DNA from: Roseibium algicola
GTDB taxonomy: Bacteria; Pseudomonadota; Alphaproteobacteria; Rhizobiales; Stappiaceae
Length of the DNA stretch: 64,000 bases
Assembly: GCF_001999245.1 (NCBI RefSeq)
Contig: NZ_CP019630.1
Span: 4,555,001 to 4,619,000 of the forward strand
Direction of reading: 5' to 3'
The notes beneath the pieces are model-generated. The model saw only the letters and a program-made list of their open reading frames with translations. It was not told the origin of the DNA and did no database searches. The position numbers were made by a program, and so were the translations under genes. This document shows positions 1 through 64,000 of this stretch, piece by piece (the first letter of the stretch is position 1; each line of letters starts with the position of its first letter).

Positions 1-333
1 GCTCCTGCCCGGAAGGAGGACCCGGGTGAACTGTTCCCATGGGATCGCCTGTCAGAAGCCGGCATCGGTTTATATGTAAAACCGTTTCCACTCGGGGCAG
101 GCCTGCTGATGCAGGAAGGCGATAGCGGCCAGCCTGTTGAAGCGGTGCAGTCAATGCTCGCACTCTATGGCTACGAGTTGGACATCACCGGGGACTTCGA
201 CTTGAAGACACGCCAGGTGGTTGCCGCGTTTCAACGCCATTTCCGACCAGAGAAGGTTGACGGTGTCGTCGATCAATCGACCATCGAAACGTTGCATGCG
301 CTGCTGCGCAAGCTGCCTTCCCTGTCAGCCTGA
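1..333 (+). CDS. N-acetylmuramoyl-L-alanine amidase, C-terminal part (5' truncated by window edge)
   Basis: Only the last 110 codons are present; the frame is open from base 1 and ends at TGA 331-333. The first residues include a DPGELFPW segment followed by a short linker, which resembles the end of the AmpD/AmiD-type amidase_2 domain. The rest (about residues 35-108 of this fragment) looks like a peptidoglycan-binding_1 domain: helices around GQPVEAVQSMLALYGY, the TGDFD turn and the VVAAFQRHF helix. Family members cut the amide bond between MurNAc and L-Ala during wall recycling or remodelling. The catalytic zinc ligands lie outside the window, so activity cannot be judged. Family assignment is fairly firm; the exact subfamily (AmpD or AmiD) is not. 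Confidence 0.8.
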   Translation, partial: APARKEDPGELFPWDRLSEAGIGLYVKPFPLGAGLLMQEGDSGQPVEAVQSMLALYGYELDITGDFDLKTRQVVAAFQRHFRPEKVDGVVDQSTIETLHALLRKLPSLSA

Positions 334-666
334 TCGAACGGTCGGTTTGGTTTTTGTGCGGTTACGAGTTCGGACCAACGAAATAAACGCGCAGTCAACA
401 AAATTAGTTCCCGCAACGCAGCATTTTTAGACGGCTCTGCGCCACGAGTGGTCACAGAATTTCTTCTGATGGCCCATCCATTGCCGAATTGCTTGCTAAT
501 TTTGGCCACAAACTACAGAAAATGACTAAGAACAGCATTAAATTCCTGTAATTTTATGTAATAATTTGAAATAATTCGTGATGTATTAGCGCCCATTTTC
601 GTCCAATAGCTCCGGCATTTCTCCCGCCTGATTTCAACGCAACGAAAACCAAAAGGGCTGGACTGA
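334..666. other. Intergenic region upstream of the lytic transglycosylase gene
   Basis: This 333-bp gap holds no convincing gene. Its second half (about 520-600) is markedly AT-rich compared with the surroundings and probably contains the promoter of the secreted transglycosylase at 667, but I could not fix -35/-10 elements. No clear terminator with a U-tract follows the amidase. Confidence 0.5.
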
Positions 667-1344
667 ATGTTACGGTCATTCAAGACACTTACTGGGGCGC
701 TGTGCCTTTTCGCCTATGCAACCACTCTTGCAGCACCGGCTGCAATGGCTAAAGGTACGGGTTCCGGGTCGGAGCCGATCCTCCATATCATCGACCCGGA
801 CAAGAAGAGCGAACCTGCCGAAGCCAAGCCGTCGGTCGGCTCTGGTTCCAAACCGATCCTGCACATCATTGAATCGAGCAAGCAGGAAACGCAGGAAAAA
901 CCTGCCAAGAAGACAAGAACTGCCAGCCTGACGCGCAAGGTGTCCCCGAAGCGGACGGCTGTTGTCAGCAACGACAAATACGCCAAGCTCATCCGAAAGG
1001 CCGCCGCCAAACATGGTGTGCCGGTCAAGATCGCCAAGGCAGTGGTCCAGGTGGAGAGCAACTTCAATCCGCGTGCACGCGGCAGCGCCGGTGAAGTCGG
1101 TCTGATGCAGATCAAGCCGGCAACCGCGCGTGGCATCGGCTACCGCGGGTCGACCAAGGCGCTCTATGACCCCGAAACCAATCTGGAATGGGGCATGAAG
1201 TATCTTGCCGGCGCACACAAGAAGGCGGGCGGCGACGTTTGTGGCACCATCTTGCGCTACAATGCCGGCCATTTCGCTAAGCGGATGAACCCGGTCAGCA
1301 AGCGCTACTGTTCCAAGGTCAAGCAGATCCTGGCCTCCAGCTAA
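667..1344 (+). CDS. Secreted lytic transglycosylase, SLT domain
   Basis: A 225-residue protein with an N-terminal signal peptide (residues 1-28, hydrophobic core ALCLFAYATTLAA) and a C-terminal SLT (goose-lysozyme-like) domain at about 104-222. The likely catalytic acid is Glu130 in VESNFNP, followed by the family motifs GLMQIKP and RYNAG. Such enzymes cleave the MurNAc-GlcNAc bond with 1,6-anhydro-MurNAc formation in the periplasm. Between the signal peptide and the domain lies a basic, low-complexity linker holding two copies of an 11-residue motif, GSGSEPILHII (32-42) and GSGSKPILHII (58-68). Two cysteines in the domain (DVCGT and RYCSK) could form a disulfide. The gene stands alone, with a strong terminator behind it. 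Domain call is confident; the role of the duplicated motif is unknown. Confidence 0.88.
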   Translation: MLRSFKTLTGALCLFAYATTLAAPAAMAKGTGSGSEPILHIIDPDKKSEPAEAKPSVGSGSKPILHIIESSKQETQEKPAKKTRTASLTRKVSPKRTAVVSNDKYAKLIRKAAAKHGVPVKIAKAVVQVESNFNPRARGSAGEVGLMQIKPATARGIGYRGSTKALYDPETNLEWGMKYLAGAHKKAGGDVCGTILRYNAGHFAKRMNPVSKRYCSKVKQILASS

Positions 1345-1376
1345 AAGCAGCAGGGCGGTCAGCCGTGGGCAAACTG

Positions 1377-1413
1377 AAAACCCCGCCGGGATTTCCGGCG
1401 GGGTTTTCTTTTT
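1377..1413 (+). terminator. Rho-independent terminator after the lytic transglycosylase gene
   Basis: A perfect 9-bp stem CCCCGCCGG (1381-1389) / CCGGCGGGG (1395-1403) with a 5-nt loop is followed by TTTTCTTTTT. An A-tract at 1377-1380 precedes it, so it may also help terminate the convergent reverse-strand gene ending at 1434. Confidence 0.92.
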
Positions 1414-1433
1414 GTGTGCTGAAGGCTGTCAGC

Positions 1434-2108
1434 TTATGCGAACTTCCTGCGGGCGGCTGGAACCGAGGCGGGAACCGGCGTTTCGGCAGGCACATCAGGG
1501 GCCGACAGGGGCTGGCCGAGTGCGGTCACCACAGGCACCACACCAGCCCATATATCGGTCCCGAGATCTTCCTTGTCGTCCACCGGTCCGCCGGTGCGGA
1601 CCTTCGTGCTGACATGGTCGATATCCATGACAAGCACACCGGTTGCCTTGTGTTCCTTCGGCATCATTTCGCGGCATTCATCCCAGCGGCCAGGCAGCAG
1701 ATGGTCGGTGATAGCGGCCAGGGCCTCGATCTGTTCCTGTTCGCTTTCGACAAGCCTCGCCGTGCCATGCACGATCGCGCAGCGATAGTTCATGGAATGA
1801 TGGAAAGCGGAACGCGCGACCACCAGACCATCTACAAGTGTGACGGTAAGGCTCGCCGGTACGCCGTCCGCGTTTGACTTGATGATGCGGGTGGTGCTCG
1901 CTCCATGAATATAGATGCGGTCGTCGATCCGGGCATATGCCATCGGGATCACCATCGGTCGGTCTTCGTGAATGAAGCCGCAATGGGCGACAAGGCCCGC
2001 ATCCAGAATGTCGTAGGCAACGGTCCTGTCGTATCCGCCGCGGTTCATCTGGCGGATCTTGGCATAACGGGGCAGATCCGCTGCCTGGCGTTTTTCCAGA
2101 GTGGACAT
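1434..2108 (-). CDS. Pyridoxamine 5'-phosphate oxidase-like FMN-binding protein (NimA-type)
   Basis: A 224-residue protein. The core (about 15-160) fits the PNPOx-like split-barrel flavin-binding fold: the conserved start AYDILDAGLVAHCGFI, then RPMVIPMAYARIDDRIYIHGA, and a later FHHSMNYRCAIVHGTARLV strand. Relatives include the nitroimidazole reductase NimA and many uncharacterised FMN- or haem-binding proteins; true PdxH enzymes are more distant. I chose the ATG at 2108 because GGAGACGAG stands 3 nt before it; a longer open frame runs to 2582 but overlaps the neighbouring regulator. The C-terminal 35 residues are Pro/Ala-rich and probably disordered. It is divergent from a MocR-type regulator, an arrangement often seen for this family and suggesting regulation linked to PLP. 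Substrate unknown. Confidence 0.82.
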   Translation of the reverse strand: MSTLEKRQAADLPRYAKIRQMNRGGYDRTVAYDILDAGLVAHCGFIHEDRPMVIPMAYARIDDRIYIHGASTTRIIKSNADGVPASLTVTLVDGLVVARSAFHHSMNYRCAIVHGTARLVESEQEQIEALAAITDHLLPGRWDECREMMPKEHKATGVLVMDIDHVSTKVRTGGPVDDKEDLGTDIWAGVVPVVTALGQPLSAPDVPAETPVPASVPAARRKFA

Positions 2109-2192
2109 GGTCTCGTCTCCAATTGACTGTTTGTCTTGTGTTGTGCTGTTTGTCCGATAAATTGGCTCCAAAGAAGGTCCGGTTTTTGGAAA

Positions 2193-3665
2193 ATGACAGA
2201 ACCAGTTTTTCCTGAAGGCATCCTGTCTCTTGAGCGGTCGGCAGACGTGCCATTGGCGGAACAGATCTATCGCGGCTTTCGTGACGCCGTGCGCACAGGC
2301 TTGCTGCGCTCGGGAACAAAGTTGCCATCCACGCGGCGGTTGGCGGCGTCGCTCAACGTTGGACGCAACACCGTCAACACGGCTTATGACCTTCTGCAAG
2401 CCGAAGGTGTGATCACCGTGCGCACCGGCGCTGCTCCCCGCATTACCGAAGGGCTGGTGCTGGAAGGTGTGCAGGCGCAGCGCAAGGTGGAAGCATTCGG
2501 GCTGAAGCTGTCGCAACGAGGCAGGACACTGAGTGCCAACTTGCGCGGCGAGGGGTGGGCCTATCGCCAGGGAGGCTTGCAACCGGGTGCGCCAGCACTT
2601 GATCTGTTTCCCTACGAGGAATGGGCAAGATCACTGCGCAGGGCCGCCCGGCTCGAGCGCAGCGCGGATCTCCACTATCAGAATTTTGCCGGTCTTGAGG
2701 TGCTCAAGCGGCAGATCGCCCGGCACCTTGCGGCCGAACGCGGGGTTCGGGCTGACCCTCATCGGATTCTTGTCACCAGCTCAACACAGGCCAGCCTGAC
2801 GATGCTCAGCCAGGTGCTCACTGATCCGGGTGACGACGTCTGGCTGGAGGAGCCCGGCTACCTCGGCGCGCGGACGGCCTTTTCCGGGGCAGGTCTGACG
2901 ATCCGGCCGCTGCCGACCGACGGCGAGGGCGCGGACGCGTCGAAGATGGCTCATCTGGATCAGCCGCCAAAGCTGATCTATGTCACACCGTCCCATCACT
3001 ATCCCCTTGGGGCACGCATGCCCTTGGCGAGGCGTCTGATGCTTCTTGATGTTGCGCGCACCTGCGGCGCGGTGATCCTGGAAGACGACTATGACAGCGA
3101 GTTCCTGTTCGAGGGCCGGCCTGTGGCTGCGCTGCACGGTCTGGCGGATGAGGGACAGGTTGTTTACATGGGCACGTTCGCGAAGAGCCTGCTCCCCGGG
3201 CTCCGGATTGCCTATTGCGTCGTGCCTGAGGTTCTTGTGGCCCCGCTCACCCAAACCATGCGCAATATCGGCTGTTCTGCCAATGTTCAGGCCCAGGCTG
3301 CACTCGCCCACTTCATGGATTGCGGGGCCTATCAGAAGCACCTGAAACAGATCCGTCCGGTCTATCTCGAGCGGGGGACGATGCTCGCCGGCGCGTTACG
3401 GCAGAGGCTGGGCAATCGTGTGGAAGTTGCGCCTCTTACAGGCAATGTGCAGTTGACGGTCATGTTCCGGGAGCCCGTCAACGATATTGCCCTTGCAGTC
3501 GCCATGCAGGACCACGGCTTTGCCGTTTCACCGCTCAGCAATTGTTATCTAGCCGCAGGAGGGCGGCCGGGGCTTATTGTCGGCTTTGCCGGTGCGAATG
3601 CACGGCAGATCGAGGAGGGCGTGGACACCCTTGCCGGTTTGCTTGGTACTGGACACGCGCATTGA
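2193..3665 (+). CDS. MocR/PdxR-type GntR regulator with aminotransferase-like domain
   Basis: A 490-residue fusion protein. Residues 1-85 form a GntR winged helix (AEQIYRGFRDAVRTGLL, LPSTRRLAASLNVGRNTVN, LQAEGVI), and residues about 125-485 form a fold-type I aminotransferase domain that binds PLP. The PLP-binding lysine is the K in MGTFAKSLLPG, and the upstream ILEDDYDSEF carries the aspartate that contacts the pyridine nitrogen. MocR proteins use PLP as a sensor or cofactor to control PLP, GABA or taurine genes. The open frame extends 19 codons upstream to 2136, but that part is Cys-rich and family-atypical, so the ATG at 2193 is preferred. It is divergent from the FMN-binding protein gene (start 2108), its most likely target. 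Confidence 0.88.
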   Translation: MTEPVFPEGILSLERSADVPLAEQIYRGFRDAVRTGLLRSGTKLPSTRRLAASLNVGRNTVNTAYDLLQAEGVITVRTGAAPRITEGLVLEGVQAQRKVEAFGLKLSQRGRTLSANLRGEGWAYRQGGLQPGAPALDLFPYEEWARSLRRAARLERSADLHYQNFAGLEVLKRQIARHLAAERGVRADPHRILVTSSTQASLTMLSQVLTDPGDDVWLEEPGYLGARTAFSGAGLTIRPLPTDGEGADASKMAHLDQPPKLIYVTPSHHYPLGARMPLARRLMLLDVARTCGAVILEDDYDSEFLFEGRPVAALHGLADEGQVVYMGTFAKSLLPGLRIAYCVVPEVLVAPLTQTMRNIGCSANVQAQAALAHFMDCGAYQKHLKQIRPVYLERGTMLAGALRQRLGNRVEVAPLTGNVQLTVMFREPVNDIALAVAMQDHGFAVSPLSNCYLAAGGRPGLIVGFAGANARQIEEGVDTLAGLLGTGHAH

Positions 3666-3676
3666 CCAGTCTTCCT

Positions 3677-4327
3677 TCAAAGCCGCATGGTCGGGACGTC
3701 CCCGTGAACGATCAGCGAGGCTTCTGTTGCGGAGATGACATCATCGACACTCAGGCCGGGGCCCGTTTCTCGAAGGACGAGGCCGTCGTCCGTGGGTTCG
3801 ATCACGGCCATTTCCGTCACGATCAGGCTGACACGACGGCGAGCCGTCAGGGGAAGTGTGCATTCCTTCAGGATCTTGGGGTGGCCCTTGGCCGTGTGAA
3901 CCATTGCGACGATCACCTGTTTGGCGCCGGCCACAAGATCCATTGCACCGCCCATGCCCGGAACCATCTTGCCCGGTATCATCCAGTTCGCGAGATAGCC
4001 ACGTTCATCCACCTGCAGGCCGCCGAGAACCGTCATGTCCAGATGGCCGCCGCGGATCAGGCCGAAGCTCATGGCGCTGTCGATGGAAGCAGCTCCCGGA
4101 ACGGCGGTCACGAAACCGCCGCCGGCATCGGTGAGGTCGGGGTCTTCCATCCCTTCCGGCGGGCGGGCGCCCAGGCCGATCACACCGTTTTCGGCCTGAA
4201 AGAAGACATGCACTTCCTTCGGCAGGTAATTGGCCACCAGTGACGGCAGGCCGATGCCGAGATTGACCAGCGTACTGGCCTTGATTTCCTGTGCCACGCG
4301 GCGGGCGATGATTTCCTTGTCGTCCAT
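3677..4327 (-). CDS. atoA: CoA-transferase subunit B (AtoA-like)
   Basis: A 216-residue beta subunit of a family I 3-oxoacid/acetate CoA-transferase. The active-site glutamate that forms the acyl-CoA anhydride is Glu46 in the ENG motif, and the GGAMDLV and PGKMVPGMGG motifs are intact. Its length matches E. coli AtoA. With the alpha subunit encoded just upstream it should move CoA between acetyl-CoA or succinyl-CoA and acetoacetate or other short-chain acids in the cytoplasm. The start codon shares base 4327 with the alpha-subunit stop (TGATG), which implies translational coupling. The gene ends 11 bp from the convergent MocR gene. The acid preference (acetate/butyrate versus succinate) cannot be read from sequence alone. 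Confidence 0.92.
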   Translation of the reverse strand: MDDKEIIARRVAQEIKASTLVNLGIGLPSLVANYLPKEVHVFFQAENGVIGLGARPPEGMEDPDLTDAGGGFVTAVPGAASIDSAMSFGLIRGGHLDMTVLGGLQVDERGYLANWMIPGKMVPGMGGAMDLVAGAKQVIVAMVHTAKGHPKILKECTLPLTARRRVSLIVTEMAVIEPTDDGLVLRETGPGLSVDDVISATEASLIVHGDVPTMRL

Positions 4328-4980
4328 CAGGCTGCCCTTTCCAGAAGATGATCGACGAGAATGCCGGGTGTTTTCACGCTATCTGGCGAAATCACACCCA
4401 CGGGTACGATCGTGTGCGGTTCCGCGATAACGGTCTTGCCCGCCAGAGCCATGGTCGGGTTGAAATTGTGGGCGGTGAGGGAATACTCCAGATTGCCGAC
4501 GTAGTCCGCCCGGTAGGCGGCCAAAAGGGCGAAATCGCCATGGATGGGGGTCTCCAGAAGATATTCCTTGCCGTCGACGGTGATCTTCTGCTTGCCTTCT
4601 TCGACGAGCGTGCCGATGCCGGTCGGGGTCAGGATGCCACCCAGACCGACGCCGGCCGCCCGGATGCGTTCGACCAGCGTCCCCTGGGGAACCAGTTCGA
4701 CATCAATCTCGCCGGATATCATCTTCTGCTGGGTTTCCGGGTTGAGGCCGATGTGAGAAGCGATCACCCTTGAAACCGAACCTGCGCTGACGAGCTTGCC
4801 GATGCCACGACCCGGCATGGCCGTGTCATTGGCGACAATCGTCAGGTTTCTGGTGCCTTTCGCCACGATGGCGTCAATCAACCGGTGGGGCGACCCCACC
4901 CCCATGAAACCTCCCACCAGCAGGGTGGCTCCGTCTGGAATGAGGTCCGCAGCTTCCTGCGTCTTGATCGCGTGTTTCAC
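4327..4980 (-). CDS. atoD: CoA-transferase subunit A (AtoD-like)
   Basis: A 217-residue alpha subunit of a family I CoA-transferase, close to E. coli AtoD in length and motif order: the GGFMGVGSP glycine-rich loop near the N-terminus, SHIGLNPETQQKMISGE and VELVPQGTLVERIR in the middle, and HNFNPTMALA near the end. It pairs with the beta subunit encoded immediately downstream. Start is GTG at 4980; the purine-rich GGGGGACG just ahead serves as ribosome-binding site. That site lies inside a strong predicted mRNA hairpin (4984-5017), so translation may be controlled by leader structure. The MCP gene on the same strand ends 130 bp upstream, but the two intervening inverted repeats argue for a separate transcript. 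Confidence 0.92.
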   Translation of the reverse strand: MKHAIKTQEAADLIPDGATLLVGGFMGVGSPHRLIDAIVAKGTRNLTIVANDTAMPGRGIGKLVSAGSVSRVIASHIGLNPETQQKMISGEIDVELVPQGTLVERIRAAGVGLGGILTPTGIGTLVEEGKQKITVDGKEYLLETPIHGDFALLAAYRADYVGNLEYSLTAHNFNPTMALAGKTVIAEPHTIVPVGVISPDSVKTPGILVDHLLERAA

Positions 4981-4983
4981 GAA

Positions 4984-5017
4984 AACGTCCCCCGGAATGA
5001 AATCCTAAGGGGACGTT
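4984..5017 (-). promoter_or_regulatory. Leader hairpin enclosing the ribosome-binding site of atoD
   Basis: On the reverse strand AACGTCCCC (5017-5009) pairs perfectly with GGGGACGTT (4992-4984); a further GGA/TCC pair can form inside the loop. The right arm is the Shine-Dalgarno region of the GTG start at 4980, so the fold would hide it. Whether it responds to a ligand, temperature or a protein is unknown. Confidence 0.5.
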
Positions 5018-5025
5018 AGCCGCTG

Positions 5026-5059
5026 GCGTCGCACAAGAGAAATGAAGTTTGTGCGACGC
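5026..5059. promoter_or_regulatory. Perfect 11-bp inverted repeat between the MCP and atoDA genes
   Basis: GCGTCGCACAA (5026-5036) and TTGTGCGACGC (5049-5059) are exact inverted copies separated by 12 bp, so the half-site centres are 23 bp apart (about two helical turns). No U-tract follows on either strand, which makes a terminator unlikely. It resembles the operator of a dimeric or tetrameric regulator of atoDA, or the base of a leader hairpin. No cognate regulator can be named. Confidence 0.5.
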
Positions 5060-5109
5060 AGTATTATTACCGAGACCGTGAACCCACTACAGGGCTCGAT
5101 CAAGGCTGG

Positions 5110-6795
5110 TTACGCTGCCCGCACCTTGCCCAGGAAGTCCTGCATGGCGTGGCGCAGTGTATTGGACTGTTCATGCAATTCGCCGACAGCCGCATTCATG
5201 TCCGAGCTCAGGTTTGCCGTTTCGCTGGCAGCGCCACTGACCTCGGAAATGGATCTCGAAACGCTTTCGGTACCCTGTGCGGCTTCGGAGACGCTGCTGG
5301 CGATTTCGGTCGTTGCCAGGTTCTGTTCTTCCGCTGCACCGGACATGGCGTGCGTGTTTTCCGAAATCTTCTGGACGAGACCGGCAACAGACTCGGTTGC
5401 TTCTGTCGAAGCATCCGCGGCCTGGCGCATTTCCGTGATCTGCCGGTCGATTTCCTCCGTCGCCTTGGATGTCTGTTCCGCGAGTGCCTTGACCTCGGAT
5501 GCAACAACGGCAAAGCCCTTTCCGGCCTCGCCGGCACGGGCAGCTTCAATGGTCGCGTTGAGGGCGAGCAGGTTGGTCTGTTCGGCAATATCGGTGATCA
5601 GCTTCGTAACGTCGCCGATGCGCGAAACCACCTGCTGCACCGTCGCCACGGCTTCGTTGGATCGCCCGACTTCATGTTCCGCTTCCTGGGCGATTTCCGA
5701 GGATGATCGCACCTGTTCCGTGATTGCACGGATGGAAGCTGAAAGTTCCTCTGTCGCGCTGGCAACGGTATTCACGTTGGTGGTTGCCTGTTCTGCTGCT
5801 GCCGAAACGGCCAGGGCCTGGTCCGTGGTGTTGTTGGCAATCGTTGACAGTGATCCGGCGGAACTGGTCAGCGCATCCAGTCTTGTAATCATCCCGTCGC
5901 AGATGTTGAGGACAGTTGCTTCGAAGTCGCTGGCAACCTTCTCCATTTCCTCGCGCTTGATGCGTTCGGCGTTGATGCGTTCCGCTTCAGCCTGTTGCTC
6001 AAGTTCGCGTGTGCGGATCAGGTTTTCTCGGAAGACGCCGAGCGCGCGGCCGAGAAGACCGATTTCGTCCTTACGGTCGCTGATATCAACCGTCTGAGAC
6101 GTGTCTCCGGCCGACAGCTTGTCGGTTATGACGGACAGTCTCGATAGCGGCGCTGAAATCGCGATGTGATTGAGGAAGCCGAGGATCATCGCAAGCACGG
6201 TGAGGATCAGTGTGCTGGAGAGCGAGACGATCTGGACCGTGTTCAGTGACCTGTTCTGGGCAATAACCGATTTCTGCCGTTCCGCATCAACCGCATCGGC
6301 AAGCTGTCGGCTTTGCTGCTGAACAGCTGACAAAAGACCCGAGCTTTCCGGTGTCAGGTCAATCGCACGCGCCATGTCGACCGTCTCCGGTGTGCGCATA
6401 AGTTCGATCTGGCGTGCGGCAATCTGGCTGTACCAGGTTTCCCAGCTTGATTTCAGTTCGGAGAGATGGCTTTGAAACTCAGGCAGGCTCGCGTCGACAA
6501 GTGAGCCGACTTCCGAAAACCCTGTCTGAATTTCATCGTTCAGATCCTGGGACCGGGTGAGAAGATCTCGGTTGCCGGTGAGCAGAAAGGATTTCACCGA
6601 CAAAGCCTGCGCTGCGATCTTTTCCGTGAGTTCAGCCGTTTCCACGTTGAGATCCGACAGGTTGTTTGCTGTCTTGACTTCATCCAGAGCCGAATGCGTC
6701 TGATAGGCACTCATGCCACCGGCCACTGCGCCGACCAATGCGAGCGTCAGGAACCCTGCGGCGATCTTTTTGCTGACGGATAGATTTTTGAACAT
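5110..6795 (-). CDS. Methyl-accepting chemotaxis protein with CHASE3-like sensor
   Basis: A 561-residue chemoreceptor. TM1 spans about residues 11-30, TM2 about 188-208, and between them lies a helical periplasmic domain with a CHASE3-like pattern ([17 protein letters not shown]). A HAMP domain follows (about 208-262), then the cytoplasmic signalling coiled coil with the conserved hairpin tip [20 protein letters not shown]. The C-terminus (FLGKVRAA) lacks a NWETF-type CheR/CheB tether. It would pass ligand signals to CheA-CheW. The gene lies 12 bp downstream of a small secreted protein gene on the same strand, so the two are probably one operon and the secreted protein may feed the receptor. 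Ligand unknown. Confidence 0.93.
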
Positions 6796-6807
6796 GGTAT
6801 TTCCCGC

Positions 6808-7410
6808 TTAAGATCCCGTACCGTGACGACGCATCAGTTCGGTCAGGTTGAATTCGACTGTTGCAGCCCCGATGGCTTTCTTGGTTTCGGGGTCAGTGAT
6901 CGTCATGTTGAGCTGGGCACGCCAGATCTTGCTGCCGTCGTCCCATTCCGGTTCGTCGATGAAAACGGTTTCAGGGCCGTTCGGGAAGGTCTTCTGGAAC
7001 TTGGCCTCGTCTCCCTGCCAGTAGTCGCTGGTAATCGCACTTTGCCCGACGTTCAGACCGTTCGCGTCCATGACGAAGATTTCAGGATAGAGGCCGAGGG
7101 ACCCTGCCTGAACGCGCAGGAGGTAGATCGACAAGGGGGCGGACAAGGTCGCGGAAATCAGAGGCTTGTCCGCTGCTTCGCGTTCCTGTCGCCATTGGGC
7201 GTCCAGTGCGTCGATGTCTGCCTGTGAAAGAGACCCGCGCAAATTGTTTTGTGCGTTGATCGACAAGGCGACAATCGGGTTGGAAAGCCATTCGGCAACG
7301 GCTTCCACAATCTCCGGCTGGATCAACGCTTTCGCATCGGGCGGTGTTTCCGCAGCCTGGGCTGCAGTTGCCAGCATGATCGCAGGCAGGAAGACGCACA
7401 GTTGACGCAT
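6808..7410 (-). CDS. Small secreted protein with PDC/Cache-like features, partner of the MCP
   Basis: A 200-residue protein with a clear signal peptide (QLCVFLPAIMLATAAQA, cleavage after AQA) and no further membrane segment. The middle part (IFVMDANGLNVGQSAITSDYWQGD, followed by the TFPNG stretch and an FIDEPEWDD strand) resembles the ligand-facing half of PDC/Cache sensor domains, here without any attached kinase or receptor. I set the start at the ATG at 7410 because GGAG lies 6 nt ahead; in-frame ATGs at 7422 and 7434 lack such a site. It is encoded 12 bp before the chemoreceptor gene, which suggests a periplasmic binding partner that docks on the receptor. The Cache resemblance is my reading of motifs and needs a profile search; the secretion call is firm. 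Confidence 0.7.
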   Translation of the reverse strand: MRQLCVFLPAIMLATAAQAAETPPDAKALIQPEIVEAVAEWLSNPIVALSINAQNNLRGSLSQADIDALDAQWRQEREAADKPLISATLSAPLSIYLLRVQAGSLGLYPEIFVMDANGLNVGQSAITSDYWQGDEAKFQKTFPNGPETVFIDEPEWDDGSKIWRAQLNMTITDPETKKAIGAATVEFNLTELMRRHGTGS

Positions 7411-7802
7411 TTTTAGCTCCATGTTTGTTCCCATTACCTTCCGTCACATGGGTTTCTTATTGCTTAATATTTCGGCAACGGCGGGAAAAAGTTTTTATCT
7501 TTCGATGACCTAGTAAAAATTTATATTGATATTTTTTACAGTAACTAGAATTACTTTCCTCTTTTTCCGTTCCGGGGTTGGCGGGTTTTGCCGCAGGCTC
7601 TTGGGTGCCTGGCCCGATGGCACCTTGACAGTTTTGCCAGTCTATAGCCCTGCAAGAGCTAGCTTGCGTGAGGATTGTGAAGCGTACGAACGGGTGAGGA
7701 GGGGGGGCAAAGTCGCAGCCGCCAGTGGACGGCAGGTTGGCGGAATGACACAGGACCGGGACGCTATCCCGGGAATTCGCGCAGCACGGCATCGACTGTC
7801 GC
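7411..7802. other. Intergenic region between the MCP operon and rnpB
   Basis: The part next to the MCP operon (about 7480-7565) is strongly AT-rich and likely carries that operon's reverse-strand promoter. The part near rnpB has normal GC. A 100-codon open frame at 7526-7828 runs into the rnpB promoter and has no ribosome-binding site or recognisable domain, so I do not call it a gene. Confidence 0.5.
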
Positions 7803-7831
7803 TTGACCTTGTCCGCAAAGCCTCCTAAGTC
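7803..7831 (+). promoter_or_regulatory. Predicted promoter of rnpB
   Basis: TTGACC (7803-7808) and TAAGTC (7826-7831) are 17 bp apart and would start transcription near G7838, which is the first base of the P1 helix of the RNase P RNA. The -35 box is near consensus and the -10 box weak. Confidence 0.55.
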
Positions 7832-7837
7832 CCATGC

Positions 7838-8258
7838 GCCAGTCGGTCGGACAGCCGCTGCCGCAAGTGCCGAAAGGCCGCGGGGGAGGAAAGTCCGGGC
7901 TCCATGGAAACACGGTGCCGGGTAACGCCCGGCGAGGGCGACCTTAGGGAAAGTGCCACAGAAAGCAAACCGCCCCGGACAGATCGAGAGATTTTCCCGG
8001 GGTAAGGGTGAAAGGGTGGGGTAAGAGCCCACCGCGCAACTGGCAACAGCGGCGGCATGGTAAACCCCACCGGGAGCAAAACCGAATAGGGACAGCGCGA
8101 ACCGGAGCGATCCGGTTCAGGCCGGTTTCCAGGCCAGTTGTCCGGGTTGGTTGCGATAGGCGTCTGGCAACAGACGTCACAGATGAATGGCTGTCACGTC
8201 CGCGTCAGGTCTCGTATCTGACCGGGCCATACAGAACCCGGCTTACAGGCCGGCTGGC
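7838..8258 (+). ncRNA. rnpB: RNase P RNA, bacterial type A
   Basis: The catalytic RNA that trims the 5' leader from pre-tRNAs. Helix P1 is formed by GCCAGTCGG at 7838 and CCGGCTGGC ending at 8258, giving a 421-nt RNA. The universally conserved cores are readable: GAGGAAAGTCCGGGCTCC near 7886, the GGTAAGGGTGAAAGGG stretch near 8000, GGGTAAGAGCCCACCG near 8018 and ACAGAACCCGGCTTAC near 8231. The promoter spacing fits the P1 start. The flanking reverse-strand monooxygenase gene ends 17 bp after the RNA. The exact 3' end is inferred from P1 pairing only. Confidence 0.95.
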
Positions 8259-8274
8259 TCTTAACCTTCCCTGT

Positions 8275-9762
8275 TCAGCCCGCTGCATATTGCGGCGTGC
8301 TGCCAAGAAATGTCCCGTAAGCTTCTGCGTTCGGGTAGGAGAACTGCTCCGCCAACGGGTTTGCGCGTTTTCGCTTGGCAGCCCCCATATCCGCCAGCAG
8401 TTCATCGAAGTGCCGGAAGTGGAAGGGGGCAGAGCAAAGACCGCCATAGACCTGGGCAGCCGGCCGTTCCCGCCGCCGCCAGTGGAGCATCTGGTCGATG
8501 TTGGTGCGCATTTCCCTATCCGTCGGCTGATGAGCCAGTTGCCCGTCGGCATACCGAACCAGCCAGTTGGCAATCATTTCCGCCGACAGCACGGTGCAAA
8601 AACTGGAGTTGAAGCCGACAAAGCCCATGTCGGGCAGGTCTGGGTTCACCGACAAACGGTAGACCCTGTATTGCCCGTCGGGCTCTATCAGTTTGTCCCG
8701 GTATTCCTTCGCCAGATAGGGAATGCCGAGTTTCCAGCCCACGGCCAGCACAGCCAGATCACAGGGCAGTGCTTCTCCCGTGGACAGGATGACCTGGCCA
8801 TTCTCATAGCGCGCGAAGGTTCCTCGAACCGGGCGGATGCTGCCCGCTTCAAAACCTTCGAAAAGCCCCGGTGTCACGATCGGCAACGAACAGGAGGCGT
8901 CCTTTTCGATCGGGATATCCGGAACCATGTCCCATTTCTTCAACTTGAGCTGAAACTTGAGCAGGGTTTCCAGCCCTCTGAAATTTGCCCAGATCAATGG
9001 CTTGAAGGCAGCAGAGACCGCTTTTGCAAGGCCGGTCCGGCCCCAGCCGTTGAATTGCTGTTCCTGGGCGCGCATGTAGAGCAGGCGTTTGAAATTGATG
9101 CCACCGACAAAATAGGGCACGCGCCAGACCGGTTCCCGGTAGACCAGCGTGACCGATTTCGCACCGTTTCTGGCGGCGTTGACCACCAGGTCGGTCGCGG
9201 ATTTGGAGCCGCCGAGGACGATCACATGTTTGCCCCGCGCCATGCTGCTGTCGGTATAGTCCGAGCTGTGCAGCACCTGGCCGCCGGCGGCCTCGAAGGC
9301 TTCTTGCCCAGGGTGGAAAATGACGTTCTTGTCCGAAAACTGGCCGGTGCAGATGGCGACGAAGTCGAAGTCTTCGCACCAGGTTCTGCCGGCCGCCTCA
9401 AGTGTCAGTGTCCAGCCCGGATTGCCATCCTTGCGGCGATCCATGGACAGGACATTGGTGTTCAGCCGGAACAGGCGGCCGAGTTTGTGTTTTGTCGCAT
9501 AGGCATGCAAATAGGCATGTACCTGAGGCCCTTTCGGCCATTCTGGATAGTCGTCCGGCATGGGCAGGTCGGTGAAGCGGTAAAGGTCCTTGGGCGACTG
9601 GGTCTGCACGTCCGGATAGGACCGCGACAGTTCCCAGACACCACCGAAATCGTGGCTTCGCTCGAAGCCCATCACCCTGTGCCCGCGTTCGTCAAAGGCT
9701 TTTGCAGCCGCAAGCCCGCTCACGCCGCCGCCGATTACGGCGACAGTCTTGCGTTTCGTCAT
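8275..9762 (-). CDS. Flavin-containing monooxygenase (FMO/BVMO family)
   Basis: A 495-residue flavoprotein. The N-terminal FAD-binding Rossmann motif GGGVSGLAAAKA lies at about residues 11-22 and ends at FERSHDFGG. The NADPH-binding site is the second motif, VLGGSKSATDLV, near residue 184. Between them GGQVLHSSDY matches most of the FMO fingerprint (FxGxxxHxxxY), with the leading Phe changed. Such enzymes oxygenate soft nucleophiles (N or S) or carry out Baeyer-Villiger oxidation using a C4a-hydroperoxyflavin. A cupin gene and a divergent AraC regulator stand directly upstream, so the three may form a small inducible catabolic or detoxification module. Substrate cannot be deduced. Confidence 0.88.
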   Translation of the reverse strand: MTKRKTVAVIGGGVSGLAAAKAFDERGHRVMGFERSHDFGGVWELSRSYPDVQTQSPKDLYRFTDLPMPDDYPEWPKGPQVHAYLHAYATKHKLGRLFRLNTNVLSMDRRKDGNPGWTLTLEAAGRTWCEDFDFVAICTGQFSDKNVIFHPGQEAFEAAGGQVLHSSDYTDSSMARGKHVIVLGGSKSATDLVVNAARNGAKSVTLVYREPVWRVPYFVGGINFKRLLYMRAQEQQFNGWGRTGLAKAVSAAFKPLIWANFRGLETLLKFQLKLKKWDMVPDIPIEKDASCSLPIVTPGLFEGFEAGSIRPVRGTFARYENGQVILSTGEALPCDLAVLAVGWKLGIPYLAKEYRDKLIEPDGQYRVYRLSVNPDLPDMGFVGFNSSFCTVLSAEMIANWLVRYADGQLAHQPTDREMRTNIDQMLHWRRRERPAAQVYGGLCSAPFHFRHFDELLADMGAAKRKRANPLAEQFSYPNAEAYGTFLGSTPQYAAG

Positions 9763-9856
9763 TCTCGATGTCCTCTCGCCTCAGGGGGCGCCGGCAGTGT
9801 GGTATCTGCCGGCAATCCACCCCGTCACTTCAAAAGCTGGATCTGGCCGTGTTGGC

Positions 9857-10303
9857 TCATGCCTGATCGGGAGGCGGCAGAAAGTCGATCTCATGCAAGG
9901 CGGAAAGCCGGACCAGTTCAGCCGGATCTGTCACGCCGTCGAGCGCGCCGAAGAGTTCGAAGAGTTTACGGGACGGCGCAACGCCGAAGACACAGGTGGC
10001 CGTCTTGCCGGACCTGTTGAAGATGCCGTGGGCTTCACCCATCGGCATGCGGATCGTGTCGCCCGCCTTTGCCTTGTGGGTCTGACCACCCATTTCGACT
10101 TCCAGCTCCCCTTCCAGCATCACGATCCATTCGTCCTGGGTCGGATGTATGTGAGGTGGGACAAAGGTCTCCGCCGGAATGAGCGCATGCCAGATGAAGG
10201 CGTTGCCGCTCAGGAGTTTCGGCGTATAGGTGTGCCCGACCACATTCCAGCTGATATTGTCCAGTCCCGCGTTCGCTGCGGTAATGCCTGCGCCATCTTG
10301 CAT
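9857..10303 (-). CDS. Single-domain cupin protein
   Basis: A 148-residue protein made of one cupin_2 barrel. Metal-binding motif 1 reads PPHIHPTQDEWIVMLEGELEVE (two His, one Glu after the DE turn), and motif 2 is GDTIRMPMGEAHGIFN with the last His. The downstream helix is of unclear role. I chose the ATG at 10303 because GAGGGG lies 7 nt ahead; an ATG at 10318 is also in frame but lacks a site. The gene lies 94 bp upstream of the monooxygenase on the same strand, which suggests co-expression. Cupins of this size act as metal-dependent dioxygenases, isomerases or ligand binders; nothing here separates these roles. Confidence 0.82.
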   Translation of the reverse strand: MQDGAGITAANAGLDNISWNVVGHTYTPKLLSGNAFIWHALIPAETFVPPHIHPTQDEWIVMLEGELEVEMGGQTHKAKAGDTIRMPMGEAHGIFNRSGKTATCVFGVAPSRKLFELFGALDGVTDPAELVRLSALHEIDFLPPPDQA

Positions 10304-10428
10304 GATTGTTCCCCTCATCGCTCATTTGGTGCGCTTTGGTCTTTCGACAGGTGAAAGGCTAAGCGCGGCTCGATGGATTTCTTTATCCAGAAAGCGAAAT
10401 TACTTGGCCGGATGCAGTAAAATGACGC

Positions 10429-11481
10429 ATGGCACACAAGGTGGCGCTTGAAAGGGCCTCGCAGCAGCGGCATGCTTCCACAATGTTGTCTCAGGCAGAA
10501 AGCAAAACGCCGCTCGATCGTTTCAAATGCTTCGAAACCACGGATGTGGACGAAGCCAGGGAAATCGTTGCCCGTCACTTCTGCAATCATCGCCTGGGGC
10601 GTTTTTCGGCATCCGACAGGTTTGATGCCTGCCAGAACCGGGCGCGTGGACAGCATCTTTCTCTCAACTACCTGCGGTATGGCGCTGATGTGGCGATCGA
10701 GCCAGGAGAACTTGCCGAGTTCTACCTGATCCAGCTTCCGATTACCGGCGCGGCTGAGGTCCGCAATGGTCGTCGTTCCATGGTGTCAACGCCGAGGGTT
10801 GCCTCCATTCTCAATCCGGACCGGCACACTGCCATGCGCTGGCATGCCGGCTGCCAGCAGATCCTTCTTCAGATCGAGACCGGTTTCCTGCAGGAAGTTG
10901 CAAGCAGAATGGCCGGTGTGAGTGTTGGTCAGGTTCGCTTCGAACCCGAATTCAATCTTCTGTCTCGCGCTGGTGCTGCCTGGCGCCGTCGCTTGCGCGG
11001 TGTTCTGGGCGCAGTCGAGGAAGGGCGGGTTTTTCAGGGGGGAGGGAGCCCGGAACAACGCCATCTGGAAGAAGCCCTTGTCGGAGCGCTGCTGGAATTT
11101 CAGCCGAACACCGCATCGCCGCTGCTGGAACGGCGGGAGACCGGCAGGTCACCGGCCATCCTGAAGCGTGCGGTCAGCCTGATCGGCGAGCGTTTTGCCG
11201 ACGACATCAGTCTTCTGGATATCAGTACCCACGCAGGAACCTCGCCCCGGAACCTTCAATTGCAGTTCCGGCAGGAATACGGCTGTACTCCACTTCAGTA
11301 CCTCCAGGACGTCCGGTTGAGTTATGCGCGGCACCTGTTGTTGTCGGAGGGGCACAGTCTGCCCGTGGCAGAGGTGGCCTACCGGTCCGGCCACCGGCAC
11401 CTGGGCCGGTTCTCGGTTGCCTACCGGGAGCGGTTCGGCGAGACACCAGGGGCCACGGGTCGGGCGCTCAGGTTCGGTTGA
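10429..11481 (+). CDS. AraC-family transcriptional regulator
   Basis: A 350-residue regulator. Residues about 40-210 match the AraC-binding-like sensor domain (AraC_binding_2 type), and about 245-350 are the double helix-turn-helix DNA-binding domain: ISLLDISTHAGTSPRNLQLQFRQEYG for the first and VAEVAYRSGHRHLGRFSVAYRERFG for the second, ending in GETPG. It is divergent from the cupin and monooxygenase genes across a 125-bp gap and most likely activates them when its small-molecule inducer is present. The start at 10429 has only a weak ribosome-binding site; an ATG at 10483 is an alternative. Family call is firm; inducer unknown. Confidence 0.88.
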   Translation: MAHKVALERASQQRHASTMLSQAESKTPLDRFKCFETTDVDEAREIVARHFCNHRLGRFSASDRFDACQNRARGQHLSLNYLRYGADVAIEPGELAEFYLIQLPITGAAEVRNGRRSMVSTPRVASILNPDRHTAMRWHAGCQQILLQIETGFLQEVASRMAGVSVGQVRFEPEFNLLSRAGAAWRRRLRGVLGAVEEGRVFQGGGSPEQRHLEEALVGALLEFQPNTASPLLERRETGRSPAILKRAVSLIGERFADDISLLDISTHAGTSPRNLQLQFRQEYGCTPLQYLQDVRLSYARHLLLSEGHSLPVAEVAYRSGHRHLGRFSVAYRERFGETPGATGRALRFG

Positions 11482-11895
11482 GACACTCGCCACAAAGGCG
11501 GTTTTCTTTCTCCACAAGTCTTTCCAGATAGGCAGAAATTGCCGGTTTTCCGGGCTTCGATGCGGAAAACCTCCGTATTCCTGCGAATCCGATTCTCCAA
11601 TTGTGTCAAGGCTTCATTAAGCATGTTTGCCTTAAGGTCTCTCGACGGGGTCGTGTGCGATCAAATCGAGCCGGAATCCATGAGATTCCATTGACCGCCC
11701 ATGATTTCCCATGGTATCCCATAAATACCCAGAATGGGGAGCGCGGGCCCATCTCAGTAGGGTCATGGACATCGATTTAACGGTTCTGAAAGTGCCGTTT
11801 TTGCAAATTGCGTGTCCGGGCAAGTTGCCGGCCTTCCTCTCATTTGCGGGTGAACTTGGGATTTAAACGGGTGGGGACCCGTTTCGAGGGGATGA
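11482..11895. other. Regulatory region upstream of the dcw cluster
   Basis: This 414-bp gap precedes mraZ and probably holds the main promoter(s) of the cell-wall/division operon. The clearest element is the box array at 11697-11751. Further TGGG motifs occur near 11856 and 11872, close to the mraZ start. I could not place a sigma-70-type promoter with confidence, and no gene is supported here. Confidence 0.6.
11697..11751 (-). promoter_or_regulatory. Phased array of MraZ-type binding boxes
   Basis: Four NCCCA units (TGGGN on the reverse strand) stand at 11697-11701, 11707-11711, 11717-11721 and 11727-11731, each separated by exactly 5 bp. A fifth in-phase unit stands at 11747-11751 after one skipped step. 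MraZ proteins bind TGGGN direct repeats with 5-bp spacers upstream of their own operon, so this is the expected autoregulatory site of the mraZ gene 145 bp further on. Confidence 0.82.
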
Positions 11896-12363
11896 ATGGC
11901 CGGCTTTGTTTCTCACTTTACCAACCGGCTGGATGCCAAGGGTCGCGTGTCGATCCCGGCGCCCTTCCGTACGGTATTGGCGAGAGATGGATTTGAAGGC
12001 CTTTATTGCATTGCTTCTTCACACTGCGCGGCTGTCGACGCGGGCGGAAACGATCTGCTTGCTGAAATCAACAAGCGCTCGGAAGCCTTTGCAAAGCTCT
12101 CTCCCGATCATGATGCACTGGCGATCGCCCTGTTCGGTGCCAGTGAAAACCCGAGGATCGATGGGGATGGCCGCATGACCATTTCCGACATGATCCGCGA
12201 ACACACCGGAATTACCGACCAGGTCACCTTCGTCGGCATGAATTACAAGTTCCAGATCTGGGAACCTGAAAAGTTTCGCGAGTACCGCGCAGAGGCCCAA
12301 CGGCGTGCGCTCGCGATGCTGTCGGGGCAAAGCTCCGCATCCTCTCAGGGAGAGCCGGTATGA
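11896..12363 (+). CDS. mraZ: MraZ, regulator of the dcw operon
   Basis: A 155-residue protein with two SpoVT-AbrB-type DNA-binding repeats, about residues 1-50 ([14 protein letters not shown]) and 75-125 ([10 protein letters not shown]), each with the DxxxR signature. MraZ forms an octameric ring or larger oligomer on TGGGN repeats and controls transcription of its own operon. The start ATG at 11896 has GAGGGG 4 nt ahead. It is the first gene of the cluster, and its stop overlaps the rsmH start by four bases. The box array at 11697-11751 is the presumed target. Confidence 0.96.
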
Positions 12364-13400
12364 TGGCGCTCGGCGACAGAGACGTTGCTCCTGACGCTGG
12401 CGGACCCGAGCGCCATGTGCCGGTTCTCCTGAAAGAGGTTCTGGAGTGGCTTGCACCGCAGCCCGGCGAGGTGATTGTCGACGGTACTTTCGGTGCCGGA
12501 GGTTATTCCCGCGCAATTCTGGAACGTGGTGCCCATGTGATCGGTATCGACCGGGATCCGGACGCGATTGCTGGCGGGCAGGAGCTTGTGAAAGCTTCCG
12601 AAGGCCGGTTGATGCTCGTGCCGGGTCAATTTGCGGGTCTTGAAACGCATGCCCGCGGTTGCGGTTTTGATGGTGTCGACGGTGTGGTTCTCGATCTCGG
12701 CGTTTCTTCCATGCAGCTTGATGAGGCCGATCGCGGCTTTTCATTCCTGCGCGATGGGCCGTTGGACATGCGTATGGAGCAGGCCGGGCCATCGGCTGCG
12801 GATGTCGTCAATGAGCTGCCAGTGAAGGATCTGATCCGCGTCATCGGTCTGTTGGGCGAGGAAAAGCGGGCGACGACAGTTGCGCACGCCATCGACAGGG
12901 CCCGCAAGGAAAAGCCATTCACCCGGACCTTGGACCTGGCGAACCTGATCGAAAAGGTGCTTGGCCGGTCGCCCAAGAAGGCACAGATCCATCCGGCAAC
13001 GCGAACCTTCCAGGCGCTGCGGATCTATGTGAACGGCGAGTTGCATCAGGCGGCTGAAGCGCTGGGCGCGGCCGAGCGGATTCTGAAGCCGGGCGGACGC
13101 CTTGTGCTGGTGAGTTTCCATTCCCTCGAAGACCGTATCGTCAAGCGGTTCTTCCAGGATCGGACCCGGACCCGCGGTGGCGGATCACGACATTTGCCGG
13201 AGGAAGACGTGCCTCCGGCGACATTCGAATTGTTGACGCGCAAGGCGGTGGAAGCTGCCGACGCTGAAACGGATATCAATCCGCGGGCAAGATCCGCGAA
13301 GCTTCGGGCCGGGCGGCGGACCGAAGCTGAGGCGCGAGAGCTGGACATCCATCAGGCGGGTGTCCCACGTCTCGCAGCCTTCCATGGGCTAGGGGGCTAA
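12360..13400 (+). CDS. rsmH: 16S rRNA (cytosine(1402)-N4)-methyltransferase RsmH (MraW)
   Basis: A 346-residue SAM-dependent methyltransferase that modifies N4 of C1402 in the ribosomal P site. The N-terminal HVPVLLKEV motif, the SAM-binding loop [15 protein letters not shown] (about 41-55), GIDRDPDA and the [19 protein letters not shown] region are all intact, as is the late [18 protein letters not shown] segment. Its length is slightly above the usual 310-320 residues because of a C-terminal tail. The start overlaps the mraZ stop (ATGATGG, bases 12360-12363), consistent with coupled translation. Housekeeping gene inside the dcw operon. Confidence 0.96.
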
Positions 13401-13401
13401 T

Positions 13402-13755
13402 ATGGTTCGAACGCTGAACATCGTGTTCATACTGGCGGTCGTGATCGGCGCGGCGACGGTCTATGACATGAAGCTCGCAGCGACGAAGTCTGCGGAGAAG
13501 GTTGCCGATCTGAAGCGGCAGATCGATGAGGAGCGCGACTCCATCCGTCATCTGAAGGCGGAGTGGAGCCTTCTCAACAAGCCGGACCGGCTGCAGTCCC
13601 TTGTCGAACGCTATAACGATTATCTTCTTCTTGAACCGCTTGATGTGAAGCAGATCGTGACAACGGAAGATCTCCCGGCGCGTCCTGTGATGCTGGAGCC
13701 AATCGGTGGCAGTCAGATGGGCGGCTATGCCGGCTCGTCTGCTGTGATCCAGTGA
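13402..13755 (+). CDS. ftsL: Cell division protein FtsL
   Basis: A 117-residue single-pass membrane protein: short cytoplasmic N-terminus, TM helix at about 5-22 (TLNIVFILAVVIGAATVY), then a periplasmic leucine-zipper-like coiled coil (about 28-70). FtsL forms a complex with FtsQ and FtsB and helps activate FtsW-FtsI. Sequence conservation in this family is low, so the call rests on topology, length and position between rsmH and ftsI. The gene starts one base after the rsmH stop, with a GGGGG stretch as ribosome-binding site. Confidence 0.88.
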   Translation: MVRTLNIVFILAVVIGAATVYDMKLAATKSAEKVADLKRQIDEERDSIRHLKAEWSLLNKPDRLQSLVERYNDYLLLEPLDVKQIVTTEDLPARPVMLEPIGGSQMGGYAGSSAVIQ

Positions 13756-13765
13756 GGGCGCGGTC

Positions 13766-15478
13766 ATGACGATGGTTAGTGAACCGGCCAGCTTCCTTCA
13801 GGTAAGACGGGCTCATCCGCGGGCGACAAGGGACTCCGTCTCCGCCAGCGCGGTCAAATCCCGTGTCTATGTGGCCATGCTTGCCTTTGCCTGCGTCTAT
13901 GTTGCGATCGCGGGCCGGCTGGTCATGCTGGCGCAAATGGAAGAGGCGCCGTCCCATGCCTGGATTTCGGCGCAGGATTCCGTTGCCGCCTCGCGTCCGG
14001 ACCTGATCGACAGGAATGGCGAGATCCTTGCTACCGACATCAAGACGGCTTCGCTTTACGCTGAACCGCGCCGCATCATGGATGTGGATGAGGCGGTCGA
14101 GGGGTTGATCCGTATCGTGCCGGATCTGAACGAGGGTCTGGTGCGTCGCCGCCTGGAAAGCGGCGCCGGCTTCGTCTGGCTTAAGCGCGAAATGACACCG
14201 CAGCAGGCAGAAAGAGTTCATAATCTCGGCCTGCCGGGTATCGGCTTCCTTTCGGAAAACCAGCGTTTCTACCCGGGTGGGCCGACCGCGGGCCATATCG
14301 TTGGTTCCGTCAACGTCGACAATCAGGGCCTCGCCGGGATCGAAAAATACATCGATGACTCCTGGTTGAGGGACCTTCAATCGCTTGGCTTTACGTCGGA
14401 CCGTACGATGGAGCCGGTGAAGTTGTCCGTCGACCTGCGCGTCCAGCATGTCGTGCGCGATGAGCTCGTGAAGGCGATGGAACGCTACAAGGCGATCGCT
14501 GCGGCCGGTATCGTTCTGGATGTGAAGACCGGCGAAGTGGTCGCCATGTCCTCCCTGCCGGACTACGACCCGAACGACCGGGCCCAGGCCCTGGAAAAGG
14601 ACCGCCTGAACCGGGCAACCGGTGGTGTCTTTGAGATGGGGTCGGTCTTCAAGACATTCACCACCGCAATGGCGCTGGATTCGGGGGCTGTTTCGATCAA
14701 TGACAGCTTCGATGCAACCCGTCCGATCAGGGCAGGCGGCCGCACGATTTCGGATTTCCACGGGAAACACCGAATCCTGTCGGTGCCTGAAATCTTCATC
14801 TATTCTTCCAACATCGGCACCGCAAAAATGATGCTGGCGACCGGTATTGCGCGCCAGCAGGACTTCCTGAAGCGGCTGCATCTGACTGACCGTCTGCAGA
14901 CCGAGTTGCCGGAAAATGCAGCGCCGCTGTTGCCGCCGAAATGGAACGAGCTGGCGGCGATGACCATCTCGTTCGGGCACGGTATCTCGGTAACGCCGAT
15001 GCAGACCGCCGTTGCCGCCGCAGCGCTGGTGAATGGTGGCGTCCTGCTTCCGCCAACCTTCCTGCCGAGAAGCCCCGAAGACGTGCAAAAGCTTGGCAAA
15101 CAAGTTGTTTCTCCGGAAACGAGCCGCATGATGCGTTATCTTTTCAGGCTGAACGTGCTCTCCGGTTCGGGCCGCCGGGCCGATGTCCCAGGGTACACGG
15201 TCGGTGGCAAGACGGGCACCGCGGAGAAGATCGAGAACGGTCGATATGTCAACAACAAGCGCCGCAACTCGTTCCTGTCGGCTTTCCCGATGGACGACCC
15301 GCGCTACGTGGTTCTGGTCGTTATCGACGAGCCGAAACCGGAACGCGACGGCATTGGTGCGACGGCTGGTCTGAACGCTGCGCCGATGGTTGGCGCAATC
15401 GTTCGCCGCTCGGCTCCCATGCTTGGTGTGATGCCGCGGTTCAGCAAAGGGGATGAACCAATCGAGATTTCCTATTAA
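13766..15478 (+). CDS. ftsI: Penicillin-binding protein 3, septal transpeptidase FtsI
   Basis: A 570-residue class B PBP. It has a cytoplasmic N-terminus (1-33), a TM anchor (34-56), a pedestal or dimerisation domain, and a transpeptidase domain from about 230. The catalytic triad motifs are SVFK (Ser293/Lys296), SSN (in YSSNIGT) and KTG (in GGKTGTAEK). It cross-links septal peptidoglycan in partnership with FtsW. There is a 10-bp gap from ftsL. A second ATG six bases downstream (13772) is also possible as start. The gene is followed by a 101-bp gap with a stem-loop before murE. Confidence 0.96.
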   Translation: MTMVSEPASFLQVRRAHPRATRDSVSASAVKSRVYVAMLAFACVYVAIAGRLVMLAQMEEAPSHAWISAQDSVAASRPDLIDRNGEILATDIKTASLYAEPRRIMDVDEAVEGLIRIVPDLNEGLVRRRLESGAGFVWLKREMTPQQAERVHNLGLPGIGFLSENQRFYPGGPTAGHIVGSVNVDNQGLAGIEKYIDDSWLRDLQSLGFTSDRTMEPVKLSVDLRVQHVVRDELVKAMERYKAIAAAGIVLDVKTGEVVAMSSLPDYDPNDRAQALEKDRLNRATGGVFEMGSVFKTFTTAMALDSGAVSINDSFDATRPIRAGGRTISDFHGKHRILSVPEIFIYSSNIGTAKMMLATGIARQQDFLKRLHLTDRLQTELPENAAPLLPPKWNELAAMTISFGHGISVTPMQTAVAAAALVNGGVLLPPTFLPRSPEDVQKLGKQVVSPETSRMMRYLFRLNVLSGSGRRADVPGYTVGGKTGTAEKIENGRYVNNKRRNSFLSAFPMDDPRYVVLVVIDEPKPERDGIGATAGLNAAPMVGAIVRRSAPMLGVMPRFSKGDEPIEISY

Positions 15479-15489
15479 GGAGACGAGTT

Positions 15490-15543
15490 GAGCTTTGAAA
15501 ACCGGCGGGGTCGCAGCCGAAATCCGGTTTTCCGAAAAAGCTC
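15490..15543 (+). other. Stem-loop in the ftsI-murE gap
   Basis: GAGCTTT (15490) pairs with AAAGCTC (ending 15543), and GAAAACCGG (15497-15505) with CCGGTTTTC (15524-15532). This gives a long two-part stem in the only sizeable gap of the early dcw operon. No U-tract follows, so it looks more like an RNA processing or attenuation structure than a terminator. Confidence 0.45.
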
Positions 15544-15579
15544 ATTAATGACGACGCACAAACCGGATGATCGGGTGAG

Positions 15580-17049
15580 ATGGATCTTGAGTATTTAGCT
15601 GCCGGGCTGACCTTGCCCGAAGCGGCAGAGGCTCGGAAAATTACGGGGCTGACGGCTGATAGCCGCAAAGTTCAGCCGGGCTTCTTGTTTGCCGCCTTCA
15701 AGGGGGCTTCCGTCGACGGGACAAAGTTCGCCCCGGACGCAGCAGCGGCCGGGGCAATTGCCATTCTGTGTGCTGAAGAGGCCGCAGATGCAGTGCGTGC
15801 ACAGGTGCCGAACACGGTTGCCGTTGTCAGTGCCGCAGAGCCTCGTCAGGTCTTTGCAAGAATGGCGGCCCGTTTCTACGGAGCTCAACCCGACACAATC
15901 GTTGCCGTAACCGGAACTGCGGGCAAGACATCCGTTGCTCATTTCGCCCGCCAGATTTTCCAGTCTGCAGGCCATCCTGCCGCAAGTCTTGGTACACTGG
16001 GCGTTATCAAGCCGGATGGAGAAAGCTACGGCGGACTGACAACGCCGGACCCGGTTGCCTTGCACAAGCAGTTGGCGGAGCTGGAAGAAGAAGGTGTCAA
16101 TCACGCGGCGCTTGAGGCCTCTTCGCACGGTCTCGATCAGTACCGGCTGGACGGTGTTCGTCTGACGGCGGCCGCCTTCACCAATCTTGGCCGCGATCAC
16201 ATGGATTATCATCCGACGATCGAGCATTACCTGAATGCAAAACTTCGCCTGTTCAAAGAGTTGCTTCCGTCAGGCGGCGCAGTGGTTTGCGATCCGGGTG
16301 AGAAATTTGCTGACAGGGTCATGGCGGTCGCGCAGGAGCGAGGATTGCCGCTCTTCACGGTCGGAGAAACCGGCCGGAACCTCACCCTGACTGGCCTGAA
16401 ACCGATGGGGGCAGGGCAGGAACTGACGATCCAGAGTGCGCGCGGCGAATACAAGGTGACGCTGCCCCTGATCGGCCGCTTCCAGGTTTCCAACGCACTC
16501 ATTGCTGCCGGTCTCGCGATTGCCGCTGGGATCGACACGGGAACTGCCTTGCGGGCCCTTGAAAACCTGAAGGGGGCTCCAGGCCGTCTTGAACTTGCCG
16601 GCAAGACGCCAGCAGGCGGACTGGTTTTTGTCGATTACGCCCACAAGCCGGACGCGCTTGATAACGCCCTTGCGGCTTTGAAGCCGTTTGCCCGTGGCAA
16701 GCTGTCCGTGATCATCGGCGCCGGTGGCGACAGGGACCCCGGAAAACGCGAGCTGATGGGGGAAGTCGCGGCTCGCAGGGCCGATCTGGTTATCGTCACG
16801 GACGACAACCCGCGCTCGGAAGATCCGGCGACCATTCGCAAGGCGGTGTTGGGTGGCGCACCCGATGCAATGGAGATTGGCGACCGGTATGAAGCGATCG
16901 CAGAGGGAGTTCGCCGCCTAAAGGATGGCGATATCCTGTGTGTGGCCGGAAAAGGTCACGAAACGGGCCAGATTGTTGGCGACACAGTGATTCCCTTTTC
17001 CGATCACGAAGCCGTAAAGCGCGCCATCAGTCTTGAAGGAAACACATGA
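15580..17049 (+). CDS. murE: UDP-MurNAc-tripeptide synthetase MurE (meso-diaminopimelate-adding)
   Basis: A 489-residue Mur ligase. The ATP loop is GTAGKTSVAHF (about residue 110). The DNPRSEDP motif near residue 410 is the signature of enzymes that add meso-diaminopimelate and not lysine, as expected for a Gram-negative wall. It catalyses ATP-dependent addition of the third residue to UDP-MurNAc-L-Ala-D-Glu. The stop overlaps the murF start by four bases. Confidence 0.96.
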   Translation: MDLEYLAAGLTLPEAAEARKITGLTADSRKVQPGFLFAAFKGASVDGTKFAPDAAAAGAIAILCAEEAADAVRAQVPNTVAVVSAAEPRQVFARMAARFYGAQPDTIVAVTGTAGKTSVAHFARQIFQSAGHPAASLGTLGVIKPDGESYGGLTTPDPVALHKQLAELEEEGVNHAALEASSHGLDQYRLDGVRLTAAAFTNLGRDHMDYHPTIEHYLNAKLRLFKELLPSGGAVVCDPGEKFADRVMAVAQERGLPLFTVGETGRNLTLTGLKPMGAGQELTIQSARGEYKVTLPLIGRFQVSNALIAAGLAIAAGIDTGTALRALENLKGAPGRLELAGKTPAGGLVFVDYAHKPDALDNALAALKPFARGKLSVIIGAGGDRDPGKRELMGEVAARRADLVIVTDDNPRSEDPATIRKAVLGGAPDAMEIGDRYEAIAEGVRRLKDGDILCVAGKGHETGQIVGDTVIPFSDHEAVKRAISLEGNT

Positions 17050-18476
17050 GCGACCCGCTTTGGACCCTTGATGCCTTTGTTGAAGCCGCCGGTGGCCGCC
17101 TTCAGGGTGATGCTGGCGCTGAAATTACCGGTATATCCATAGACAGCCGGACGCTGGAGCCGGGTGATGCATTCGTCGCGATCACCGGCGACCGTCTGGA
17201 CGGGCACGATTATGTTGCCGCCGCACTGGAAGCCAGCGCATCTGTGGCGCTGGTTGGCGAGGATCGCTTGTCCGACCTGCCCGAAGATGGCCGCTACGTG
17301 GTGGTGGACGATCCGCTTGAAGCCATGCGCAAGCTCGGTGTTGCTGCGCGGGCCCGCAGCAATGCCCGCATTGTCGCGGTCACCGGTTCTGTCGGCAAGA
17401 CCGGCACGAAGGAAGCGCTGCGCCTGACACTGACAGAATCCGGCAAGGTTCATGCCTCGGTTGCCTCTTTCAACAACCATTGGGGCGTACCGCTGACATT
17501 GGCACGCATGCCCGCCGACACGGATTTCGGTGTCTTCGAGATCGGCATGAACCATGCGGGCGAAATCTCGCCGCTGGTAAAGATGGTGCGCCCGCACGTG
17601 GTGATCATCACCACCGTTCAGCCGGTACACCTGGAATTCTTCGACAGCGTCGAGCAGATAGCCAAGGCAAAGGCAGAAATTTTCGACGGACTGGAGCCTG
17701 GTGGAATTGCGATCCTGAACAAGGACAATCTGCAATTCGACCTGCTGAAGTTTCTGGCGGCTGCTGCCGGTGTTTCCAAAATCCAAACATTTGGCGAAGA
17801 CCCTTCGGCAGACAGCCATCTCCAGAAGGCCGTTTCCTATCCGGCCGGATCGAGTGTCGACGCCAGCATTCTAGGCCAGGAAATCACCTACAAGATCGGG
17901 GCGTCGGGCAAACACCACGTCAAGAATAGCCTGGCGGTCCTGACCGCGGTCGTGGATCTGGGGGCGGATCTTGCAAAAGCAGGACTGGCACTCGATTCCA
18001 TGCGCGCACCCAAGGGTCGCGGCGAGGTGACCCGTCTGCCCATGCAGAAGGGCGAGTTCAACCTGATCGACGAGAGCTACAACGCCAATCCCGCCTCTAT
18101 GAAGGCAGCACTTGCCGTTCTAGGCGAGGCGCCTGTCACAAGGCCGGGTCGCCGCATTGCCGTCATTGGAGACATGCGCGAACTGGGGACCGATGCCGAC
18201 CGTTTGCACGCGGAGTTGCTCCAGCCGATTACCGACGCCGATATCGACGCGGTCTATTGCGCGGGCCCGCACATGCATGCGCTCTGGAAGCTGCTGCCGC
18301 ATGACCTGCGCGGACACTACTGCGAAGAAGCAAAAGACCTGGAAGACGTGCTTTTGGGCGACGTCCGTTCCGGTGATGTTGTTATGATCAAGGGATCGCT
18401 CGGAACCCGGATGGGCCCGCTTGTCGAGGCCTTGAAAAAAGAATATCCGCCTGCGGACGACACCGCAGCGGCGTAA
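17046..18476 (+). CDS. murF: UDP-MurNAc-tripeptide:D-Ala-D-Ala ligase MurF
   Basis: A 476-residue Mur ligase that attaches D-Ala-D-Ala to the UDP-MurNAc-tripeptide. Residues about 1-85 form the uridine-binding domain ([20 protein letters not shown]). The ATP loop is [14 protein letters not shown] at about 115, and the central [10 protein letters not shown] and [16 protein letters not shown] motifs are diagnostic for MurF. It completes the cytoplasmic pentapeptide using the product of Ddl. The start lies within the end of murE, with AAGGAAA as ribosome-binding site. Confidence 0.96.
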
Positions 18477-18486
18477 GGGGCATTGG

Positions 18487-19572
18487 ATGTTTTATTTCTT
18501 GGGGCAATTCGCGGATCAGATTTCAGCGCTGAACGTGTTCCGTTACATCACTTTCCGAACCGGTGGCGCGATCATGACCGCGCTGTTTTTCGTTTTCCTG
18601 TTCGGACCGAAAATCATCGCCAGTCTTCGGATCCGGCAAGGGCATGGGCAGCCGATCCGCGCTGACGGACCTGAAAGTCATCTCCTGACCAAGAAAGGCA
18701 CGCCCACCATGGGCGGGTTGATGATCCTGTCAGGGGCCCTGGTCGCGGCATTGCTTTGGTCGGATCTTTCCAACCCTTACGTCTGGGTGGTCATCGGCGT
18801 CACCCTCGGGTTCGGCGGCATTGGCTTTTATGATGACTACCTGAAGGTCACCAAGTCCTCGCACAAGGGATTTGGCGGCAAGGCCCGGTTGGGCCTGGAG
18901 TTCCTGATCGCTGGCGGCGCGGCCTTCGCGGTTACCCTTCTGGATGTGTCCGAATACTCGGAAGCGATCACTTTTCCCTTCATCAAGGATCTGACGCTCA
19001 ATCTCGGTCTTTTCTTCATTCCCTTCGCGGCCTTCGTGATGGTTGGCGCGGGGAATGCGGTCAACCTGACCGACGGTCTCGATGGTCTGGCAATCGTACC
19101 GGTGATGATCGCCTGCGCGTCCTTCGGCCTGATTGCCTATCTTTCCGGTAATGCGGTTTTTGCCAGCTATCTCCAGATCCACCACGTTGCCGGCACCGGT
19201 GAACTTGCCGTCATCTGTGGTGCCGTGATCGGCGCGGGTCTCGGCTTCCTGTGGTTCAACGCTCCTCCGGCCGCCATCTTCATGGGTGACACCGGATCAC
19301 TTGCTCTCGGCGGCATGATCGGCGCGATCGCGGTTGCCACCAAGCACGAGATTGTTCTGGCCATCATTGGAGGCCTCTTCGTGCTCGAAGCCGTGTCGGT
19401 CATCGTGCAGGTGTTTTCCTTCAAACTGACCGGCAAGCGGGTCTTCCGCATGGCGCCGATCCACCATCATTTCGAGATCATGGGCTGGACCGAAAGCCAG
19501 GTGGTGATCCGCTTCTGGATTATTTCCGTCGTGCTTGCCCTGCTCGGCCTCGCAACCTTGAAGCTGAGGTAG
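18487..19572 (+). CDS. mraY: Phospho-MurNAc-pentapeptide translocase MraY
   Basis: A 361-residue integral membrane enzyme with about ten TM helices. It joins phospho-MurNAc-pentapeptide to undecaprenyl phosphate to make lipid I. The catalytic aspartates are visible in FYDDYLKV and [10 protein letters not shown], and the histidine cluster PIHHHFE near the C-terminus is intact. Length matches the family. AAGGGG stands 6 nt before the ATG. It sits between murF and murD, the usual order in alphaproteobacteria. Confidence 0.97.
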
Positions 19573-19576
19573 GCGC

Positions 19577-20977
19577 ATGATCCCGGTCACCACATTCGAC
19601 GGCAGAAAGGTTGCCCTGTTCGGGCTCGGCGGGTCCGGGCTTGCAACGGCGCGCGCGCTGAAGGCGGGCGGTGCGGATGTGGTCTGTTTCGACGACAACG
19701 AAGCCCGGGTCGCACAAGCTGCCGGCGAGGGGCTTGCAACGCAAGACCTTCGGGACCTTGACTGGTCGGACGTTGCCGCACTGGTTCTTGCACCTGGTGT
19801 GCCGCTGACCCATCCGGTGCCGCACTGGTCGGTGGAGCTGGCGCGTGATGCGGGCGTCGAGATTGTCGGCGATGTCGAGCTTTTCTGTCGCGAGCGGCGC
19901 AAACAATGCCCGTCCGCGCCGCTGATTGCTATTACCGGTACCAATGGCAAGTCGACGACCACGGCCCTGATCGCGCATCTCCTGAAGGCCCTCGGCCGGG
20001 ACGTGCAACTCGGCGGTAACATCGGGACGCCGGTTCTGGAGCTGGATCCTCCGCAACCCGGTCGGCATTATGTAGTGGAGTGCTCTTCCTACCAGATCGA
20101 TTTGGCGCCGAACTTGGATGCAACGGTCGGCATTCACATGAACCTGTCACCGGATCATCTCGATCGTCACGGGTCCATGGAAAACTACGCCGCTATCAAG
20201 GAGCGGCTTGTTGCCGGTGCCAAGGTCGCGGTGGTGGGAGTTGACGACCGGTTGTCCTCAGCAATTGCCGACAGGCTTGAACTTGCACGCAAGCCCGTGT
20301 GCCGGATCGCTGGTGAGAAGGAACTCACCAACGGTATCTACGCTCGCCACGGACGACTGATCGAGGCGCATGACGGCAGCCAGATCGAAGTGGCGCTGCT
20401 TGGCGGGATCGACAGCCTCCGCGGTGACCACAACGGCCAGAATGCGGCGGCTGCCTTCGCGGCTCTGCGTGCGCTGGAAATTCCGGCAGCGCAGATCGCG
20501 GAAGCCCTCAAGACCTTCCCGGGACTTCATCACCGCATGGAAGTGGTGGAGAAGAAGGGCCGGGTTCTCTATATCAACGATTCCAAGGCTACCAACGCTG
20601 ACGCTGCGGCCAGAGCATTGGCAAGTTTCGACCGGATCTACTGGATCGCGGGCGGTCGGGCCAAGGCGGGCGGTATCTCCTCGCTGGACGAATATTTCCC
20701 GAAGATCGCCAAGACTTTCCTGATCGGAGAGGCGGCTCAGGATTTCGCCAAGACGCTGGATGGCCGCGTGCCCTTCAAGATCAGCGGAACGCTGACCCAG
20801 GCCGTGCAGGACGCCGCTGCCGAGGCGGCAGAGGACGGTGCCGCGGAAATCGCCATACTTTTGTCGCCCGCCTGTGCGAGCTTCGACCAATTCCCGAATT
20901 TTGAACTGCGGGGCGCTGCTTTTGTCGATGCGGTGCGTGCCTTGCCCAATTCCGGCAATACCCAGGAGGTCGCCTGA
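19577..20977 (+). CDS. murD: UDP-MurNAc-L-Ala:D-Glu ligase MurD
   Basis: A 466-residue Mur ligase adding D-glutamate to UDP-MurNAc-L-alanine. The N-terminal dinucleotide-like fold starts with [14 protein letters not shown], the ATP loop is [14 protein letters not shown] (about 115-128), and [11 protein letters not shown] near residue 335 is the MurD signature region. It starts 4 bp after mraY with GAGG as ribosome-binding site. Typical length, no anomalies. Confidence 0.96.
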
Positions 20978-20978
20978 T

Positions 20979-22136
20979 ATGGTTTCGCGCGCCGATCGCA
21001 GCCGCTTTGCGGAATGGCTCTGGACAGTGGACCACTATCTGCTTGCCGCCTTCAGCCTGCTGATGGTTGGCGGTGTGGTGCTTTCGTTTGCAGCCAGTCC
21101 GCCGGTTGCCGAACGCATCGGCGTTGAAACCTTCTATTTCGTCAAGCGACAGGCCATGTTCCTGATCCCGGCCCTGACGATCATGCTCGCCGGCTCGCTG
21201 ATGACGCCGCGCATGGTCCGGCGAGCGGCACTCATCCTGTTCATCGTGTCACTACTGATGATGGTTGCCACCCTGTTCCTGGGGTTTGAGGCCAAGGGTG
21301 CGCGGCGCTGGATCTATATCGCCGGGTTGTCGATACAGCCGTCCGAATTCCTGAAGCCGGCCTTCGTGATCCTGATCGCCTTCCTTCTGTCGGAAAGCGG
21401 CCGCCGGCGCGAGGTGCCTGGGGTACTCTTCGCCTTTGTACTCTTTGCGGTTTGCGCGGCTCTCCTGATCGCCCAGCCGGACTTCGGTCAGACCATGCTG
21501 CTCGGCCTGGTCTGGGCAGGGCTGTTCTTTCTGAACGGGATTTCCTGGCTCATCATCATGGCGCTTGGCGTCATCGGGATCGTCGGCCTGTTTGCCGCGT
21601 ATGCCTTCCTACCGCACGTGACCAACCGCGTGGACCGGTTCCTGGACCCAAGCTCCGGTGACACCTTCCAGATCGATACGGCCAAGGATTCCTTTCTTGC
21701 AGGTGGGTGGCTGGGCCGTGGTCCGGGGGAGGGCACCGTCAAGCGGATTCTGCCGGACAGCCACACAGACTTCATCTTCGCCGTTGTCGGCGAGGAGTTC
21801 GGCGTAATCGCCTGTCTGCTGCTTGTCTCCGTCTTTGCATTCATCGTCTTGAGAGGCCTGCGTCACGCCAGCCGTGATCAGGATGCCTTCAGTCGTCTTG
21901 CCACAGCAGGACTGACCGTGCTGTTCGGCCTGCAGGCCACGATCAACCTCGCGGTGAACCTTCACCTCATTCCGTCCAAGGGCATGACCCTGCCTTTCGT
22001 TTCCTACGGCGGGTCGTCGCTCTTGTCGTCCGCCATGACCGCTGGTGCCATTCTGGCGCTCACGCGCAGGCGGCCGCAGCCGTCGCGCGGTGATGTCGTC
22101 ACGGTGAGCCGGCTTTCACCCTCTTCCCTGATGTAA
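20979..22136 (+). CDS. ftsW: Septal peptidoglycan polymerase FtsW
   Basis: A 385-residue SEDS-family glycosyltransferase with about ten TM helices. It polymerises lipid II at the septum together with FtsI. Conserved segments include GARRWIYIAGLSIQPSEFLK (about residues 103-122), IAQPDFGQTMLL and the C-terminal LPFVSYGGSSLL. The ATG at 20979, one base after the murD stop and 6 bp after an AGGAGG site, is the true start; an upstream in-frame extension lies inside murD and is rejected. Confidence 0.96.
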   Translation: MVSRADRSRFAEWLWTVDHYLLAAFSLLMVGGVVLSFAASPPVAERIGVETFYFVKRQAMFLIPALTIMLAGSLMTPRMVRRAALILFIVSLLMMVATLFLGFEAKGARRWIYIAGLSIQPSEFLKPAFVILIAFLLSESGRRREVPGVLFAFVLFAVCAALLIAQPDFGQTMLLGLVWAGLFFLNGISWLIIMALGVIGIVGLFAAYAFLPHVTNRVDRFLDPSSGDTFQIDTAKDSFLAGGWLGRGPGEGTVKRILPDSHTDFIFAVVGEEFGVIACLLLVSVFAFIVLRGLRHASRDQDAFSRLATAGLTVLFGLQATINLAVNLHLIPSKGMTLPFVSYGGSSLLSSAMTAGAILALTRRRPQPSRGDVVTVSRLSPSSLM

Positions 22137-22153
22137 GGCCCCAAGCCGCACTC

Positions 22154-23260
22154 ATGAGCAAAACTGTTTTACTGACGGCCGGCGGAACGGGCGGCCACCT
22201 CTTCCCCGCACAGGCGCTGGCCAGCGAGTTGATCCGGCGCGGCTGGACCGTGGAACTTGCAACCGACGAACGGGCCGACAAATACGGCAGCGCCTTTCCC
22301 GCTCGCAAGGTTCACATCATCGCCTCGGAGACCATCCGGGGGCGCAATCCTTTCCTGCTGGCGAAGACTGCAGTAAAACTGTTTCTTGGAACGCTGCAGG
22401 CACGCAAGGTGATCAAGGCCTTGAAGCCGGATGTCGTGGCCGGGTTTGGTGGTTATCCGACGTTTCCGCCGATGTATGCTGCCCGGCTCACGGGCACGCC
22501 CTCCATCCTGCACGAAGCAAACGGCGTCATGGGGCGGGCCAACCGCCTGTTGGCGAAGGGCGTGACCGCCATTGCCACAAGCGTTCCGATCGAAGATCTG
22601 CCGGCGGATTTCAAGGCCAAGCTGACTGAAACGGGCAACCCTGTTCGGGATGCCGTCCTCGCGGCTGCGGAGTTGCCCTACTCGGCACCGCTCACTGGTG
22701 GAACGTTCAACCTGCTGGTCTTCGGCGGATCCCAGGGCGCGCGTTTCTTTTCCGACCTGTTGCCGCCGGCGCTTGAAAAACTGCCTGCCGACATCCGCGC
22801 CCGTTTGCGGATCGTGCAGCAGTGCCGTCCGGAGGACATGGAGCGGGTTCAGGCGGTTTACGACAGTCTGGGCGTTCAGGCCGAATGCGCGCCATTCTTC
22901 CAGGACATGCCACAGCGGATTGCCCAGGCGCATCTGGTGATCTGCCGGTCCGGTGCGTCGTCGGTCAGCGAGCTCAGTGTGCTTGGCCGTCCCTCCATTC
23001 TGGTACCGTTGCCCGGGGCCATTGATCAGGACCAGGCTGCCAATGCCAAGGTGCTTGAAAAAGCAGGTGGGGCCTGGCCGATCCGTCAGGTCGACCTTTA
23101 TCCGGAGCGGTTGGCCCAGGAAATCACCCGATTCATGAATGCACCCGAAATGCTGGGCGAAGCAGCGCAAAAGGCGCGCAGCGTCGCCAGGCCTGACGCG
23201 GTGAAAAGACTTGCCGACCTCGTCGAGAAGGTCGCAGCAAAACAAGGAGAACGGCCATGA
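22154..23260 (+). CDS. murG: UDP-GlcNAc:lipid I N-acetylglucosaminyltransferase MurG
   Basis: A 368-residue GT28 glycosyltransferase that converts lipid I to lipid II on the inner face of the membrane. The N-terminal [10 protein letters not shown] loop, [10 protein letters not shown], the [12 protein letters not shown] membrane-face region and the C-terminal donor-site motif [10 protein letters not shown] are all intact. The gene starts 17 bp after ftsW, and its stop overlaps the murC start by four bases. Confidence 0.97.
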
Positions 23261-24657
23261 AGATGCCGCAGGACATCGGACCGGTTCATTTTGTCGGCAT
23301 CGGCGGTATCGGCATGAGCGGGATTGCCGAAGTGCTGAAGACCCTCGGCTACACGGTACAAGGCTCGGACATGGCGGAAAACGCCAATGTTCAGCGACTT
23401 CGTGACAACGGCATCAAGGTTTCCATTGGCCATGCCGCAGAAAACCTGGGCGATGCCGAGGTGCTGGTCGTGTCTTCCGCCATCAAGAAGGACAACCCGG
23501 AACTGGTCGCGGCCCGCGAAAAGCTGATCCCTGTGGTGCGACGGGCGGAAATGCTGGCCGAGCTGATGCGCTTCAAGCAGGCGATCGCCGTTGGCGGCAC
23601 ACATGGCAAGACCACGACCACATCGATGGTGGCCGCTCTTCTCGATGCCGGTGGTCTGGATCCGACGGTGATCAACGGCGGTATCATCAATGCCTATGGC
23701 ACCAATGCCCGCATGGGCGAGGGTGACTGGATGGTTGTCGAGGCAGACGAGAGCGACGGCACCTTCGTCAAGCTGCCGGCTGATGTCGCCATCGTCACAA
23801 ACATCGATCCGGAGCATCTGGATCACTACGGCGACTTCGCTGGCGTACGCGCTGCCTTCCGGCAGTTCGTTGAAAATGTGCCCTTCTACGGCTTTGCCGT
23901 CATGTGTCTCGACCATCCCGAAGTCCAGACGATGATCGGGACCATCGAGGACCGGCGTGTCGTCACCTATGGCGCCAATCCGCAGGCCGACGTTCGCTAC
24001 ACCGATGTGTCGATGGATGGTGGCAAGTCGATCTTCTCCGTGACCCTTCGTGATCGCCGCAGCGGGCAGGTGATCGAACTGAACGACCTGACGCTGCCGA
24101 TGCCGGGCCTTCACAACGTTTCGAATGCCACCGCGGCAATCGCGGTTGCCTCACAGCTTGGCGTCGAGGCGGACGATCTCAGAAAAGGCATTGCGGCCTT
24201 CGGCGGCGTCAAGCGGCGCTTCACGCACACCGGTACGGTGGGCGGCGTTCAGATATTCGACGATTACGGCCACCACCCTGTTGAAATCAAGGCCGTGCTC
24301 CATGCGGCGCGCGAGTCGACAAAAGGCAAGGTAATCGCGGTGATGCAGCCGCATCGCTATTCGCGCCTGCACAGCCTGTTCGATGATTTCTCGAACTGCT
24401 TCAACGATGCGGATGCGGTGATTATCGCTCCTGTCTACGCCGCGGGGGAGCAGCCGATCGAGGGAGCGGCACATACCGATCTCGTCTCGGGCATGAAGAC
24501 CCGCGGTCACAGAAACGTTCGGGCGATCGAGGGCCCGGAAGAGCTGCCGGCGCTTGTCAAGGAACTGACCGAGCCGGGCGACTTCGTGGTTTGCCTCGGG
24601 GCCGGCAACATCACCCAGTGGGCGTACGCGCTGCCGAAACAGCTGGAAGAGCTTTAA
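23257..24657 (+). CDS. murC: UDP-MurNAc:L-alanine ligase MurC
   Basis: A 466-residue Mur ligase, the first committed step of stem-peptide synthesis. The N-terminal [14 protein letters not shown] nucleotide fold and the ATP loop [14 protein letters not shown] (about residues 110-123) are diagnostic for MurC, as is EADESDGTF near 165. The late [15 protein letters not shown] and MQPHRYSR segments are intact. AAGGAG precedes the start; translation is probably coupled to murG through the ATGA overlap. Confidence 0.97.
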
Positions 24658-24669
24658 GGAGGACGTCAC

Positions 24670-25641
24670 ATGGCGTTTCCCGATCTGCTGGAGCAGTATC
24701 CGGAGCTTGCCGAAGGTATCGGCGGCAAGCTGACGGCCAACCAGCCACTGTCTGCGGTCACGTGGTTCCGCACTGGTGGTCCCGCGCAGTTGATGTTCCA
24801 GCCGGCGGATGAAGACGACCTTGCTGCCTTCCTGAAAAAGCTTCCGAAAGATGTTCCGGTGCTGCCGGTAGGGCTGGGTTCCAACCTGCTGATCCGTGAC
24901 GGCGGCCTGAAGGGCGTTGTCATTCGCCTGAGTGCAAAGGGCTTCGGTTCCATTGAGGAAGTCGGCGGTAACAGGTTGAAGGCAGGGGCGGCCGTGCCGG
25001 ACAAGCGTCTGGCGGAAGCTGCGGCCAAGGCCGGTCTCGGCGGTTTTGCGTTTTACACAGGTATTCCTGGCGGTCTGGGCGGTGCGCTGCGCATGAATGC
25101 GGGCGCTCACGGCACGGAAACCCGCGAGCGCATGGTGGAGCTGACCGCGGTCGACCGGAACGGCAACCGCCACGTTCTGACGAATGAGGACATGGGCTAT
25201 GCCTATCGCCACTCGGAGGCTTCGAAAGACCTGATCTTTACCTCCGCCGTCTTTGAAGGCGTGCCGCAGGACGAAGCCTCGATCCGGCAGGAAATGGCCG
25301 ACGTTGTCGCCCACCGTGAACGGGCGCAGCCGATCCGTGAAAAGACCGGCGGATCCACCTTCAAGAACCCGCCCGGTACGTCGGCATGGAAAGAGGTCGA
25401 CGCGGCAGGCTGCCGTGGCCTGACCGTCGGCGGAGCGCAAATGTCCGAAATGCATTGCAACTTCATGATCAATACCGGAACGGCCACCGGACATGATCTC
25501 GAACTGCTGGGGGAAACCGTGCGCGCGCGCGTGCTGGCGCACAGCGGCATCCGCCTGGAGTGGGAGATCAAGCGCCTGGGTGAATTCGGTTCAGAGGGGG
25601 CTATCGAGCCATTTCTGGGCAAGGAAGGGGAGGCTGCCTGA
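24670..25641 (+). CDS. murB: UDP-N-acetylenolpyruvoylglucosamine reductase MurB
   Basis: A 323-residue FAD enzyme that reduces UDP-GlcNAc-enolpyruvate to UDP-MurNAc with NADPH. FAD-binding motifs are [18 protein letters not shown] near residue 75 and [18 protein letters not shown] near 135. The C-terminal catalytic region includes [10 protein letters not shown] (with the type I active-site serine) and [11 protein letters not shown]. An AAGGAGG site 7 nt ahead fixes the start. Its stop shares one base with the ddl start (TGATG). Confidence 0.96.
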
Positions 25642-26567
25642 TGGCAAGCAAACATGTCGCTGTTCTGATGGGGGGCTGGGTTAACGAGCGTCCTGTAAGC
25701 CTCGCCAGCGGCAAGGGCTGCGCCGATGCGCTGGAAGAAGCCGGCTACCGGGTGACCAGGGTCGACGTTGACCGCAATATTTCCGCTGTTCTCAAAGATT
25801 TGAAGCCCGATGTGGTCTTTAACGCTCTTCACGGTCCCTTCGGCGAGGATGGCTGCGTTCAGGGAATATTAGAAGTTCTTAACATCCCGTACACACATTC
25901 CGGTGTGCTCGCCTCGAGCCTTGCAATGAACAAGGTGAAGGCAAAAGCGGTGATGAATGCAGCCGGAATTCCGGTCACGGAACACCTTGTTGTCAACCGC
26001 CGGGAGATCACCCGCGAGCATCCGATGAAGCCGCCATATGTGCTGAAACCCATCAACGAGGGATCGAGCTTCGGGGTGCTGATTGTCAAGGAAGATCAAG
26101 AGTTTCCGCCACAGGAACTGGGTCGGGAGGACTGGCCTTACCCTGACGTTCTGATGTGCGAAAAGTTCATCAGCGGGCGGGAGCTGACCTGTGCCGTCAT
26201 GGATGATACGGCCCTGGGTGTCATCGACATAGTGCCGTTAGGTCACGGCTTCTACGATTACGACGCAAAATATGCACAAGGCGGTTCAAAACACATTCTT
26301 CCTGCAAAAATTTCACCGATTGTTTACCAAACCATAGAGACACTAGCAGTTAAGGCGCATCAGGCTCTGGGTTGCCGCGGTGTTTCCCGCGCCGACTTCC
26401 GATTCGATGAAAAGGAAGACGGATCCGGAGAGCTGATTTGCCTAGAAGTGAACACGCAGCCAGGCATGACGCCGACTTCTCTTGTGCCCGAAATGGCGGC
26501 CCACAAGGGGATGAGTTTCAAGGACCTGGTCAGCTGGATGGTTGAGGACGCGAGTTGCTGTCGATAA
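25641..26567 (+). CDS. ddl: D-alanine--D-alanine ligase
   Basis: A 308-residue ATP-grasp ligase that makes D-Ala-D-Ala for MurF. The N-terminal VLMGGWVNERPVSLASG loop, NALHGPFGEDGCVQG, and KPINEGSSFGV with the ATP-grasp residues are intact, as is the metal/substrate site LEVNTQPGMTPTSLVPEMA. Its short length fits the DdlB type encoded in dcw clusters. Codon and base use change inside the gene: about 26225-26355 is AT-rich with codons such as ATA, TTA and CTA that are rare in the neighbours, possibly an internal promoter for ftsQAZ. The end overlaps the probable ftsQ start by 13 bases. Confidence 0.96.
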   Translation: MASKHVAVLMGGWVNERPVSLASGKGCADALEEAGYRVTRVDVDRNISAVLKDLKPDVVFNALHGPFGEDGCVQGILEVLNIPYTHSGVLASSLAMNKVKAKAVMNAAGIPVTEHLVVNRREITREHPMKPPYVLKPINEGSSFGVLIVKEDQEFPPQELGREDWPYPDVLMCEKFISGRELTCAVMDDTALGVIDIVPLGHGFYDYDAKYAQGGSKHILPAKISPIVYQTIETLAVKAHQALGCRGVSRADFRFDEKEDGSGELICLEVNTQPGMTPTSLVPEMAAHKGMSFKDLVSWMVEDASCCR

Positions 26568-27469
26568 GGCGCAAACATTACCGGGACGCGATGACCCCGC
26601 TGGAGGCCGAACTGGCTCCGCGTGGGCGCGGTGTGCCGCGTTTGCACCGCCAGCCGGTGTGGCGTTCGGCCGGGCGCCTGGCAGATCTGCCACGCTGGTC
26701 GGGATCTGCTGCTGCGCTGACTTTCTTAACCTTAACAATTGGTTATGGAATAGTCATAGGGGGGCACGGCCGGCTTGTTGCCGACAGCCTCCTGTCCGCT
26801 GCAGGTTTCGGCATCGAGGCCGTCAAGCTGTCCGGCCAGCGTGAAATCAACGAGTTCCAGATCCTGGAAGCGCTGGAAATTCACGAAGGTTCCTCGCTCG
26901 CCCTGTTTGATGCCAATAGCGCTCGCGAGCGTCTTAACGAGATGGCCTGGGTGAAGAGCGCTTCGGTGATGAAGCTCTATCCGAGCACGCTGCAGATCAA
27001 CATCGAGGAACGCGTGCCCTATGCGCTGTGGCAGCGCGGCGACATGGTCTCGATCGTAAACGAATCAGGTGACGTGATCACCGACGAGGTGGATGGGCGT
27101 TATGCCAACCTGCTGCTTGTCGTGAACCACGGTGCTCAGCGCCGGGCATCCGAGATCAACACCGCGCTGGAGAAGGTCCCGGGCCTGCGTCCGCGCGTAC
27201 GCGCGGCGTTCCTGATCAGCGATCGCCGCTGGGACCTGCAGCTTGAGAACGGGATTTCGATCCGCTTGCCCCAAGACAACATCGACGCCGCCTTGGCAGA
27301 TCTGGTGAAAATGGATGAAGAAAGCGGGCTTCTGTCCCGGGATATCGTTGCCATCGACATGCGTCTGGCAGACCGCGTGACCGTGCGCCTCTCCGACGAG
27401 GCTGCCGAACAGCGCAAGGTCATGACGGGCGGCAAGGGCCGCTCAGGCAAAAAGGAGCGTGACACATGA
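26555..27469 (+). CDS. ftsQ: Cell division protein FtsQ
   Basis: A 304-residue bitopic membrane protein with a cytoplasmic N-terminus (about 1-50), one TM helix (about 52-70), a POTRA domain (VKLSGQREINEFQILEAL, residues about 88-160) and a periplasmic beta domain. It binds FtsL-FtsB and recruits them to the septum. I take the TTG at 26555 because GAGG stands 7 nt before it; an ATG at 26591 is an alternative giving 292 residues. The TM-coding stretch (26720-26765) is unusually AT-rich with a run of rare codons (TTA, TTA, ACA, GGA, ATA). The gene ends in the four-base overlap with ftsA. Confidence 0.93.
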   Translation: MLSIRRKHYRDAMTPLEAELAPRGRGVPRLHRQPVWRSAGRLADLPRWSGSAAALTFLTLTIGYGIVIGGHGRLVADSLLSAAGFGIEAVKLSGQREINEFQILEALEIHEGSSLALFDANSARERLNEMAWVKSASVMKLYPSTLQINIEERVPYALWQRGDMVSIVNESGDVITDEVDGRYANLLLVVNHGAQRRASEINTALEKVPGLRPRVRAAFLISDRRWDLQLENGISIRLPQDNIDAALADLVKMDEESGLLSRDIVAIDMRLADRVTVRLSDEAAEQRKVMTGGKGRSGKKERDT

Positions 27470-28788
27470 GCCGCTCCGACAACAACCTCTACCTGCCGAA
27501 GATGCGGCCGCTGCCGAGCCGTCGTGCCGTCATCATGTCGGTTCTGGACGTGGGCTCCACGAAGGTCTGCTGCCTGATCGCCAAACTGGTGCCGCAGGAA
27601 GAAAAGGCAATTCTCTCCAGCCGCTCCCACAAGGTGGAAGTGCTGGGGTACGGTTATCAGCGCTCGCGCGGGATCAAGTCCGGCGTCGTTGTCGACATGG
27701 ATGCTGCCGAACAGGCCATCCGTCTGGCAGTCGACAGTGCCGAGCGCATGGCCGGCGTGACGGTCGAGTCGCTGATCGCAAACATCAGCTGCGGACGCCT
27801 GCAGAGCGAGATCTACAGCGCCAATGTTCCGCTGGCAGGCGACAGCGTGTCTGAAGCCGATATCCAGCGGGTGCTTTCCGCCGGCTCCAGCCACTCGGTG
27901 ACCGACGGCCGGGCCGTCACACACGCCTTGCCGATCTCCTATTCGCTGGACGGCAGCCGCGGCATCCGCGATCCGCGTGGCATGATGGGCCACAAGCTGG
28001 GCGTCGACATGCAGGTCGTGACGGCGGAAGTTCCGCCTGTGCGCAATCTGGAACTGTGCATCAACCGCGGTCACCTTCATGTGGAAACCATGGTGGCGAC
28101 GCCGTTTGCCAGCGGCCTGTCCACCATCGTGGATGACGAAGCCGAGCTTGGCGTCGCCTGCATCGACATGGGCGGCGGTACGACGACATTGTCGGTCTTC
28201 GTCGATGGCCACATGGTGCACCTGGATGCGATTGCCGTTGGCGGCAATCACGTCACCACCGATATCGCCCGCGCTTTCGCAACCCGTCTGCAGGATGCGG
28301 AGCGCCTGAAAACCCTTTACGGCTCGCCGCTGGCGTCCAGCTCGGACGATCGTGACATGCTCACTGTGCCGCCGCTGGAAAGCGACAGCGACCTGCCGAA
28401 CCAGATCCCACGCTCGGCGTTGACCCGGGTTATCCGGCCGCGCGTGGAAGAAATCCTTGAACTCGTGAGGGATCGGCTTACGGCGTCCGGCTTTGCCGGG
28501 CGTGTCGGTAAGCAGATCGTTCTGACCGGGGGCGCAAGTCAGCTCACGGGTCTTGGAGAAGTTGCGCGTCACATCCTGGGGCGCAACGTCCGTCTTGGCC
28601 GGCCTCTAGGCGTCGCCGGTCTTCCCGAGGCTGCCAAAGGTCCGGCTTTTGCCGCCGCTGTCGGTCTCTTGATTTATCCGCAGGTCGCTCAGATCGAACA
28701 GTTCGAACACAAGAACCGGAGATCAGGGTGGGGCGGGCAATCTGGTTACCTGGCCCGCGTGGGCCAATGGATCAGGGAAAGCTTCTGA
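27466..28788 (+). CDS. ftsA: Cell division protein FtsA
   Basis: A 440-residue actin-like ATPase that ties FtsZ filaments to the membrane. The phosphate 1 motif is [12 protein letters not shown] (about residues 26-37), phosphate 2 is [14 protein letters not shown] near 229, and the adenosine motif is [12 protein letters not shown] near 346. The 1C subdomain region (SKVEVLGYG..., SLIANIS) lies in between. The C-terminal amphipathic helix that inserts into the membrane is [19 protein letters not shown] 8 nt before the ATG fixes the start. Confidence 0.97.
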
Positions 28789-28903
28789 CGACATGAGCCA
28801 AGAAGACGACATCCAGGAAGTTGAACTGCCAGAAATGGCAGAGGAGATTAGGGAAGAAGAGGCTACTCCCGTACCGGGGGCGCCAGTGGGTCGCGAGGAT
28901 AAT

Positions 28904-30682
28904 ATGACCATCAACCTGAAGATGCCCGACATTCAGGAGCTGAAGCCACGCATTACGGTCTTCGGCGTCGGCGGCGCGGGCGGAAACGCCGTCAATAACA
29001 TGATCACTGCAGGTCTCCAGGGCTGCGACTTCGTCGTTGCCAACACGGATGCCCAGGCACTGGCCATGAACCATTCAGACAGGCTCGTCCAGATGGGCGT
29101 GGCCGTGACTGAAGGTCTTGGCGCAGGCTCCCAGCCGGAAGTCGGCTGCGCAGCTGCCGAGGAAGTGATCGACGAAATCAACGATCACCTGTCCGGATCG
29201 CACATGGTGTTCATCACCGCCGGCATGGGCGGTGGTACCGGCACCGGTGCCGCACCCGTTATCGCACGGGCGGCACGCGAGCAGGGTATACTGACGGTAG
29301 GTGTGGTGACCAAACCGTTCCAGTTCGAAGGCGCTCGCCGTATGCGGATCGCCGATTCCGGTATCGAGGAACTGCAGCGGAGTGTCGACACACTGATCGT
29401 CATTCCGAACCAGAACCTGTTCCGGATTGCAAATGCCCAGACCACCTTCGCCGACGCATTCGCGATGGCCGACCAGGTGCTTTACTCGGGCGTTGCCTGC
29501 ATCACCGACCTGATGGTGAAGGAAGGTCTCATCAACCTCGACTTCGCCGACGTTCGCTCCGTGATGCGCGGCATGGGCAAGGCCATGATGGGCACCGGCG
29601 AAGCCAGCGGTGAAAAGCGTGCACAGCAGGCAGCGGAAGCTGCCATTGCCAACCCGCTGCTCGACGAATCCTCGATGAAGGGCGCAAGAGGCCTGCTCAT
29701 CTCCATTACGGGCGGCAACGACCTGACGCTGTTCGAAGTGGATGAAGCGGCTACCCGCATCCGCGAGGAAGTTGACGCCGACGCCAACATCATTCTGGGC
29801 GCGACCTTCGACGAGACGCTGGATGGTCTCATCCGCGTGTCCGTCGTTGCAACCGGCATTGACAGGGAGGAAGGCCTTGCGGCCAACACGTTTCCCGGAA
29901 CAGCATCTCAGCCTGTAAAGGCGGAAGCTCCGGCAGCAAGCCGGACGCCGGAAATCAACACTCAGCGCCCGGCCGCTCTGGCTGAAAAGGCTCACGCCGA
30001 AAATGCCGCTGCCAAGGCCGTTGCCAATCTGGAACGGGAACTTGCCATTCCGGATCCGCAGCCGGTCGCCGTTGCAAGCGATCCGGCTGTCGAGATCAAG
30101 AAGGTGCAGCCGGCAGCAGGTTCGCTTGCAGCCAAGCCGCAGATGCTCGACATCGAAGACGAAGCCCGGGCACCTGTTGCAGAAGACATGCCGGTCAGCC
30201 AGCCTTACATTCCGCCGGTTGCCGCCGAGCATAACCCTGCACCGCGCATGCCGCGGGTGGAGGATTTCCCGCCGATCGCTCAGCGTGAAATCCAGGCAAA
30301 GCAGCAGACTGCAAATGTAGCCCAGCCTCAGCAGGCCGTTGCCCAGCAGCGTCCTCAGCAGCCTGCTCCGGCACAGAGCTATGAAGAGCACGTCGAAGAC
30401 GACCGCCGCCCGATGGGGCTGCTGCGTCGCCTTGCAAGCGGCCTTGGCCGTCATCACGAAGAAGATCAGGAACATGACATGGCTGCCGCACCGGTTGCCC
30501 GTCCTGCTCCGCAGATGCAGCCGGCCCAGCAGGCCGCCCCGCGTGCGCCCCAGCAACGTCCCGCAGCCCATGGCGCTGCAGGCCAGCTGGACAACACCGG
30601 GCGGGCAACGCCGAAGCCGGTAACTGCAACAGAAGACGAACAGTTGGAAATTCCGGCGTTTCTTCGCCGCCAGGCCAACTGA
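28904..30682 (+). CDS. ftsZ: Cell division protein FtsZ
   Basis: A 592-residue tubulin-like GTPase that forms the Z ring. The GTPase core (about 1-320) includes [14 protein letters not shown], the tubulin signature [13 protein letters not shown] and the T7-loop region [12 protein letters not shown] long Ala/Pro/Gln-rich disordered linker follows, ending in the conserved C-terminal peptide [12 protein letters not shown] that binds FtsA. This length is usual for Hyphomicrobiales and far above the 380-residue E. coli protein. I chose the ATG at 28904 because CGAGGA lies 5 nt ahead and it gives the usual MTINL start; the frame stays open a further 37 codons to an ATG at 28793 (see findings). It is the last gene of the dcw run before a hairpin terminator. 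Confidence 0.96.
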
Positions 30683-30712
30683 TTCGAGACCCGATCATCT
30701 TCCCTGATCGTT

Positions 30713-30744
30713 ACAGCCCGGAGTTCACGCTCCGGGCTGTTTCC
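30713..30744 (+). terminator. Hairpin terminator after ftsZ
   Basis: An 11-bp perfect stem ACAGCCCGGAG (30713-30723) / CTCCGGGCTGT (30730-30740) with a 6-nt loop. The following U-tract is short (TTT then CCG), so termination may be partial. Confidence 0.65.
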
Positions 30745-30939
30745 GTAACGGAACAAATTCTCGTTTTAATTCAGTGATTTGAAAGCCTGTGAATCGTTAC
30801 AAATCGTAATAAAGCTTTATTTCGCCCAATTGGGGTTCGGGACTATGTTCCCAGCCAACGCGGGATCGTTAAAAGTCCGTAACCCTTTAAGGGCAAATAG
30901 AGGGCTTGTTTCCGCCGCAAACCGGAAGGGCAGGGTTTT

Positions 30940-31884
30940 ATGACCGCATATGTTGACCGACAGACGACGCTAGCCGATCAGGTGACCCTGACCGGGATTG
31001 GCGTTCATTCGGGCAAACCCGCGTCGATCACTCTCGTACCGGCCGAAGCTGGTGTGGGGATTGTGTTCACCCGCACCGACCAGGAAAACTCCACCGAAGT
31101 TCCGGCACTCTGGAACAAGGTATCCGCAACAGCACTTTGCACCGTTCTCGGCGATCCTTCCAGTGAAGGTGTCGCGACCGTTGAACATCTCATGGCAGCT
31201 CTTTTCGGCATGGGTGTCGACAACCTGATCGTAGAAATCGACGGTCCGGAAATGCCGGTCATGGACGGCAGCAGCGTTGCGTTTGTCGAAGCAATCGAGC
31301 AGATCGGCCTGAAACGCCTGGACCGGGGACGCCGGTACCTGAAGGTGAAGAAGACCGTTCGTGTCGACAACGGCACGGCATGGTGCGAGCTGCACCCCTA
31401 CCACGGCACCAAGTTCGATATCACCATCGACTTCGACACGCCGCTGATCGGTCGCCAGCAGTTCTCTTCCGACATCACCCCGGACGTGTTCCGTGACGAG
31501 CTTTCCCGTGCGCGCACCTTCGGCTACGTGAAGGATGTCGAGCAGCTTTGGAAGATGGGCTTTGCCCTGGGTTCGTCGCTGGAAAATTCCGTGGCGATTG
31601 CCGAGGACAAGGTTCTCAATCCGGAAGGCACCCGCTGGCCGGACGAGTTTGCACGTCACAAGGCGCTGGACGCGGTTGGCGACCTGGCTCTTGCCGGTCT
31701 GCCGATCCTGGGTCTCTACCGCTCCTACAAGGGCGGGCACAAGATGAACCACGCGATCCTGGTCAAGCTGTTTGAAGATCCGAGCGCGTTCGAAATCGTC
31801 GAGTCGCCTGCATTCCGCAAGGTCGGCCAGGTCGACAAGGGCGGTATCGCAGCCGCTGCAGCTTTCGGGCCTGACGTCTCCTGA
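30940..31884 (+). CDS. lpxC: UDP-3-O-acyl-GlcNAc deacetylase LpxC
   Basis: A 314-residue zinc amidase, the committed step of lipid A synthesis. Zinc ligands are the His in TVEHLMAALFGMG and the His and Asp in HKALDAVGDLALAG; the catalytic Glu/His pair lies in VEHLMAAL and GGHKMNHA. The N-terminal TLTGIGVHSGKP region is conserved. The gene has its own 257-bp upstream region after the ftsZ terminator, and it is followed by a strong terminator, so it is probably a single-gene transcript. Placement after ftsZ is the usual order. Confidence 0.97.
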   Translation: MTAYVDRQTTLADQVTLTGIGVHSGKPASITLVPAEAGVGIVFTRTDQENSTEVPALWNKVSATALCTVLGDPSSEGVATVEHLMAALFGMGVDNLIVEIDGPEMPVMDGSSVAFVEAIEQIGLKRLDRGRRYLKVKKTVRVDNGTAWCELHPYHGTKFDITIDFDTPLIGRQQFSSDITPDVFRDELSRARTFGYVKDVEQLWKMGFALGSSLENSVAIAEDKVLNPEGTRWPDEFARHKALDAVGDLALAGLPILGLYRSYKGGHKMNHAILVKLFEDPSAFEIVESPAFRKVGQVDKGGIAAAAAFGPDVS

Positions 31885-31896
31885 TATAATTTTGAT

Positions 31897-31929
31897 CGGC
31901 CGCTTTGATGAAGCGGCCGTTTTCTTTTC
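31897..31929 (+). terminator. Rho-independent terminator after lpxC
   Basis: CGGCCGCTT (31897-31905) / AAGCGGCCG (31911-31919) is a perfect 9-bp stem with a 5-nt loop, followed by TTTTCTTTTC. Confidence 0.93.
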
Positions 31930-32103
31930 GGCGGAATTCGGAACCTATTTGGACCGGTTGCCATAAAATTGCTCAAAAAAACCGTCAGATGGCCGATGAG
32001 GACGTGACGGGGACCGGTGATTTCCGCTAAACACTCCTGTCGATAAATTTGCAAGGCCGCATGACATGGGCCTTAGGGGCCGGAAAGGTCCGGGAGTATA
32101 GGC

Positions 32104-32961
32104 GTGAACGGAATGGATACTGGTTCTGAAGTGAACAGAGCCAAACACATGAAAACCTTCCTGAGATTGGCCGTTCTGGCTGTACCGCTTGCGCTTGCCG
32201 CATGCGGTGGCAAGGACGATCTCGATGAGCTGGCACTCAACGATACGCCGCCGGAAGTTCTGTTCAACGAAGGCCTGTCCCTGCGCGCGCAAGGCAAACT
32301 GCGCGATTCGACCCAGAAATTCGAAGAGCTCGACAAGCTCTATCCCTATTCTGAATACTCCAAGAAGTCGCTGGTGAACCTGGCGTTCCTGAACTACTCG
32401 CGCGGCAAGTACACGGAAACCGTAACTGCGGCGAAGCGGTTCGTGACGCTCTATCCGGGGGACGAGGATTCAGCCTACATGCTGTATCTCGCCGGTCAGG
32501 CCTATTTCCGCCAGATGCCGGACATTACCCGCGACCAGGCCGTGACCCGGAAGGCAGCCGGTGCGTTCAACGAGCTGATCCAGCGCTTCCCGGAATCGGA
32601 ATATGTGCCGGATGCCGAAAGCAAGCTGCGCATCGTGCATGACCAGCTTGGCGGCAAGGAAATGCAGGTCGGTCGCTTCTATCTGAAGAAGCGCAACTAC
32701 ATCGCGGGGATCAACCGCTTCAAGACAGTTGTCGTCGATTACCAGACCACGCGGCATGTGGAAGAAGCCCTGTTCCGCCTGACCGAAGCCTACTACGCGC
32801 TCGGTGTCGTCAACGAAGCGCAGACGGCCGCAGCCGTGCTCGGGCACAACTACCCGGACAGCCAGTGGTACAAGGACGCCTATTCGCTGCTCAACAAGGG
32901 TGGGTACGAGCCTTCCGAAGACAGCGGCAGCTGGATCAGCCGCGCCTTCAAGAGCATCTGA
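32104..32961 (+). CDS. bamD: Outer membrane assembly lipoprotein BamD
   Basis: A 285-residue lipoprotein of the BAM complex, which inserts beta-barrel proteins in the outer membrane. The lipobox is LALAAC, with the lipidated cysteine at residue 34 of this model. The mature part contains about five TPR-like helical hairpins (for example the PEVLFNEGLSLRAQGKLRDS and YSEYSKKSLVNLAFLNYSRG regions). GTG at 32104 has GGAG 7 nt ahead. An ATG at 32149 would give a more classical short signal peptide (MKTFLRLAVLAVPLALAAC) but has a weak ribosome-binding site, so the start is unsettled. Confidence 0.92.
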   Translation: MNGMDTGSEVNRAKHMKTFLRLAVLAVPLALAACGGKDDLDELALNDTPPEVLFNEGLSLRAQGKLRDSTQKFEELDKLYPYSEYSKKSLVNLAFLNYSRGKYTETVTAAKRFVTLYPGDEDSAYMLYLAGQAYFRQMPDITRDQAVTRKAAGAFNELIQRFPESEYVPDAESKLRIVHDQLGGKEMQVGRFYLKKRNYIAGINRFKTVVVDYQTTRHVEEALFRLTEAYYALGVVNEAQTAAAVLGHNYPDSQWYKDAYSLLNKGGYEPSEDSGSWISRAFKSI

Positions 32962-33083
32962 CGCCTAGTTTAATCCCGAAATGGCTTCAGCCTCGCAAAT
33001 GAGGTTGAAAAGGCCCAAACAGGCTCTTTCAAGACGCTTCGGTCCTCCTATATGGTGGGCCGAACTTTAAGGAGCATCCCTTC

Positions 33084-34751
33084 ATGCTGGTCGCGCTGTC
33101 TATCCGTGACATCGTTCTGATCGACCGTCTTGACCTCGAATTTGCCGCCGGCATGTCGGTTCTCACCGGCGAAACCGGTGCGGGCAAATCCATCCTTCTC
33201 GACTCCCTGTCGCTGGCACTCGGCGCGCGTGGTGATGCCGATCTCGTGCGGCATGGCGAGGCGCAAGGACAGGTGACGGCTGTCTTTGATGTGGCGGCGG
33301 ATCATCCCGTTCGCATGTTCCTGCGCGAGAACGATGTCGATGACGATGGCGACATCATCCTGCGCCGTATCCAGACGTCAGACGGCCGCACCCGGGCCTT
33401 CGTCAACGATCAACCCGTCAGTGCAGGACTGCTGCGCCAGGCGGGCGCGCTGCTGGTGGAAATCCACGGACAGCACGATGACCGTGCCCTGGTTGACCCG
33501 GAAAGCCACCGGGCTCTCATTGATGTTTTCGGAGGGCTGACGGCCGAAGCCGAGGCCGTAGCACAGGCCTTTGCCACCTATCGCGCTGCCGACAAGGCGG
33601 TGACAGATCACGAGAAACGTATAGAAGCCGCGCGCAACGAGGCTGATTTCCTGCGTGCTGCCGTCGATGAACTGTCAGCCCTCAAGCCGGAAACCGGCGA
33701 AGAGGAGCAACTGGCGGCCCGGCGGACGGACATGATGGCGGTCGAGAAGATTGCCGGTGATCTGAACGAAGCCTTTGAAACCTTGAACGGCACTGCGTCG
33801 CCAATCCCGGAACTGGCCAGCTTGCTGCGGCGTCTGGAACGCAAGGCCGACCAGGTGCCCAATCTTCTTGGCCAGCCCGTCCGCACGCTTGCCGAGGCGA
33901 TGGATCTTCTGGAAGAAACCCGCGGCGGACTGGAAAGCGCATTGCGTGAGACCGAATATGATCCACGCGAACTGGAAGCTGTCGAAGAGCGGCTGTTTGC
34001 GCTTCGTGCTGCCTCCCGCAAGTTCTCGGTGCCGGTTGACGAACTGTCCGCCCTGTGTGCCCGCATGAGCGGCGATCTGGCCGATCTCGATGCCGGTGAA
34101 GACAAGTTGGCGGCGCTGGTGAGTGCTGCTGGAAAAGCCCGTGCCGAATACGACAAGAAGGCAGCCAGCCTCTCGGACAAGCGGCGGAAGACAGCCAAGG
34201 CACTGGAAAAGGCTGTTGAAATGGAGTTGCCCGACCTCAAGCTGGAGCGGGCGAAATTCATCGTCGAAGTTGAAAGCAATCCGGAAAACCGCAGCCGTTC
34301 GGGCATCGATCAGCTGGAGTTCCATGTCCAGACGAACCCAGGCACGAAGCCGGGGCCGATGATGAAGGTCGCGTCTGGTGGCGAGCTTTCCCGTTTCCTC
34401 TTGGCCCTGAAGGTGTCTCTCGCCGACAAGGGCTCTGCCCCGACGCTTGTTTTTGACGAGATCGACACAGGGGTGGGCGGTGCAGTGGCCGAGGCCATCG
34501 GCCTGCGTCTGGCACGACTTGCCGGCAGCGTTCAGGTTCTGACGGTTACCCACGCCCCGCAGGTGGCAGCTCGCGCTGCAGGGCATTTCCTGATCGCCAA
34601 GGAAGCGACCAGGAAGGACCGGGTGGCAACACGCGTCCAGCGTATTGATGAAGACCACCGCAGCGAGGAAATCGCCCGGATGCTTGCCGGCAGCGTTATC
34701 ACGGAAGAAGCCCGCGCCGCAGCGCGCAGGCTGCTGACGGCTGCGGAATAG
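33084..34751 (+). CDS. recN: DNA repair protein RecN
   Basis: A 555-residue SMC-like ATPase active in double-strand break repair. Walker A is GETGAGKS (about 28-35), then a coiled-coil arm from about 155 to 370 with many Glu/Ala/Leu heptads. The C-terminal ABC signature is KVASGGELSRFLLALK and Walker B is TLVFDEIDTGVGG. Length and architecture are typical. An AAGGAG site lies ahead of the ATG. A weak hairpin (32986-33009) lies in the gap after bamD. Confidence 0.96.
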   Translation: MLVALSIRDIVLIDRLDLEFAAGMSVLTGETGAGKSILLDSLSLALGARGDADLVRHGEAQGQVTAVFDVAADHPVRMFLRENDVDDDGDIILRRIQTSDGRTRAFVNDQPVSAGLLRQAGALLVEIHGQHDDRALVDPESHRALIDVFGGLTAEAEAVAQAFATYRAADKAVTDHEKRIEAARNEADFLRAAVDELSALKPETGEEEQLAARRTDMMAVEKIAGDLNEAFETLNGTASPIPELASLLRRLERKADQVPNLLGQPVRTLAEAMDLLEETRGGLESALRETEYDPRELEAVEERLFALRAASRKFSVPVDELSALCARMSGDLADLDAGEDKLAALVSAAGKARAEYDKKAASLSDKRRKTAKALEKAVEMELPDLKLERAKFIVEVESNPENRSRSGIDQLEFHVQTNPGTKPGPMMKVASGGELSRFLLALKVSLADKGSAPTLVFDEIDTGVGGAVAEAIGLRLARLAGSVQVLTVTHAPQVAARAAGHFLIAKEATRKDRVATRVQRIDEDHRSEEIARMLAGSVITEEARAAARRLLTAAE

Positions 34752-34775
34752 GAAACAGGATCCGGAGAGGTGGAC

Positions 34776-34808
34776 AAAAAAAGGGCGGGTTAGCCGAAGC
34801 TCCCGCCC
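34776..34808 (-). terminator. Rho-independent terminator of the small membrane protein gene
   Basis: On the reverse strand GGGCGGG-AGC-TTCG-GCT-AA-CCCGCCC forms a near-perfect two-part stem followed by seven U residues (A-tract 34776-34782 on the forward strand). It sits 30 bp past the stop of the 77-residue gene. Confidence 0.9.
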
Positions 34809-34838
34809 TGTGGTGCAGTTTTCAAATGAGAAATGGTC

Positions 34839-35072
34839 TTACGGCTCCTTGACGAGCGGTGCTTCCTTCATGTCAGGCAGCTTCAGTTCACCTTCTCCCA
34901 GGTTGGGGACATTCAGCTCGATGCTCAGCTCTTCGTCGTTCGTGAAAAAGCCATTGGCATAGAGCAGGCCGCCTGCGATCAGCGCGACGACAAGCGCTCC
35001 GGCCATGAACCAGCCAGCGCTGTTGCCGTTCGTCTTCTCGACATAATGCGTTTCACGGTCCTGATAAGCCAT
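34839..35072 (-). CDS. Small single-pass membrane protein, function unknown
   Basis: A 77-residue protein with a polar N-terminus (MAYQDRETHYVEKTNGN), one TM helix at about 20-41 (GWFMAGALVVALIAGGLLYA) and a short acidic, Pro-containing tail (ELSIELNVPNLGEGELKLPD). The ATG at 35072 is preceded by GAGGAG-like purines, and a strong terminator follows, so it is a genuine monocistronic gene. I do not recognise a named family. It lies between recN and ligA on the opposite strand. Confidence 0.72.
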   Translation of the reverse strand: MAYQDRETHYVEKTNGNSAGWFMAGALVVALIAGGLLYANGFFTNDEELSIELNVPNLGEGELKLPDMKEAPLVKEP

Positions 35073-35097
35073 TCGTGTCTCCTCATTCCAACATTGA

Positions 35098-37374
<2,277 letters not shown>

Positions 37375-37435
37375 GGCGCTCCTACCTTCTCTATCTCTGT
37401 TTTGCGAAGATAAGGCAGGGGCGGCATGATGCACG

Positions 37436-37597
37436 GGCTCCCTTGTTTACTGGATCCCCGCCTGCGCGGGGATGACAAGAGAGAGGCTTCGGGACATGGC
37501 TTTGCTTCTTGTCATCCTGGTTTGTCGCGTAGCGGCAAGACCGGGATCCAGTAACCCCTGTGCTCGCTGGAACCACAAACCTCTGGGGTTCCTGAAA
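37436..37597. repeat. Palindromic repeat element, copy 1 (left of GIY-YIG gene)
   Basis: This 162-bp unit is matched without gaps by copy 2 at 38030-38191, with six mismatches (about 96% identity), in the same orientation. Its core (37448-37553) is a nested palindrome: TACTGGATCCC / GGGATCCAGTA at the ends, GGATGACAAGA (37470-37480) / TCTTGTCATCC (37507-37517) inside, and a small CCCCGC-CTGC-GCGGGG hairpin between. It resembles dispersed extragenic palindromic elements of alphaproteobacteria. No coding potential is seen. Confidence 0.93.
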
Positions 37598-37666
37598 CCG
37601 TTATCGGCAATGCCAAATCAAAAGCACTAACGTATATCCGGGAAGAATTTCAACGAAGGCTCCACG

Positions 37667-37963
37667 TTGCACCTCGATCAGCAATACTATGTCTACATTC
37701 TTGGAAGCGGACTGGGCGGCACGCTCTACGTCGGGGTGACGAATGATCTGTTGGGCAGGGTTTCGCAGCACCGTGAAAGCATCGGAAGCCAGTTTACCGC
37801 GAAGTATGGCGTGCATCGGTTGGTGTATTACGAAGTTCACGAGGAAATCGAGTGGGCGATCAAGCGGGAAAAACAGCTCAAACGCTGGAATCGTGCCTGG
37901 AAGATCCGTTTGATCGAAGAACGGAATCCAAACTGGGACGACCTGTTTGCTAAACTGGTTTGA
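37667..37963 (+). CDS. GIY-YIG family nuclease
   Basis: A 98-residue single-domain protein of the UvrC-N/GIY-YIG fold. The two core motifs are YYVYIL (GIY) and LYVGVT (YIG), followed by the conserved Arg in GRVSQHR, then YGVHRLVYYEVHEEIEWAI and EKQLKRW with the late catalytic-region Glu and Asn-Pro (EERNPNWDDLF). The fold is shared with UvrC, homing endonucleases and restriction enzymes; these small stand-alone proteins are common in alphaproteobacteria but have no established role that I know. The only start available is TTG at 37667, 7 nt after AAGG; an in-frame stop at 37628 limits the N-terminus. The gene lies between two direct copies of a palindromic repeat. Confidence 0.87.
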   Translation: MHLDQQYYVYILGSGLGGTLYVGVTNDLLGRVSQHRESIGSQFTAKYGVHRLVYYEVHEEIEWAIKREKQLKRWNRAWKIRLIEERNPNWDDLFAKLV

Positions 37964-38353
37964 CACTTTTGCGTCGCTTCGATCGTTTGCTGCGCATGGC
38001 TTGTTCTCCCGCCACTTGGTCAAGCAACAGGCTCCCTTGTTTACTGGATCCCCGCCTGCGCGGGGATGACAAGAGAGAGGCTTCAGGGCATGGCTTTGCT
38101 TCTTGTCATCCCGGTTTGACGCGTAGCGGCAAGACCGGGATCCAGTACCCCCTGTGCTCGCTGGAACCGCAAACCTCTGGGGTTCCTGAAATCTGTCGCG
38201 GCTTTGTCAAAGGAGGCGGCCTCACGCAGTTGCCGGTTCAAATAAGAAAAGCCCGCTTCTTGTCCCCACCAAATCGGTCATTCCTGCCTCGCCAGCGCCG
38301 GCATGTTGCTATATTGTTCTCAAAACAAGCGCTTGAAACCGGACCAGTAAACC
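37964..38353. other. Intergenic region between the GIY-YIG gene and uvrD
   Basis: This 390-bp gap is mostly filled by copy 2 of the palindromic repeat (38030-38191). The last 160 bp before uvrD probably carry its promoter; no further gene or hairpin is supported. Confidence 0.6.
38030..38191. repeat. Palindromic repeat element, copy 2 (right of GIY-YIG gene)
   Basis: Direct copy of the unit at 37436-37597, offset exactly 594 bp with no insertion or deletion. The palindrome core is 38042-38147. In the 20 bases past the right end about 11 still match the equivalent bases of copy 1, so a decayed longer repeat is possible. Left flanks do not match. Confidence 0.93.
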
Positions 38354-40792
38354 ATGACCGACCCGGACGGGTACGACGATTCCTTTGACGATCCATTCCA
38401 GCCTATCGGCACGCGGGCGGAGTCCGCGCCTGCTCCCGTGCGGCCGCAAGGAGGGATCGCGGCCAGGGCGATGGCGGCACGGCGGGCGCCGGACTATCTG
38501 ACGGGGCTGAACCCGGAGCAGCGGCTGGCGGTGGAAACAACCGAAGGGCCGGTTCTGGTGCTGGCTGGTGCCGGTACGGGCAAGACCCGCGTGCTGACAA
38601 CACGCATTGCGCATATCCTGGCAACCGGCTTGGCGCGGCCGTCCGAAATTCTGGCTGTCACGTTCACCAACAAGGCTTCGCGCGAGATGAAGGAACGCAT
38701 TGCCGGTTTTGTCGGCGGCAATGTGGAAGGCATGGCGTGGCTCGGCACGTTCCATTCCATCTGTGTGAAGATCCTGCGCAAGCATGCCGAACTTGTCGGC
38801 TTGAAATCGTCCTTCTCGATCCTCGACACCGATGATCAGATCCGCCTTATCAAGCAGATCATCCAGGCCGAGGGGCTGGACGACAAGCGCTGGACGGCCA
38901 AGGCCTTTGCCGGGATGCTGGATGGTTGGAAAAACCGGGCTCTGGGACCAAAGGATATCCCGGAAGGCGAGGCGCGGGCGTTTGCCAACGGCAAGGGCCG
39001 AAAGCTCTACGAGGAATATCAGGAGCGTCTGTCGATCCTGAACGCGGCCGATTTCGGTGATCTGCTTTTGCATGTCATCACGCTGTTCAAGACGCAGCCG
39101 GATGTCCTCAAGGAATATCAGCGCCGCTTCCGCTACATGCTGGTGGACGAATATCAGGACACCAACATCGCGCAATACCTGTGGCTGCGCCTGCTGGCCC
39201 AGGGCAACCCGAATGTCTGCTGTGTCGGTGATGATGACCAGTCGATCTACGGCTGGCGCGGCGCGGAAGTCGATAACATCCTGCGCTTCGAACATGACTT
39301 CAAGGGCGCTACCGTCATTCGCCTGGAGCGCAATTACCGTTCGACCAGCCATATCCTGGCTGCCGCATCCCACCTGATTGCCTTTAACGAAGGCCGGCTC
39401 GGCAAGACGCTGTTCACGGATTTCGAGGAACCCGACCACGACCTGGTGTCGGTGGCCTCCGTCTGGGACAGCGAAGAAGAAGCGCGTACCATCGGCGACG
39501 AGATCGAGACCCTTCAGTCGCGAGGTCATTCGCTCAATGAAATGGCGGTTCTGGTGCGGGCATCCTTCCAGATGCGCGAGTTCGAAGACCGGTTTGTCAC
39601 GTTGGGGCTTAACTACAGGGTCATCGGCGGTCCGCGCTTTTATGAGCGCATGGAAATCCGCGATGCCATGGCCTATTTCCGCTGTGTCGCGCAGCCTGCG
39701 GACGATCTGGCGTTTGAGCGCATCGTCAACACGCCGAAGCGCGGTCTTGGCGATGCGACGCTGAAACTGGTCCATGGTGTTGCCCGGGCAGAGCGTATTC
39801 CACTGATGCAGGCGGCAAGCCAGCTTATCGATACCGAAGAACTGAAGCCGAAGCCGCGTAACGCGCTGAAGTCCGTGCTCGACAACTTCGAGCGCTGGCG
39901 GCGTCAGCTTGACCAGATGAAACACACCGAACTGGCGGAAATCATCCTCGATGAGAGCGGCTACACCGAGATGTGGCGGCAGGACCGGTCGGCGGAAGCG
40001 CCGGGACGCCTCGACAACCTGAAGGAACTGATCCGGTCTATGGACGAATTTGAATCCATGGCCGGTTTCCTGGAGCACATTTCCCTCGTCATGGACCGGG
40101 ACAGCGCGGATGCGACCGACGCCGTATCCATCATGACGTTGCACTCGGCCAAGGGGCTGGAATTCGACACGGTGTTCCTGCCCGGCTGGGAAGAGGGGCT
40201 GTTTCCCCACCAGCGCGCGCTGGATGAATCCGGTCGCGCCGGCCTGGAGGAAGAGCGCCGGCTGGCCTATGTCGGCATCACCCGGGCGAAGAAACGCGCA
40301 AAGCTCTATTTCGCGTCCAATCGGCGAATTCACGGCCTCTGGCAGTCAACCGTTCCCTCACGGTTTCTGGACGAGCTGCCGCCGGACCATGTCGAGATTG
40401 CCGAAGCTTCGTCCAGCTATGGCGGCTATGGCGGTGGCGGCTACGGACCGTCCCGGTTCGACAGTCATGATCCCTTCGACAAGGGCAGCTACTCCACGCC
40501 GGGTTGGCAACGTGCGCAGCGTGCCAAGCAGTCCTCCAGCGGATTTTCCGATGGCGGCGGCCGTGGGTATCAGTCCGCGCGGCAAAAGCGTCAGGGGCCG
40601 TTGACCATCGAAGGAGAGCTGGTGGCGAAATCCGTCAGTGACACGCCATCGCAATTCTCTCTGGGTGAACGCGTGTTCCACATCAAGTTCGGCTATGGCG
40701 CCATCAAGTCGATCGAGGGAAACAAGCTGACGATCGACTTTGAAAAGGCAGGGGTGAAGAAGGTCATCGACAGTTTCGTCGAACGGCACTGA
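38354..40792 (+). CDS. uvrD: ATP-dependent DNA helicase UvrD/PcrA
   Basis: An 812-residue superfamily 1A helicase for nucleotide-excision and mismatch repair. Motifs in order: Q motif LNPEQRLAV, Walker A AGAGTGKTRV (about residue 75), Ia AVTFTNKASREMKER, II LVDEYQDTN, III GDDDQSIYGWRGA, IV VIRLERNYRST, V TLHSAKGLEFD and VI YVGITRAKKRAKL. After the motor (from about 690) comes a Gly/Tyr/Ser-rich low-complexity stretch (SYGGYGGGGYG and on), then a C-terminal Tudor-like domain (GERVFHIKFGYGAIKSIEG). The first 50 residues are an acidic/Pro-rich extension. Function firm; UvrD versus PcrA naming is convention. Confidence 0.95.
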   Translation: MTDPDGYDDSFDDPFQPIGTRAESAPAPVRPQGGIAARAMAARRAPDYLTGLNPEQRLAVETTEGPVLVLAGAGTGKTRVLTTRIAHILATGLARPSEILAVTFTNKASREMKERIAGFVGGNVEGMAWLGTFHSICVKILRKHAELVGLKSSFSILDTDDQIRLIKQIIQAEGLDDKRWTAKAFAGMLDGWKNRALGPKDIPEGEARAFANGKGRKLYEEYQERLSILNAADFGDLLLHVITLFKTQPDVLKEYQRRFRYMLVDEYQDTNIAQYLWLRLLAQGNPNVCCVGDDDQSIYGWRGAEVDNILRFEHDFKGATVIRLERNYRSTSHILAAASHLIAFNEGRLGKTLFTDFEEPDHDLVSVASVWDSEEEARTIGDEIETLQSRGHSLNEMAVLVRASFQMREFEDRFVTLGLNYRVIGGPRFYERMEIRDAMAYFRCVAQPADDLAFERIVNTPKRGLGDATLKLVHGVARAERIPLMQAASQLIDTEELKPKPRNALKSVLDNFERWRRQLDQMKHTELAEIILDESGYTEMWRQDRSAEAPGRLDNLKELIRSMDEFESMAGFLEHISLVMDRDSADATDAVSIMTLHSAKGLEFDTVFLPGWEEGLFPHQRALDESGRAGLEEERRLAYVGITRAKKRAKLYFASNRRIHGLWQSTVPSRFLDELPPDHVEIAEASSSYGGYGGGGYGPSRFDSHDPFDKGSYSTPGWQRAQRAKQSSSGFSDGGGRGYQSARQKRQGPLTIEGELVAKSVSDTPSQFSLGERVFHIKFGYGAIKSIEGNKLTIDFEKAGVKKVIDSFVERH

Positions 40793-40927
40793 TCGGCTGG
40801 TTGCAAAAACCAGTCCGGTGAACTGCTTCTGACGGCTACGCTCCAATAGAACCGGGAATGTGGTCTCGCGCCTGATGTATTATTGGGTTGGCCCCAAAGC
40901 CTGTGGCACGTTGAGCATGGGGCCGTT

Positions 40928-41494
40928 CTAGAGATCGACACCTTGCGGTTTGATCAGCATGTCGCGTTCCTTCAGGTAGGGATGAATACCGACGGCCTCA
41001 CGCAGCACTTCCTGCCCCAATTGCACCCTGCCGAGCGTCATGAAGATGATTGCCTTGCCGGACATGGCGCCAAAGTGCCGTGGTTCCAGGGCAAGGGCGC
41101 GTTCGATATCTTCGAGGCTGGCTTCGTAATTACCCTGCAGGAAGAGGATGAAGGCACGCTGGTTCCAGCCTTCCGAGTAATCCGGTGCTTCTTCCACGAC
41201 CGTGTCGAGCAGATCCTTCGCACCCTGAAAGTCATAGGATCCTCGTTTACGCATGGCCTCGTCCACCTTCTGCCGGATCTCCGGCGTGGGGGCGGCATCC
41301 AGCCAGGTGTGCCAGATGCTATCTTCGATCTTGCTGGCCGCCTCTTCATTCGGAGCGTTCTTCAAGGCTTCAAACAGTTGATCCTGCTCGGACGTTGCCC
41401 AGGCGGGGAGGATGAGAAGCTGGAGGCAAAGAAGGGCAGCAACCAGACATCCGGTCACTTGCAGCCAGTTTAGGTGCGAACGGGGGCAAGTCAT
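40928..41494 (-). CDS. Secreted TPR-repeat protein
   Basis: A 188-residue protein. Residues about 10-35 are a hydrophobic signal or anchor segment (LQVTGCLVAALLCLQLLILPAWA). The mature part is helical, with two or three TPR-like hairpins (GAKDLLDTVVEEAPDYSEGW, AFILFLQGNYEASLEDIERALALEPRHFGA). I set the start at the ATG at 41494, 8 nt after GAGG; a GTG at 41530 is in frame but poorer. It would be periplasmic, possibly a protein-protein adaptor. It is convergent with uvrD and divergent from prmA. No specific function can be assigned. Confidence 0.78.
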   Translation of the reverse strand: MTCPRSHLNWLQVTGCLVAALLCLQLLILPAWATSEQDQLFEALKNAPNEEAASKIEDSIWHTWLDAAPTPEIRQKVDEAMRKRGSYDFQGAKDLLDTVVEEAPDYSEGWNQRAFILFLQGNYEASLEDIERALALEPRHFGAMSGKAIIFMTLGRVQLGQEVLREAVGIHPYLKERDMLIKPQGVDL

Positions 41495-41633
41495 GGGTGT
41501 TTCCTCGCATTTCCAAATGAAATGGGGCACAGACCCGGTTTGCCCAGTCCCGGGACCGTTTCAAGCTGGCATCGCTGGCCGCTTCCCGCTATACCGCACG
41601 CCTTGACCCCAATAACCACAGGCGCGAGCGGCG

Positions 41634-42524
41634 ATGAAAACCATCCGGGTGCGGATCACGGCTGAAGAACTGGAAGCCAAGCGGATCTCCGAGATTCTTG
41701 AACGGGCGTTTGAGGACGACGGCAATCCGGTGACCATCTACGAAGCAACGCCGGACGGACGCCTGTGGGCGGCTGAAATTCTTCTGTTCGACATGGAGCC
41801 GGAAGAGGCGGCTGCGACGGTGCGCGACCGTGTCGGCGCCGATGCATTTGCCGCGCCGCTGGAAGCAGAAGAACTGCCGGATATCAATTGGGTCGAGAAG
41901 AGCCTGGAAGGGCTGAAGCCGGTAAAGGCCGGTCGTTTCGTTGTTCACGGCAGCCACGATAGAGACAAGGTTCCAGGTGGGGCCATCGGCATCGAGATCG
42001 AAGCCGCGCTTGCCTTCGGAACCGGTCACCATGGCACGACCGCGGGTTGCCTTGAGGAAATCGACAGGCTTTTGTCCATGCGCGCGTATGACAGCATTCT
42101 CGATCTTGGAACGGGAACAGGTGTGCTGGCTATCGCCGCAGCGCTTCAATCCCGCCAGTTGGTTCTTGCAACCGATATCGACCCTGTTGCGACGAAAACG
42201 GCGCTGGAAAACGCCCGGCTCAACGGTGCGGGGCATCTTGTTCGTGGGTTTACCGCCAATGGAATTGAAGACCGCCGCTTCCGTCTCTTTGGTCCGTTCG
42301 ATCTGGTGATCGCCAACATCCTGGCGCGGCCGTTGATGAAGATGGCGAAGTCCATCGGTGAACGCATGACGCCGACCGCAACCCTCGTGCTGTCCGGCCT
42401 CAGGGTGGAAGACGGCCCCCGGATCCTGTTCGCCTACGGCTGTCAGGGTTTCATTCTGGACAGGCGCGGCGAAAAGGACGGCTGGTTGACGCTTACTCTT
42501 GTGCGGGGACGTAAACAGGCCTGA
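41634..42524 (+). CDS. prmA: Ribosomal protein L11 methyltransferase PrmA
   Basis: A 296-residue SAM-dependent enzyme that trimethylates L11. An N-terminal substrate-recognition domain is followed by the class I methyltransferase domain: AFGTGHHGTTAGCLEEI and SILDLGTGTGVLAIAAA (SAM loop, about 153-169), TDIDPVATKTALENARLN, and the catalytic region DLVIANILARPL. All family motifs are present. The start is preceded only by a weak ribosome-binding site. A bidirectional terminator stands 140 bp downstream. Confidence 0.93.
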   Translation: MKTIRVRITAEELEAKRISEILERAFEDDGNPVTIYEATPDGRLWAAEILLFDMEPEEAAATVRDRVGADAFAAPLEAEELPDINWVEKSLEGLKPVKAGRFVVHGSHDRDKVPGGAIGIEIEAALAFGTGHHGTTAGCLEEIDRLLSMRAYDSILDLGTGTGVLAIAAALQSRQLVLATDIDPVATKTALENARLNGAGHLVRGFTANGIEDRRFRLFGPFDLVIANILARPLMKMAKSIGERMTPTATLVLSGLRVEDGPRILFAYGCQGFILDRRGEKDGWLTLTLVRGRKQA

Positions 42525-42665
42525 CTGCGTCCGCAATCTGCCAGGAAGCAGCGATGATCATCTCCTCGCCCGCAAGACGCTCGTCGTCGTCAAGCTCCGC
42601 AGGATGAGGGAAGGGGAGAGCCGTTTCTATTATTCTGGTGCCCGGAAATCTTGACTGCAGATACA

Positions 42666-42698
42666 AAAAGACCCGCCGAAATTTTCGGCGGGTCTTTT
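42666..42698. terminator. Bidirectional terminator between prmA and the small DUF1127-like gene
   Basis: AAAAGACCCGCCGAAA (42666-42681) and TTTCGGCGGGTCTTTT (42683-42698) are perfect inverted copies, so either strand gives a GC stem followed by U residues. It serves the reverse-strand gene ending at 42739 and could end prmA transcripts. Confidence 0.88.
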
Positions 42699-42738
42699 CT
42701 TGTGCACAGTGGTCTTTACTTAAACCGTCCTGAGCCCC

Positions 42739-42957
42739 TTAGAACGCGCTGGTAGAGGTGCCTTCGCGCTCGAGCTGGGCGCGGTCGTAGCCGTGGGAGG
42801 CAAGGGTCGCGTCGTCCAGTGACAGCAGGTAGCCGTTGACATAGCGGCGTGCCTGGATGGAGCGGGCTTCAATCATGCGGTCGAAAGCGCGGCGCATGAA
42901 GCTGCCGCCGGCGCGGGTCGAGGTGGTTGTTTTCATGGTCATCGTGGTCATTCCCAT
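42739..42957 (-). CDS. Small DUF1127-like protein
   Basis: A 72-residue basic protein. The second half (RRAFDRMIEARSIQARRYVNGYLLSLDDATLASHGYDRAQLE, about residues 22-63) resembles the DUF1127 (YjiS-like) pattern of an arginine-rich helix, an L-x-x-L-D-D-x-x-L turn and a terminal G-x-x-R helix. Related small proteins in alphaproteobacteria affect phosphate, motility or RNA-related regulation. Several in-frame ATGs (42957, 42951, 42942, 42936) compete and no ribosome-binding site clearly decides; I give the longest. A strong terminator follows, and a 14-bp palindrome (43070-43083) lies upstream. Confidence 0.68.
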   Translation of the reverse strand: MGMTTMTMKTTTSTRAGGSFMRRAFDRMIEARSIQARRYVNGYLLSLDDATLASHGYDRAQLEREGTSTSAF

Positions 42958-43069
42958 TTGAAGTTTAAGAGCTTCCCTAGGGAGAAACGTCTTTTTTCTT
43001 GTCTGAACCCTATATGCGCCTTTACCGGGACCTCAGGTAGGCCTTGAAACGCATGCCAGCCTTGCGCTC

Positions 43070-43083
43070 TTCGCATATGCGAA
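43070..43083. promoter_or_regulatory. 14-bp perfect palindrome, possible operator
   Basis: TTCGCATATGCGAA reads the same on both strands and lies in the 233-bp gap between the reverse-strand DUF1127-like gene and forward-strand pepP. A partial repeat TGCGAAATAT follows at about 43098. It looks like a dimeric regulator site; the regulator is unknown. Confidence 0.4.
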
Positions 43084-43190
43084 AGATTTTGCTGCAGTGC
43101 GAAATATAGGGAAGATTATGCTGCTGAACCAATTCAAGCGGAATAATTATCCAGCTTGATCGGATGGGGCCGCGAAATTATCTTGCGGCC

Positions 43191-45005
43191 ATGTTCCAGA
43201 CCTTTGACGATCTCAGTGATCCTTCCTGTGGCGCGCCGCATGCGGCGCTTCTCAGAGCCGAACTCTCCCGCCGTGGTCTCGACGGCTTTCTCGTGCCGCG
43301 CGCCGATGCGCATCAGGGCGAATATGTGCCGCCGCATGATTGCCGCCTCCAGTGGCTGACAGGCTTTACGGGATCTGCCGGCATGGCGGGGGTTCTGGGG
43401 GAAGAAGCCGCGATTTTCGTTGACGGCCGATACACCATTCAGGTGCGTGACCAGGTCGACATGGCGGTCTTTCCGGCGCGCCATCTTGTCAATGAGCCCG
43501 TGACTGACTGGCTGGCCGAACGACTGCAGCCAGGGCAGAAGCTGGGCATCGATGCCATGCTGCACACGGTGCGAGAGGTTCGCCGTCTCGAGGAGATTTG
43601 TGAGTCGGCCGGCGCCACTTTGGTCAAGCTGAACGACAACCCGGTTGACAGTGTCTGGATGGACCGTCCGGAACCGCCGCTTGGTCAGGTTTTTCTCTAT
43701 CCGGTTGAGCTTGCCGGACGCGGTGCGGAGGACAAGATTGCCGAAATCCAGTCGGCCCTCGCAGACAAGAAGGCGGATGCCTGCGTGCTGACGCAGCCCG
43801 ACTCGATTGCCTGGCTGTTCAACATCCGTGGGTCTGACGTCACCCATACGCCGTTGCCGCTCTCCTTCGCCACGGTTCCGGCAGAAGGCAAGCCGTCCCT
43901 GTTCATTGATGGCCGCAAGTTGTCCAATTCCGTTCGCGATGCACTCGCCGATCTGACGGACCTCAGTGAACCGGCTGATTTCAAGCCGGGGCTGGAGGGG
44001 CTCGGCAAGGCTGGTGCCAGGGTGATGATTGATCCGGGCCTGGCGGGAATCGGCATCGCCGACGCCATCACCAAGGCAGGTGGAACCTTGCTGGAAGCGC
44101 AAGACCCGATCCTGCTGCCGAAGGCGATCAAGAACGAGACGGAACTGAAAGGCGCGCGCACCGCGCATGTCCGCGATGCAGCTGCTTTCGTCAATTTTCT
44201 GTGCTGGTTTGACGAAGTTGCCCCCAAGGGCGATCTCGATGAGATCGCCGCTGCGGAAAAGCTTGAGGAGTTCCGCCAGGAAACCGGCGTTCTGAAGGAT
44301 ATTTCCTTCGACACGATTTCCGGTGCGGGCCCGAACGGGGCGATTTGCCATTACAGGGTCAGCCGGTCCAGCAATCTCAAGATCCCGGTCGGCAAACCGT
44401 TCCTGATCGATTCGGGTGCCCAGTACGAAGACGGTACCACCGACATCACCCGCACACTTGCGGTCGGGGAAGTCGGCACGGAGATGAAGAAGCACTACAC
44501 GCTGGTGCTGAAGGGACATATTGCGATCTCGACGGCAAAGTTCCCGGAAGGCACCACGGGTGCGCAGCTCGATACGCTTGCCCGGATCGATCTGTGGAAG
44601 GCCGGTCTTGATTTCGACCATGGCACCGGACACGGCGTCGGTGCCTACCTCAGTGTTCACGAAGGACCACAGCGCATTGCCAAAACCGGCACGGTGCCGC
44701 TGAAACCGGGCATGATCCTGTCGAATGAGCCGGGCTACTATCCGGCGGGCGAATACGGCATCCGGATCGAAAACCTGGAAGTCGTCACGCCTGCGCGTGA
44801 TTTGCCGGGTGGGGAACGCCCGATGCTCGGCTTCGAAACGATAACCCTTGTGCCCATGGATCTTCGGTTGATTGAGCCTGCTCTGCTGACGGTGGCCGAG
44901 CGCGACTGGTTGAACCGGTATCATGAGAGGGTCCGTGCCGAGATCGGCCCCCTTGTGGGCGCGAAAGAGCGGATCTGGCTGGAACAGGCGACAAAAGCGA
45001 TCTAA
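43191..45005 (+). CDS. pepP: Xaa-Pro aminopeptidase (M24B)
   Basis: A 604-residue cytoplasmic peptidase that removes N-terminal residues before proline. Two creatinase-like N-terminal domains (about 1-300, starting FQTFDDLSDP) precede the M24 pita-bread catalytic domain. The metal ligands are visible: Asp in LIDSGAQYEDGTTDITRT (two Asp), His in GTGHGVGAYLSVHEGP, Glu in SNEPGYY and Glu in GIRIENLEVV. I prefer the ATG at 43191 (MFQTFDD) as the family start over an ATG at 43164, though neither has a strong ribosome-binding site. This three-domain form is typical of Rhizobiales and eukaryotic XPNPEP1. Confidence 0.92.
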   Translation: MFQTFDDLSDPSCGAPHAALLRAELSRRGLDGFLVPRADAHQGEYVPPHDCRLQWLTGFTGSAGMAGVLGEEAAIFVDGRYTIQVRDQVDMAVFPARHLVNEPVTDWLAERLQPGQKLGIDAMLHTVREVRRLEEICESAGATLVKLNDNPVDSVWMDRPEPPLGQVFLYPVELAGRGAEDKIAEIQSALADKKADACVLTQPDSIAWLFNIRGSDVTHTPLPLSFATVPAEGKPSLFIDGRKLSNSVRDALADLTDLSEPADFKPGLEGLGKAGARVMIDPGLAGIGIADAITKAGGTLLEAQDPILLPKAIKNETELKGARTAHVRDAAAFVNFLCWFDEVAPKGDLDEIAAAEKLEEFRQETGVLKDISFDTISGAGPNGAICHYRVSRSSNLKIPVGKPFLIDSGAQYEDGTTDITRTLAVGEVGTEMKKHYTLVLKGHIAISTAKFPEGTTGAQLDTLARIDLWKAGLDFDHGTGHGVGAYLSVHEGPQRIAKTGTVPLKPGMILSNEPGYYPAGEYGIRIENLEVVTPARDLPGGERPMLGFETITLVPMDLRLIEPALLTVAERDWLNRYHERVRAEIGPLVGAKERIWLEQATKAI

Positions 45006-45014
45006 AAGATCCTG

Positions 45015-45045
45015 AAGGCCGGTTTCGACCGGCCTTCCTATTTTG
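45015..45045 (+). terminator. Rho-independent terminator after pepP
   Basis: AAGGCCGGT (45015-45023), tetraloop TTCG, ACCGGCCTT (45028-45036), then CCTATTTT. A UUCG-capped stem is very stable; the U-tract is interrupted. Confidence 0.82.
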
Positions 45046-45074
45046 AATTCTTGTTTATCGAGCTGAGGTTTTCA

Positions 45075-46109
45075 ATGCGCGCCGCGGATGTTCTCAAGAT
45101 GCCGCTTTACGCTGCCGAGCTGGCAACCGGAGCCAAGTCGTTTCGGGACAACCCGCTGATTGGCAGCCGCCGGCTGAACGAGGCCGGGTTGCACGCCAAG
45201 CGCATCAAGCTGGCGGAATCCATGGCGGATTCGCGCCGCCGCAGGTTGGAGCACCTGCTGCCGGAAGCTGACCGCGCTGCTTATGCAAAAGACGGATTTA
45301 TCGCCACCCGCAATCTTCTGCCGGAAGATGAACTGGCGGCGCTGCGCAAGGAAGTTGAAACAACGCGCTTCGATGCCTGGGACATGCGCCAGGGCAATGC
45401 CGTCACGCGGTTCGTTCCCCTGCCGCCCAGTGTGCTTGCAGATTTGCCGCATCTGAAGGCCTTCGTCTGGAGCAAGCCGTTCCAGAACGGTCTGCGTTAT
45501 GTCGGGTCGACCAATGGTGATCCACTGGTCTACCTGCATATCGTCATGACCAATCCGGACACCAAGCGGAAGGCCGACCCGCAAACGGCGTTCCATTCCG
45601 ACACCTTCCACCAGACCGCGAAATCGTGGTTCTTCCTCTATGACATCGATGATGCCGAGGGACCTTTCACGTATATTCCCGGATCGCACCGGCTGACGCC
45701 GGAACGGCTGGAATGGGAACGTGAACAGAGCCTGTCGGCCTGTGGCGACAAGAACACGCTGCATGCTCGCGGTTCCTTCCGCCTTGCTCCGGAAGAACTG
45801 GGTCGGCTGAAATATCCCGAGCCGGTGAGGTTCGCAGTTCCCGGCAACACGCTGGTCGTTGCCGATACCCACGGCTTTCATGCCCGCGCCGCCAGCAAGC
45901 GACCGTCGGTACGCGTGGGCATTTATGGCTCGCTACGTCGAAATCCATTCCTGCCGTGGGCGGGGTTTGACCCGTTCGATCTGCCAGGCCTCAGGGGGCG
46001 CCAAGCCCGGTTCTACATGGCCCAGAAGGATCTGCAATTCCGCCTGAAAGGCATGGCATCGCATCGCTATGCGGGCAAGATCCTGGTAACGGAACCTTCG
46101 AAATTCTGA
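45075..46109 (+). CDS. Phytanoyl-CoA dioxygenase (PhyH) family protein
   Basis: A 344-residue Fe(II)/2-oxoglutarate dioxygenase-like protein. The metal triad fits HxD in FHSDTFHQTA (near residue 180) and the distal His in DTHGFHARA (near 275), followed by the Arg in KRPSVRVGIYG that binds 2-oxoglutarate. The first 60 residues are an extra helical region before the jelly-roll. The ATG at 45075 is chosen because GAGG stands 6 nt before it; an upstream in-frame TTG at 45051 lies against the preceding terminator. Family members hydroxylate CoA esters, osmolytes such as ectoine, or secondary metabolites; no substrate can be named here. It stands alone, convergent with a ClC gene. Confidence 0.82.
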   Translation: MRAADVLKMPLYAAELATGAKSFRDNPLIGSRRLNEAGLHAKRIKLAESMADSRRRRLEHLLPEADRAAYAKDGFIATRNLLPEDELAALRKEVETTRFDAWDMRQGNAVTRFVPLPPSVLADLPHLKAFVWSKPFQNGLRYVGSTNGDPLVYLHIVMTNPDTKRKADPQTAFHSDTFHQTAKSWFFLYDIDDAEGPFTYIPGSHRLTPERLEWEREQSLSACGDKNTLHARGSFRLAPEELGRLKYPEPVRFAVPGNTLVVADTHGFHARAASKRPSVRVGIYGSLRRNPFLPWAGFDPFDLPGLRGRQARFYMAQKDLQFRLKGMASHRYAGKILVTEPSKF

Positions 46110-46151
46110 CCTTGGGGACTATCCTCTAGGCGGAATTCCTGCAGGTGTCCG

Positions 46152-47816
46152 TTAGTGGTGCTCTTCCTCGTTAGCCTTGATCAGCTCCGAGTTGAAGTGA
46201 TTGAGCGCCTTTACGTGGCGCGCCTGTCCGACGATCCTGGTTGCATCTTTGGTGCTGACGACGGGAAGCGAGGCTTCTCCGCAGGAATCGAAGCTTTTCA
46301 GTGCGCTTTCAAGCGAGTCTGTATCATGAAGGTAGCTGCCGTCCTGACCGGGTCGGAAAATGCAATCCTCCTCATTGGCCGGGGGAGGGTCCATGAAATC
46401 CTTCACCTTGACCGTTTCTCCCAGAAAGCGGTGGATGCCGTCATTCACGAAATAGCCGCGCAAGCCAAGCAGCCAGTGGAAATAGGATTTGCCATGAACG
46501 GCCTGCGTCAGGCCCGTTGCGATCGACACGGTCAGCAGCAGGGCGATCGAGAGCGTGTAGCCGCCGGTCAATTCGAAAACGATCATGGTTGTTGAAAAGG
46601 GCGCGCCGAGAACTGCTGCTGCAACGGCCCCCATTCCCAGGATCGCGTATAGCCCCTCGCTTGAAGCCAGTTCGGGAAAGACGGAGGCGGCAATCAGCCC
46701 GAAGGCGCCTCCGGTCATTGCCCCCAGATAGAGCGATGGCGAGAAGATGCCGCCGCCAAAACGGGACGCCAGCGTGATCGCGGTCGCGGCCGTTTTCGCA
46801 AACAGCAGAGCGAACAGCATCGCAAGGGGCAACTGGTCCTTGAGGGCGGCGTCCGTGGTCTCGTAGCCGACGCCAAGCACGTCGGGAAAGACCAGAGCAA
46901 TGAGCCCGACCGCGAAACCACCAATAACAGGCCGCAGCCAGACCGGCATCGAAATGTTCCGGGCAACCCAATCCGTTCCGATCAATGCAAACTGGAACAG
47001 GATTGCCACGAGGGCGGAAACCAGCCCCAGAAGCGCAAAGGCGGGAAATTCCCAATAGGAGGTGATCTGGTGTCCCGGGATCACAAAGGCGGCAACGTCG
47101 CCGAACCAGAGCCGGGAGAATACGGTTCCCGTTACGGCGGCAATCGCGATGGGCGAAATGGCCGACATCGCATAGTGCCCGAGAATGACCTCATGTGCGA
47201 ACAGAACGCCTGCGATAGGCGCGTTGAAAGAGGCGGATACCGCACTGGCAACGCCGCAGGCCAGCAGAATGCGATGCGCGGAATCCGGCAGCTGAAACAG
47301 GCGCCCGACCGATGCACCGATGGTTGCTCCCAGGTGCACGACGGGGCCTTCACGCCCGGCACTAGCGCCGGAGCCGAGCGATAACGCCGTGATTAGGGCT
47401 GATGATATGCCCGGCCAGAACGGCAGCCCGCGTCCGCCTTTGACACGAGCCTCGATCACGTCCGCCACGCTGAACGTTCTCTGCATCGGTTGCATGTACT
47501 GAAGCAGCAGGCCAACCAGCAATCCGCCAATGGTGGGCCCGGCAACGATCACGTACCACGGCAGTGTCGCGGCGGCGCTCACGACACGTTCCGTCGCCGT
47601 GCCAAGCCAGGGCAGCTGCACCAGGCTGATGATCTCACGGAAGATAATGGCCGCCCAGGAGACGAAAGAGCCGATCAGAAGGGCCAGCAGCCAGACGATA
47701 TGGCTTTTCTGACGCAGAAATTCCCTGAAGTTGAACCCGATGCCAGCGAGAAGCCCGGCGATGCCGGAACGAATGGAAGGGGCGAGCCTGTAAAGAAAGT
47801 TCAATCGGTCTGGCAT
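46152..47816 (-). CDS. ClC-family chloride channel/transporter A
   Basis: A 554-residue membrane protein of the ClC family with about 16-18 membrane helices. The anion-selectivity loops are present: GSGASAGREGPVVHLG, with the gating glutamate in GREGP, and GGGIFSPSLYLGA, with the conserved GxFxP. The gating glutamate is kept, which is compatible with H+/Cl- exchange, but the second proton-site glutamate cannot be assigned without alignment. About 75 C-terminal residues (after YFVND) look like a single CBS half, so the usual CBS pair is incomplete. I chose ATG 47816 over a TTG at 47834; neither has a clear ribosome-binding site. A second ClC gene is divergent, 250 bp away. Confidence 0.9.
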   Translation of the reverse strand: MPDRLNFLYRLAPSIRSGIAGLLAGIGFNFREFLRQKSHIVWLLALLIGSFVSWAAIIFREIISLVQLPWLGTATERVVSAAATLPWYVIVAGPTIGGLLVGLLLQYMQPMQRTFSVADVIEARVKGGRGLPFWPGISSALITALSLGSGASAGREGPVVHLGATIGASVGRLFQLPDSAHRILLACGVASAVSASFNAPIAGVLFAHEVILGHYAMSAISPIAIAAVTGTVFSRLWFGDVAAFVIPGHQITSYWEFPAFALLGLVSALVAILFQFALIGTDWVARNISMPVWLRPVIGGFAVGLIALVFPDVLGVGYETTDAALKDQLPLAMLFALLFAKTAATAITLASRFGGGIFSPSLYLGAMTGGAFGLIAASVFPELASSEGLYAILGMGAVAAAVLGAPFSTTMIVFELTGGYTLSIALLLTVSIATGLTQAVHGKSYFHWLLGLRGYFVNDGIHRFLGETVKVKDFMDPPPANEEDCIFRPGQDGSYLHDTDSLESALKSFDSCGEASLPVVSTKDATRIVGQARHVKALNHFNSELIKANEEEHH

Positions 47817-48066
47817 TTGGTCGGCGTGACTCAACTGAGATTAAAAGCCAATCTGAATTACGGCCCCATTTTACGGAGGAACCGCGTCACTTCACCGTCA
47901 AAATTGAAAAAATCCGGCTTGTCCCTTGATTTTCATGTGTTCAGGTTTAAGGAGAGGGGGTCGAAGCCTTCAGGCCATGTCGCCATCCCGGTCGCCTAGA
48001 CCGGCTGTTTTGGGCTCCGGCAAATCGCCAGAAGTAGCCCTCTTAGCCAAGAAGTGTTGGCCTGCC

Positions 48067-49881
48067 ATGTCCGTTGTTGAACCGTCCGATACCCCGTCAC
48101 TGTCCGGTGACGGCCCCCCAGACGCGCGCGAAGAACGCGTATTTTCCGTGCCCATGTTGTGTCTTGTGGCGTTCTTTATCGGGATCGTCGCAGCCATTGG
48201 TGCGGTTTTCTTCCGATATCTGATCTCGGTCGTTCATAATCTTTTCTACTACGGAAAATTTTCGACCGTTTACGACGCCAACCAGTTTGCCGATGCCAGT
48301 CCGCTTGGCGCTCTGGTCATTCTCGTACCCGTCGTCGGTGGTTTGATCGTGGTGTTCCTGGTGAAAACCTTCGCTCCGGAGGCCAAGGGACACGGCGTGC
48401 CGGAGGTGATGTTCGCGGTCTACCACAAGAAGGGCGACGTTCGCGGCGTGGTGGCGCTGGTGAAATCCTTTGCTTCGGCGATCTCCATCGGAACCGGTGC
48501 ATCCGTCGGCCGCGAGGGGCCGATCATCCAGATCGGCGCCTCCTTCGGTTCGACGATCGCCCGGGCGCTGCATCTGCCGCGCTGGCAAAAGATCACGCTG
48601 CTTTCTGCTGGGGCAGGGGCGGGGATTGCCGCCACCTTCAATACGCCGCTTGGCGGGGTGCTCTTTGCTGTCGAGATGCTGTTGCCCGAGGTCAGCAACC
48701 GGACATTCCTGCCCGTGGTCGTTGCCACGGCGACAGCCACATACGTTGGCCGGATTGCCTTTGGTCTCGACCCGGCCTTTATCGTGCCGATCTCCGCGGA
48801 AGAGGCTATCGAAGCCATCGCGCCGATCCAGCTGGGCGCCTATGCACTGCTCGGTGTCCTGGCCGGTATTGCCTCCTGGGCCTTCATTCGCACGCTCGCC
48901 TGGTGCGAGGACCTGTTCCCCAAGCTCCCGGGCAATGACTACACCCAGAACATCATCGGCATGCTGATCATCGGCACGCTCAGCTATGTTTTGATGCTCA
49001 CCACGGGGCATTACCACACCGCAGGCGTCGGCTATGCCACGATCCAGGATATCCTGAATTCGACCCCTTACACATTCATACTGCTGGCTGTTCTCTTCAT
49101 TGCGAAAATCATCGCGACATCGATCAGCCTTGGTGCGGGGGCCTCCGGCGGTGTCTTCTCGCCGTCGCTGTTTATCGGTGCGACGCTTGGCGGCATGGTC
49201 GGTGTTCTGTGTTCCTACCTGTTCCCGGACAGCGGATTTACGGCGGTGGAATTCGCCCTTGTTGGCATGGGAGCGCTCGTGGGCGGTGCAACCGGCGCAT
49301 CGATGACTGCCATCGTGATGATCTTCGAGATGACCCGGGACTATAACGTCATCGTGCCGCTGGTTCTGGCGGTCGCGATTGCGGTCGGTGTCCGGCGCTG
49401 GCTGATCAAGGACAACATCTACACGGTCAAGCTGCGCCATCGCGGCAAACCGATCCCGCTCAACCGGCACACCAACATGTATCTGGTGCAGCCGATCAAG
49501 GAAGTGATGGCAAAGAACTTCGTGATCCTGCCGCTTGATACACCTGTCCAGGAAGCGATTTCCGCCGTGAGTGCCGATGGCGGATCCCACATCATCGCGT
49601 CCGACGGGCCCCGGATTGCCGGCTTTGTGCGCCTCGGCACCATTCCTTACCAGGCCGACCGCTTCGCCGGGCAAACGCTGCGCGCGATCCTCTCAAGCGA
49701 TTTCGTGATTGCACCGGCAACCAACATCATGAATTCGGTGATCACCCGCATGAACAACCGCAATCGCAGTTGCGCGATCATTGTGTCGGGCGATGGCCGT
49801 ATTCCGCGTCCGGATGATGTGGTCGGGGTGGTCGATTCCAAGGAAATCGCCGGCGTCGTCGTCTCCAACCACTACGGCTGA
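48067..49881 (+). CDS. ClC-family chloride channel/transporter B with CBS domains
   Basis: A 604-residue ClC protein. Helices start at about residue 28 (PMLCLVAFFIGIVAAIGAVFF). Selectivity motifs are GTGASVGREGPIIQIG, with the gating Glu in GREGP, and GASGGVFSPSLFIGA. After the channel (from about 470) a CBS pair is recognisable (VQPIKEVMAKNFVILPLDTPVQEAIS, and VIAPATNIMNSVITRMNNRNRSCAIIV), which in relatives senses adenine nucleotides. The start at 48067 is my choice of the first ATG giving a normal N-terminus; the frame is open 47 codons further upstream to 47926 with non-homologous sequence. It differs clearly from the neighbouring ClC gene, so they are not a recent duplicate. Confidence 0.9.
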   Translation: MSVVEPSDTPSLSGDGPPDAREERVFSVPMLCLVAFFIGIVAAIGAVFFRYLISVVHNLFYYGKFSTVYDANQFADASPLGALVILVPVVGGLIVVFLVKTFAPEAKGHGVPEVMFAVYHKKGDVRGVVALVKSFASAISIGTGASVGREGPIIQIGASFGSTIARALHLPRWQKITLLSAGAGAGIAATFNTPLGGVLFAVEMLLPEVSNRTFLPVVVATATATYVGRIAFGLDPAFIVPISAEEAIEAIAPIQLGAYALLGVLAGIASWAFIRTLAWCEDLFPKLPGNDYTQNIIGMLIIGTLSYVLMLTTGHYHTAGVGYATIQDILNSTPYTFILLAVLFIAKIIATSISLGAGASGGVFSPSLFIGATLGGMVGVLCSYLFPDSGFTAVEFALVGMGALVGGATGASMTAIVMIFEMTRDYNVIVPLVLAVAIAVGVRRWLIKDNIYTVKLRHRGKPIPLNRHTNMYLVQPIKEVMAKNFVILPLDTPVQEAISAVSADGGSHIIASDGPRIAGFVRLGTIPYQADRFAGQTLRAILSSDFVIAPATNIMNSVITRMNNRNRSCAIIVSGDGRIPRPDDVVGVVDSKEIAGVVVSNHYG

Positions 49882-49901
49882 GGCCATCGGTTCGGATGTC
49901 A

Positions 49902-49938
49902 GCCCGTGGAGTGGTTTGCCGATCCACGGGCTTTTGTT
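49902..49938 (+). terminator. Rho-independent terminator after ClC gene B
   Basis: GCCCGTGGA (49902-49910) / TCCACGGGC (49923-49931) with a 12-nt loop, then TTTTGTTTT. Strong stem and good U-tract. Confidence 0.9.
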
Positions 49939-49956
49939 TTCGCGTCGATCAGTTGC

Positions 49957-50445
49957 TCAGGGTTTCTTGCGGATCTCGATATGGCGTCCAGCCCGTTCCG
50001 GGCGCGGCAGACTGGCATGAGCTTGCGACAGGGCCGTCAGGTTGGCCGCAATGTCCTCCGGCCAGGGAGCGACCTTGCGGGCGTTCATGTCGACATGAAG
50101 GCTCAGTTGTTCTGATGTCGCCGACAGCCAGCCTTCCTCGGCGTGGCGCAGTTCCTGATAGAAATGCGCACGCTTGGCGTCGAAATCGACAAGCTGAAGC
50201 GTCGCGATCACCTTCATGCCGGCGCTGAGTTCGCGCAGGTAGCACACATGTACCTCTGCGGTGAAGAACGAGCCGCCACGGGTCTTCACATAGTCGGGAC
50301 CCATGCCGAGACGGTGAAAGACCTCATCGACAGCCGTATCGAACAGGACGTTGTAATAGGCCATGTTCAGATGGCCGTTGTAATCGATCCAGTCGTCCCT
50401 GACCGTCATGATTTCGCTTTCCACCGGCTTTGCGTCCCAAGTCAC
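49957..50445 (-). CDS. Hot-dog thioesterase (4HBT family)
   Basis: A 162-residue single hot-dog domain protein. The motif WIDYNGHLNMAYYNVLFDTAVDE (about residues 18-40) carries the catalytic Asp/Asn-type site of acyl-CoA thioesterases, and GGSFFTAEVHVCYLRELSAG follows. It should hydrolyse a small acyl-CoA; substrate unknown. I place the start at GTG 50445, because AGGAGG lies about 9 nt ahead; a frame extension to ATG 50496 would run across that ribosome-binding site. Convergent with ClC gene B, divergent from the flavoprotein gene. Confidence 0.85.
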   Translation of the reverse strand: MTWDAKPVESEIMTVRDDWIDYNGHLNMAYYNVLFDTAVDEVFHRLGMGPDYVKTRGGSFFTAEVHVCYLRELSAGMKVIATLQLVDFDAKRAHFYQELRHAEEGWLSATSEQLSLHVDMNARKVAPWPEDIAANLTALSQAHASLPRPERAGRHIEIRKKP

Positions 50446-50578
50446 CTTCACAATCCTCCTTGCGCCATTGTGTCCAACCTTGCGGGAAATGCCCATTAGG
50501 CTTTGACCTTTCGGGCCGGGGCTAACATATTCGGTTTTTTACCGCGCAGACAAAGTCGCGGCCCCAGGAGGAATGAGA

Positions 50579-52003
50579 ATGCCGGAATTGGCAACCGCGT
50601 CCGACGGAGCGCAAGTCCTTGAAAAGAATGGCGCGATCGGCGCTGCCATCGAAAAGCTGACGGGCCTGTTCAAGGACCGTTGCTCCACGTCCATGGCTCT
50701 GCGGGAACAGCATGGCCACACCACCACCTGGTTGAAGAATCAGCCGCCCGATGCAGTTGTCTTTGCGGAGACGACCGAGGAAGTCGCCGAAGCCGTCAAG
50801 ATTTGCGCAGCTCACAAGGTTCCCGTGATCGCGTTCGGCACGGGGTCCTCGCTTGAAGGGCATGTGAATGCACCGTTCGGCGGCGTTTCCATAGACCTGT
50901 CCCGCATGAACAACATTCTGGAGGTCAATGCGCAGGATCTGGATTGCAGGGTCGAGGCCGGGGTAACGCGCAAGCAGCTCAACAGCTTTATTCGCGACAC
51001 CGGCCTGTTCTTTCCGATCGACCCGGGGGCGGATGCCAGCATCGGCGGCATGGCGGCGACCCGTGCATCGGGCACCAACGCTGTTCGATACGGCACGATG
51101 AAAGACGCAGTCCTCGGCCTCACCGTGGTGACCGCGGACGGACGGATCATCAAGACGGGTGGCCGGGCGAAGAAGTCCTCGGCGGGTTATGATCTGACTC
51201 GGCTTTTTGTCGGCTCTGAAGGCACGCTCGGCATCATCACCGAGTTGACCTTGCGCCTGAACGGTCAACCGGAAGCCATTTCCGGTGGCGTCTGCCCGTT
51301 CCCGGATGTTGCATCCGCCTGCAATGCTGTCATCACCACCATCCAGATGGGTCTGCCTGTCGCGCGTATCGAGCTTCTGGATGAAGTTCAGGTGCGCGGC
51401 TGCAACATCTATTCCAAGCTGGATCTGCCTGAAACTCCGACGCTTTTCCTTGAGTTTCACGGATCTGAAGCCGGGGTGCAAGAGCAGTCGGAAACTTTTT
51501 CGGCGATTGCCGAGGAGTTTGGCGGCGGGCCATTCAAATGGGCGACAGCGGCCGAAGACCGGACGAAACTTTGGGCAGCCCGGCATGACGCCTATTGGGC
51601 GGGCAAGTCGCTGAAGCCTGAAGCCAGCATCATGGTGACGGACGTGTGCGTGCCGATCTCGCGGCTTGCGGACTGCGTTGCCGCCACGGCCGAGGATATC
51701 CGCAACGAAGGTTTCCTGGCGCCAATCGTCGGTCACGTGGGTGACGGTAATTTCCACGTTCAGATCCTGGTCAACCTGGACGATCCGGAAGAAAAGCAGC
51801 GGACGGAGGACTTTGTCGGACGGCTTGCGCTCAGGGCCATCGCCATGGGGGGTACCTGCACCGGCGAACACGGTGTCGGCCAGGGCAAGCAGAAATACAT
51901 GGCCAAGGAACATGGCGAAGCGCTTGATGTGATGCGCGCTGTCAAACTGGCGCTCGATCCTCACAATTTGATGAATCCCGGCAAGATCCTGCCGCAGTCA
52001 TGA
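50579..52003 (+). CDS. FAD-linked oxidase, D-lactate/glycolate dehydrogenase type
   Basis: A 474-residue PCMH-type flavoprotein. The FAD-binding half includes VIAFGTGSSLEGHVNAPFGGVSIDLS and the DPGADASIGGMAATRASGTNAVRYG stretch, then FVGSEGTLGIITE. The C-terminal substrate domain holds GHVGDGNFHVQIL and TGEHGVGQGKQKYM, with the His residues that bind metal and the hydroxy-acid. It oxidises D-lactate or a related 2-hydroxy acid and passes electrons to a cytochrome or quinone. The start is the ATG at 50579, 7 nt after AGGAGG; an ATG at 50573 sits too close to the site. Single gene; exact substrate open. Confidence 0.9.
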   Translation: MPELATASDGAQVLEKNGAIGAAIEKLTGLFKDRCSTSMALREQHGHTTTWLKNQPPDAVVFAETTEEVAEAVKICAAHKVPVIAFGTGSSLEGHVNAPFGGVSIDLSRMNNILEVNAQDLDCRVEAGVTRKQLNSFIRDTGLFFPIDPGADASIGGMAATRASGTNAVRYGTMKDAVLGLTVVTADGRIIKTGGRAKKSSAGYDLTRLFVGSEGTLGIITELTLRLNGQPEAISGGVCPFPDVASACNAVITTIQMGLPVARIELLDEVQVRGCNIYSKLDLPETPTLFLEFHGSEAGVQEQSETFSAIAEEFGGGPFKWATAAEDRTKLWAARHDAYWAGKSLKPEASIMVTDVCVPISRLADCVAATAEDIRNEGFLAPIVGHVGDGNFHVQILVNLDDPEEKQRTEDFVGRLALRAIAMGGTCTGEHGVGQGKQKYMAKEHGEALDVMRAVKLALDPHNLMNPGKILPQS

Positions 52004-52163
52004 TATTGTATCGAATCAGTTCAATAAGCTCGTTTTGCTCCGCCGGACGCCGCAGGGCGGCGATCCGGCCGGCGCCGGAAATCCTGTGTTTGCACTGCAG
52101 CACGGATCGGCTACATCTATCCGGTACGATATCCGGTGACTTTGGAGAACAAGGAGACAAGGC

Positions 52164-55100
52164 CTGAACTCCGTCTACATCACGTTGGGTGTAACAGTCA
52201 TTCTGGTGCTGGTGGCAGCGCTGGTCGGGCCGTTCTTTATCGACTGGACCGTCTATCGGTCGACTTTCGAAAGCTATGCGGAGCGCGCGCTCGGGCACAG
52301 GGTGACTGTGCTGGGGGAGGCGGACCTGCGGCTTCTGCCTGCGCCCTCCATCAGTTTTTCCGACGTGCGTGTCGGTGGTGCCGAAGATCCGCTGCTGGTG
52401 GTGTCGCGCTTCGACATGCGCATCGAGCTTCCGTCGCTGCTGAAGGGCGAGATTCGGGTTCTCGACATGGAACTCGATCGTCCGCACCTGTCACTTTCAC
52501 TTGATGAGGCTGGTCGACTGGACTGGCTGACGGCCATGACGTCGAGCGGCGCCATTGCCAAACTGGCACCGGATGACCTGTCCTTCGAAAAGGTGACGAT
52601 CCGTGACGGCGCATTGACGATCGTCGATGCGCGGTCCGGCGAAATCAACCGGATTGATGACGGAAATCTGGTCGTGTCCGCACGCTCGCTAGAAGGCCCG
52701 TTCCGGGGCGCCGGCAGTCTCACGCTGAATGGTGCGCCCTATACGGTCAGTCTTGCGACGGGTCGCGCACAGGAAAACGCGGGACTGCGCGTCAAAGGCG
52801 AAGTCACGCCCACCGACAGGCCGGTGAACTTTGCTTTCGACGGTCAGCTTCAGGTGGCCGACGCCGCGCCCGAATTCGACGGCCGCTTCACCATCGCCTC
52901 TGTTGCGCTGGAAGAAAACGATCCGAATATCTGGCAGGCGGAAGGGCAGTTCACTGCCGATATCGCCGAGGTGGCGGTTCCTGAGTTCGAGTTCCGCTAT
53001 GGTCCCGAAGACCGGCGCCTGAGCATGACCGGCAATGCGGATCTGATCTATGCCGGCGAAAAGCGTTTTGAAATCCGTGCGAAGTCGAAGCAGGTCGATC
53101 TGGACAGGTTGCTGGGCGGTGGACCGCAATCCCCCGTCGACATCAACGAGGCGGCGACACGGCTAATTGCTGCCCTGCGCGTCGTGCCGCTGCCGTCCAT
53201 CGACGGTGCTGTATCCATGGATGTTCCGGCGCTGGTGGCCGGTGGCGGCATCATCCAGAATGTTCGCCTGGATCTTGAAACCATGCTGGGTGGCTGGCGC
53301 GTCGCGCGCCTTGCCGGACGCCTGCCGGGCCGCACGACGGTTGCCACCCAGGGCGACCTCGGCCTGGAGCCGTCTTTGACCTATCGCGGTGCGGTGTCTA
53401 TCAGCTCGGACCAGCCGGGGTCGCTTCTCAGCTGGTGGCGGCAGAAGGAAGCCGGCGTCGGTACTATCGAACCAGTTTCCCTGGAAGGACGATTGAACCT
53501 GGTGCCCGAAGGAGCGGCGCTGGACAATCTGCGTCTGACCATTGCCGGTTCCGAAGCCCGCGGCGGCCTGGCTTACCGCATTCCACGCAGCGGCAATTCG
53601 GAATTCTCGCTCTCTCTGGAAGCTGACCGGCTCGATCTGGACCAGATCGAAAACCTGGCTGCGCTGCTTCACCCTCAGGCTGTCGAAGCGGGAGAACCGG
53701 CAGATCCCAAAGGCCTCGATGTTTCCTTGCGCCTTCGTGCCAAACAGGTGGTGGCACGCGGCGTCGAGGGCGAAGGTCTGGCGCTGGAGGCAGAGTATTC
53801 GGACGGCGGCGTCAGGATCGACAGGCTGTTTGCAAATGACCTTGCAGGCGCCCGGCTCGATGTCTCCGGCGATATCCGCAATCTCTTTTCAGCACCTGAG
53901 GGAGCTGTGTCCGGAACGCTTGACGCCCGGGACCTGTCCGGTCTTGTTGCGCTGGCAGGCGGGTTGTTTCCCGAAACAGTCTTTGTTGAACGGCTGGAGC
54001 GCGCAGCCGCAAGTCTGGTGCCTGCCAAGTTCGATGCCGAGTTGAAGGCGGCTGCGGTTGGCGAAGCAACGGACATGACACTGCGCCTGGATGGGAGCGC
54101 GGGCGGCGCCGACGCTGCGATCAATGCAGAGCTCAAGGGCCGTGTCGACCAGTGGCACGATGCCGAAGTTGCCGTCGGTGTGGAACTGAAGGGCCCGGAT
54201 GGCGGCCGGCTTCTGCAGCAGCTCGGGTTTGATGTCATTCCTCTGGAAGCTGCCGGAACAGGCCATCTGGCGCTGAATGTTTCCGGCATCCCGGCAAAGG
54301 GGCTGGCCACCGACCTTTCCACGGAGATCGGCGGATCCAGCGTTGAAGCCAACGGAACCTTGACCCTGAAAAAGGATGAGGCGCCGGAATACCTTGTTTC
54401 GGTGACCGCAGAGACAGCGGACCTTGGCCCGCTGGCGTTGATGGCCGGTCGGGTCCTGCCGGTCATGAGCGGCACGATCCCTGCAGCGCTTTCGGTCGAT
54501 GTCGAAGGGATTGGCAGCTCTATGGCTGTCAGCAGGGCTGAAGGCTCGCTCGGAACGACGACGTTCGAAGGTCGTCTGGAAGGCGACCTTGAACCGGCGC
54601 CGGGCGAACGTAACAGACGTTTTTCCGGTGAGATAACGGTGTCCGAGGCCGATCTGCGCACAATGACGGAACTGGTCCTTGGTCCCGATCAGTGGTTCTC
54701 GGCTGGGGACGGTTCAAGCATCTGGCCGACAACCCCGTTCGGATCGCCGCTTCTGGATGGCCTCGACCTGACCATGCAGTTCAAGGCAGACAGAATGCTG
54801 CTGGACGAAGACACCGCCATTACCGGTCCGAGTGCCGAAATTCGCCTGTCTCCCAGCCTGTTCCGCCTCGATGGACTGCAGGGGGCCTTTGCCGGTGGTC
54901 AGCTTGACGGCAGCCTCTCGATTCGCCGGACCGAGGCGGAGGCCGCGGCTTCCGGCCGGGTGAAACTGGACAATGCCGATCTGAGGCAGGTGTCCTGGCG
55001 ACCGGACAACAGGGCGGTCGCTTCCGGCACGCTCGATCTTTATCTGGAATTCGAAGGGGCGGGACGCTCGATCTCGGCAATCGTGTCAGGCCTCAACGGC

Positions 55101-56033
55101 GGCGGCACGTTCTCGATGGAAAACGGCGACTTCCGCGGTCTAAATCCGCAGGCCTTCCCGCTGGTGACACGCGCGGTGGATGCGGGACTGGATCTTCAGG
55201 AGAACAAGATCCGTGACGTTTTCGTCAGCCACATGGCGGCGGGAAGTCTTCCGTTCAAGCGCGTTGACGGCACGCTGACAATGGTGGGCGGACGACTGAG
55301 CGCCCGCAACGTTGTTGTCGATGCCGAAAAGGCGGAGATCTTCGGCAGTGCCGAAGTCAATCTCGCCAGTTACGATCTCGATGCGGATTTCTCGTTGAAA
55401 GTCGATCCGGGCGAGGACGCGGTCACCGGTGCTGAACCGCAGGTCGGGCTGTTGTTCGAGGGTGCGGTCGAGGCTCCGGAACGCCGCATCGACATCGCGC
55501 CGTTTACCGCCTATCTCACCCTGCGTGCCTTTGAGCGGGAGGTTGAACGCGTCGAGAAGCTTCAGGCGGAAATTCTGGAACGTGACCGGCTTGTGCGGGA
55601 ACTGAAAAACCAGCGGGAAGGCGAAGCCCGCCGGGAACGTCAGGCAGCCCGGGCGGCCGAAGAGGAGCAGCTTCGTCTTGAGCAAGAGCAGTCCGGCGAA
55701 GACATTCAGCCTCAGCCGGATCCGGACAAGCAGGAAAATTCAGCCCTTCCGCAAAAGACCGACGATGCGCCGCGCAGGGAAACCCGCGCCGCGCCGCCGC
55801 CAGTGCCTGCGCCAGCCCCGGCACCGGCCCCGGCTGTTGCCGCGGCTCCCTTTGCAGAGCGCATTCGGGCCGTGTTGGAGACGCCGGACCTGGAAGACCT
55901 GACCGCAGCGCCAGATACTGCCCCGGTCACCAATCCTTCGAACAGCCTGCCCCCCCTGGACCCGCCGGTTTCCATTGAAGACCTTCTGACACGCGACGTC
56001 GGCTCGCCGCTGGTCCTGCCCGGCGCGCAGTGA
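52164..56033 (+). CDS. Large AsmA-family protein with Pro/Ala-rich C-terminal tail (CTG start)
   Basis: About 1289 residues. A single N-terminal TM helix (GVTVILVLVAALVGPFF) anchors it in the inner membrane, then a very long repetitive beta structure typical of AsmA/YhdP proteins, which act as bridge-like lipid-transfer or outer-membrane-biogenesis factors in the periplasm. The region AERALGHRVTVLGEADLRLLPAPSI matches the AsmA N-domain. From about residue 1120 the pattern changes to a charged coiled coil (EREVERVEKLQAEILERDRL) and a Pro/Ala/Gln-rich tail. No ATG, GTG or TTG with a ribosome-binding site exists at the right place; CTG at 52164 has GGAG 7 nt ahead and gives an NSVYITLG start. 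TTG at 52185 is the fallback. Confidence 0.85.
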   Translation: MNSVYITLGVTVILVLVAALVGPFFIDWTVYRSTFESYAERALGHRVTVLGEADLRLLPAPSISFSDVRVGGAEDPLLVVSRFDMRIELPSLLKGEIRVLDMELDRPHLSLSLDEAGRLDWLTAMTSSGAIAKLAPDDLSFEKVTIRDGALTIVDARSGEINRIDDGNLVVSARSLEGPFRGAGSLTLNGAPYTVSLATGRAQENAGLRVKGEVTPTDRPVNFAFDGQLQVADAAPEFDGRFTIASVALEENDPNIWQAEGQFTADIAEVAVPEFEFRYGPEDRRLSMTGNADLIYAGEKRFEIRAKSKQVDLDRLLGGGPQSPVDINEAATRLIAALRVVPLPSIDGAVSMDVPALVAGGGIIQNVRLDLETMLGGWRVARLAGRLPGRTTVATQGDLGLEPSLTYRGAVSISSDQPGSLLSWWRQKEAGVGTIEPVSLEGRLNLVPEGAALDNLRLTIAGSEARGGLAYRIPRSGNSEFSLSLEADRLDLDQIENLAALLHPQAVEAGEPADPKGLDVSLRLRAKQVVARGVEGEGLALEAEYSDGGVRIDRLFANDLAGARLDVSGDIRNLFSAPEGAVSGTLDARDLSGLVALAGGLFPETVFVERLERAAASLVPAKFDAELKAAAVGEATDMTLRLDGSAGGADAAINAELKGRVDQWHDAEVAVGVELKGPDGGRLLQQLGFDVIPLEAAGTGHLALNVSGIPAKGLATDLSTEIGGSSVEANGTLTLKKDEAPEYLVSVTAETADLGPLALMAGRVLPVMSGTIPAALSVDVEGIGSSMAVSRAEGSLGTTTFEGRLEGDLEPAPGERNRRFSGEITVSEADLRTMTELVLGPDQWFSAGDGSSIWPTTPFGSPLLDGLDLTMQFKADRMLLDEDTAITGPSAEIRLSPSLFRLDGLQGAFAGGQLDGSLSIRRTEAEAAASGRVKLDNADLRQVSWRPDNRAVASGTLDLYLEFEGAGRSISAIVSGLNGGGTFSMENGDFRGLNPQAFPLVTRAVDAGLDLQENKIRDVFVSHMAAGSLPFKRVDGTLTMVGGRLSARNVVVDAEKAEIFGSAEVNLASYDLDADFSLKVDPGEDAVTGAEPQVGLLFEGAVEAPERRIDIAPFTAYLTLRAFEREVERVEKLQAEILERDRLVRELKNQREGEARRERQAARAAEEEQLRLEQEQSGEDIQPQPDPDKQENSALPQKTDDAPRRETRAAPPPVPAPAPAPAPAVAAAPFAERIRAVLETPDLEDLTAAPDTAPVTNPSNSLPPLDPPVSIEDLLTRDVGSPLVLPGAQ

Positions 56034-56279
56034 CAGGCTGGTACGACGGGCCTTCGCTCGTTGATATTGGGCAGGTGTTGCCTGAAGCCCATTGAACGGC
56101 GATCGGAAAAGAAGCCGCCAGTCCTTTTCACTCAAAGTTTCAGCAATCTCTACTCAGGATGAGGGAGATGTATGTTGCAGAGGCGGCAAGAGGGCTGAAG
56201 CTCAGAGGCAGTTCGGGCACTTCTAGCTGCGCTGTGGGCAGGCGAAAAGCAGGGGACTGGAAATCAGATTGTCAGCCGT

Positions 56280-56513
56280 TCATCCCTCCGAAATCAGACC
56301 AGCTTCCATTTGGACCCGTTTCAAGGCCCAGACCCTGACTGCCGAAGACAGCGGGTCTTCCGGGTCGCGGTTGTCGTCGATTTCGGCAATCAGTCCGGCG
56401 AGGGACTTGTTCGCGGCGTCGGCGTACGCGTCGACGACGTCCCAGAATTCCGGTTCCAGCGCCAGGCTGGTGCGGTGGCCATGAAGGGAAAGAGAGCGCT
56501 TTAACAGAGCCAT
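56280..56513 (-). CDS. Ribbon-helix-helix domain protein
   Basis: A 77-residue protein whose N-terminal part (RSLSLHGHRTSLALEPEFWDVVDAYADAANKSLAGLIAEID) reads as a ribbon-helix-helix DNA-binding fold of the small type common next to sspB in Rhizobiales. It may be a local transcription factor. It is the third gene of a same-strand run with sspB and the DUF4169 gene and starts 6 bp after the DUF4169 stop, so the three are probably co-transcribed. Confidence 0.8.
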   Translation of the reverse strand: MALLKRSLSLHGHRTSLALEPEFWDVVDAYADAANKSLAGLIAEIDDNRDPEDPLSSAVRVWALKRVQMEAGLISEG

Positions 56514-56519
56514 TGGCGG

Positions 56520-56798
56520 TCAGCCGCGATCGCCGGAAGGGCCCGGTTCAGAAGGTTCGGCTTCGATTGTGTTCGCGTCTGTTGTTGCTTTGTCGGATGG
56601 TTCGGCATCCGGGCCGTCAGGCTTTTCCAGAAGATGCCCGTCGACATGGGCATCCAGCGTTTCCCGGCGTTGGCGGGCCGCCTCACGTTCGGCTTTGGAC
56701 CGGCCATACTTGCGCCGGTTGTCCTCGGCCGTCTTTTCCTTGTCCTGACGGTTCTTCTGCTTGCGCACCATGCGCAGATTGATGATCTCCGCGCTCAT
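56520..56798 (-). CDS. DUF4169 family protein
   Basis: A 92-residue, highly charged protein. The N-terminal half (EIINLRMVRKQKNRQDKEK, then ENRRKYGRSKAERE) matches the DUF4169 pattern of an alpha-helical, lysine/arginine-rich segment; the C-terminal half is acidic and disordered. Its position between sspB and the ribbon-helix-helix gene is conserved in Rhizobiales as far as I recall. Function unknown; predicted cytoplasmic. Confidence 0.78.
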   Translation of the reverse strand: MSAEIINLRMVRKQKNRQDKEKTAEDNRRKYGRSKAEREAARQRRETLDAHVDGHLLEKPDGPDAEPSDKATTDANTIEAEPSEPGPSGDRG

Positions 56799-56815
56799 GG
56801 GAAAGGCTCCCGATC

Positions 56816-57391
56816 TCAGGTCTTCTTGCGGAATGCATCCAGGGAAACGACTTCGCCACCACCGTCACTGCTTTCGGCAGCTTGCACGGCAGGTTTCGCC
56901 TTGGTGTCTGCAGTTGCAGCTTCCTTGTCGCCTGCGCCGTCGTCCTGTCTGGCTTCGTTGTCGGCATGTTCCTGCTCGGCCCTGGCAAGTTCTTCCACGG
57001 CTTCCAGCAGCTCTTCCGGCAGTTCTTCCGCCGTTTTGCCGGGATCGAACTCCAGCGCGAACTGTACGGACGGATCGAAGAAACCCTTGATGGCAGAAAA
57101 AGGCACCAGCAGCTTTTCCGGCACGCCGCCAAAGGACAGGCCAACCTCGAACGCATGTTCGCCGATGGCAAGATCCCAGAACTGGTGCTGCAGCACGATG
57201 GTCATTTCCTGCGGATAGCGCTCCTTGAGTCGCTGGGAAATGCGCACGCCAGGAGCATTGGTGTCGAACGCGATGTAGAAGTGATGGTCTCCGGGCAGCC
57301 CGGTACGACCGACTTCGGCAAGTATTTTCTTCACCGCTCCACGCAGCGCGTCCTGGATCAGAATATCGTATCGCAGAAGGTCTTCAGACAT
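56816..57391 (-). CDS. sspB: SspB, ClpXP adaptor for ssrA-tagged proteins
   Basis: A 191-residue adaptor of the alphaproteobacterial SspB type. The substrate-binding domain (about 1-120) starts LLRYDILIQDALRGAVKKIL and has the conserved GDHHFYIAFDT and LSFGGVPEKLLVPF segments that hold the ssrA tag. A flexible acidic linker then leads to the ClpX-binding tail GEVVSLDAFRKK at the C-terminus. I chose the ATG at 57391 (MSEDLLRYD), the family start; the frame extends to 57436. It is encoded just downstream of ssrA, the RNA whose product it recognises, and upstream of the DUF4169 and ribbon-helix-helix genes. Confidence 0.92.
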   Translation of the reverse strand: MSEDLLRYDILIQDALRGAVKKILAEVGRTGLPGDHHFYIAFDTNAPGVRISQRLKERYPQEMTIVLQHQFWDLAIGEHAFEVGLSFGGVPEKLLVPFSAIKGFFDPSVQFALEFDPGKTAEELPEELLEAVEELARAEQEHADNEARQDDGAGDKEAATADTKAKPAVQAAESSDGGGEVVSLDAFRKKT

Positions 57392-57589
57392 CGGTTTTCG
57401 TCGAATCTCGCTGGAAAAGTCCACTATCAGGAGCACATTGACGGGCCGAGATCAAAAAGAAAAGGCTCTTTTCCAAGTGAACCCAGATTAATGTGTGCAA
57501 CCCGGCAATCATCGCTCATTGGTCATGCAACCTATGTAGGACGCTGCAAATACATGGGAAGATCAAGTGGAGGCTTCTGTTGCCAGGTG

Positions 57590-57898
57590 CCTCCGAACCC
57601 CGCCCGTGAGTGCTACCTCAAAGGACTTAGTGGACTACCGGCGCAGCGTTACGCTGCGACAGCGTTGTCCATAGCATAGTTGTCATTTGCAACTATTAAG
57701 AAAGCCCGATAACGGTGGTACAATGCCGAGCAAAAGCACAGTCTTTACGCCCTCGTCGATCCTATTTCGCCCCCGCCGAAACCCATGGAGTTTCCGTAGC
57801 TTAGCCCCATGGGCTTGGGTGGAGGCGCCGGGTACCGCCCCCGGGTCCGATAGGTTTATTGCACTGACCATTTATTGCCATAGCTGGCGAACCAGCAG
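57590..57898 (-). ncRNA. ssrA: Circularly permuted two-piece tmRNA
   Basis: The trans-translation RNA that rescues stalled ribosomes. On the reverse strand the acceptor piece comes first (about 57898-57816; 3' end CGCCTCC then ACCCA at 57820-57816). A 41-nt spacer (57815-57775) with a CCATGG hairpin is presumably cut out, and the coding piece begins with GGGGGCG at 57774, which pairs with CGCCTCC to make the tRNA-like acceptor stem. The tag frame starts at GCA 57690 and ends at TAA 57649, encoding ANDNYAMDNAVAA, with the -AA end seen by ClpXP. Permuted order is the rule in Alphaproteobacteria. The outer limits are estimates; no strong terminator is seen. Confidence 0.93.
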
Positions 57899-57903
57899 CC
57901 CTG

Positions 57904-57909
57904 ATATAA
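57904..57909 (-). promoter_or_regulatory. Predicted -10 element of ssrA
   Basis: TTATAT on the reverse strand lies 6-7 bp before the inferred 5' end of the tmRNA precursor. A matching -35 box is not clear (TTTCAA at 16 bp spacing is the best), so this is tentative. Confidence 0.35.
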
Positions 57910-58090
57910 GGTCTTCGGTCTTGAATTGAAAGAGGCTTCTGGCAATCCGTGTCGTTTGCCGGCTTGGCTCCTGGCCATTCTTCCACAGTTCGCCCAAGTT
58001 GGGGAAAGTGCAGGGAAGGGGCTGTCTTTTCGGGAAAATCTGCCAAGTTAACCTCAAACTCCAGATCTCCTGACCGCGAAGGCTTCCGCC

Positions 58091-58885
58091 GTGCAGCAAT
58101 ATCTCGATCTCTTGTCAAAAATCCTGGACGAAGGCGTTGATCGGGGCGACAGGACCGGAACGGGCACGCGCTCGATCTTCGGCCACCAGATGCGCTTCGA
58201 TCTCTCGCTAGGCTTTCCCTGTGTCACGACAAAGAAGCTGCACCTGAAGTCGATCATTCACGAGCTGCTGTGGTTCCTCGCTGGCGATACCAACATTCGG
58301 TATCTGAAAGAAAACGGGGTGAAGATCTGGGACGACTGGGCGGACGAGAACGGCAATCTCGGGCCGGTCTATGGCTACCAGTGGCGGTCATGGCCGGCGC
58401 CGGACGGCAGGTCCATCGACCAGATCGCCAATCTGCTGAAGATGATCCGGACCAACCCGGAAAGCCGGCGGCTGATCGTCTCGGCGTGGAACCCGGCTCT
58501 GGTCGACGAGATGGCGCTGCCGCCGTGCCATTCGCTGTTCCAGTTCTACGTGGCTGACGGCAAGCTTTCCTGCCAGCTTTACCAGCGGTCGGCGGATGTC
58601 TTCCTGGGCGTGCCTTTCAACATCGCCTCCTATGCGCTGCTGACCATGATGGTGGCCCAGGTGACCGGCCTGAAGCCCGGCGACTTTGTGCACACGTTCG
58701 GTGATGCGCATCTTTATGCCAACCACTTCGACCAGGCCCGTGAGCAGCTCACACGTTCGCCGCGGCCCTTGCCGGAAATGAAGATCAATCCGGATGTCAC
58801 GGATCTCTTTGCGTTCAAGTTCGAAGACTTCGAACTGACCGGCTACGATCCGCTCCCGCACATTGCCGCACCGATCGCGGTCTAG
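58091..58885 (+). CDS. thyA: Thymidylate synthase ThyA
   Basis: A 264-residue folate-dependent enzyme that methylates dUMP to dTMP. The start is GTG, with AAGG 8 nt ahead. Signatures are intact: [11 protein letters not shown] (phosphate loop), [15 protein letters not shown], the nucleophilic cysteine in [12 protein letters not shown] (about residue 146), [20 protein letters not shown] and HLYANHFDQ. The ssrA gene is divergent, 190 bp upstream. Its length equals that of E. coli ThyA. Confidence 0.97.
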
Positions 58886-58897
58886 CCACCGGCTGTT

Positions 58898-60283
58898 TCA
58901 GCTCACTTCGAACCAGGTCATCATGCCCGATGCCGCATGACCGAGCATGTGGCAATGGATCAGCCATTTCCCGGGATTGTCCGCAACAAAGGCGATCTTG
59001 ACGGTCTCGCGCGGCTGGCTTGTGAAGGTGTCGCGCCAGTCGGGGTTCTCCAGTTTCGTGCCATTGCGCTCGATGACGCGGAAATGATGGCCATGCAGGT
59101 GGATCGCATGCGGGAAAGCCGTGTCGTTCCGGCTTTCCAGAACGATCGTGTCGCCGCGCTTGGCGGAAAACATCGGATCATCTTCCATACCGGCCACACC
59201 GTTGAAAGCCCAGAAGAGTCCCTCGGACATCATCTGGCGCATGTCCATCTCGACGCCGTGTCTCATCATCGACTGCATGCCGCCCATGGCTCCACCCGCC
59301 ATCACTAATGGCAGTTCCCAGGGAGAGCTCAGATCGGGTTCAGGCAACCGGTTCGGCGGTGGCAGCACGAGTGGCAGGTCTTCGCTTTCGGTTTCCGAGA
59401 CGACGAAGTTGGCGAAGGTGAATGGCTTGCCGGTCATCATCTCGAATGGCAGCTTGCCGGTTTCCTGAGGTCGCAGCACCAGATCCATGCGCTGTGCCGG
59501 CGCCAGTTGCACAGTGCCCTCGATCTCCCGCGCGGTGTCAAAGGCCTGCCCATCGAGCCCGATTATCTTCGCACCAAACCGCGCCGGAGCCAGATCAAGG
59601 ATACGCGCCGTGGAGGCGTTGATCAGGCGCAGCCGGTGCCAGCGGTCCTTCTTCAACGCAATGTCCGGCATCGAAGCGCCGTTGATGGTCAGCCAGTTGC
59701 CCAGACGTCCGGCATGGGCAAAGTCGTGCATGGCGCCGAAGCTTGCGGTTTCCAGGATACCGTTTTCGTCCAGACGCCAATCGTTGAGGATCAGCGTGAT
59801 GTCACAATCGGGGTCGAAGGACTGCTCGTCGTCCTCGACTATCAATGCGCCCGCGAGGCCGCGCGGCACCTGGTTCCAGCTCATGTTGTGGGCGTGGTAC
59901 CAGAAGGTGCCTGCGTCCGGCACGACAAAGTCGTAGTCGAAGCTTTCACCGGGGGCGACGGGGGGCTGGGTGAGGCCGGCAACACCATCCATGGCATTGT
60001 CGATGCGGATGCCGTGCCAATGGACCGAGGTGGGTTCGTCGAGGTTGTTGGTGAAGCGCACTCTGACGCGTTCGCCGCGCTTGACCCGTATCTGCGGACC
60101 GGGCAGCCGGTCGTTGTAGAGCCAGAGATCCGAGAGGCCGCCATCCTTGCCATAAAGTCGGGCCTGTCCCTTGACCGCCGCAAGGTCGAAGAAACCTTCT
60201 TCCGTTTTTGCCAGAGCAAATGCTGGTGACAAGGCGGTAAGACCTCCTGCCACCGATGCTTTCAAGAACGAACGCCGATCCAC
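58898..60283 (-). CDS. Tat-exported multicopper oxidase (CueO/CopA-like)
   Basis: A 461-residue periplasmic cuproenzyme. The first residues form a Tat signal (DRRSFLKASVAGGLTAL, with the RRSFLK twin-arginine motif) ending near AFALAK. Four copper motifs are visible: HWHG, HAHN (in FWYHAHNMS), HAIHLHGHHF and HCHMLGHAASGMM, giving the type 1 and trinuclear sites. A Met-rich loop (GGAMGGMQSMMRHGVEMDMR, about 355-374) recalls the Cu(I)-capturing segment of CueO. Likely role: oxidation of Cu(I) or metal/phenolic detoxification. I set the start at GTG 60283 with AAGG 7 nt ahead; the frame extends 49 codons upstream but would bury the Tat motif. Divergent from a beta-lactamase-fold gene. Confidence 0.92.
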   Translation of the reverse strand: MDRRSFLKASVAGGLTALSPAFALAKTEEGFFDLAAVKGQARLYGKDGGLSDLWLYNDRLPGPQIRVKRGERVRVRFTNNLDEPTSVHWHGIRIDNAMDGVAGLTQPPVAPGESFDYDFVVPDAGTFWYHAHNMSWNQVPRGLAGALIVEDDEQSFDPDCDITLILNDWRLDENGILETASFGAMHDFAHAGRLGNWLTINGASMPDIALKKDRWHRLRLINASTARILDLAPARFGAKIIGLDGQAFDTAREIEGTVQLAPAQRMDLVLRPQETGKLPFEMMTGKPFTFANFVVSETESEDLPLVLPPPNRLPEPDLSSPWELPLVMAGGAMGGMQSMMRHGVEMDMRQMMSEGLFWAFNGVAGMEDDPMFSAKRGDTIVLESRNDTAFPHAIHLHGHHFRVIERNGTKLENPDWRDTFTSQPRETVKIAFVADNPGKWLIHCHMLGHAASGMMTWFEVS

Positions 60284-60445
60284 TCTCCCACCTTCCTGAC
60301 GCAAGTTGCTTCTCCCTGTCACTATGGTGGTTCCAGTTGGTGGAAGGTCAAGCTCCTCGCACGGCAATAAACCTTTCAAATAACGCTCGCATTTGGCGAT
60401 GAAACTGCCGACACTTCCTTCAGGTTTCACGCAAGGGAGCTCTCC

Positions 60446-61516
60446 ATGAAGTCAACCGACGGTCTTTCGCTCTCACCCCACGCGGCGGCTGCCGAGCGTC
60501 GCAGGTTCGATACGTCCCTTGGCCGCAAGCTCTGCGCCGGTGCCGAGGCAGGTTTGTTGCCGCATCTTCATGTCGTGATTGCAGAACGCGGCGGTGAGAC
60601 GGTTCTGGAAAGTTATGGCAAGGGAGAGGACGAAAACTGGGGCCGTCCGATCGGTGAGGTAACCTTCGGCCCCGAGACCCTCCACGACCTGCGTTCTATC
60701 ACCAAATCCATCGTCAGCTTGCTCTATGGCATTGCACTGGAGCGGGGCGAGGTGCCGACGCTCGATACGCCGGTCCTGGAGCTTTTTCCCGAATATGCCG
60801 ACCTTGCCGCGGATCCGAAACGCATGGAGCGGACCGTGGAGCACGCCTTGACCATGTCGCTCGGCATGGAGTGGGACGAGACCCGCCCCTATACCGATCC
60901 GGAAAACAGCGAAATCGCCATGGAAATGGCCCCGGACAGGTACCGTTACATTCTGGAGCGGCCGCTGGTGGGAGACCCCGGCACCCGATGGATCTACAGC
61001 GGCGGAGCCACCGCGCTGGTGGGCGAGATCCTGCAACGGGGAACGGGGCAGAAGCTGGCCGATTATGCAAGGGAACGCCTGTTTTCGCCACTTGGCATAA
61101 ATCAGTTCGATTGGTCTATCGGCCGGGATGGGGCCTATTCGCCGGCGTCCGGGCTGAGGTTGGCTGCGCCGGATCTGCTCAAGATCGGACGTCTCGTTCT
61201 TGACAACGGTATCTGGCAGGGCCGGGAGATCGTTCCCGAAGCCTGGATCCGGGCTTCACTGCAGCCAATCATCGAAACCAGCGAAGGACCGGGATACGGC
61301 TATTTCTGGTTTTGCGGCCAGGTTCCTGTTCTGGCTCTTGGCGGCCCGACACCCTGGTTTGCCGGCTTTGGCAATGGTGGCCAGCGGCTCTGGCTGTGCC
61401 CCAAGGCCGATGTTGCGGCCGTCATCTATTCCGGCAATTACAACGACTGGTCCGCCTGGATCCCTCCGACCCGGGTCTGGAGCGAGATCATTCTGGCGAA
61501 TTTACGGGAAGCGTAG
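60446..61516 (+). CDS. Beta-lactamase-fold serine hydrolase
   Basis: A 356-residue member of the class C beta-lactamase/esterase family (PBP-like fold). The nucleophile motif is SITK (in DLRSITKSIVSLLYG, near residue 88), and the second motif is tyrosine-based (IYSGG near 182). The region GFGNGGQRLW near the end takes the place of the KTG box. Such proteins are D-amino-acid peptidases, esterases or transesterases more often than true lactamases, and no signal peptide is seen, so it is probably cytoplasmic. Start ATG at 60446 has AGGGAG nearby. Divergent from the multicopper oxidase gene across about 160 bp. Confidence 0.85.
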   Translation: MKSTDGLSLSPHAAAAERRRFDTSLGRKLCAGAEAGLLPHLHVVIAERGGETVLESYGKGEDENWGRPIGEVTFGPETLHDLRSITKSIVSLLYGIALERGEVPTLDTPVLELFPEYADLAADPKRMERTVEHALTMSLGMEWDETRPYTDPENSEIAMEMAPDRYRYILERPLVGDPGTRWIYSGGATALVGEILQRGTGQKLADYARERLFSPLGINQFDWSIGRDGAYSPASGLRLAAPDLLKIGRLVLDNGIWQGREIVPEAWIRASLQPIIETSEGPGYGYFWFCGQVPVLALGGPTPWFAGFGNGGQRLWLCPKADVAAVIYSGNYNDWSAWIPPTRVWSEIILANLREA

Positions 61517-61553
61517 CCTCGCCTTTGAACGCCTGATCCTGACACCAATACAT

Positions 61554-61659
61554 CCTCATCCTGAGGAAGCGCGCAGCGCTGTCTCGAAGGATGGGCCCCA
61601 CACGCTGAATATGCCGCCCATCCTTCGAGTCGCGAGCAGGCTCGCTCCTCAGGAGGAGG
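61554..61659. repeat. Second type of palindromic intergenic repeat
   Basis: A 106-bp nested palindrome. The ends CCTCATCCTGAGGA (61554-61567) and TCCTCAGGAGGAGG (61646-61659) are inverted copies with one mismatch; inside, TCGAAGGATGGG (61584-61595) and CCCATCCTTCGA (61617-61628) are perfect inverted copies. It resembles a dispersed repeat class frequent in Rhizobiales, but its sequence is unlike the repeats at 37.4-38.2 kb. It lies between convergent genes. Confidence 0.82.
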
Positions 61660-61737
61660 GGAGAGGAGGCTAGGTTAAGTTAAGCGTGCGTGCTGGTTCC
61701 ACTGATCCGCAATATAGGACGAAAGCTCGAAGCGTTT

Positions 61738-63096
61738 TCACCCCTGCCGATGCGCTTCCAAGAAATCCCGGTACCACAGGGCACTGTTCTTCAGCGTACG
61801 GACCTGGGTGCCATAATCCACGTGAACAATGCCGAAGCGCATTCGGTAGCCCTCGGCCCACTCGAAATTGTCCATCAGGCTCCAGAGGAAATAGCCCTTC
61901 ACCGGAACGCCTGCCTCGCGTGCATCGGCAATGGCACCGAAATGTTTTTCCAGATAGTCGATCCGGCGGTGGTCGTTGACGACACCGTCCTGCGGCTCGT
62001 CATTGTAACAGGCACCGTTTTCAGTGATGTAGCAGTCCGGAAGCGGGTAACGGGTGTCGAGATCCTTCAGGAGATCCGACAGGCCCTTTTCATAGACTTC
62101 CCAGCCGATATCGGTCAGCTCCGGCCCTGGAGTTGGGGGAACCGTCTCGGCCATCGGATAGACCGCGCTGGCATTGGTGTCTGCTTTCACGCGTAGCGGC
62201 GTGTAGTAGTTCAGCCCCCACCAGTCGAGAGGCTGGTGAATGGTTTCAAGGTCACCGTCGCGAATGTCCATGTGGTCGCCAAAGGCGCTGAGCACATCCG
62301 CCGGATAGCTGCCCTCGAACATCGGTTCGAAGAAAATGCCGTTGTTGAACTGGAAGGCCCGGTCTGCCGCTTGCCTGTCCTGTGGCGTGTCGCTGACCGG
62401 ATAGACGGAATGGGCGTTGATGACGATGCCCATCGGCAAGTCTGGCTTTACGGACCGGGCAGCCTGAACGCCCAGGCCATGTGCCAGGTTCAGTGTGTGC
62501 ACACTGGCTGCAAATGCCTCGATGCTTTTTTCTCCTGGAGCATGGATGCCGTAGAGATGGCTGAGATGACAGATGCACCAGGGTTCGTTGATGGTCGCCA
62601 GTGCGTCCATCCGGTCGCCGAGCCGTTTGACGACAATCTCCGCATAGTCCGCAAACGTTTCTGCCGTGCTGCGGGCTGTCCAGCCGCCGTCGCCCGCCAG
62701 GGTCAGCGGCAGATCCCAGTGGTACAGCGTCGGATAGACCTTCAGACCACGGGCAACCATGCCATCGATCAGCCGGTCGTAGAAGTCGAGACCCTTCTCG
62801 TTCACCGGGCCTCGGCCATCGGGAAGAATGCGCGGCCAGGCGATGGAAAATCGGTAGGCGTCGACGCCGAGTGACTTGATCAGATCCAGATCGCTTTCCC
62901 AAAGATGATAGTGGTCGCAAGCCATATCTCCGGAATGCCTCTGGTAAACGCGACCGGGCATCTTCGAAAAGGCATCCCAGATGCTGGGTTTGCGGCCATC
63001 TTCGCTGGTTGCTCCCTCGATCTGATAGGCCGCGGTTGCAACACCGAACAGAAAATCGCCGGGAAAACGGAGCGCAAGGTCTTTGGGAAGTGCCAT
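61738..63096 (-). CDS. Glycoside hydrolase family 1 beta-glucosidase
   Basis: A 452-residue (beta/alpha)8 barrel enzyme. GH1 motifs in order: the N-terminal FLFGVATAAYQIEGA, the acid/base glutamate in ATINEPWC (about residue 170), and the nucleophile glutamate in YITENGACY (near 360), with the C-terminal SLMDNFEWAEGY. It should cleave beta-1,4- or beta-1,3-linked glucosides or related aryl/alkyl glycosides in the cytoplasm; no signal peptide is present. Length is standard. It stands alone on the reverse strand, with no sugar-transport genes next to it inside the window. Confidence 0.95.
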   Translation of the reverse strand: MALPKDLALRFPGDFLFGVATAAYQIEGATSEDGRKPSIWDAFSKMPGRVYQRHSGDMACDHYHLWESDLDLIKSLGVDAYRFSIAWPRILPDGRGPVNEKGLDFYDRLIDGMVARGLKVYPTLYHWDLPLTLAGDGGWTARSTAETFADYAEIVVKRLGDRMDALATINEPWCICHLSHLYGIHAPGEKSIEAFAASVHTLNLAHGLGVQAARSVKPDLPMGIVINAHSVYPVSDTPQDRQAADRAFQFNNGIFFEPMFEGSYPADVLSAFGDHMDIRDGDLETIHQPLDWWGLNYYTPLRVKADTNASAVYPMAETVPPTPGPELTDIGWEVYEKGLSDLLKDLDTRYPLPDCYITENGACYNDEPQDGVVNDHRRIDYLEKHFGAIADAREAGVPVKGYFLWSLMDNFEWAEGYRMRFGIVHVDYGTQVRTLKNSALWYRDFLEAHRQG

Positions 63097-63203
63097 GGAA
63101 ACTCATCTAGAGTGGAAACGCGAATGCGATGGTCATAGTTTCCAAAGCGCTTTGGATCAAGTGATTTCGTCTTGCGTTCTGGGTATTCTCCGCAGCCAAT
63201 GTG

Positions 63204-63887
63204 TCAGGTCAGGTGCGCGTGAAGCGTCATCAGCCAGCGCCAGAAGGGGAGTGCTGGTTCAAAGAGCCTTGCAATCGCTTCGTGGCCGTTTGCCCCCTGA
63301 AGCGACCCGATGTCGCTGACGTCTCGCCAAACGGCGAGGCCCTTGTGCCGGGCGAGACCACTGCGCGGGTGGCCTGCGGGAAAGCCGCGAGGAACCTTGG
63401 CAAGATCTGGGGCGGACATTTCAAACCCGGCAGCCGTCATATGGGCGATCAGATCTCCGATGTCCTCGCCGTTGTCCGTCTCGAGTGTCTGGAGAAACGA
63501 TCCGAGTACCGGTTTTGAAAACCGCATGCACCCTGCGCCGATGCGCACATGATCGGCTTCCACGGACAGGAAGAAGCTGGGCGGTTGCGCGTCCTTGCCC
63601 TGGAAAGCGGTGTCCTGCGGCCAGAAGGCCATGCGGACGTGGGTGTTGTAGGGTGTCTTGTCCCTGGTAAAGCGTAGGTCCCTGTTGATGCGAAATTGCT
63701 TCGAGGTGAGGTCGTGTCCGCAAAGCCGCGAGAGCGTTTCGGCAAGCCTGCCGCGAACCGCGTCGGCCGGATCCCTGACGAAGCGCTGGTAATCGGCCTT
63801 GTGCGCTTCAAACCAGTCCCTGGTGTTGTTGGCGGCAAGCTCTTCCAGAAAGCGGAAGGTTTCTGGCTGAAAACCGGAGCCGTTCAT
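63204..63887 (-). CDS. DUF2461 domain-containing protein
   Basis: A 227-residue protein matching the DUF2461 family pattern: FLEELAANNTRDWFEAHKADYQRFV near the start, RINRDLRFTRDKTPYNTHV in the middle, and SFFLSVEADHVRIGAGCMRFSK later. The function of this family is not established. Its start overlaps the stop of the next upstream gene (ATGA, bases 63884-63887), so the two are co-translated. The conserved W in DWFEAH and the Arg-rich RINRDLRF segment are intact. Confidence 0.88.
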   Translation of the reverse strand: MNGSGFQPETFRFLEELAANNTRDWFEAHKADYQRFVRDPADAVRGRLAETLSRLCGHDLTSKQFRINRDLRFTRDKTPYNTHVRMAFWPQDTAFQGKDAQPPSFFLSVEADHVRIGAGCMRFSKPVLGSFLQTLETDNGEDIGDLIAHMTAAGFEMSAPDLAKVPRGFPAGHPRSGLARHKGLAVWRDVSDIGSLQGANGHEAIARLFEPALPFWRWLMTLHAHLT

Positions 63888-64000
63888 TTTGCCGTCTTTC
63901 CGGTTTTCGGCTTCTTGGGCCTGGCAGTCTTGGGCGGCAGTGCGCCGACATAGGATCTGGCCATATCGATCCAGCTCTTCAGGTCTTCGTCGCTTTCGAT
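63884..64000 (-). CDS. C-terminal end of an unknown protein (5' truncated by window edge)
   Basis: Only the last 38 codons are inside the window, read toward lower coordinates and ending at TGA 63886-63884. The visible part is an acidic helix (DEDLKSWIDMARSYV), then a Pro/Lys-rich tail that ends in KTGKTAK. The stop overlaps the DUF2461 start codon, which supports a shared operon. I do not recognise the family from this fragment. Confidence 0.6.
   Translation of the reverse strand: MESDEDLKSWIDMARSYVGALPPKTARPKKPKTGKTAK

Follow-up and report, generated by a model that had tools for sequence, protein, structure and literature searches.

Two large superfamilies of REPs are distinguished by Di Nocera et al. 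2013 (PMC3733652), one of them partnered by RAYT and the other, the CGTC superfamily, having no associated transposase gene. CGTC REPs, as characterized there, comprise (i) a CGTC, TGTC, or CCTC tag, (ii) a stem of 8-9 bp that starts with AT, (iii) a loop of 4-5 bases, and (iv) a CCA tail; they form dimers, occur mostly in alphaproteobacteria, and include the dRS3 repeats of Neisseria and the RPE-4/6 repeats of Rickettsia. The same text places REPs often at gene ends and considers that they may act in RNA. GIY-YIG domains are found in homing enzymes according to PMC1564403, and PMC1839093 describes three COG2827 genes of unknown role in Caulobacter, one of which has an SOS box.

The window, which is the whole 64-kb stretch of the Roseibium algicola genome analysed here, contains a small GIY-YIG gene lying between two matching pairs of tagged hairpins, with the following features.

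35122..37374, + strand: ORF of the left neighbour, given for context, which we take from its sequence to be ligA (NAD-dependent DNA ligase)
37436..37597, + strand: left copy of the flanking repeat (162 bp), a REP dimer whose tags face inward, with a conserved right-hand tail
37450..37477, - strand: REP A1, with a TGTC tag, 8-bp stem ATCCCCGC, 4-base loop, and CCAG tail, read on the minus strand
37510..37551, + strand: REP B1, with a TGTC tag, stem, long arm, and CCAG tail; tag outward, the REP closest to the gene on its upstream side
37510..38071, no strand: proposed minimal unit, consisting of a tag-outward REP, the gene, and an inverted tag-outward REP, as suggested by the tag test and the hairpin coordinates
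37667..37963, + strand: standalone GIY-YIG nuclease gene, 98 aa, TTG start (PF01541, E=1.3e-15)
38030..38191, + strand: right flanking repeat copy, 162 bp, in the orientation of the left copy, with six mismatches
38044..38071, - strand: REP A2, like A1; nearest downstream of the gene, tag outward
38104..38145, + strand: REP B2, like B1
38354..40792, + strand: gene of the right neighbour, given for context, which we take from its sequence to be a pcrA/uvrD-type helicase

Alignment bore out the initial annotation, which had described two 162-bp direct copies with six differences, no gaps, and an offset of 594 bp; outside the copies, similarity is lost within about 20 bp. The nested 106-bp palindrome that had also been described is present in both copies (37448-37553 and 38042-38147; TACTGGATC...GATCCAGTA), but instead of forming a single hairpin it folds into several, arranged as a cloverleaf that a joining stem closes, the folding energies of the two palindromes as RNA being -71.1 and -71.9 kcal/mol. 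Each copy is a pair of tagged hairpins, the tag is TGTC in all four, and REP A reads TGTC, ATCCCCGC, GCAG, GCGGGGAT, CCAG in tag-first order. By their TGTC tag, AT stem start, CCA tail, dimeric arrangement, and dispersal, the window repeats are assigned to the CGTC REP superfamily. REP A fits the published description fully (ATCCCCGC, GCAG, CCA), whereas REP B fits it in part, with a long arm (42 nt in total) instead of the 4-5 base loop.

Apart from these four hairpins, the 64-kb window holds one weak tagged match (24701-24735) and no others. Flank matching was scored by comparing the left 350 bp with the right 350 bp, with a pass at 25 or above, a threshold chosen after the first scores were known (results at other thresholds were also computed); the window gene scored 147.5, and the maximum among 105 further positions in its 19-kb stretch was 14.0. 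BLAST found the window repeat in 22 pieces across its own 6.65-Mb genome, two of which are the window copies and several of which are paired REPs; by coordinates, the other 20 are all more than 1.5 kb away from any small GIY-YIG gene of that genome. An Rfam search gave no match above the gathering score (best FtrB, E 0.22, 24.1 bits, with 66 needed). RIME and Bru-RS are repeats of Rhizobiales. In the window, the frames 37960-38388 (+) and 36951-37478 (-) cross REPs and give peptides such as LDPRLRGDDKRE; spurious ORFs of this kind may be annotated as genes.

The 98-residue protein matches PF01541 with 57.9 bits against a cut-off of 22.6, and Tyr10, Tyr21, Arg31, Glu68, and Asn87, which we take to be the catalytic set of a GIY-YIG nuclease, are invariant in an alignment of 12 relatives; the active site is probably intact, and nuclease activity is predicted. 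A TTG start is plausible for the window gene because its orthologues use the same codon position, with TTG in two genomes (G002 and G026) and ATG in three (G023, G013, and G018). This agrees with the initial annotation, which had placed a 98-residue GIY-YIG gene with a TTG start between the copies. The gene appears to be under strong purifying selection, with a dN/dS of 0.04-0.15 in 11 of 14 orthologue pairs, several of them near saturation and the other three lacking a finite dS. The predicted model of the protein (pLDDT 91) has as its nearest solved folds UPF0213 BH0048 (1ZG2; E 7.5e-4) and Slx1 (E 6.4e-3 for the best Slx1 chain). UPF0213/COG2827 proteins (1ZG2 BH0048, 1YWL EF2693) and Slx1 are neighbours in both sequence and fold; Slx1, by its entry titles, acts with Slx4 on branched DNA, and the titles and abstract openings of the open-licence PMC literature gave no repeat-linked role for UPF0213/COG2827. 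In the window's own genome, PF01541 occurs in one 662-aa uvrC-sized frame and in five small GIY-YIG genes. Three other identities for the window gene were rejected, namely (i) a defence gene, a PADLOC search having returned 0 matches; (ii) a phage gene, PHROG having returned a single weak match to a family with no assigned function (E 7e-4) and phage records having yielded 2 matches among 50,697; and (iii) a plasmid-borne gene, with matches in only 33 of 72,556 plasmid records, some of them chromosome-sized.

The arrangement resembles RAYT (TnpA-REP) systems and REPINs in that the gene for a DNA-processing enzyme lies between palindromes that are also dispersed as dimers. However, RAYTs are described as HUH Y1 proteins that cut at GTAG, whereas here the protein is of the GIY-YIG type and the tag is CGTC/TGTC. 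A RAYT/Y1 transposase was rejected as the mover, as PF01797 had 0 matches in the Roseibium genome, whereas the family was found in 5 of 14 control genomes; the CGTC REPs as published lack a transposase gene, and here they have a GIY-YIG gene associated with them. Judged from sequence, the system would operate in the manner of RAYT/REP without belonging to the RAYT systems, as neither of two features that define these, HUH Y1 and GTAG, is present. The initial annotation had drawn a parallel with REP and RAYT; the repeats are REPs of the CGTC kind and not of the RAYT-linked GTAG kind, and no Y1 transposase was found. Among GIY-YIG homing endonucleases, examples are the I-TevI type and the free-standing Seg type. 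The window system shares with them the GIY-YIG core, a selfish setting, and possible insertion into its own target; it differs in that a protein of about 98 aa leaves no room for a large DNA-binding extension, in that no intron or intein is seen around the window gene, and in its chromosomal location, with only the 2 phage records mentioned above. In the open-licence PMC literature, searched through best-ranked titles and abstract openings, no link between GIY-YIG proteins and REPs was found.

Matched repeats frame small GIY-YIG genes far beyond the window. All five such genes of the window's own genome pass the flank score, and the four outside the window have repeats matched on both sides, of a type that looks different from gene to gene. 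For the genus and order, 148 matches in 61 relatives were narrowed to 27 genomes, picked for few contigs and for the window lineage; the 80 stretches taken from them, none longer than 19 kb, made 83 genes together with the window. Scores of at least 25 were reached at 68 of the 83, compared with 28/8132 sliding positions in those loci, 11/1056 other ORFs, and 7/318 small ORFs, and several of the 11 control matches look like translated repeats and not genes. Measured from domain ends, which replaced ORF ends because the ORF at locus L059 runs into a repeat, 65/83 genes outrank all other positions in their locus and 72/83 are in the top 5%; with ORF ends, the figures are 61/82 and 68/82. Fifteen of the 83 fall below the threshold, among them all three genes of one genome (G009, 0/3). 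In a phylum sample of 30 loci from a draw of 299 genomes, one of the 30 being from the window's own genome, 23 pass, against a null of 7/331 pooled over 33 loci; three additional small GIY-YIG genes, which PF01541 alone detected, lack matched flanks (0/3).

A multi-phylum sample was drawn from a scan of 84,980 species genomes as the best 80 of 569 confirmed loci, of which two are Roseibium loci also in the genus/order sample and three lay too near a contig end, leaving 77. Within these best 80 of 569, a score of at least 25 was reached at 48/77 genes versus 18/4859 positions, and a score of 20 at 60/77 versus 32/4859; 59/77 genes rank first in their own locus, and 29/77 fall below 25. By record title, the passing loci among the best 80 of 569 belong to alpha-, beta-, gamma-, and deltaproteobacteria and to Omnitrophota, Parcubacteria, Moraniibacteriota, Acetothermia, Bipolaricaulota, and UBP14; no tag is visible in the Acetothermia and Bipolaricaulota repeats. 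Within the same best 80, Scalindua and Nitrospirae (24.5) and one Chloroflexi locus (20.5) lie just short of the threshold, and those of Anaerolineae, Myxococcota, Planctomycetaceae, Berkelbacteria, Kerfeldbacteria, and Kazan do not pass. In addition, a Neisseria gonorrhoeae GIY-YIG gene (L298, 3001-3279) is framed, by eye, by CGTC REPs; such Neisseria repeats are dRS3 according to Di Nocera et al. (PMC3733652), and the dRS3 family may therefore share a GIY-YIG partner.

Several individual loci deserve separate description. Tandem GIY-YIG genes, 98% and 89% identical and with repeats around each, lie in L087 (9073-10087) and L099 (9019-9857), respectively, and look like a local duplication of the unit. 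On a Planktothrix agardhii plasmid (L299, 1-6264), a GIY-YIG gene with TGTCATTCTGAG repeats lies between an MmeI-type restriction gene and the DISARM gene drmA. Near position 9028 of L059, the GIY-YIG frame reads on into its own downstream repeat, and the repeat would therefore supply the C terminus of the protein. At about 1300-1950 of L026, short tandem AGAGCTTC and CCCAGCCT units lie inside flanking repeats of the CCTC type.

The tag of the flanking hairpins is specific. With a hairpin defined as a tag, a 7-bp stem beginning with A, and a tail beginning with C, tagged hairpins stand on both sides of 42/77 multi-phylum genes versus 18/5930 null positions (best 80 of 569 loci) and of 29/82 genus/order genes versus 24/12,512. 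Three permuted-tag controls gave 0/77 each in the multi-phylum sample and 1, 0, and 0 of 82 in the genus/order sample; the CCTC tag alone scored 0/82 and 0/77 because CCTC repeats lack the stem that the test requires. The nearest hairpins are most commonly tag-outward in the multi-phylum sample (29/42; best 80 of 569 loci) and are so in 15/29 genus/order cases, those of Azospirillum lipoferum being tag-inward. Among 107 distinct tagged hairpins, stem pairs 3, 6, 7, and 8 each occur in several Watson-Crick types, and the same count gave 2, 2, and 16 hairpins with permuted tags and 1 and 5 with altered tails. The stem thus appears to be kept by paired changes, a result favoured by the count itself, which admits only hairpins with at least 7/8 pairs.

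Repeat type follows the lineage of the protein, even between unrelated sites, as judged from 68 framed genes in which pairs with under 1 kb of alignable flank were classed as non-syntenic (pairs with 1-3 kb are in neither class). Non-syntenic pairs from different genomes share a repeat type in 17/36 cases at 70-80% protein identity, 14/64 at 60-70%, 3/831 at 50-60%, 1/644 at 40-50%, and 0/435 below 40%, and the one such pair above 80% differs in type. Paralogues within one genome share a type in 0/87 cases below 60% identity and 0/5 at 60-70%, the only two same-genome pairs that do so being adjacent duplicates. A Mantel test of this co-variation gave r 0.48, a value reached in 0/2000 permutations. 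A divergent subfamily with eight framed members (L062, L068, L082, L091, L098, L109, L115, and L125) has repeats with a CATCCTGAGGA-like core, seven of them with CCTC-like tags and L082 with CGTC.

Dispersed repeats are more numerous where the gene is present, an outcome that the initial annotation had named as support. In 28 of 37 Roseibium genomes, nine of the 28 judged from one locus, the median number of dispersed window-type copies is 14.5 in the 12 genomes with that type at a GIY-YIG gene and 1.5 in the 16 without it (p=0.001); three exceptions (G025, G033, and G035), classed as lacking window-type repeats at the GIY-YIG gene, hold 14-17 copies. Across the 299 phylum genomes, at least five pattern copies occur in 27/101 genomes with the gene versus 11/198 without it (p=6e-7, with no phylogenetic correction) at a gene cut of E<=1e-10 that was fixed beforehand and near which matches may belong to another subfamily; a stricter cut of E<=1e-20 gave 24/74 versus 14/225 (p=7e-8, again with no phylogenetic correction). 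The reversed pattern had one match across all 299 genomes. Fifty of the 101 genomes with the gene have zero copies of the single pattern searched, and three of the 11 repeat-rich genomes scored as lacking the gene do have a small GIY-YIG gene.

The initial annotation had named two observations as contrary to its reading. The first, a repeat that is abundant where the gene is lacking, applies to a minority, 8 of 38 repeat-rich genomes, in which no small GIY-YIG gene was detected beside 6 to 161 pattern copies. Seven of the eight have uvrC-sized frames only (G097, G223, G112, G078, G249, G215, and G273), and the other, G203, has a partial GIY-YIG match in a 250-aa frame; G097, G223, and G112 hold 161, 116, and 43 CGTC-type hairpins, respectively. 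Loss of the partner, missing sequence (some assemblies are incomplete), or a different enzyme are possible explanations for these three. The second, GIY-YIG genes elsewhere that lack the repeat, applies to a minority, with 15/83 and, from the best 80 of 569 loci, 29/77 lacking matched flanks.

Genomic sites with and without the unit were compared at three loci, and the unit itself occurs at unrelated sites, the window-lineage gene of G020, G035, and G023 sharing 0/16, 0/16, and 0/6 neighbouring ORFs, respectively, with the window locus (the G023 contig is 6.4 kb). At the ligA-pcrA site, relatives carry (i) a window-type gene in either direction (reversed in G018), (ii) a different GIY-YIG gene with different repeats (G025), (iii) two REPs and no gene (G036), or (iv) another gene (G015), and no unit was seen on reading the sequence of this site in G019. 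Several species keep a GIY-YIG gene there, and movement is therefore not frequent. Azospirillum lipoferum 4B has the unit, with a CGTC dimer on each side, in the 617 bp that separate sufB from sufC; in A. oryzae, A. ramasamyi, and strain B510, which are 94.8-95.7% identical around the site, the sufB-sufC gaps measure 87-129 bp and contain no unit, the intergenic alignment being unreliable beyond the coding ends. In Sphingobium, a search placed the gene between fnrL and a response-regulator gene on seven megaplasmids, five of which were read; in TYG73, one of these five, the match is in two pieces. The filled site has the order outer half, gene, outer half. At the same site, TYG64 and TYG74 have one symmetric palindrome in which the outer halves of both flanking REPs are joined (one pair is changed in TYG74), and TYG72 and TYG65 have neither gene nor palindrome. 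Such a palindrome would be expected as the starting point of an insertion or as the remnant of a deletion between palindromic cores. Unit-free sites of the kind that the initial annotation had proposed to compare exist, but these comparisons are between species or diverged strains, whose flanks are too divergent to show exact insertion borders or a target duplication; a search through relatives of the LigA protein, with one genome per species, gave no clean strain-level empty site.

Taken together, these data point to a small mobile or formerly mobile unit, in which two CGTC REPs frame a dedicated partner GIY-YIG nuclease and from which the dispersed REPs and REP dimers descend as non-autonomous derivatives; we regard this as the probable reading. 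The protein would recognise the folded REP, as a hairpin or cruciform, and nick or cut it there or close by; when the break is repaired from a copy flanked by REPs, these and, occasionally, the whole gene would be duplicated. Such a GIY-YIG/REP system would parallel RAYT/REP with a nuclease of another fold. At the sequence level, this reading is grounded in the linkage across several phyla, the specificity of the tag, the pairing of each protein lineage with one repeat family, the higher number of dispersed copies where that lineage is present, purifying selection, and variable sites. The initial annotation had proposed a repeat-gene-repeat unit with no transposase of a known class, and as a recurring unit it is upheld by linkage, tag, co-variation, copy number, co-occurrence, and unit-free sites; cutting and movement we infer. 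A bolder version, on which we would put somewhat less than even odds, is that these are minimal mobile elements whose nuclease of about 95 aa recognises the framing CGTC palindromes and copies itself and the REPs by cut-and-repair, homing into REPs, and that it is the engine of the CGTC REPs, dRS3 included.

The alternative that survives best, although we consider it unlikely, is homing into palindromes: cleavage by the nuclease at the tip of a CGTC-tagged palindrome would let the gene be copied in during repair, since the outer halves of the REPs that frame it match both ends of the cut. The REPs would then be halves of a target site and not transposon ends. The Sphingobium site has the order this predicts, with the joined palindrome in TYG64 and TYG74; symmetric palindromes are rare in the fetched loci (3 distinct ones, that of TYG64 included, versus 190 asymmetric); and GIY-YIG domains are found in homing enzymes (PMC1564403). 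However, the evidence comes from a single locus, the unit-free Azospirillum sites have no leftover palindrome, and the same scar could be left by deletion between the CCCGGG cores, since their self-complementarity makes them direct repeats as well.

Improbable, in our estimate, is a domesticated host nuclease of the Slx1/UvrC kind that would clear REP hairpins or cruciforms and be kept by the host, with the REPs spreading by other means. Slx1 chains among the nearest folds (best E 6e-3), the SOS box at one Caulobacter COG2827 gene (PMC1839093), the strong purifying selection, and the repeat-rich genomes without the gene are compatible with it, but it leaves unexplained the repeat framing of most copies of the gene, the match between lineage and repeat across unrelated sites, and the several paralogues with different repeats in one genome. 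We give even less credence to a passenger role, in which the gene would be cargo of REPs moved by some other transposase, or the flanks would be terminators or attenuators silencing a harmful nuclease. A nuclease gene may need tight control, and REPs, frequently located at the ends of genes, may have a role in RNA (PMC3733652), but the flanks match each other, bear the CGTC/TGTC tag specifically, and co-vary with the protein, and small control ORFs reach the threshold in only 7/318 cases, with several of the 11 control matches looking like translated repeats. The alternative offered in the initial annotation, that a dispersed repeat came to surround an unrelated gene through chance duplication or through gene conversion, is very improbable, for although the window copies are closer to each other than to any other copy in the genome and may therefore be locally homogenised, most of the GIY-YIG genes examined, across several phyla, show the arrangement (68/83, 23/30, and, from the best 80 of 569 loci, 48/77 framed), and these counts refute it.

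In summary, returning to the mobile unit as the favoured reading, we propose the GIY-YIG family as the missing partner of the CGTC REPs. REPs are abundant in many bacteria, and PMC3733652 reports the CGTC superfamily without a partner, for which a named candidate is now available. If the SOS box of the Caulobacter COG2827 gene is general, the unit may be induced by DNA damage. If true, the proposal would give a biological setting to COG2827 genes, described in PMC1839093 as of unknown role in Caulobacter, and would place a second, unrelated nuclease fold behind a REP-type system.
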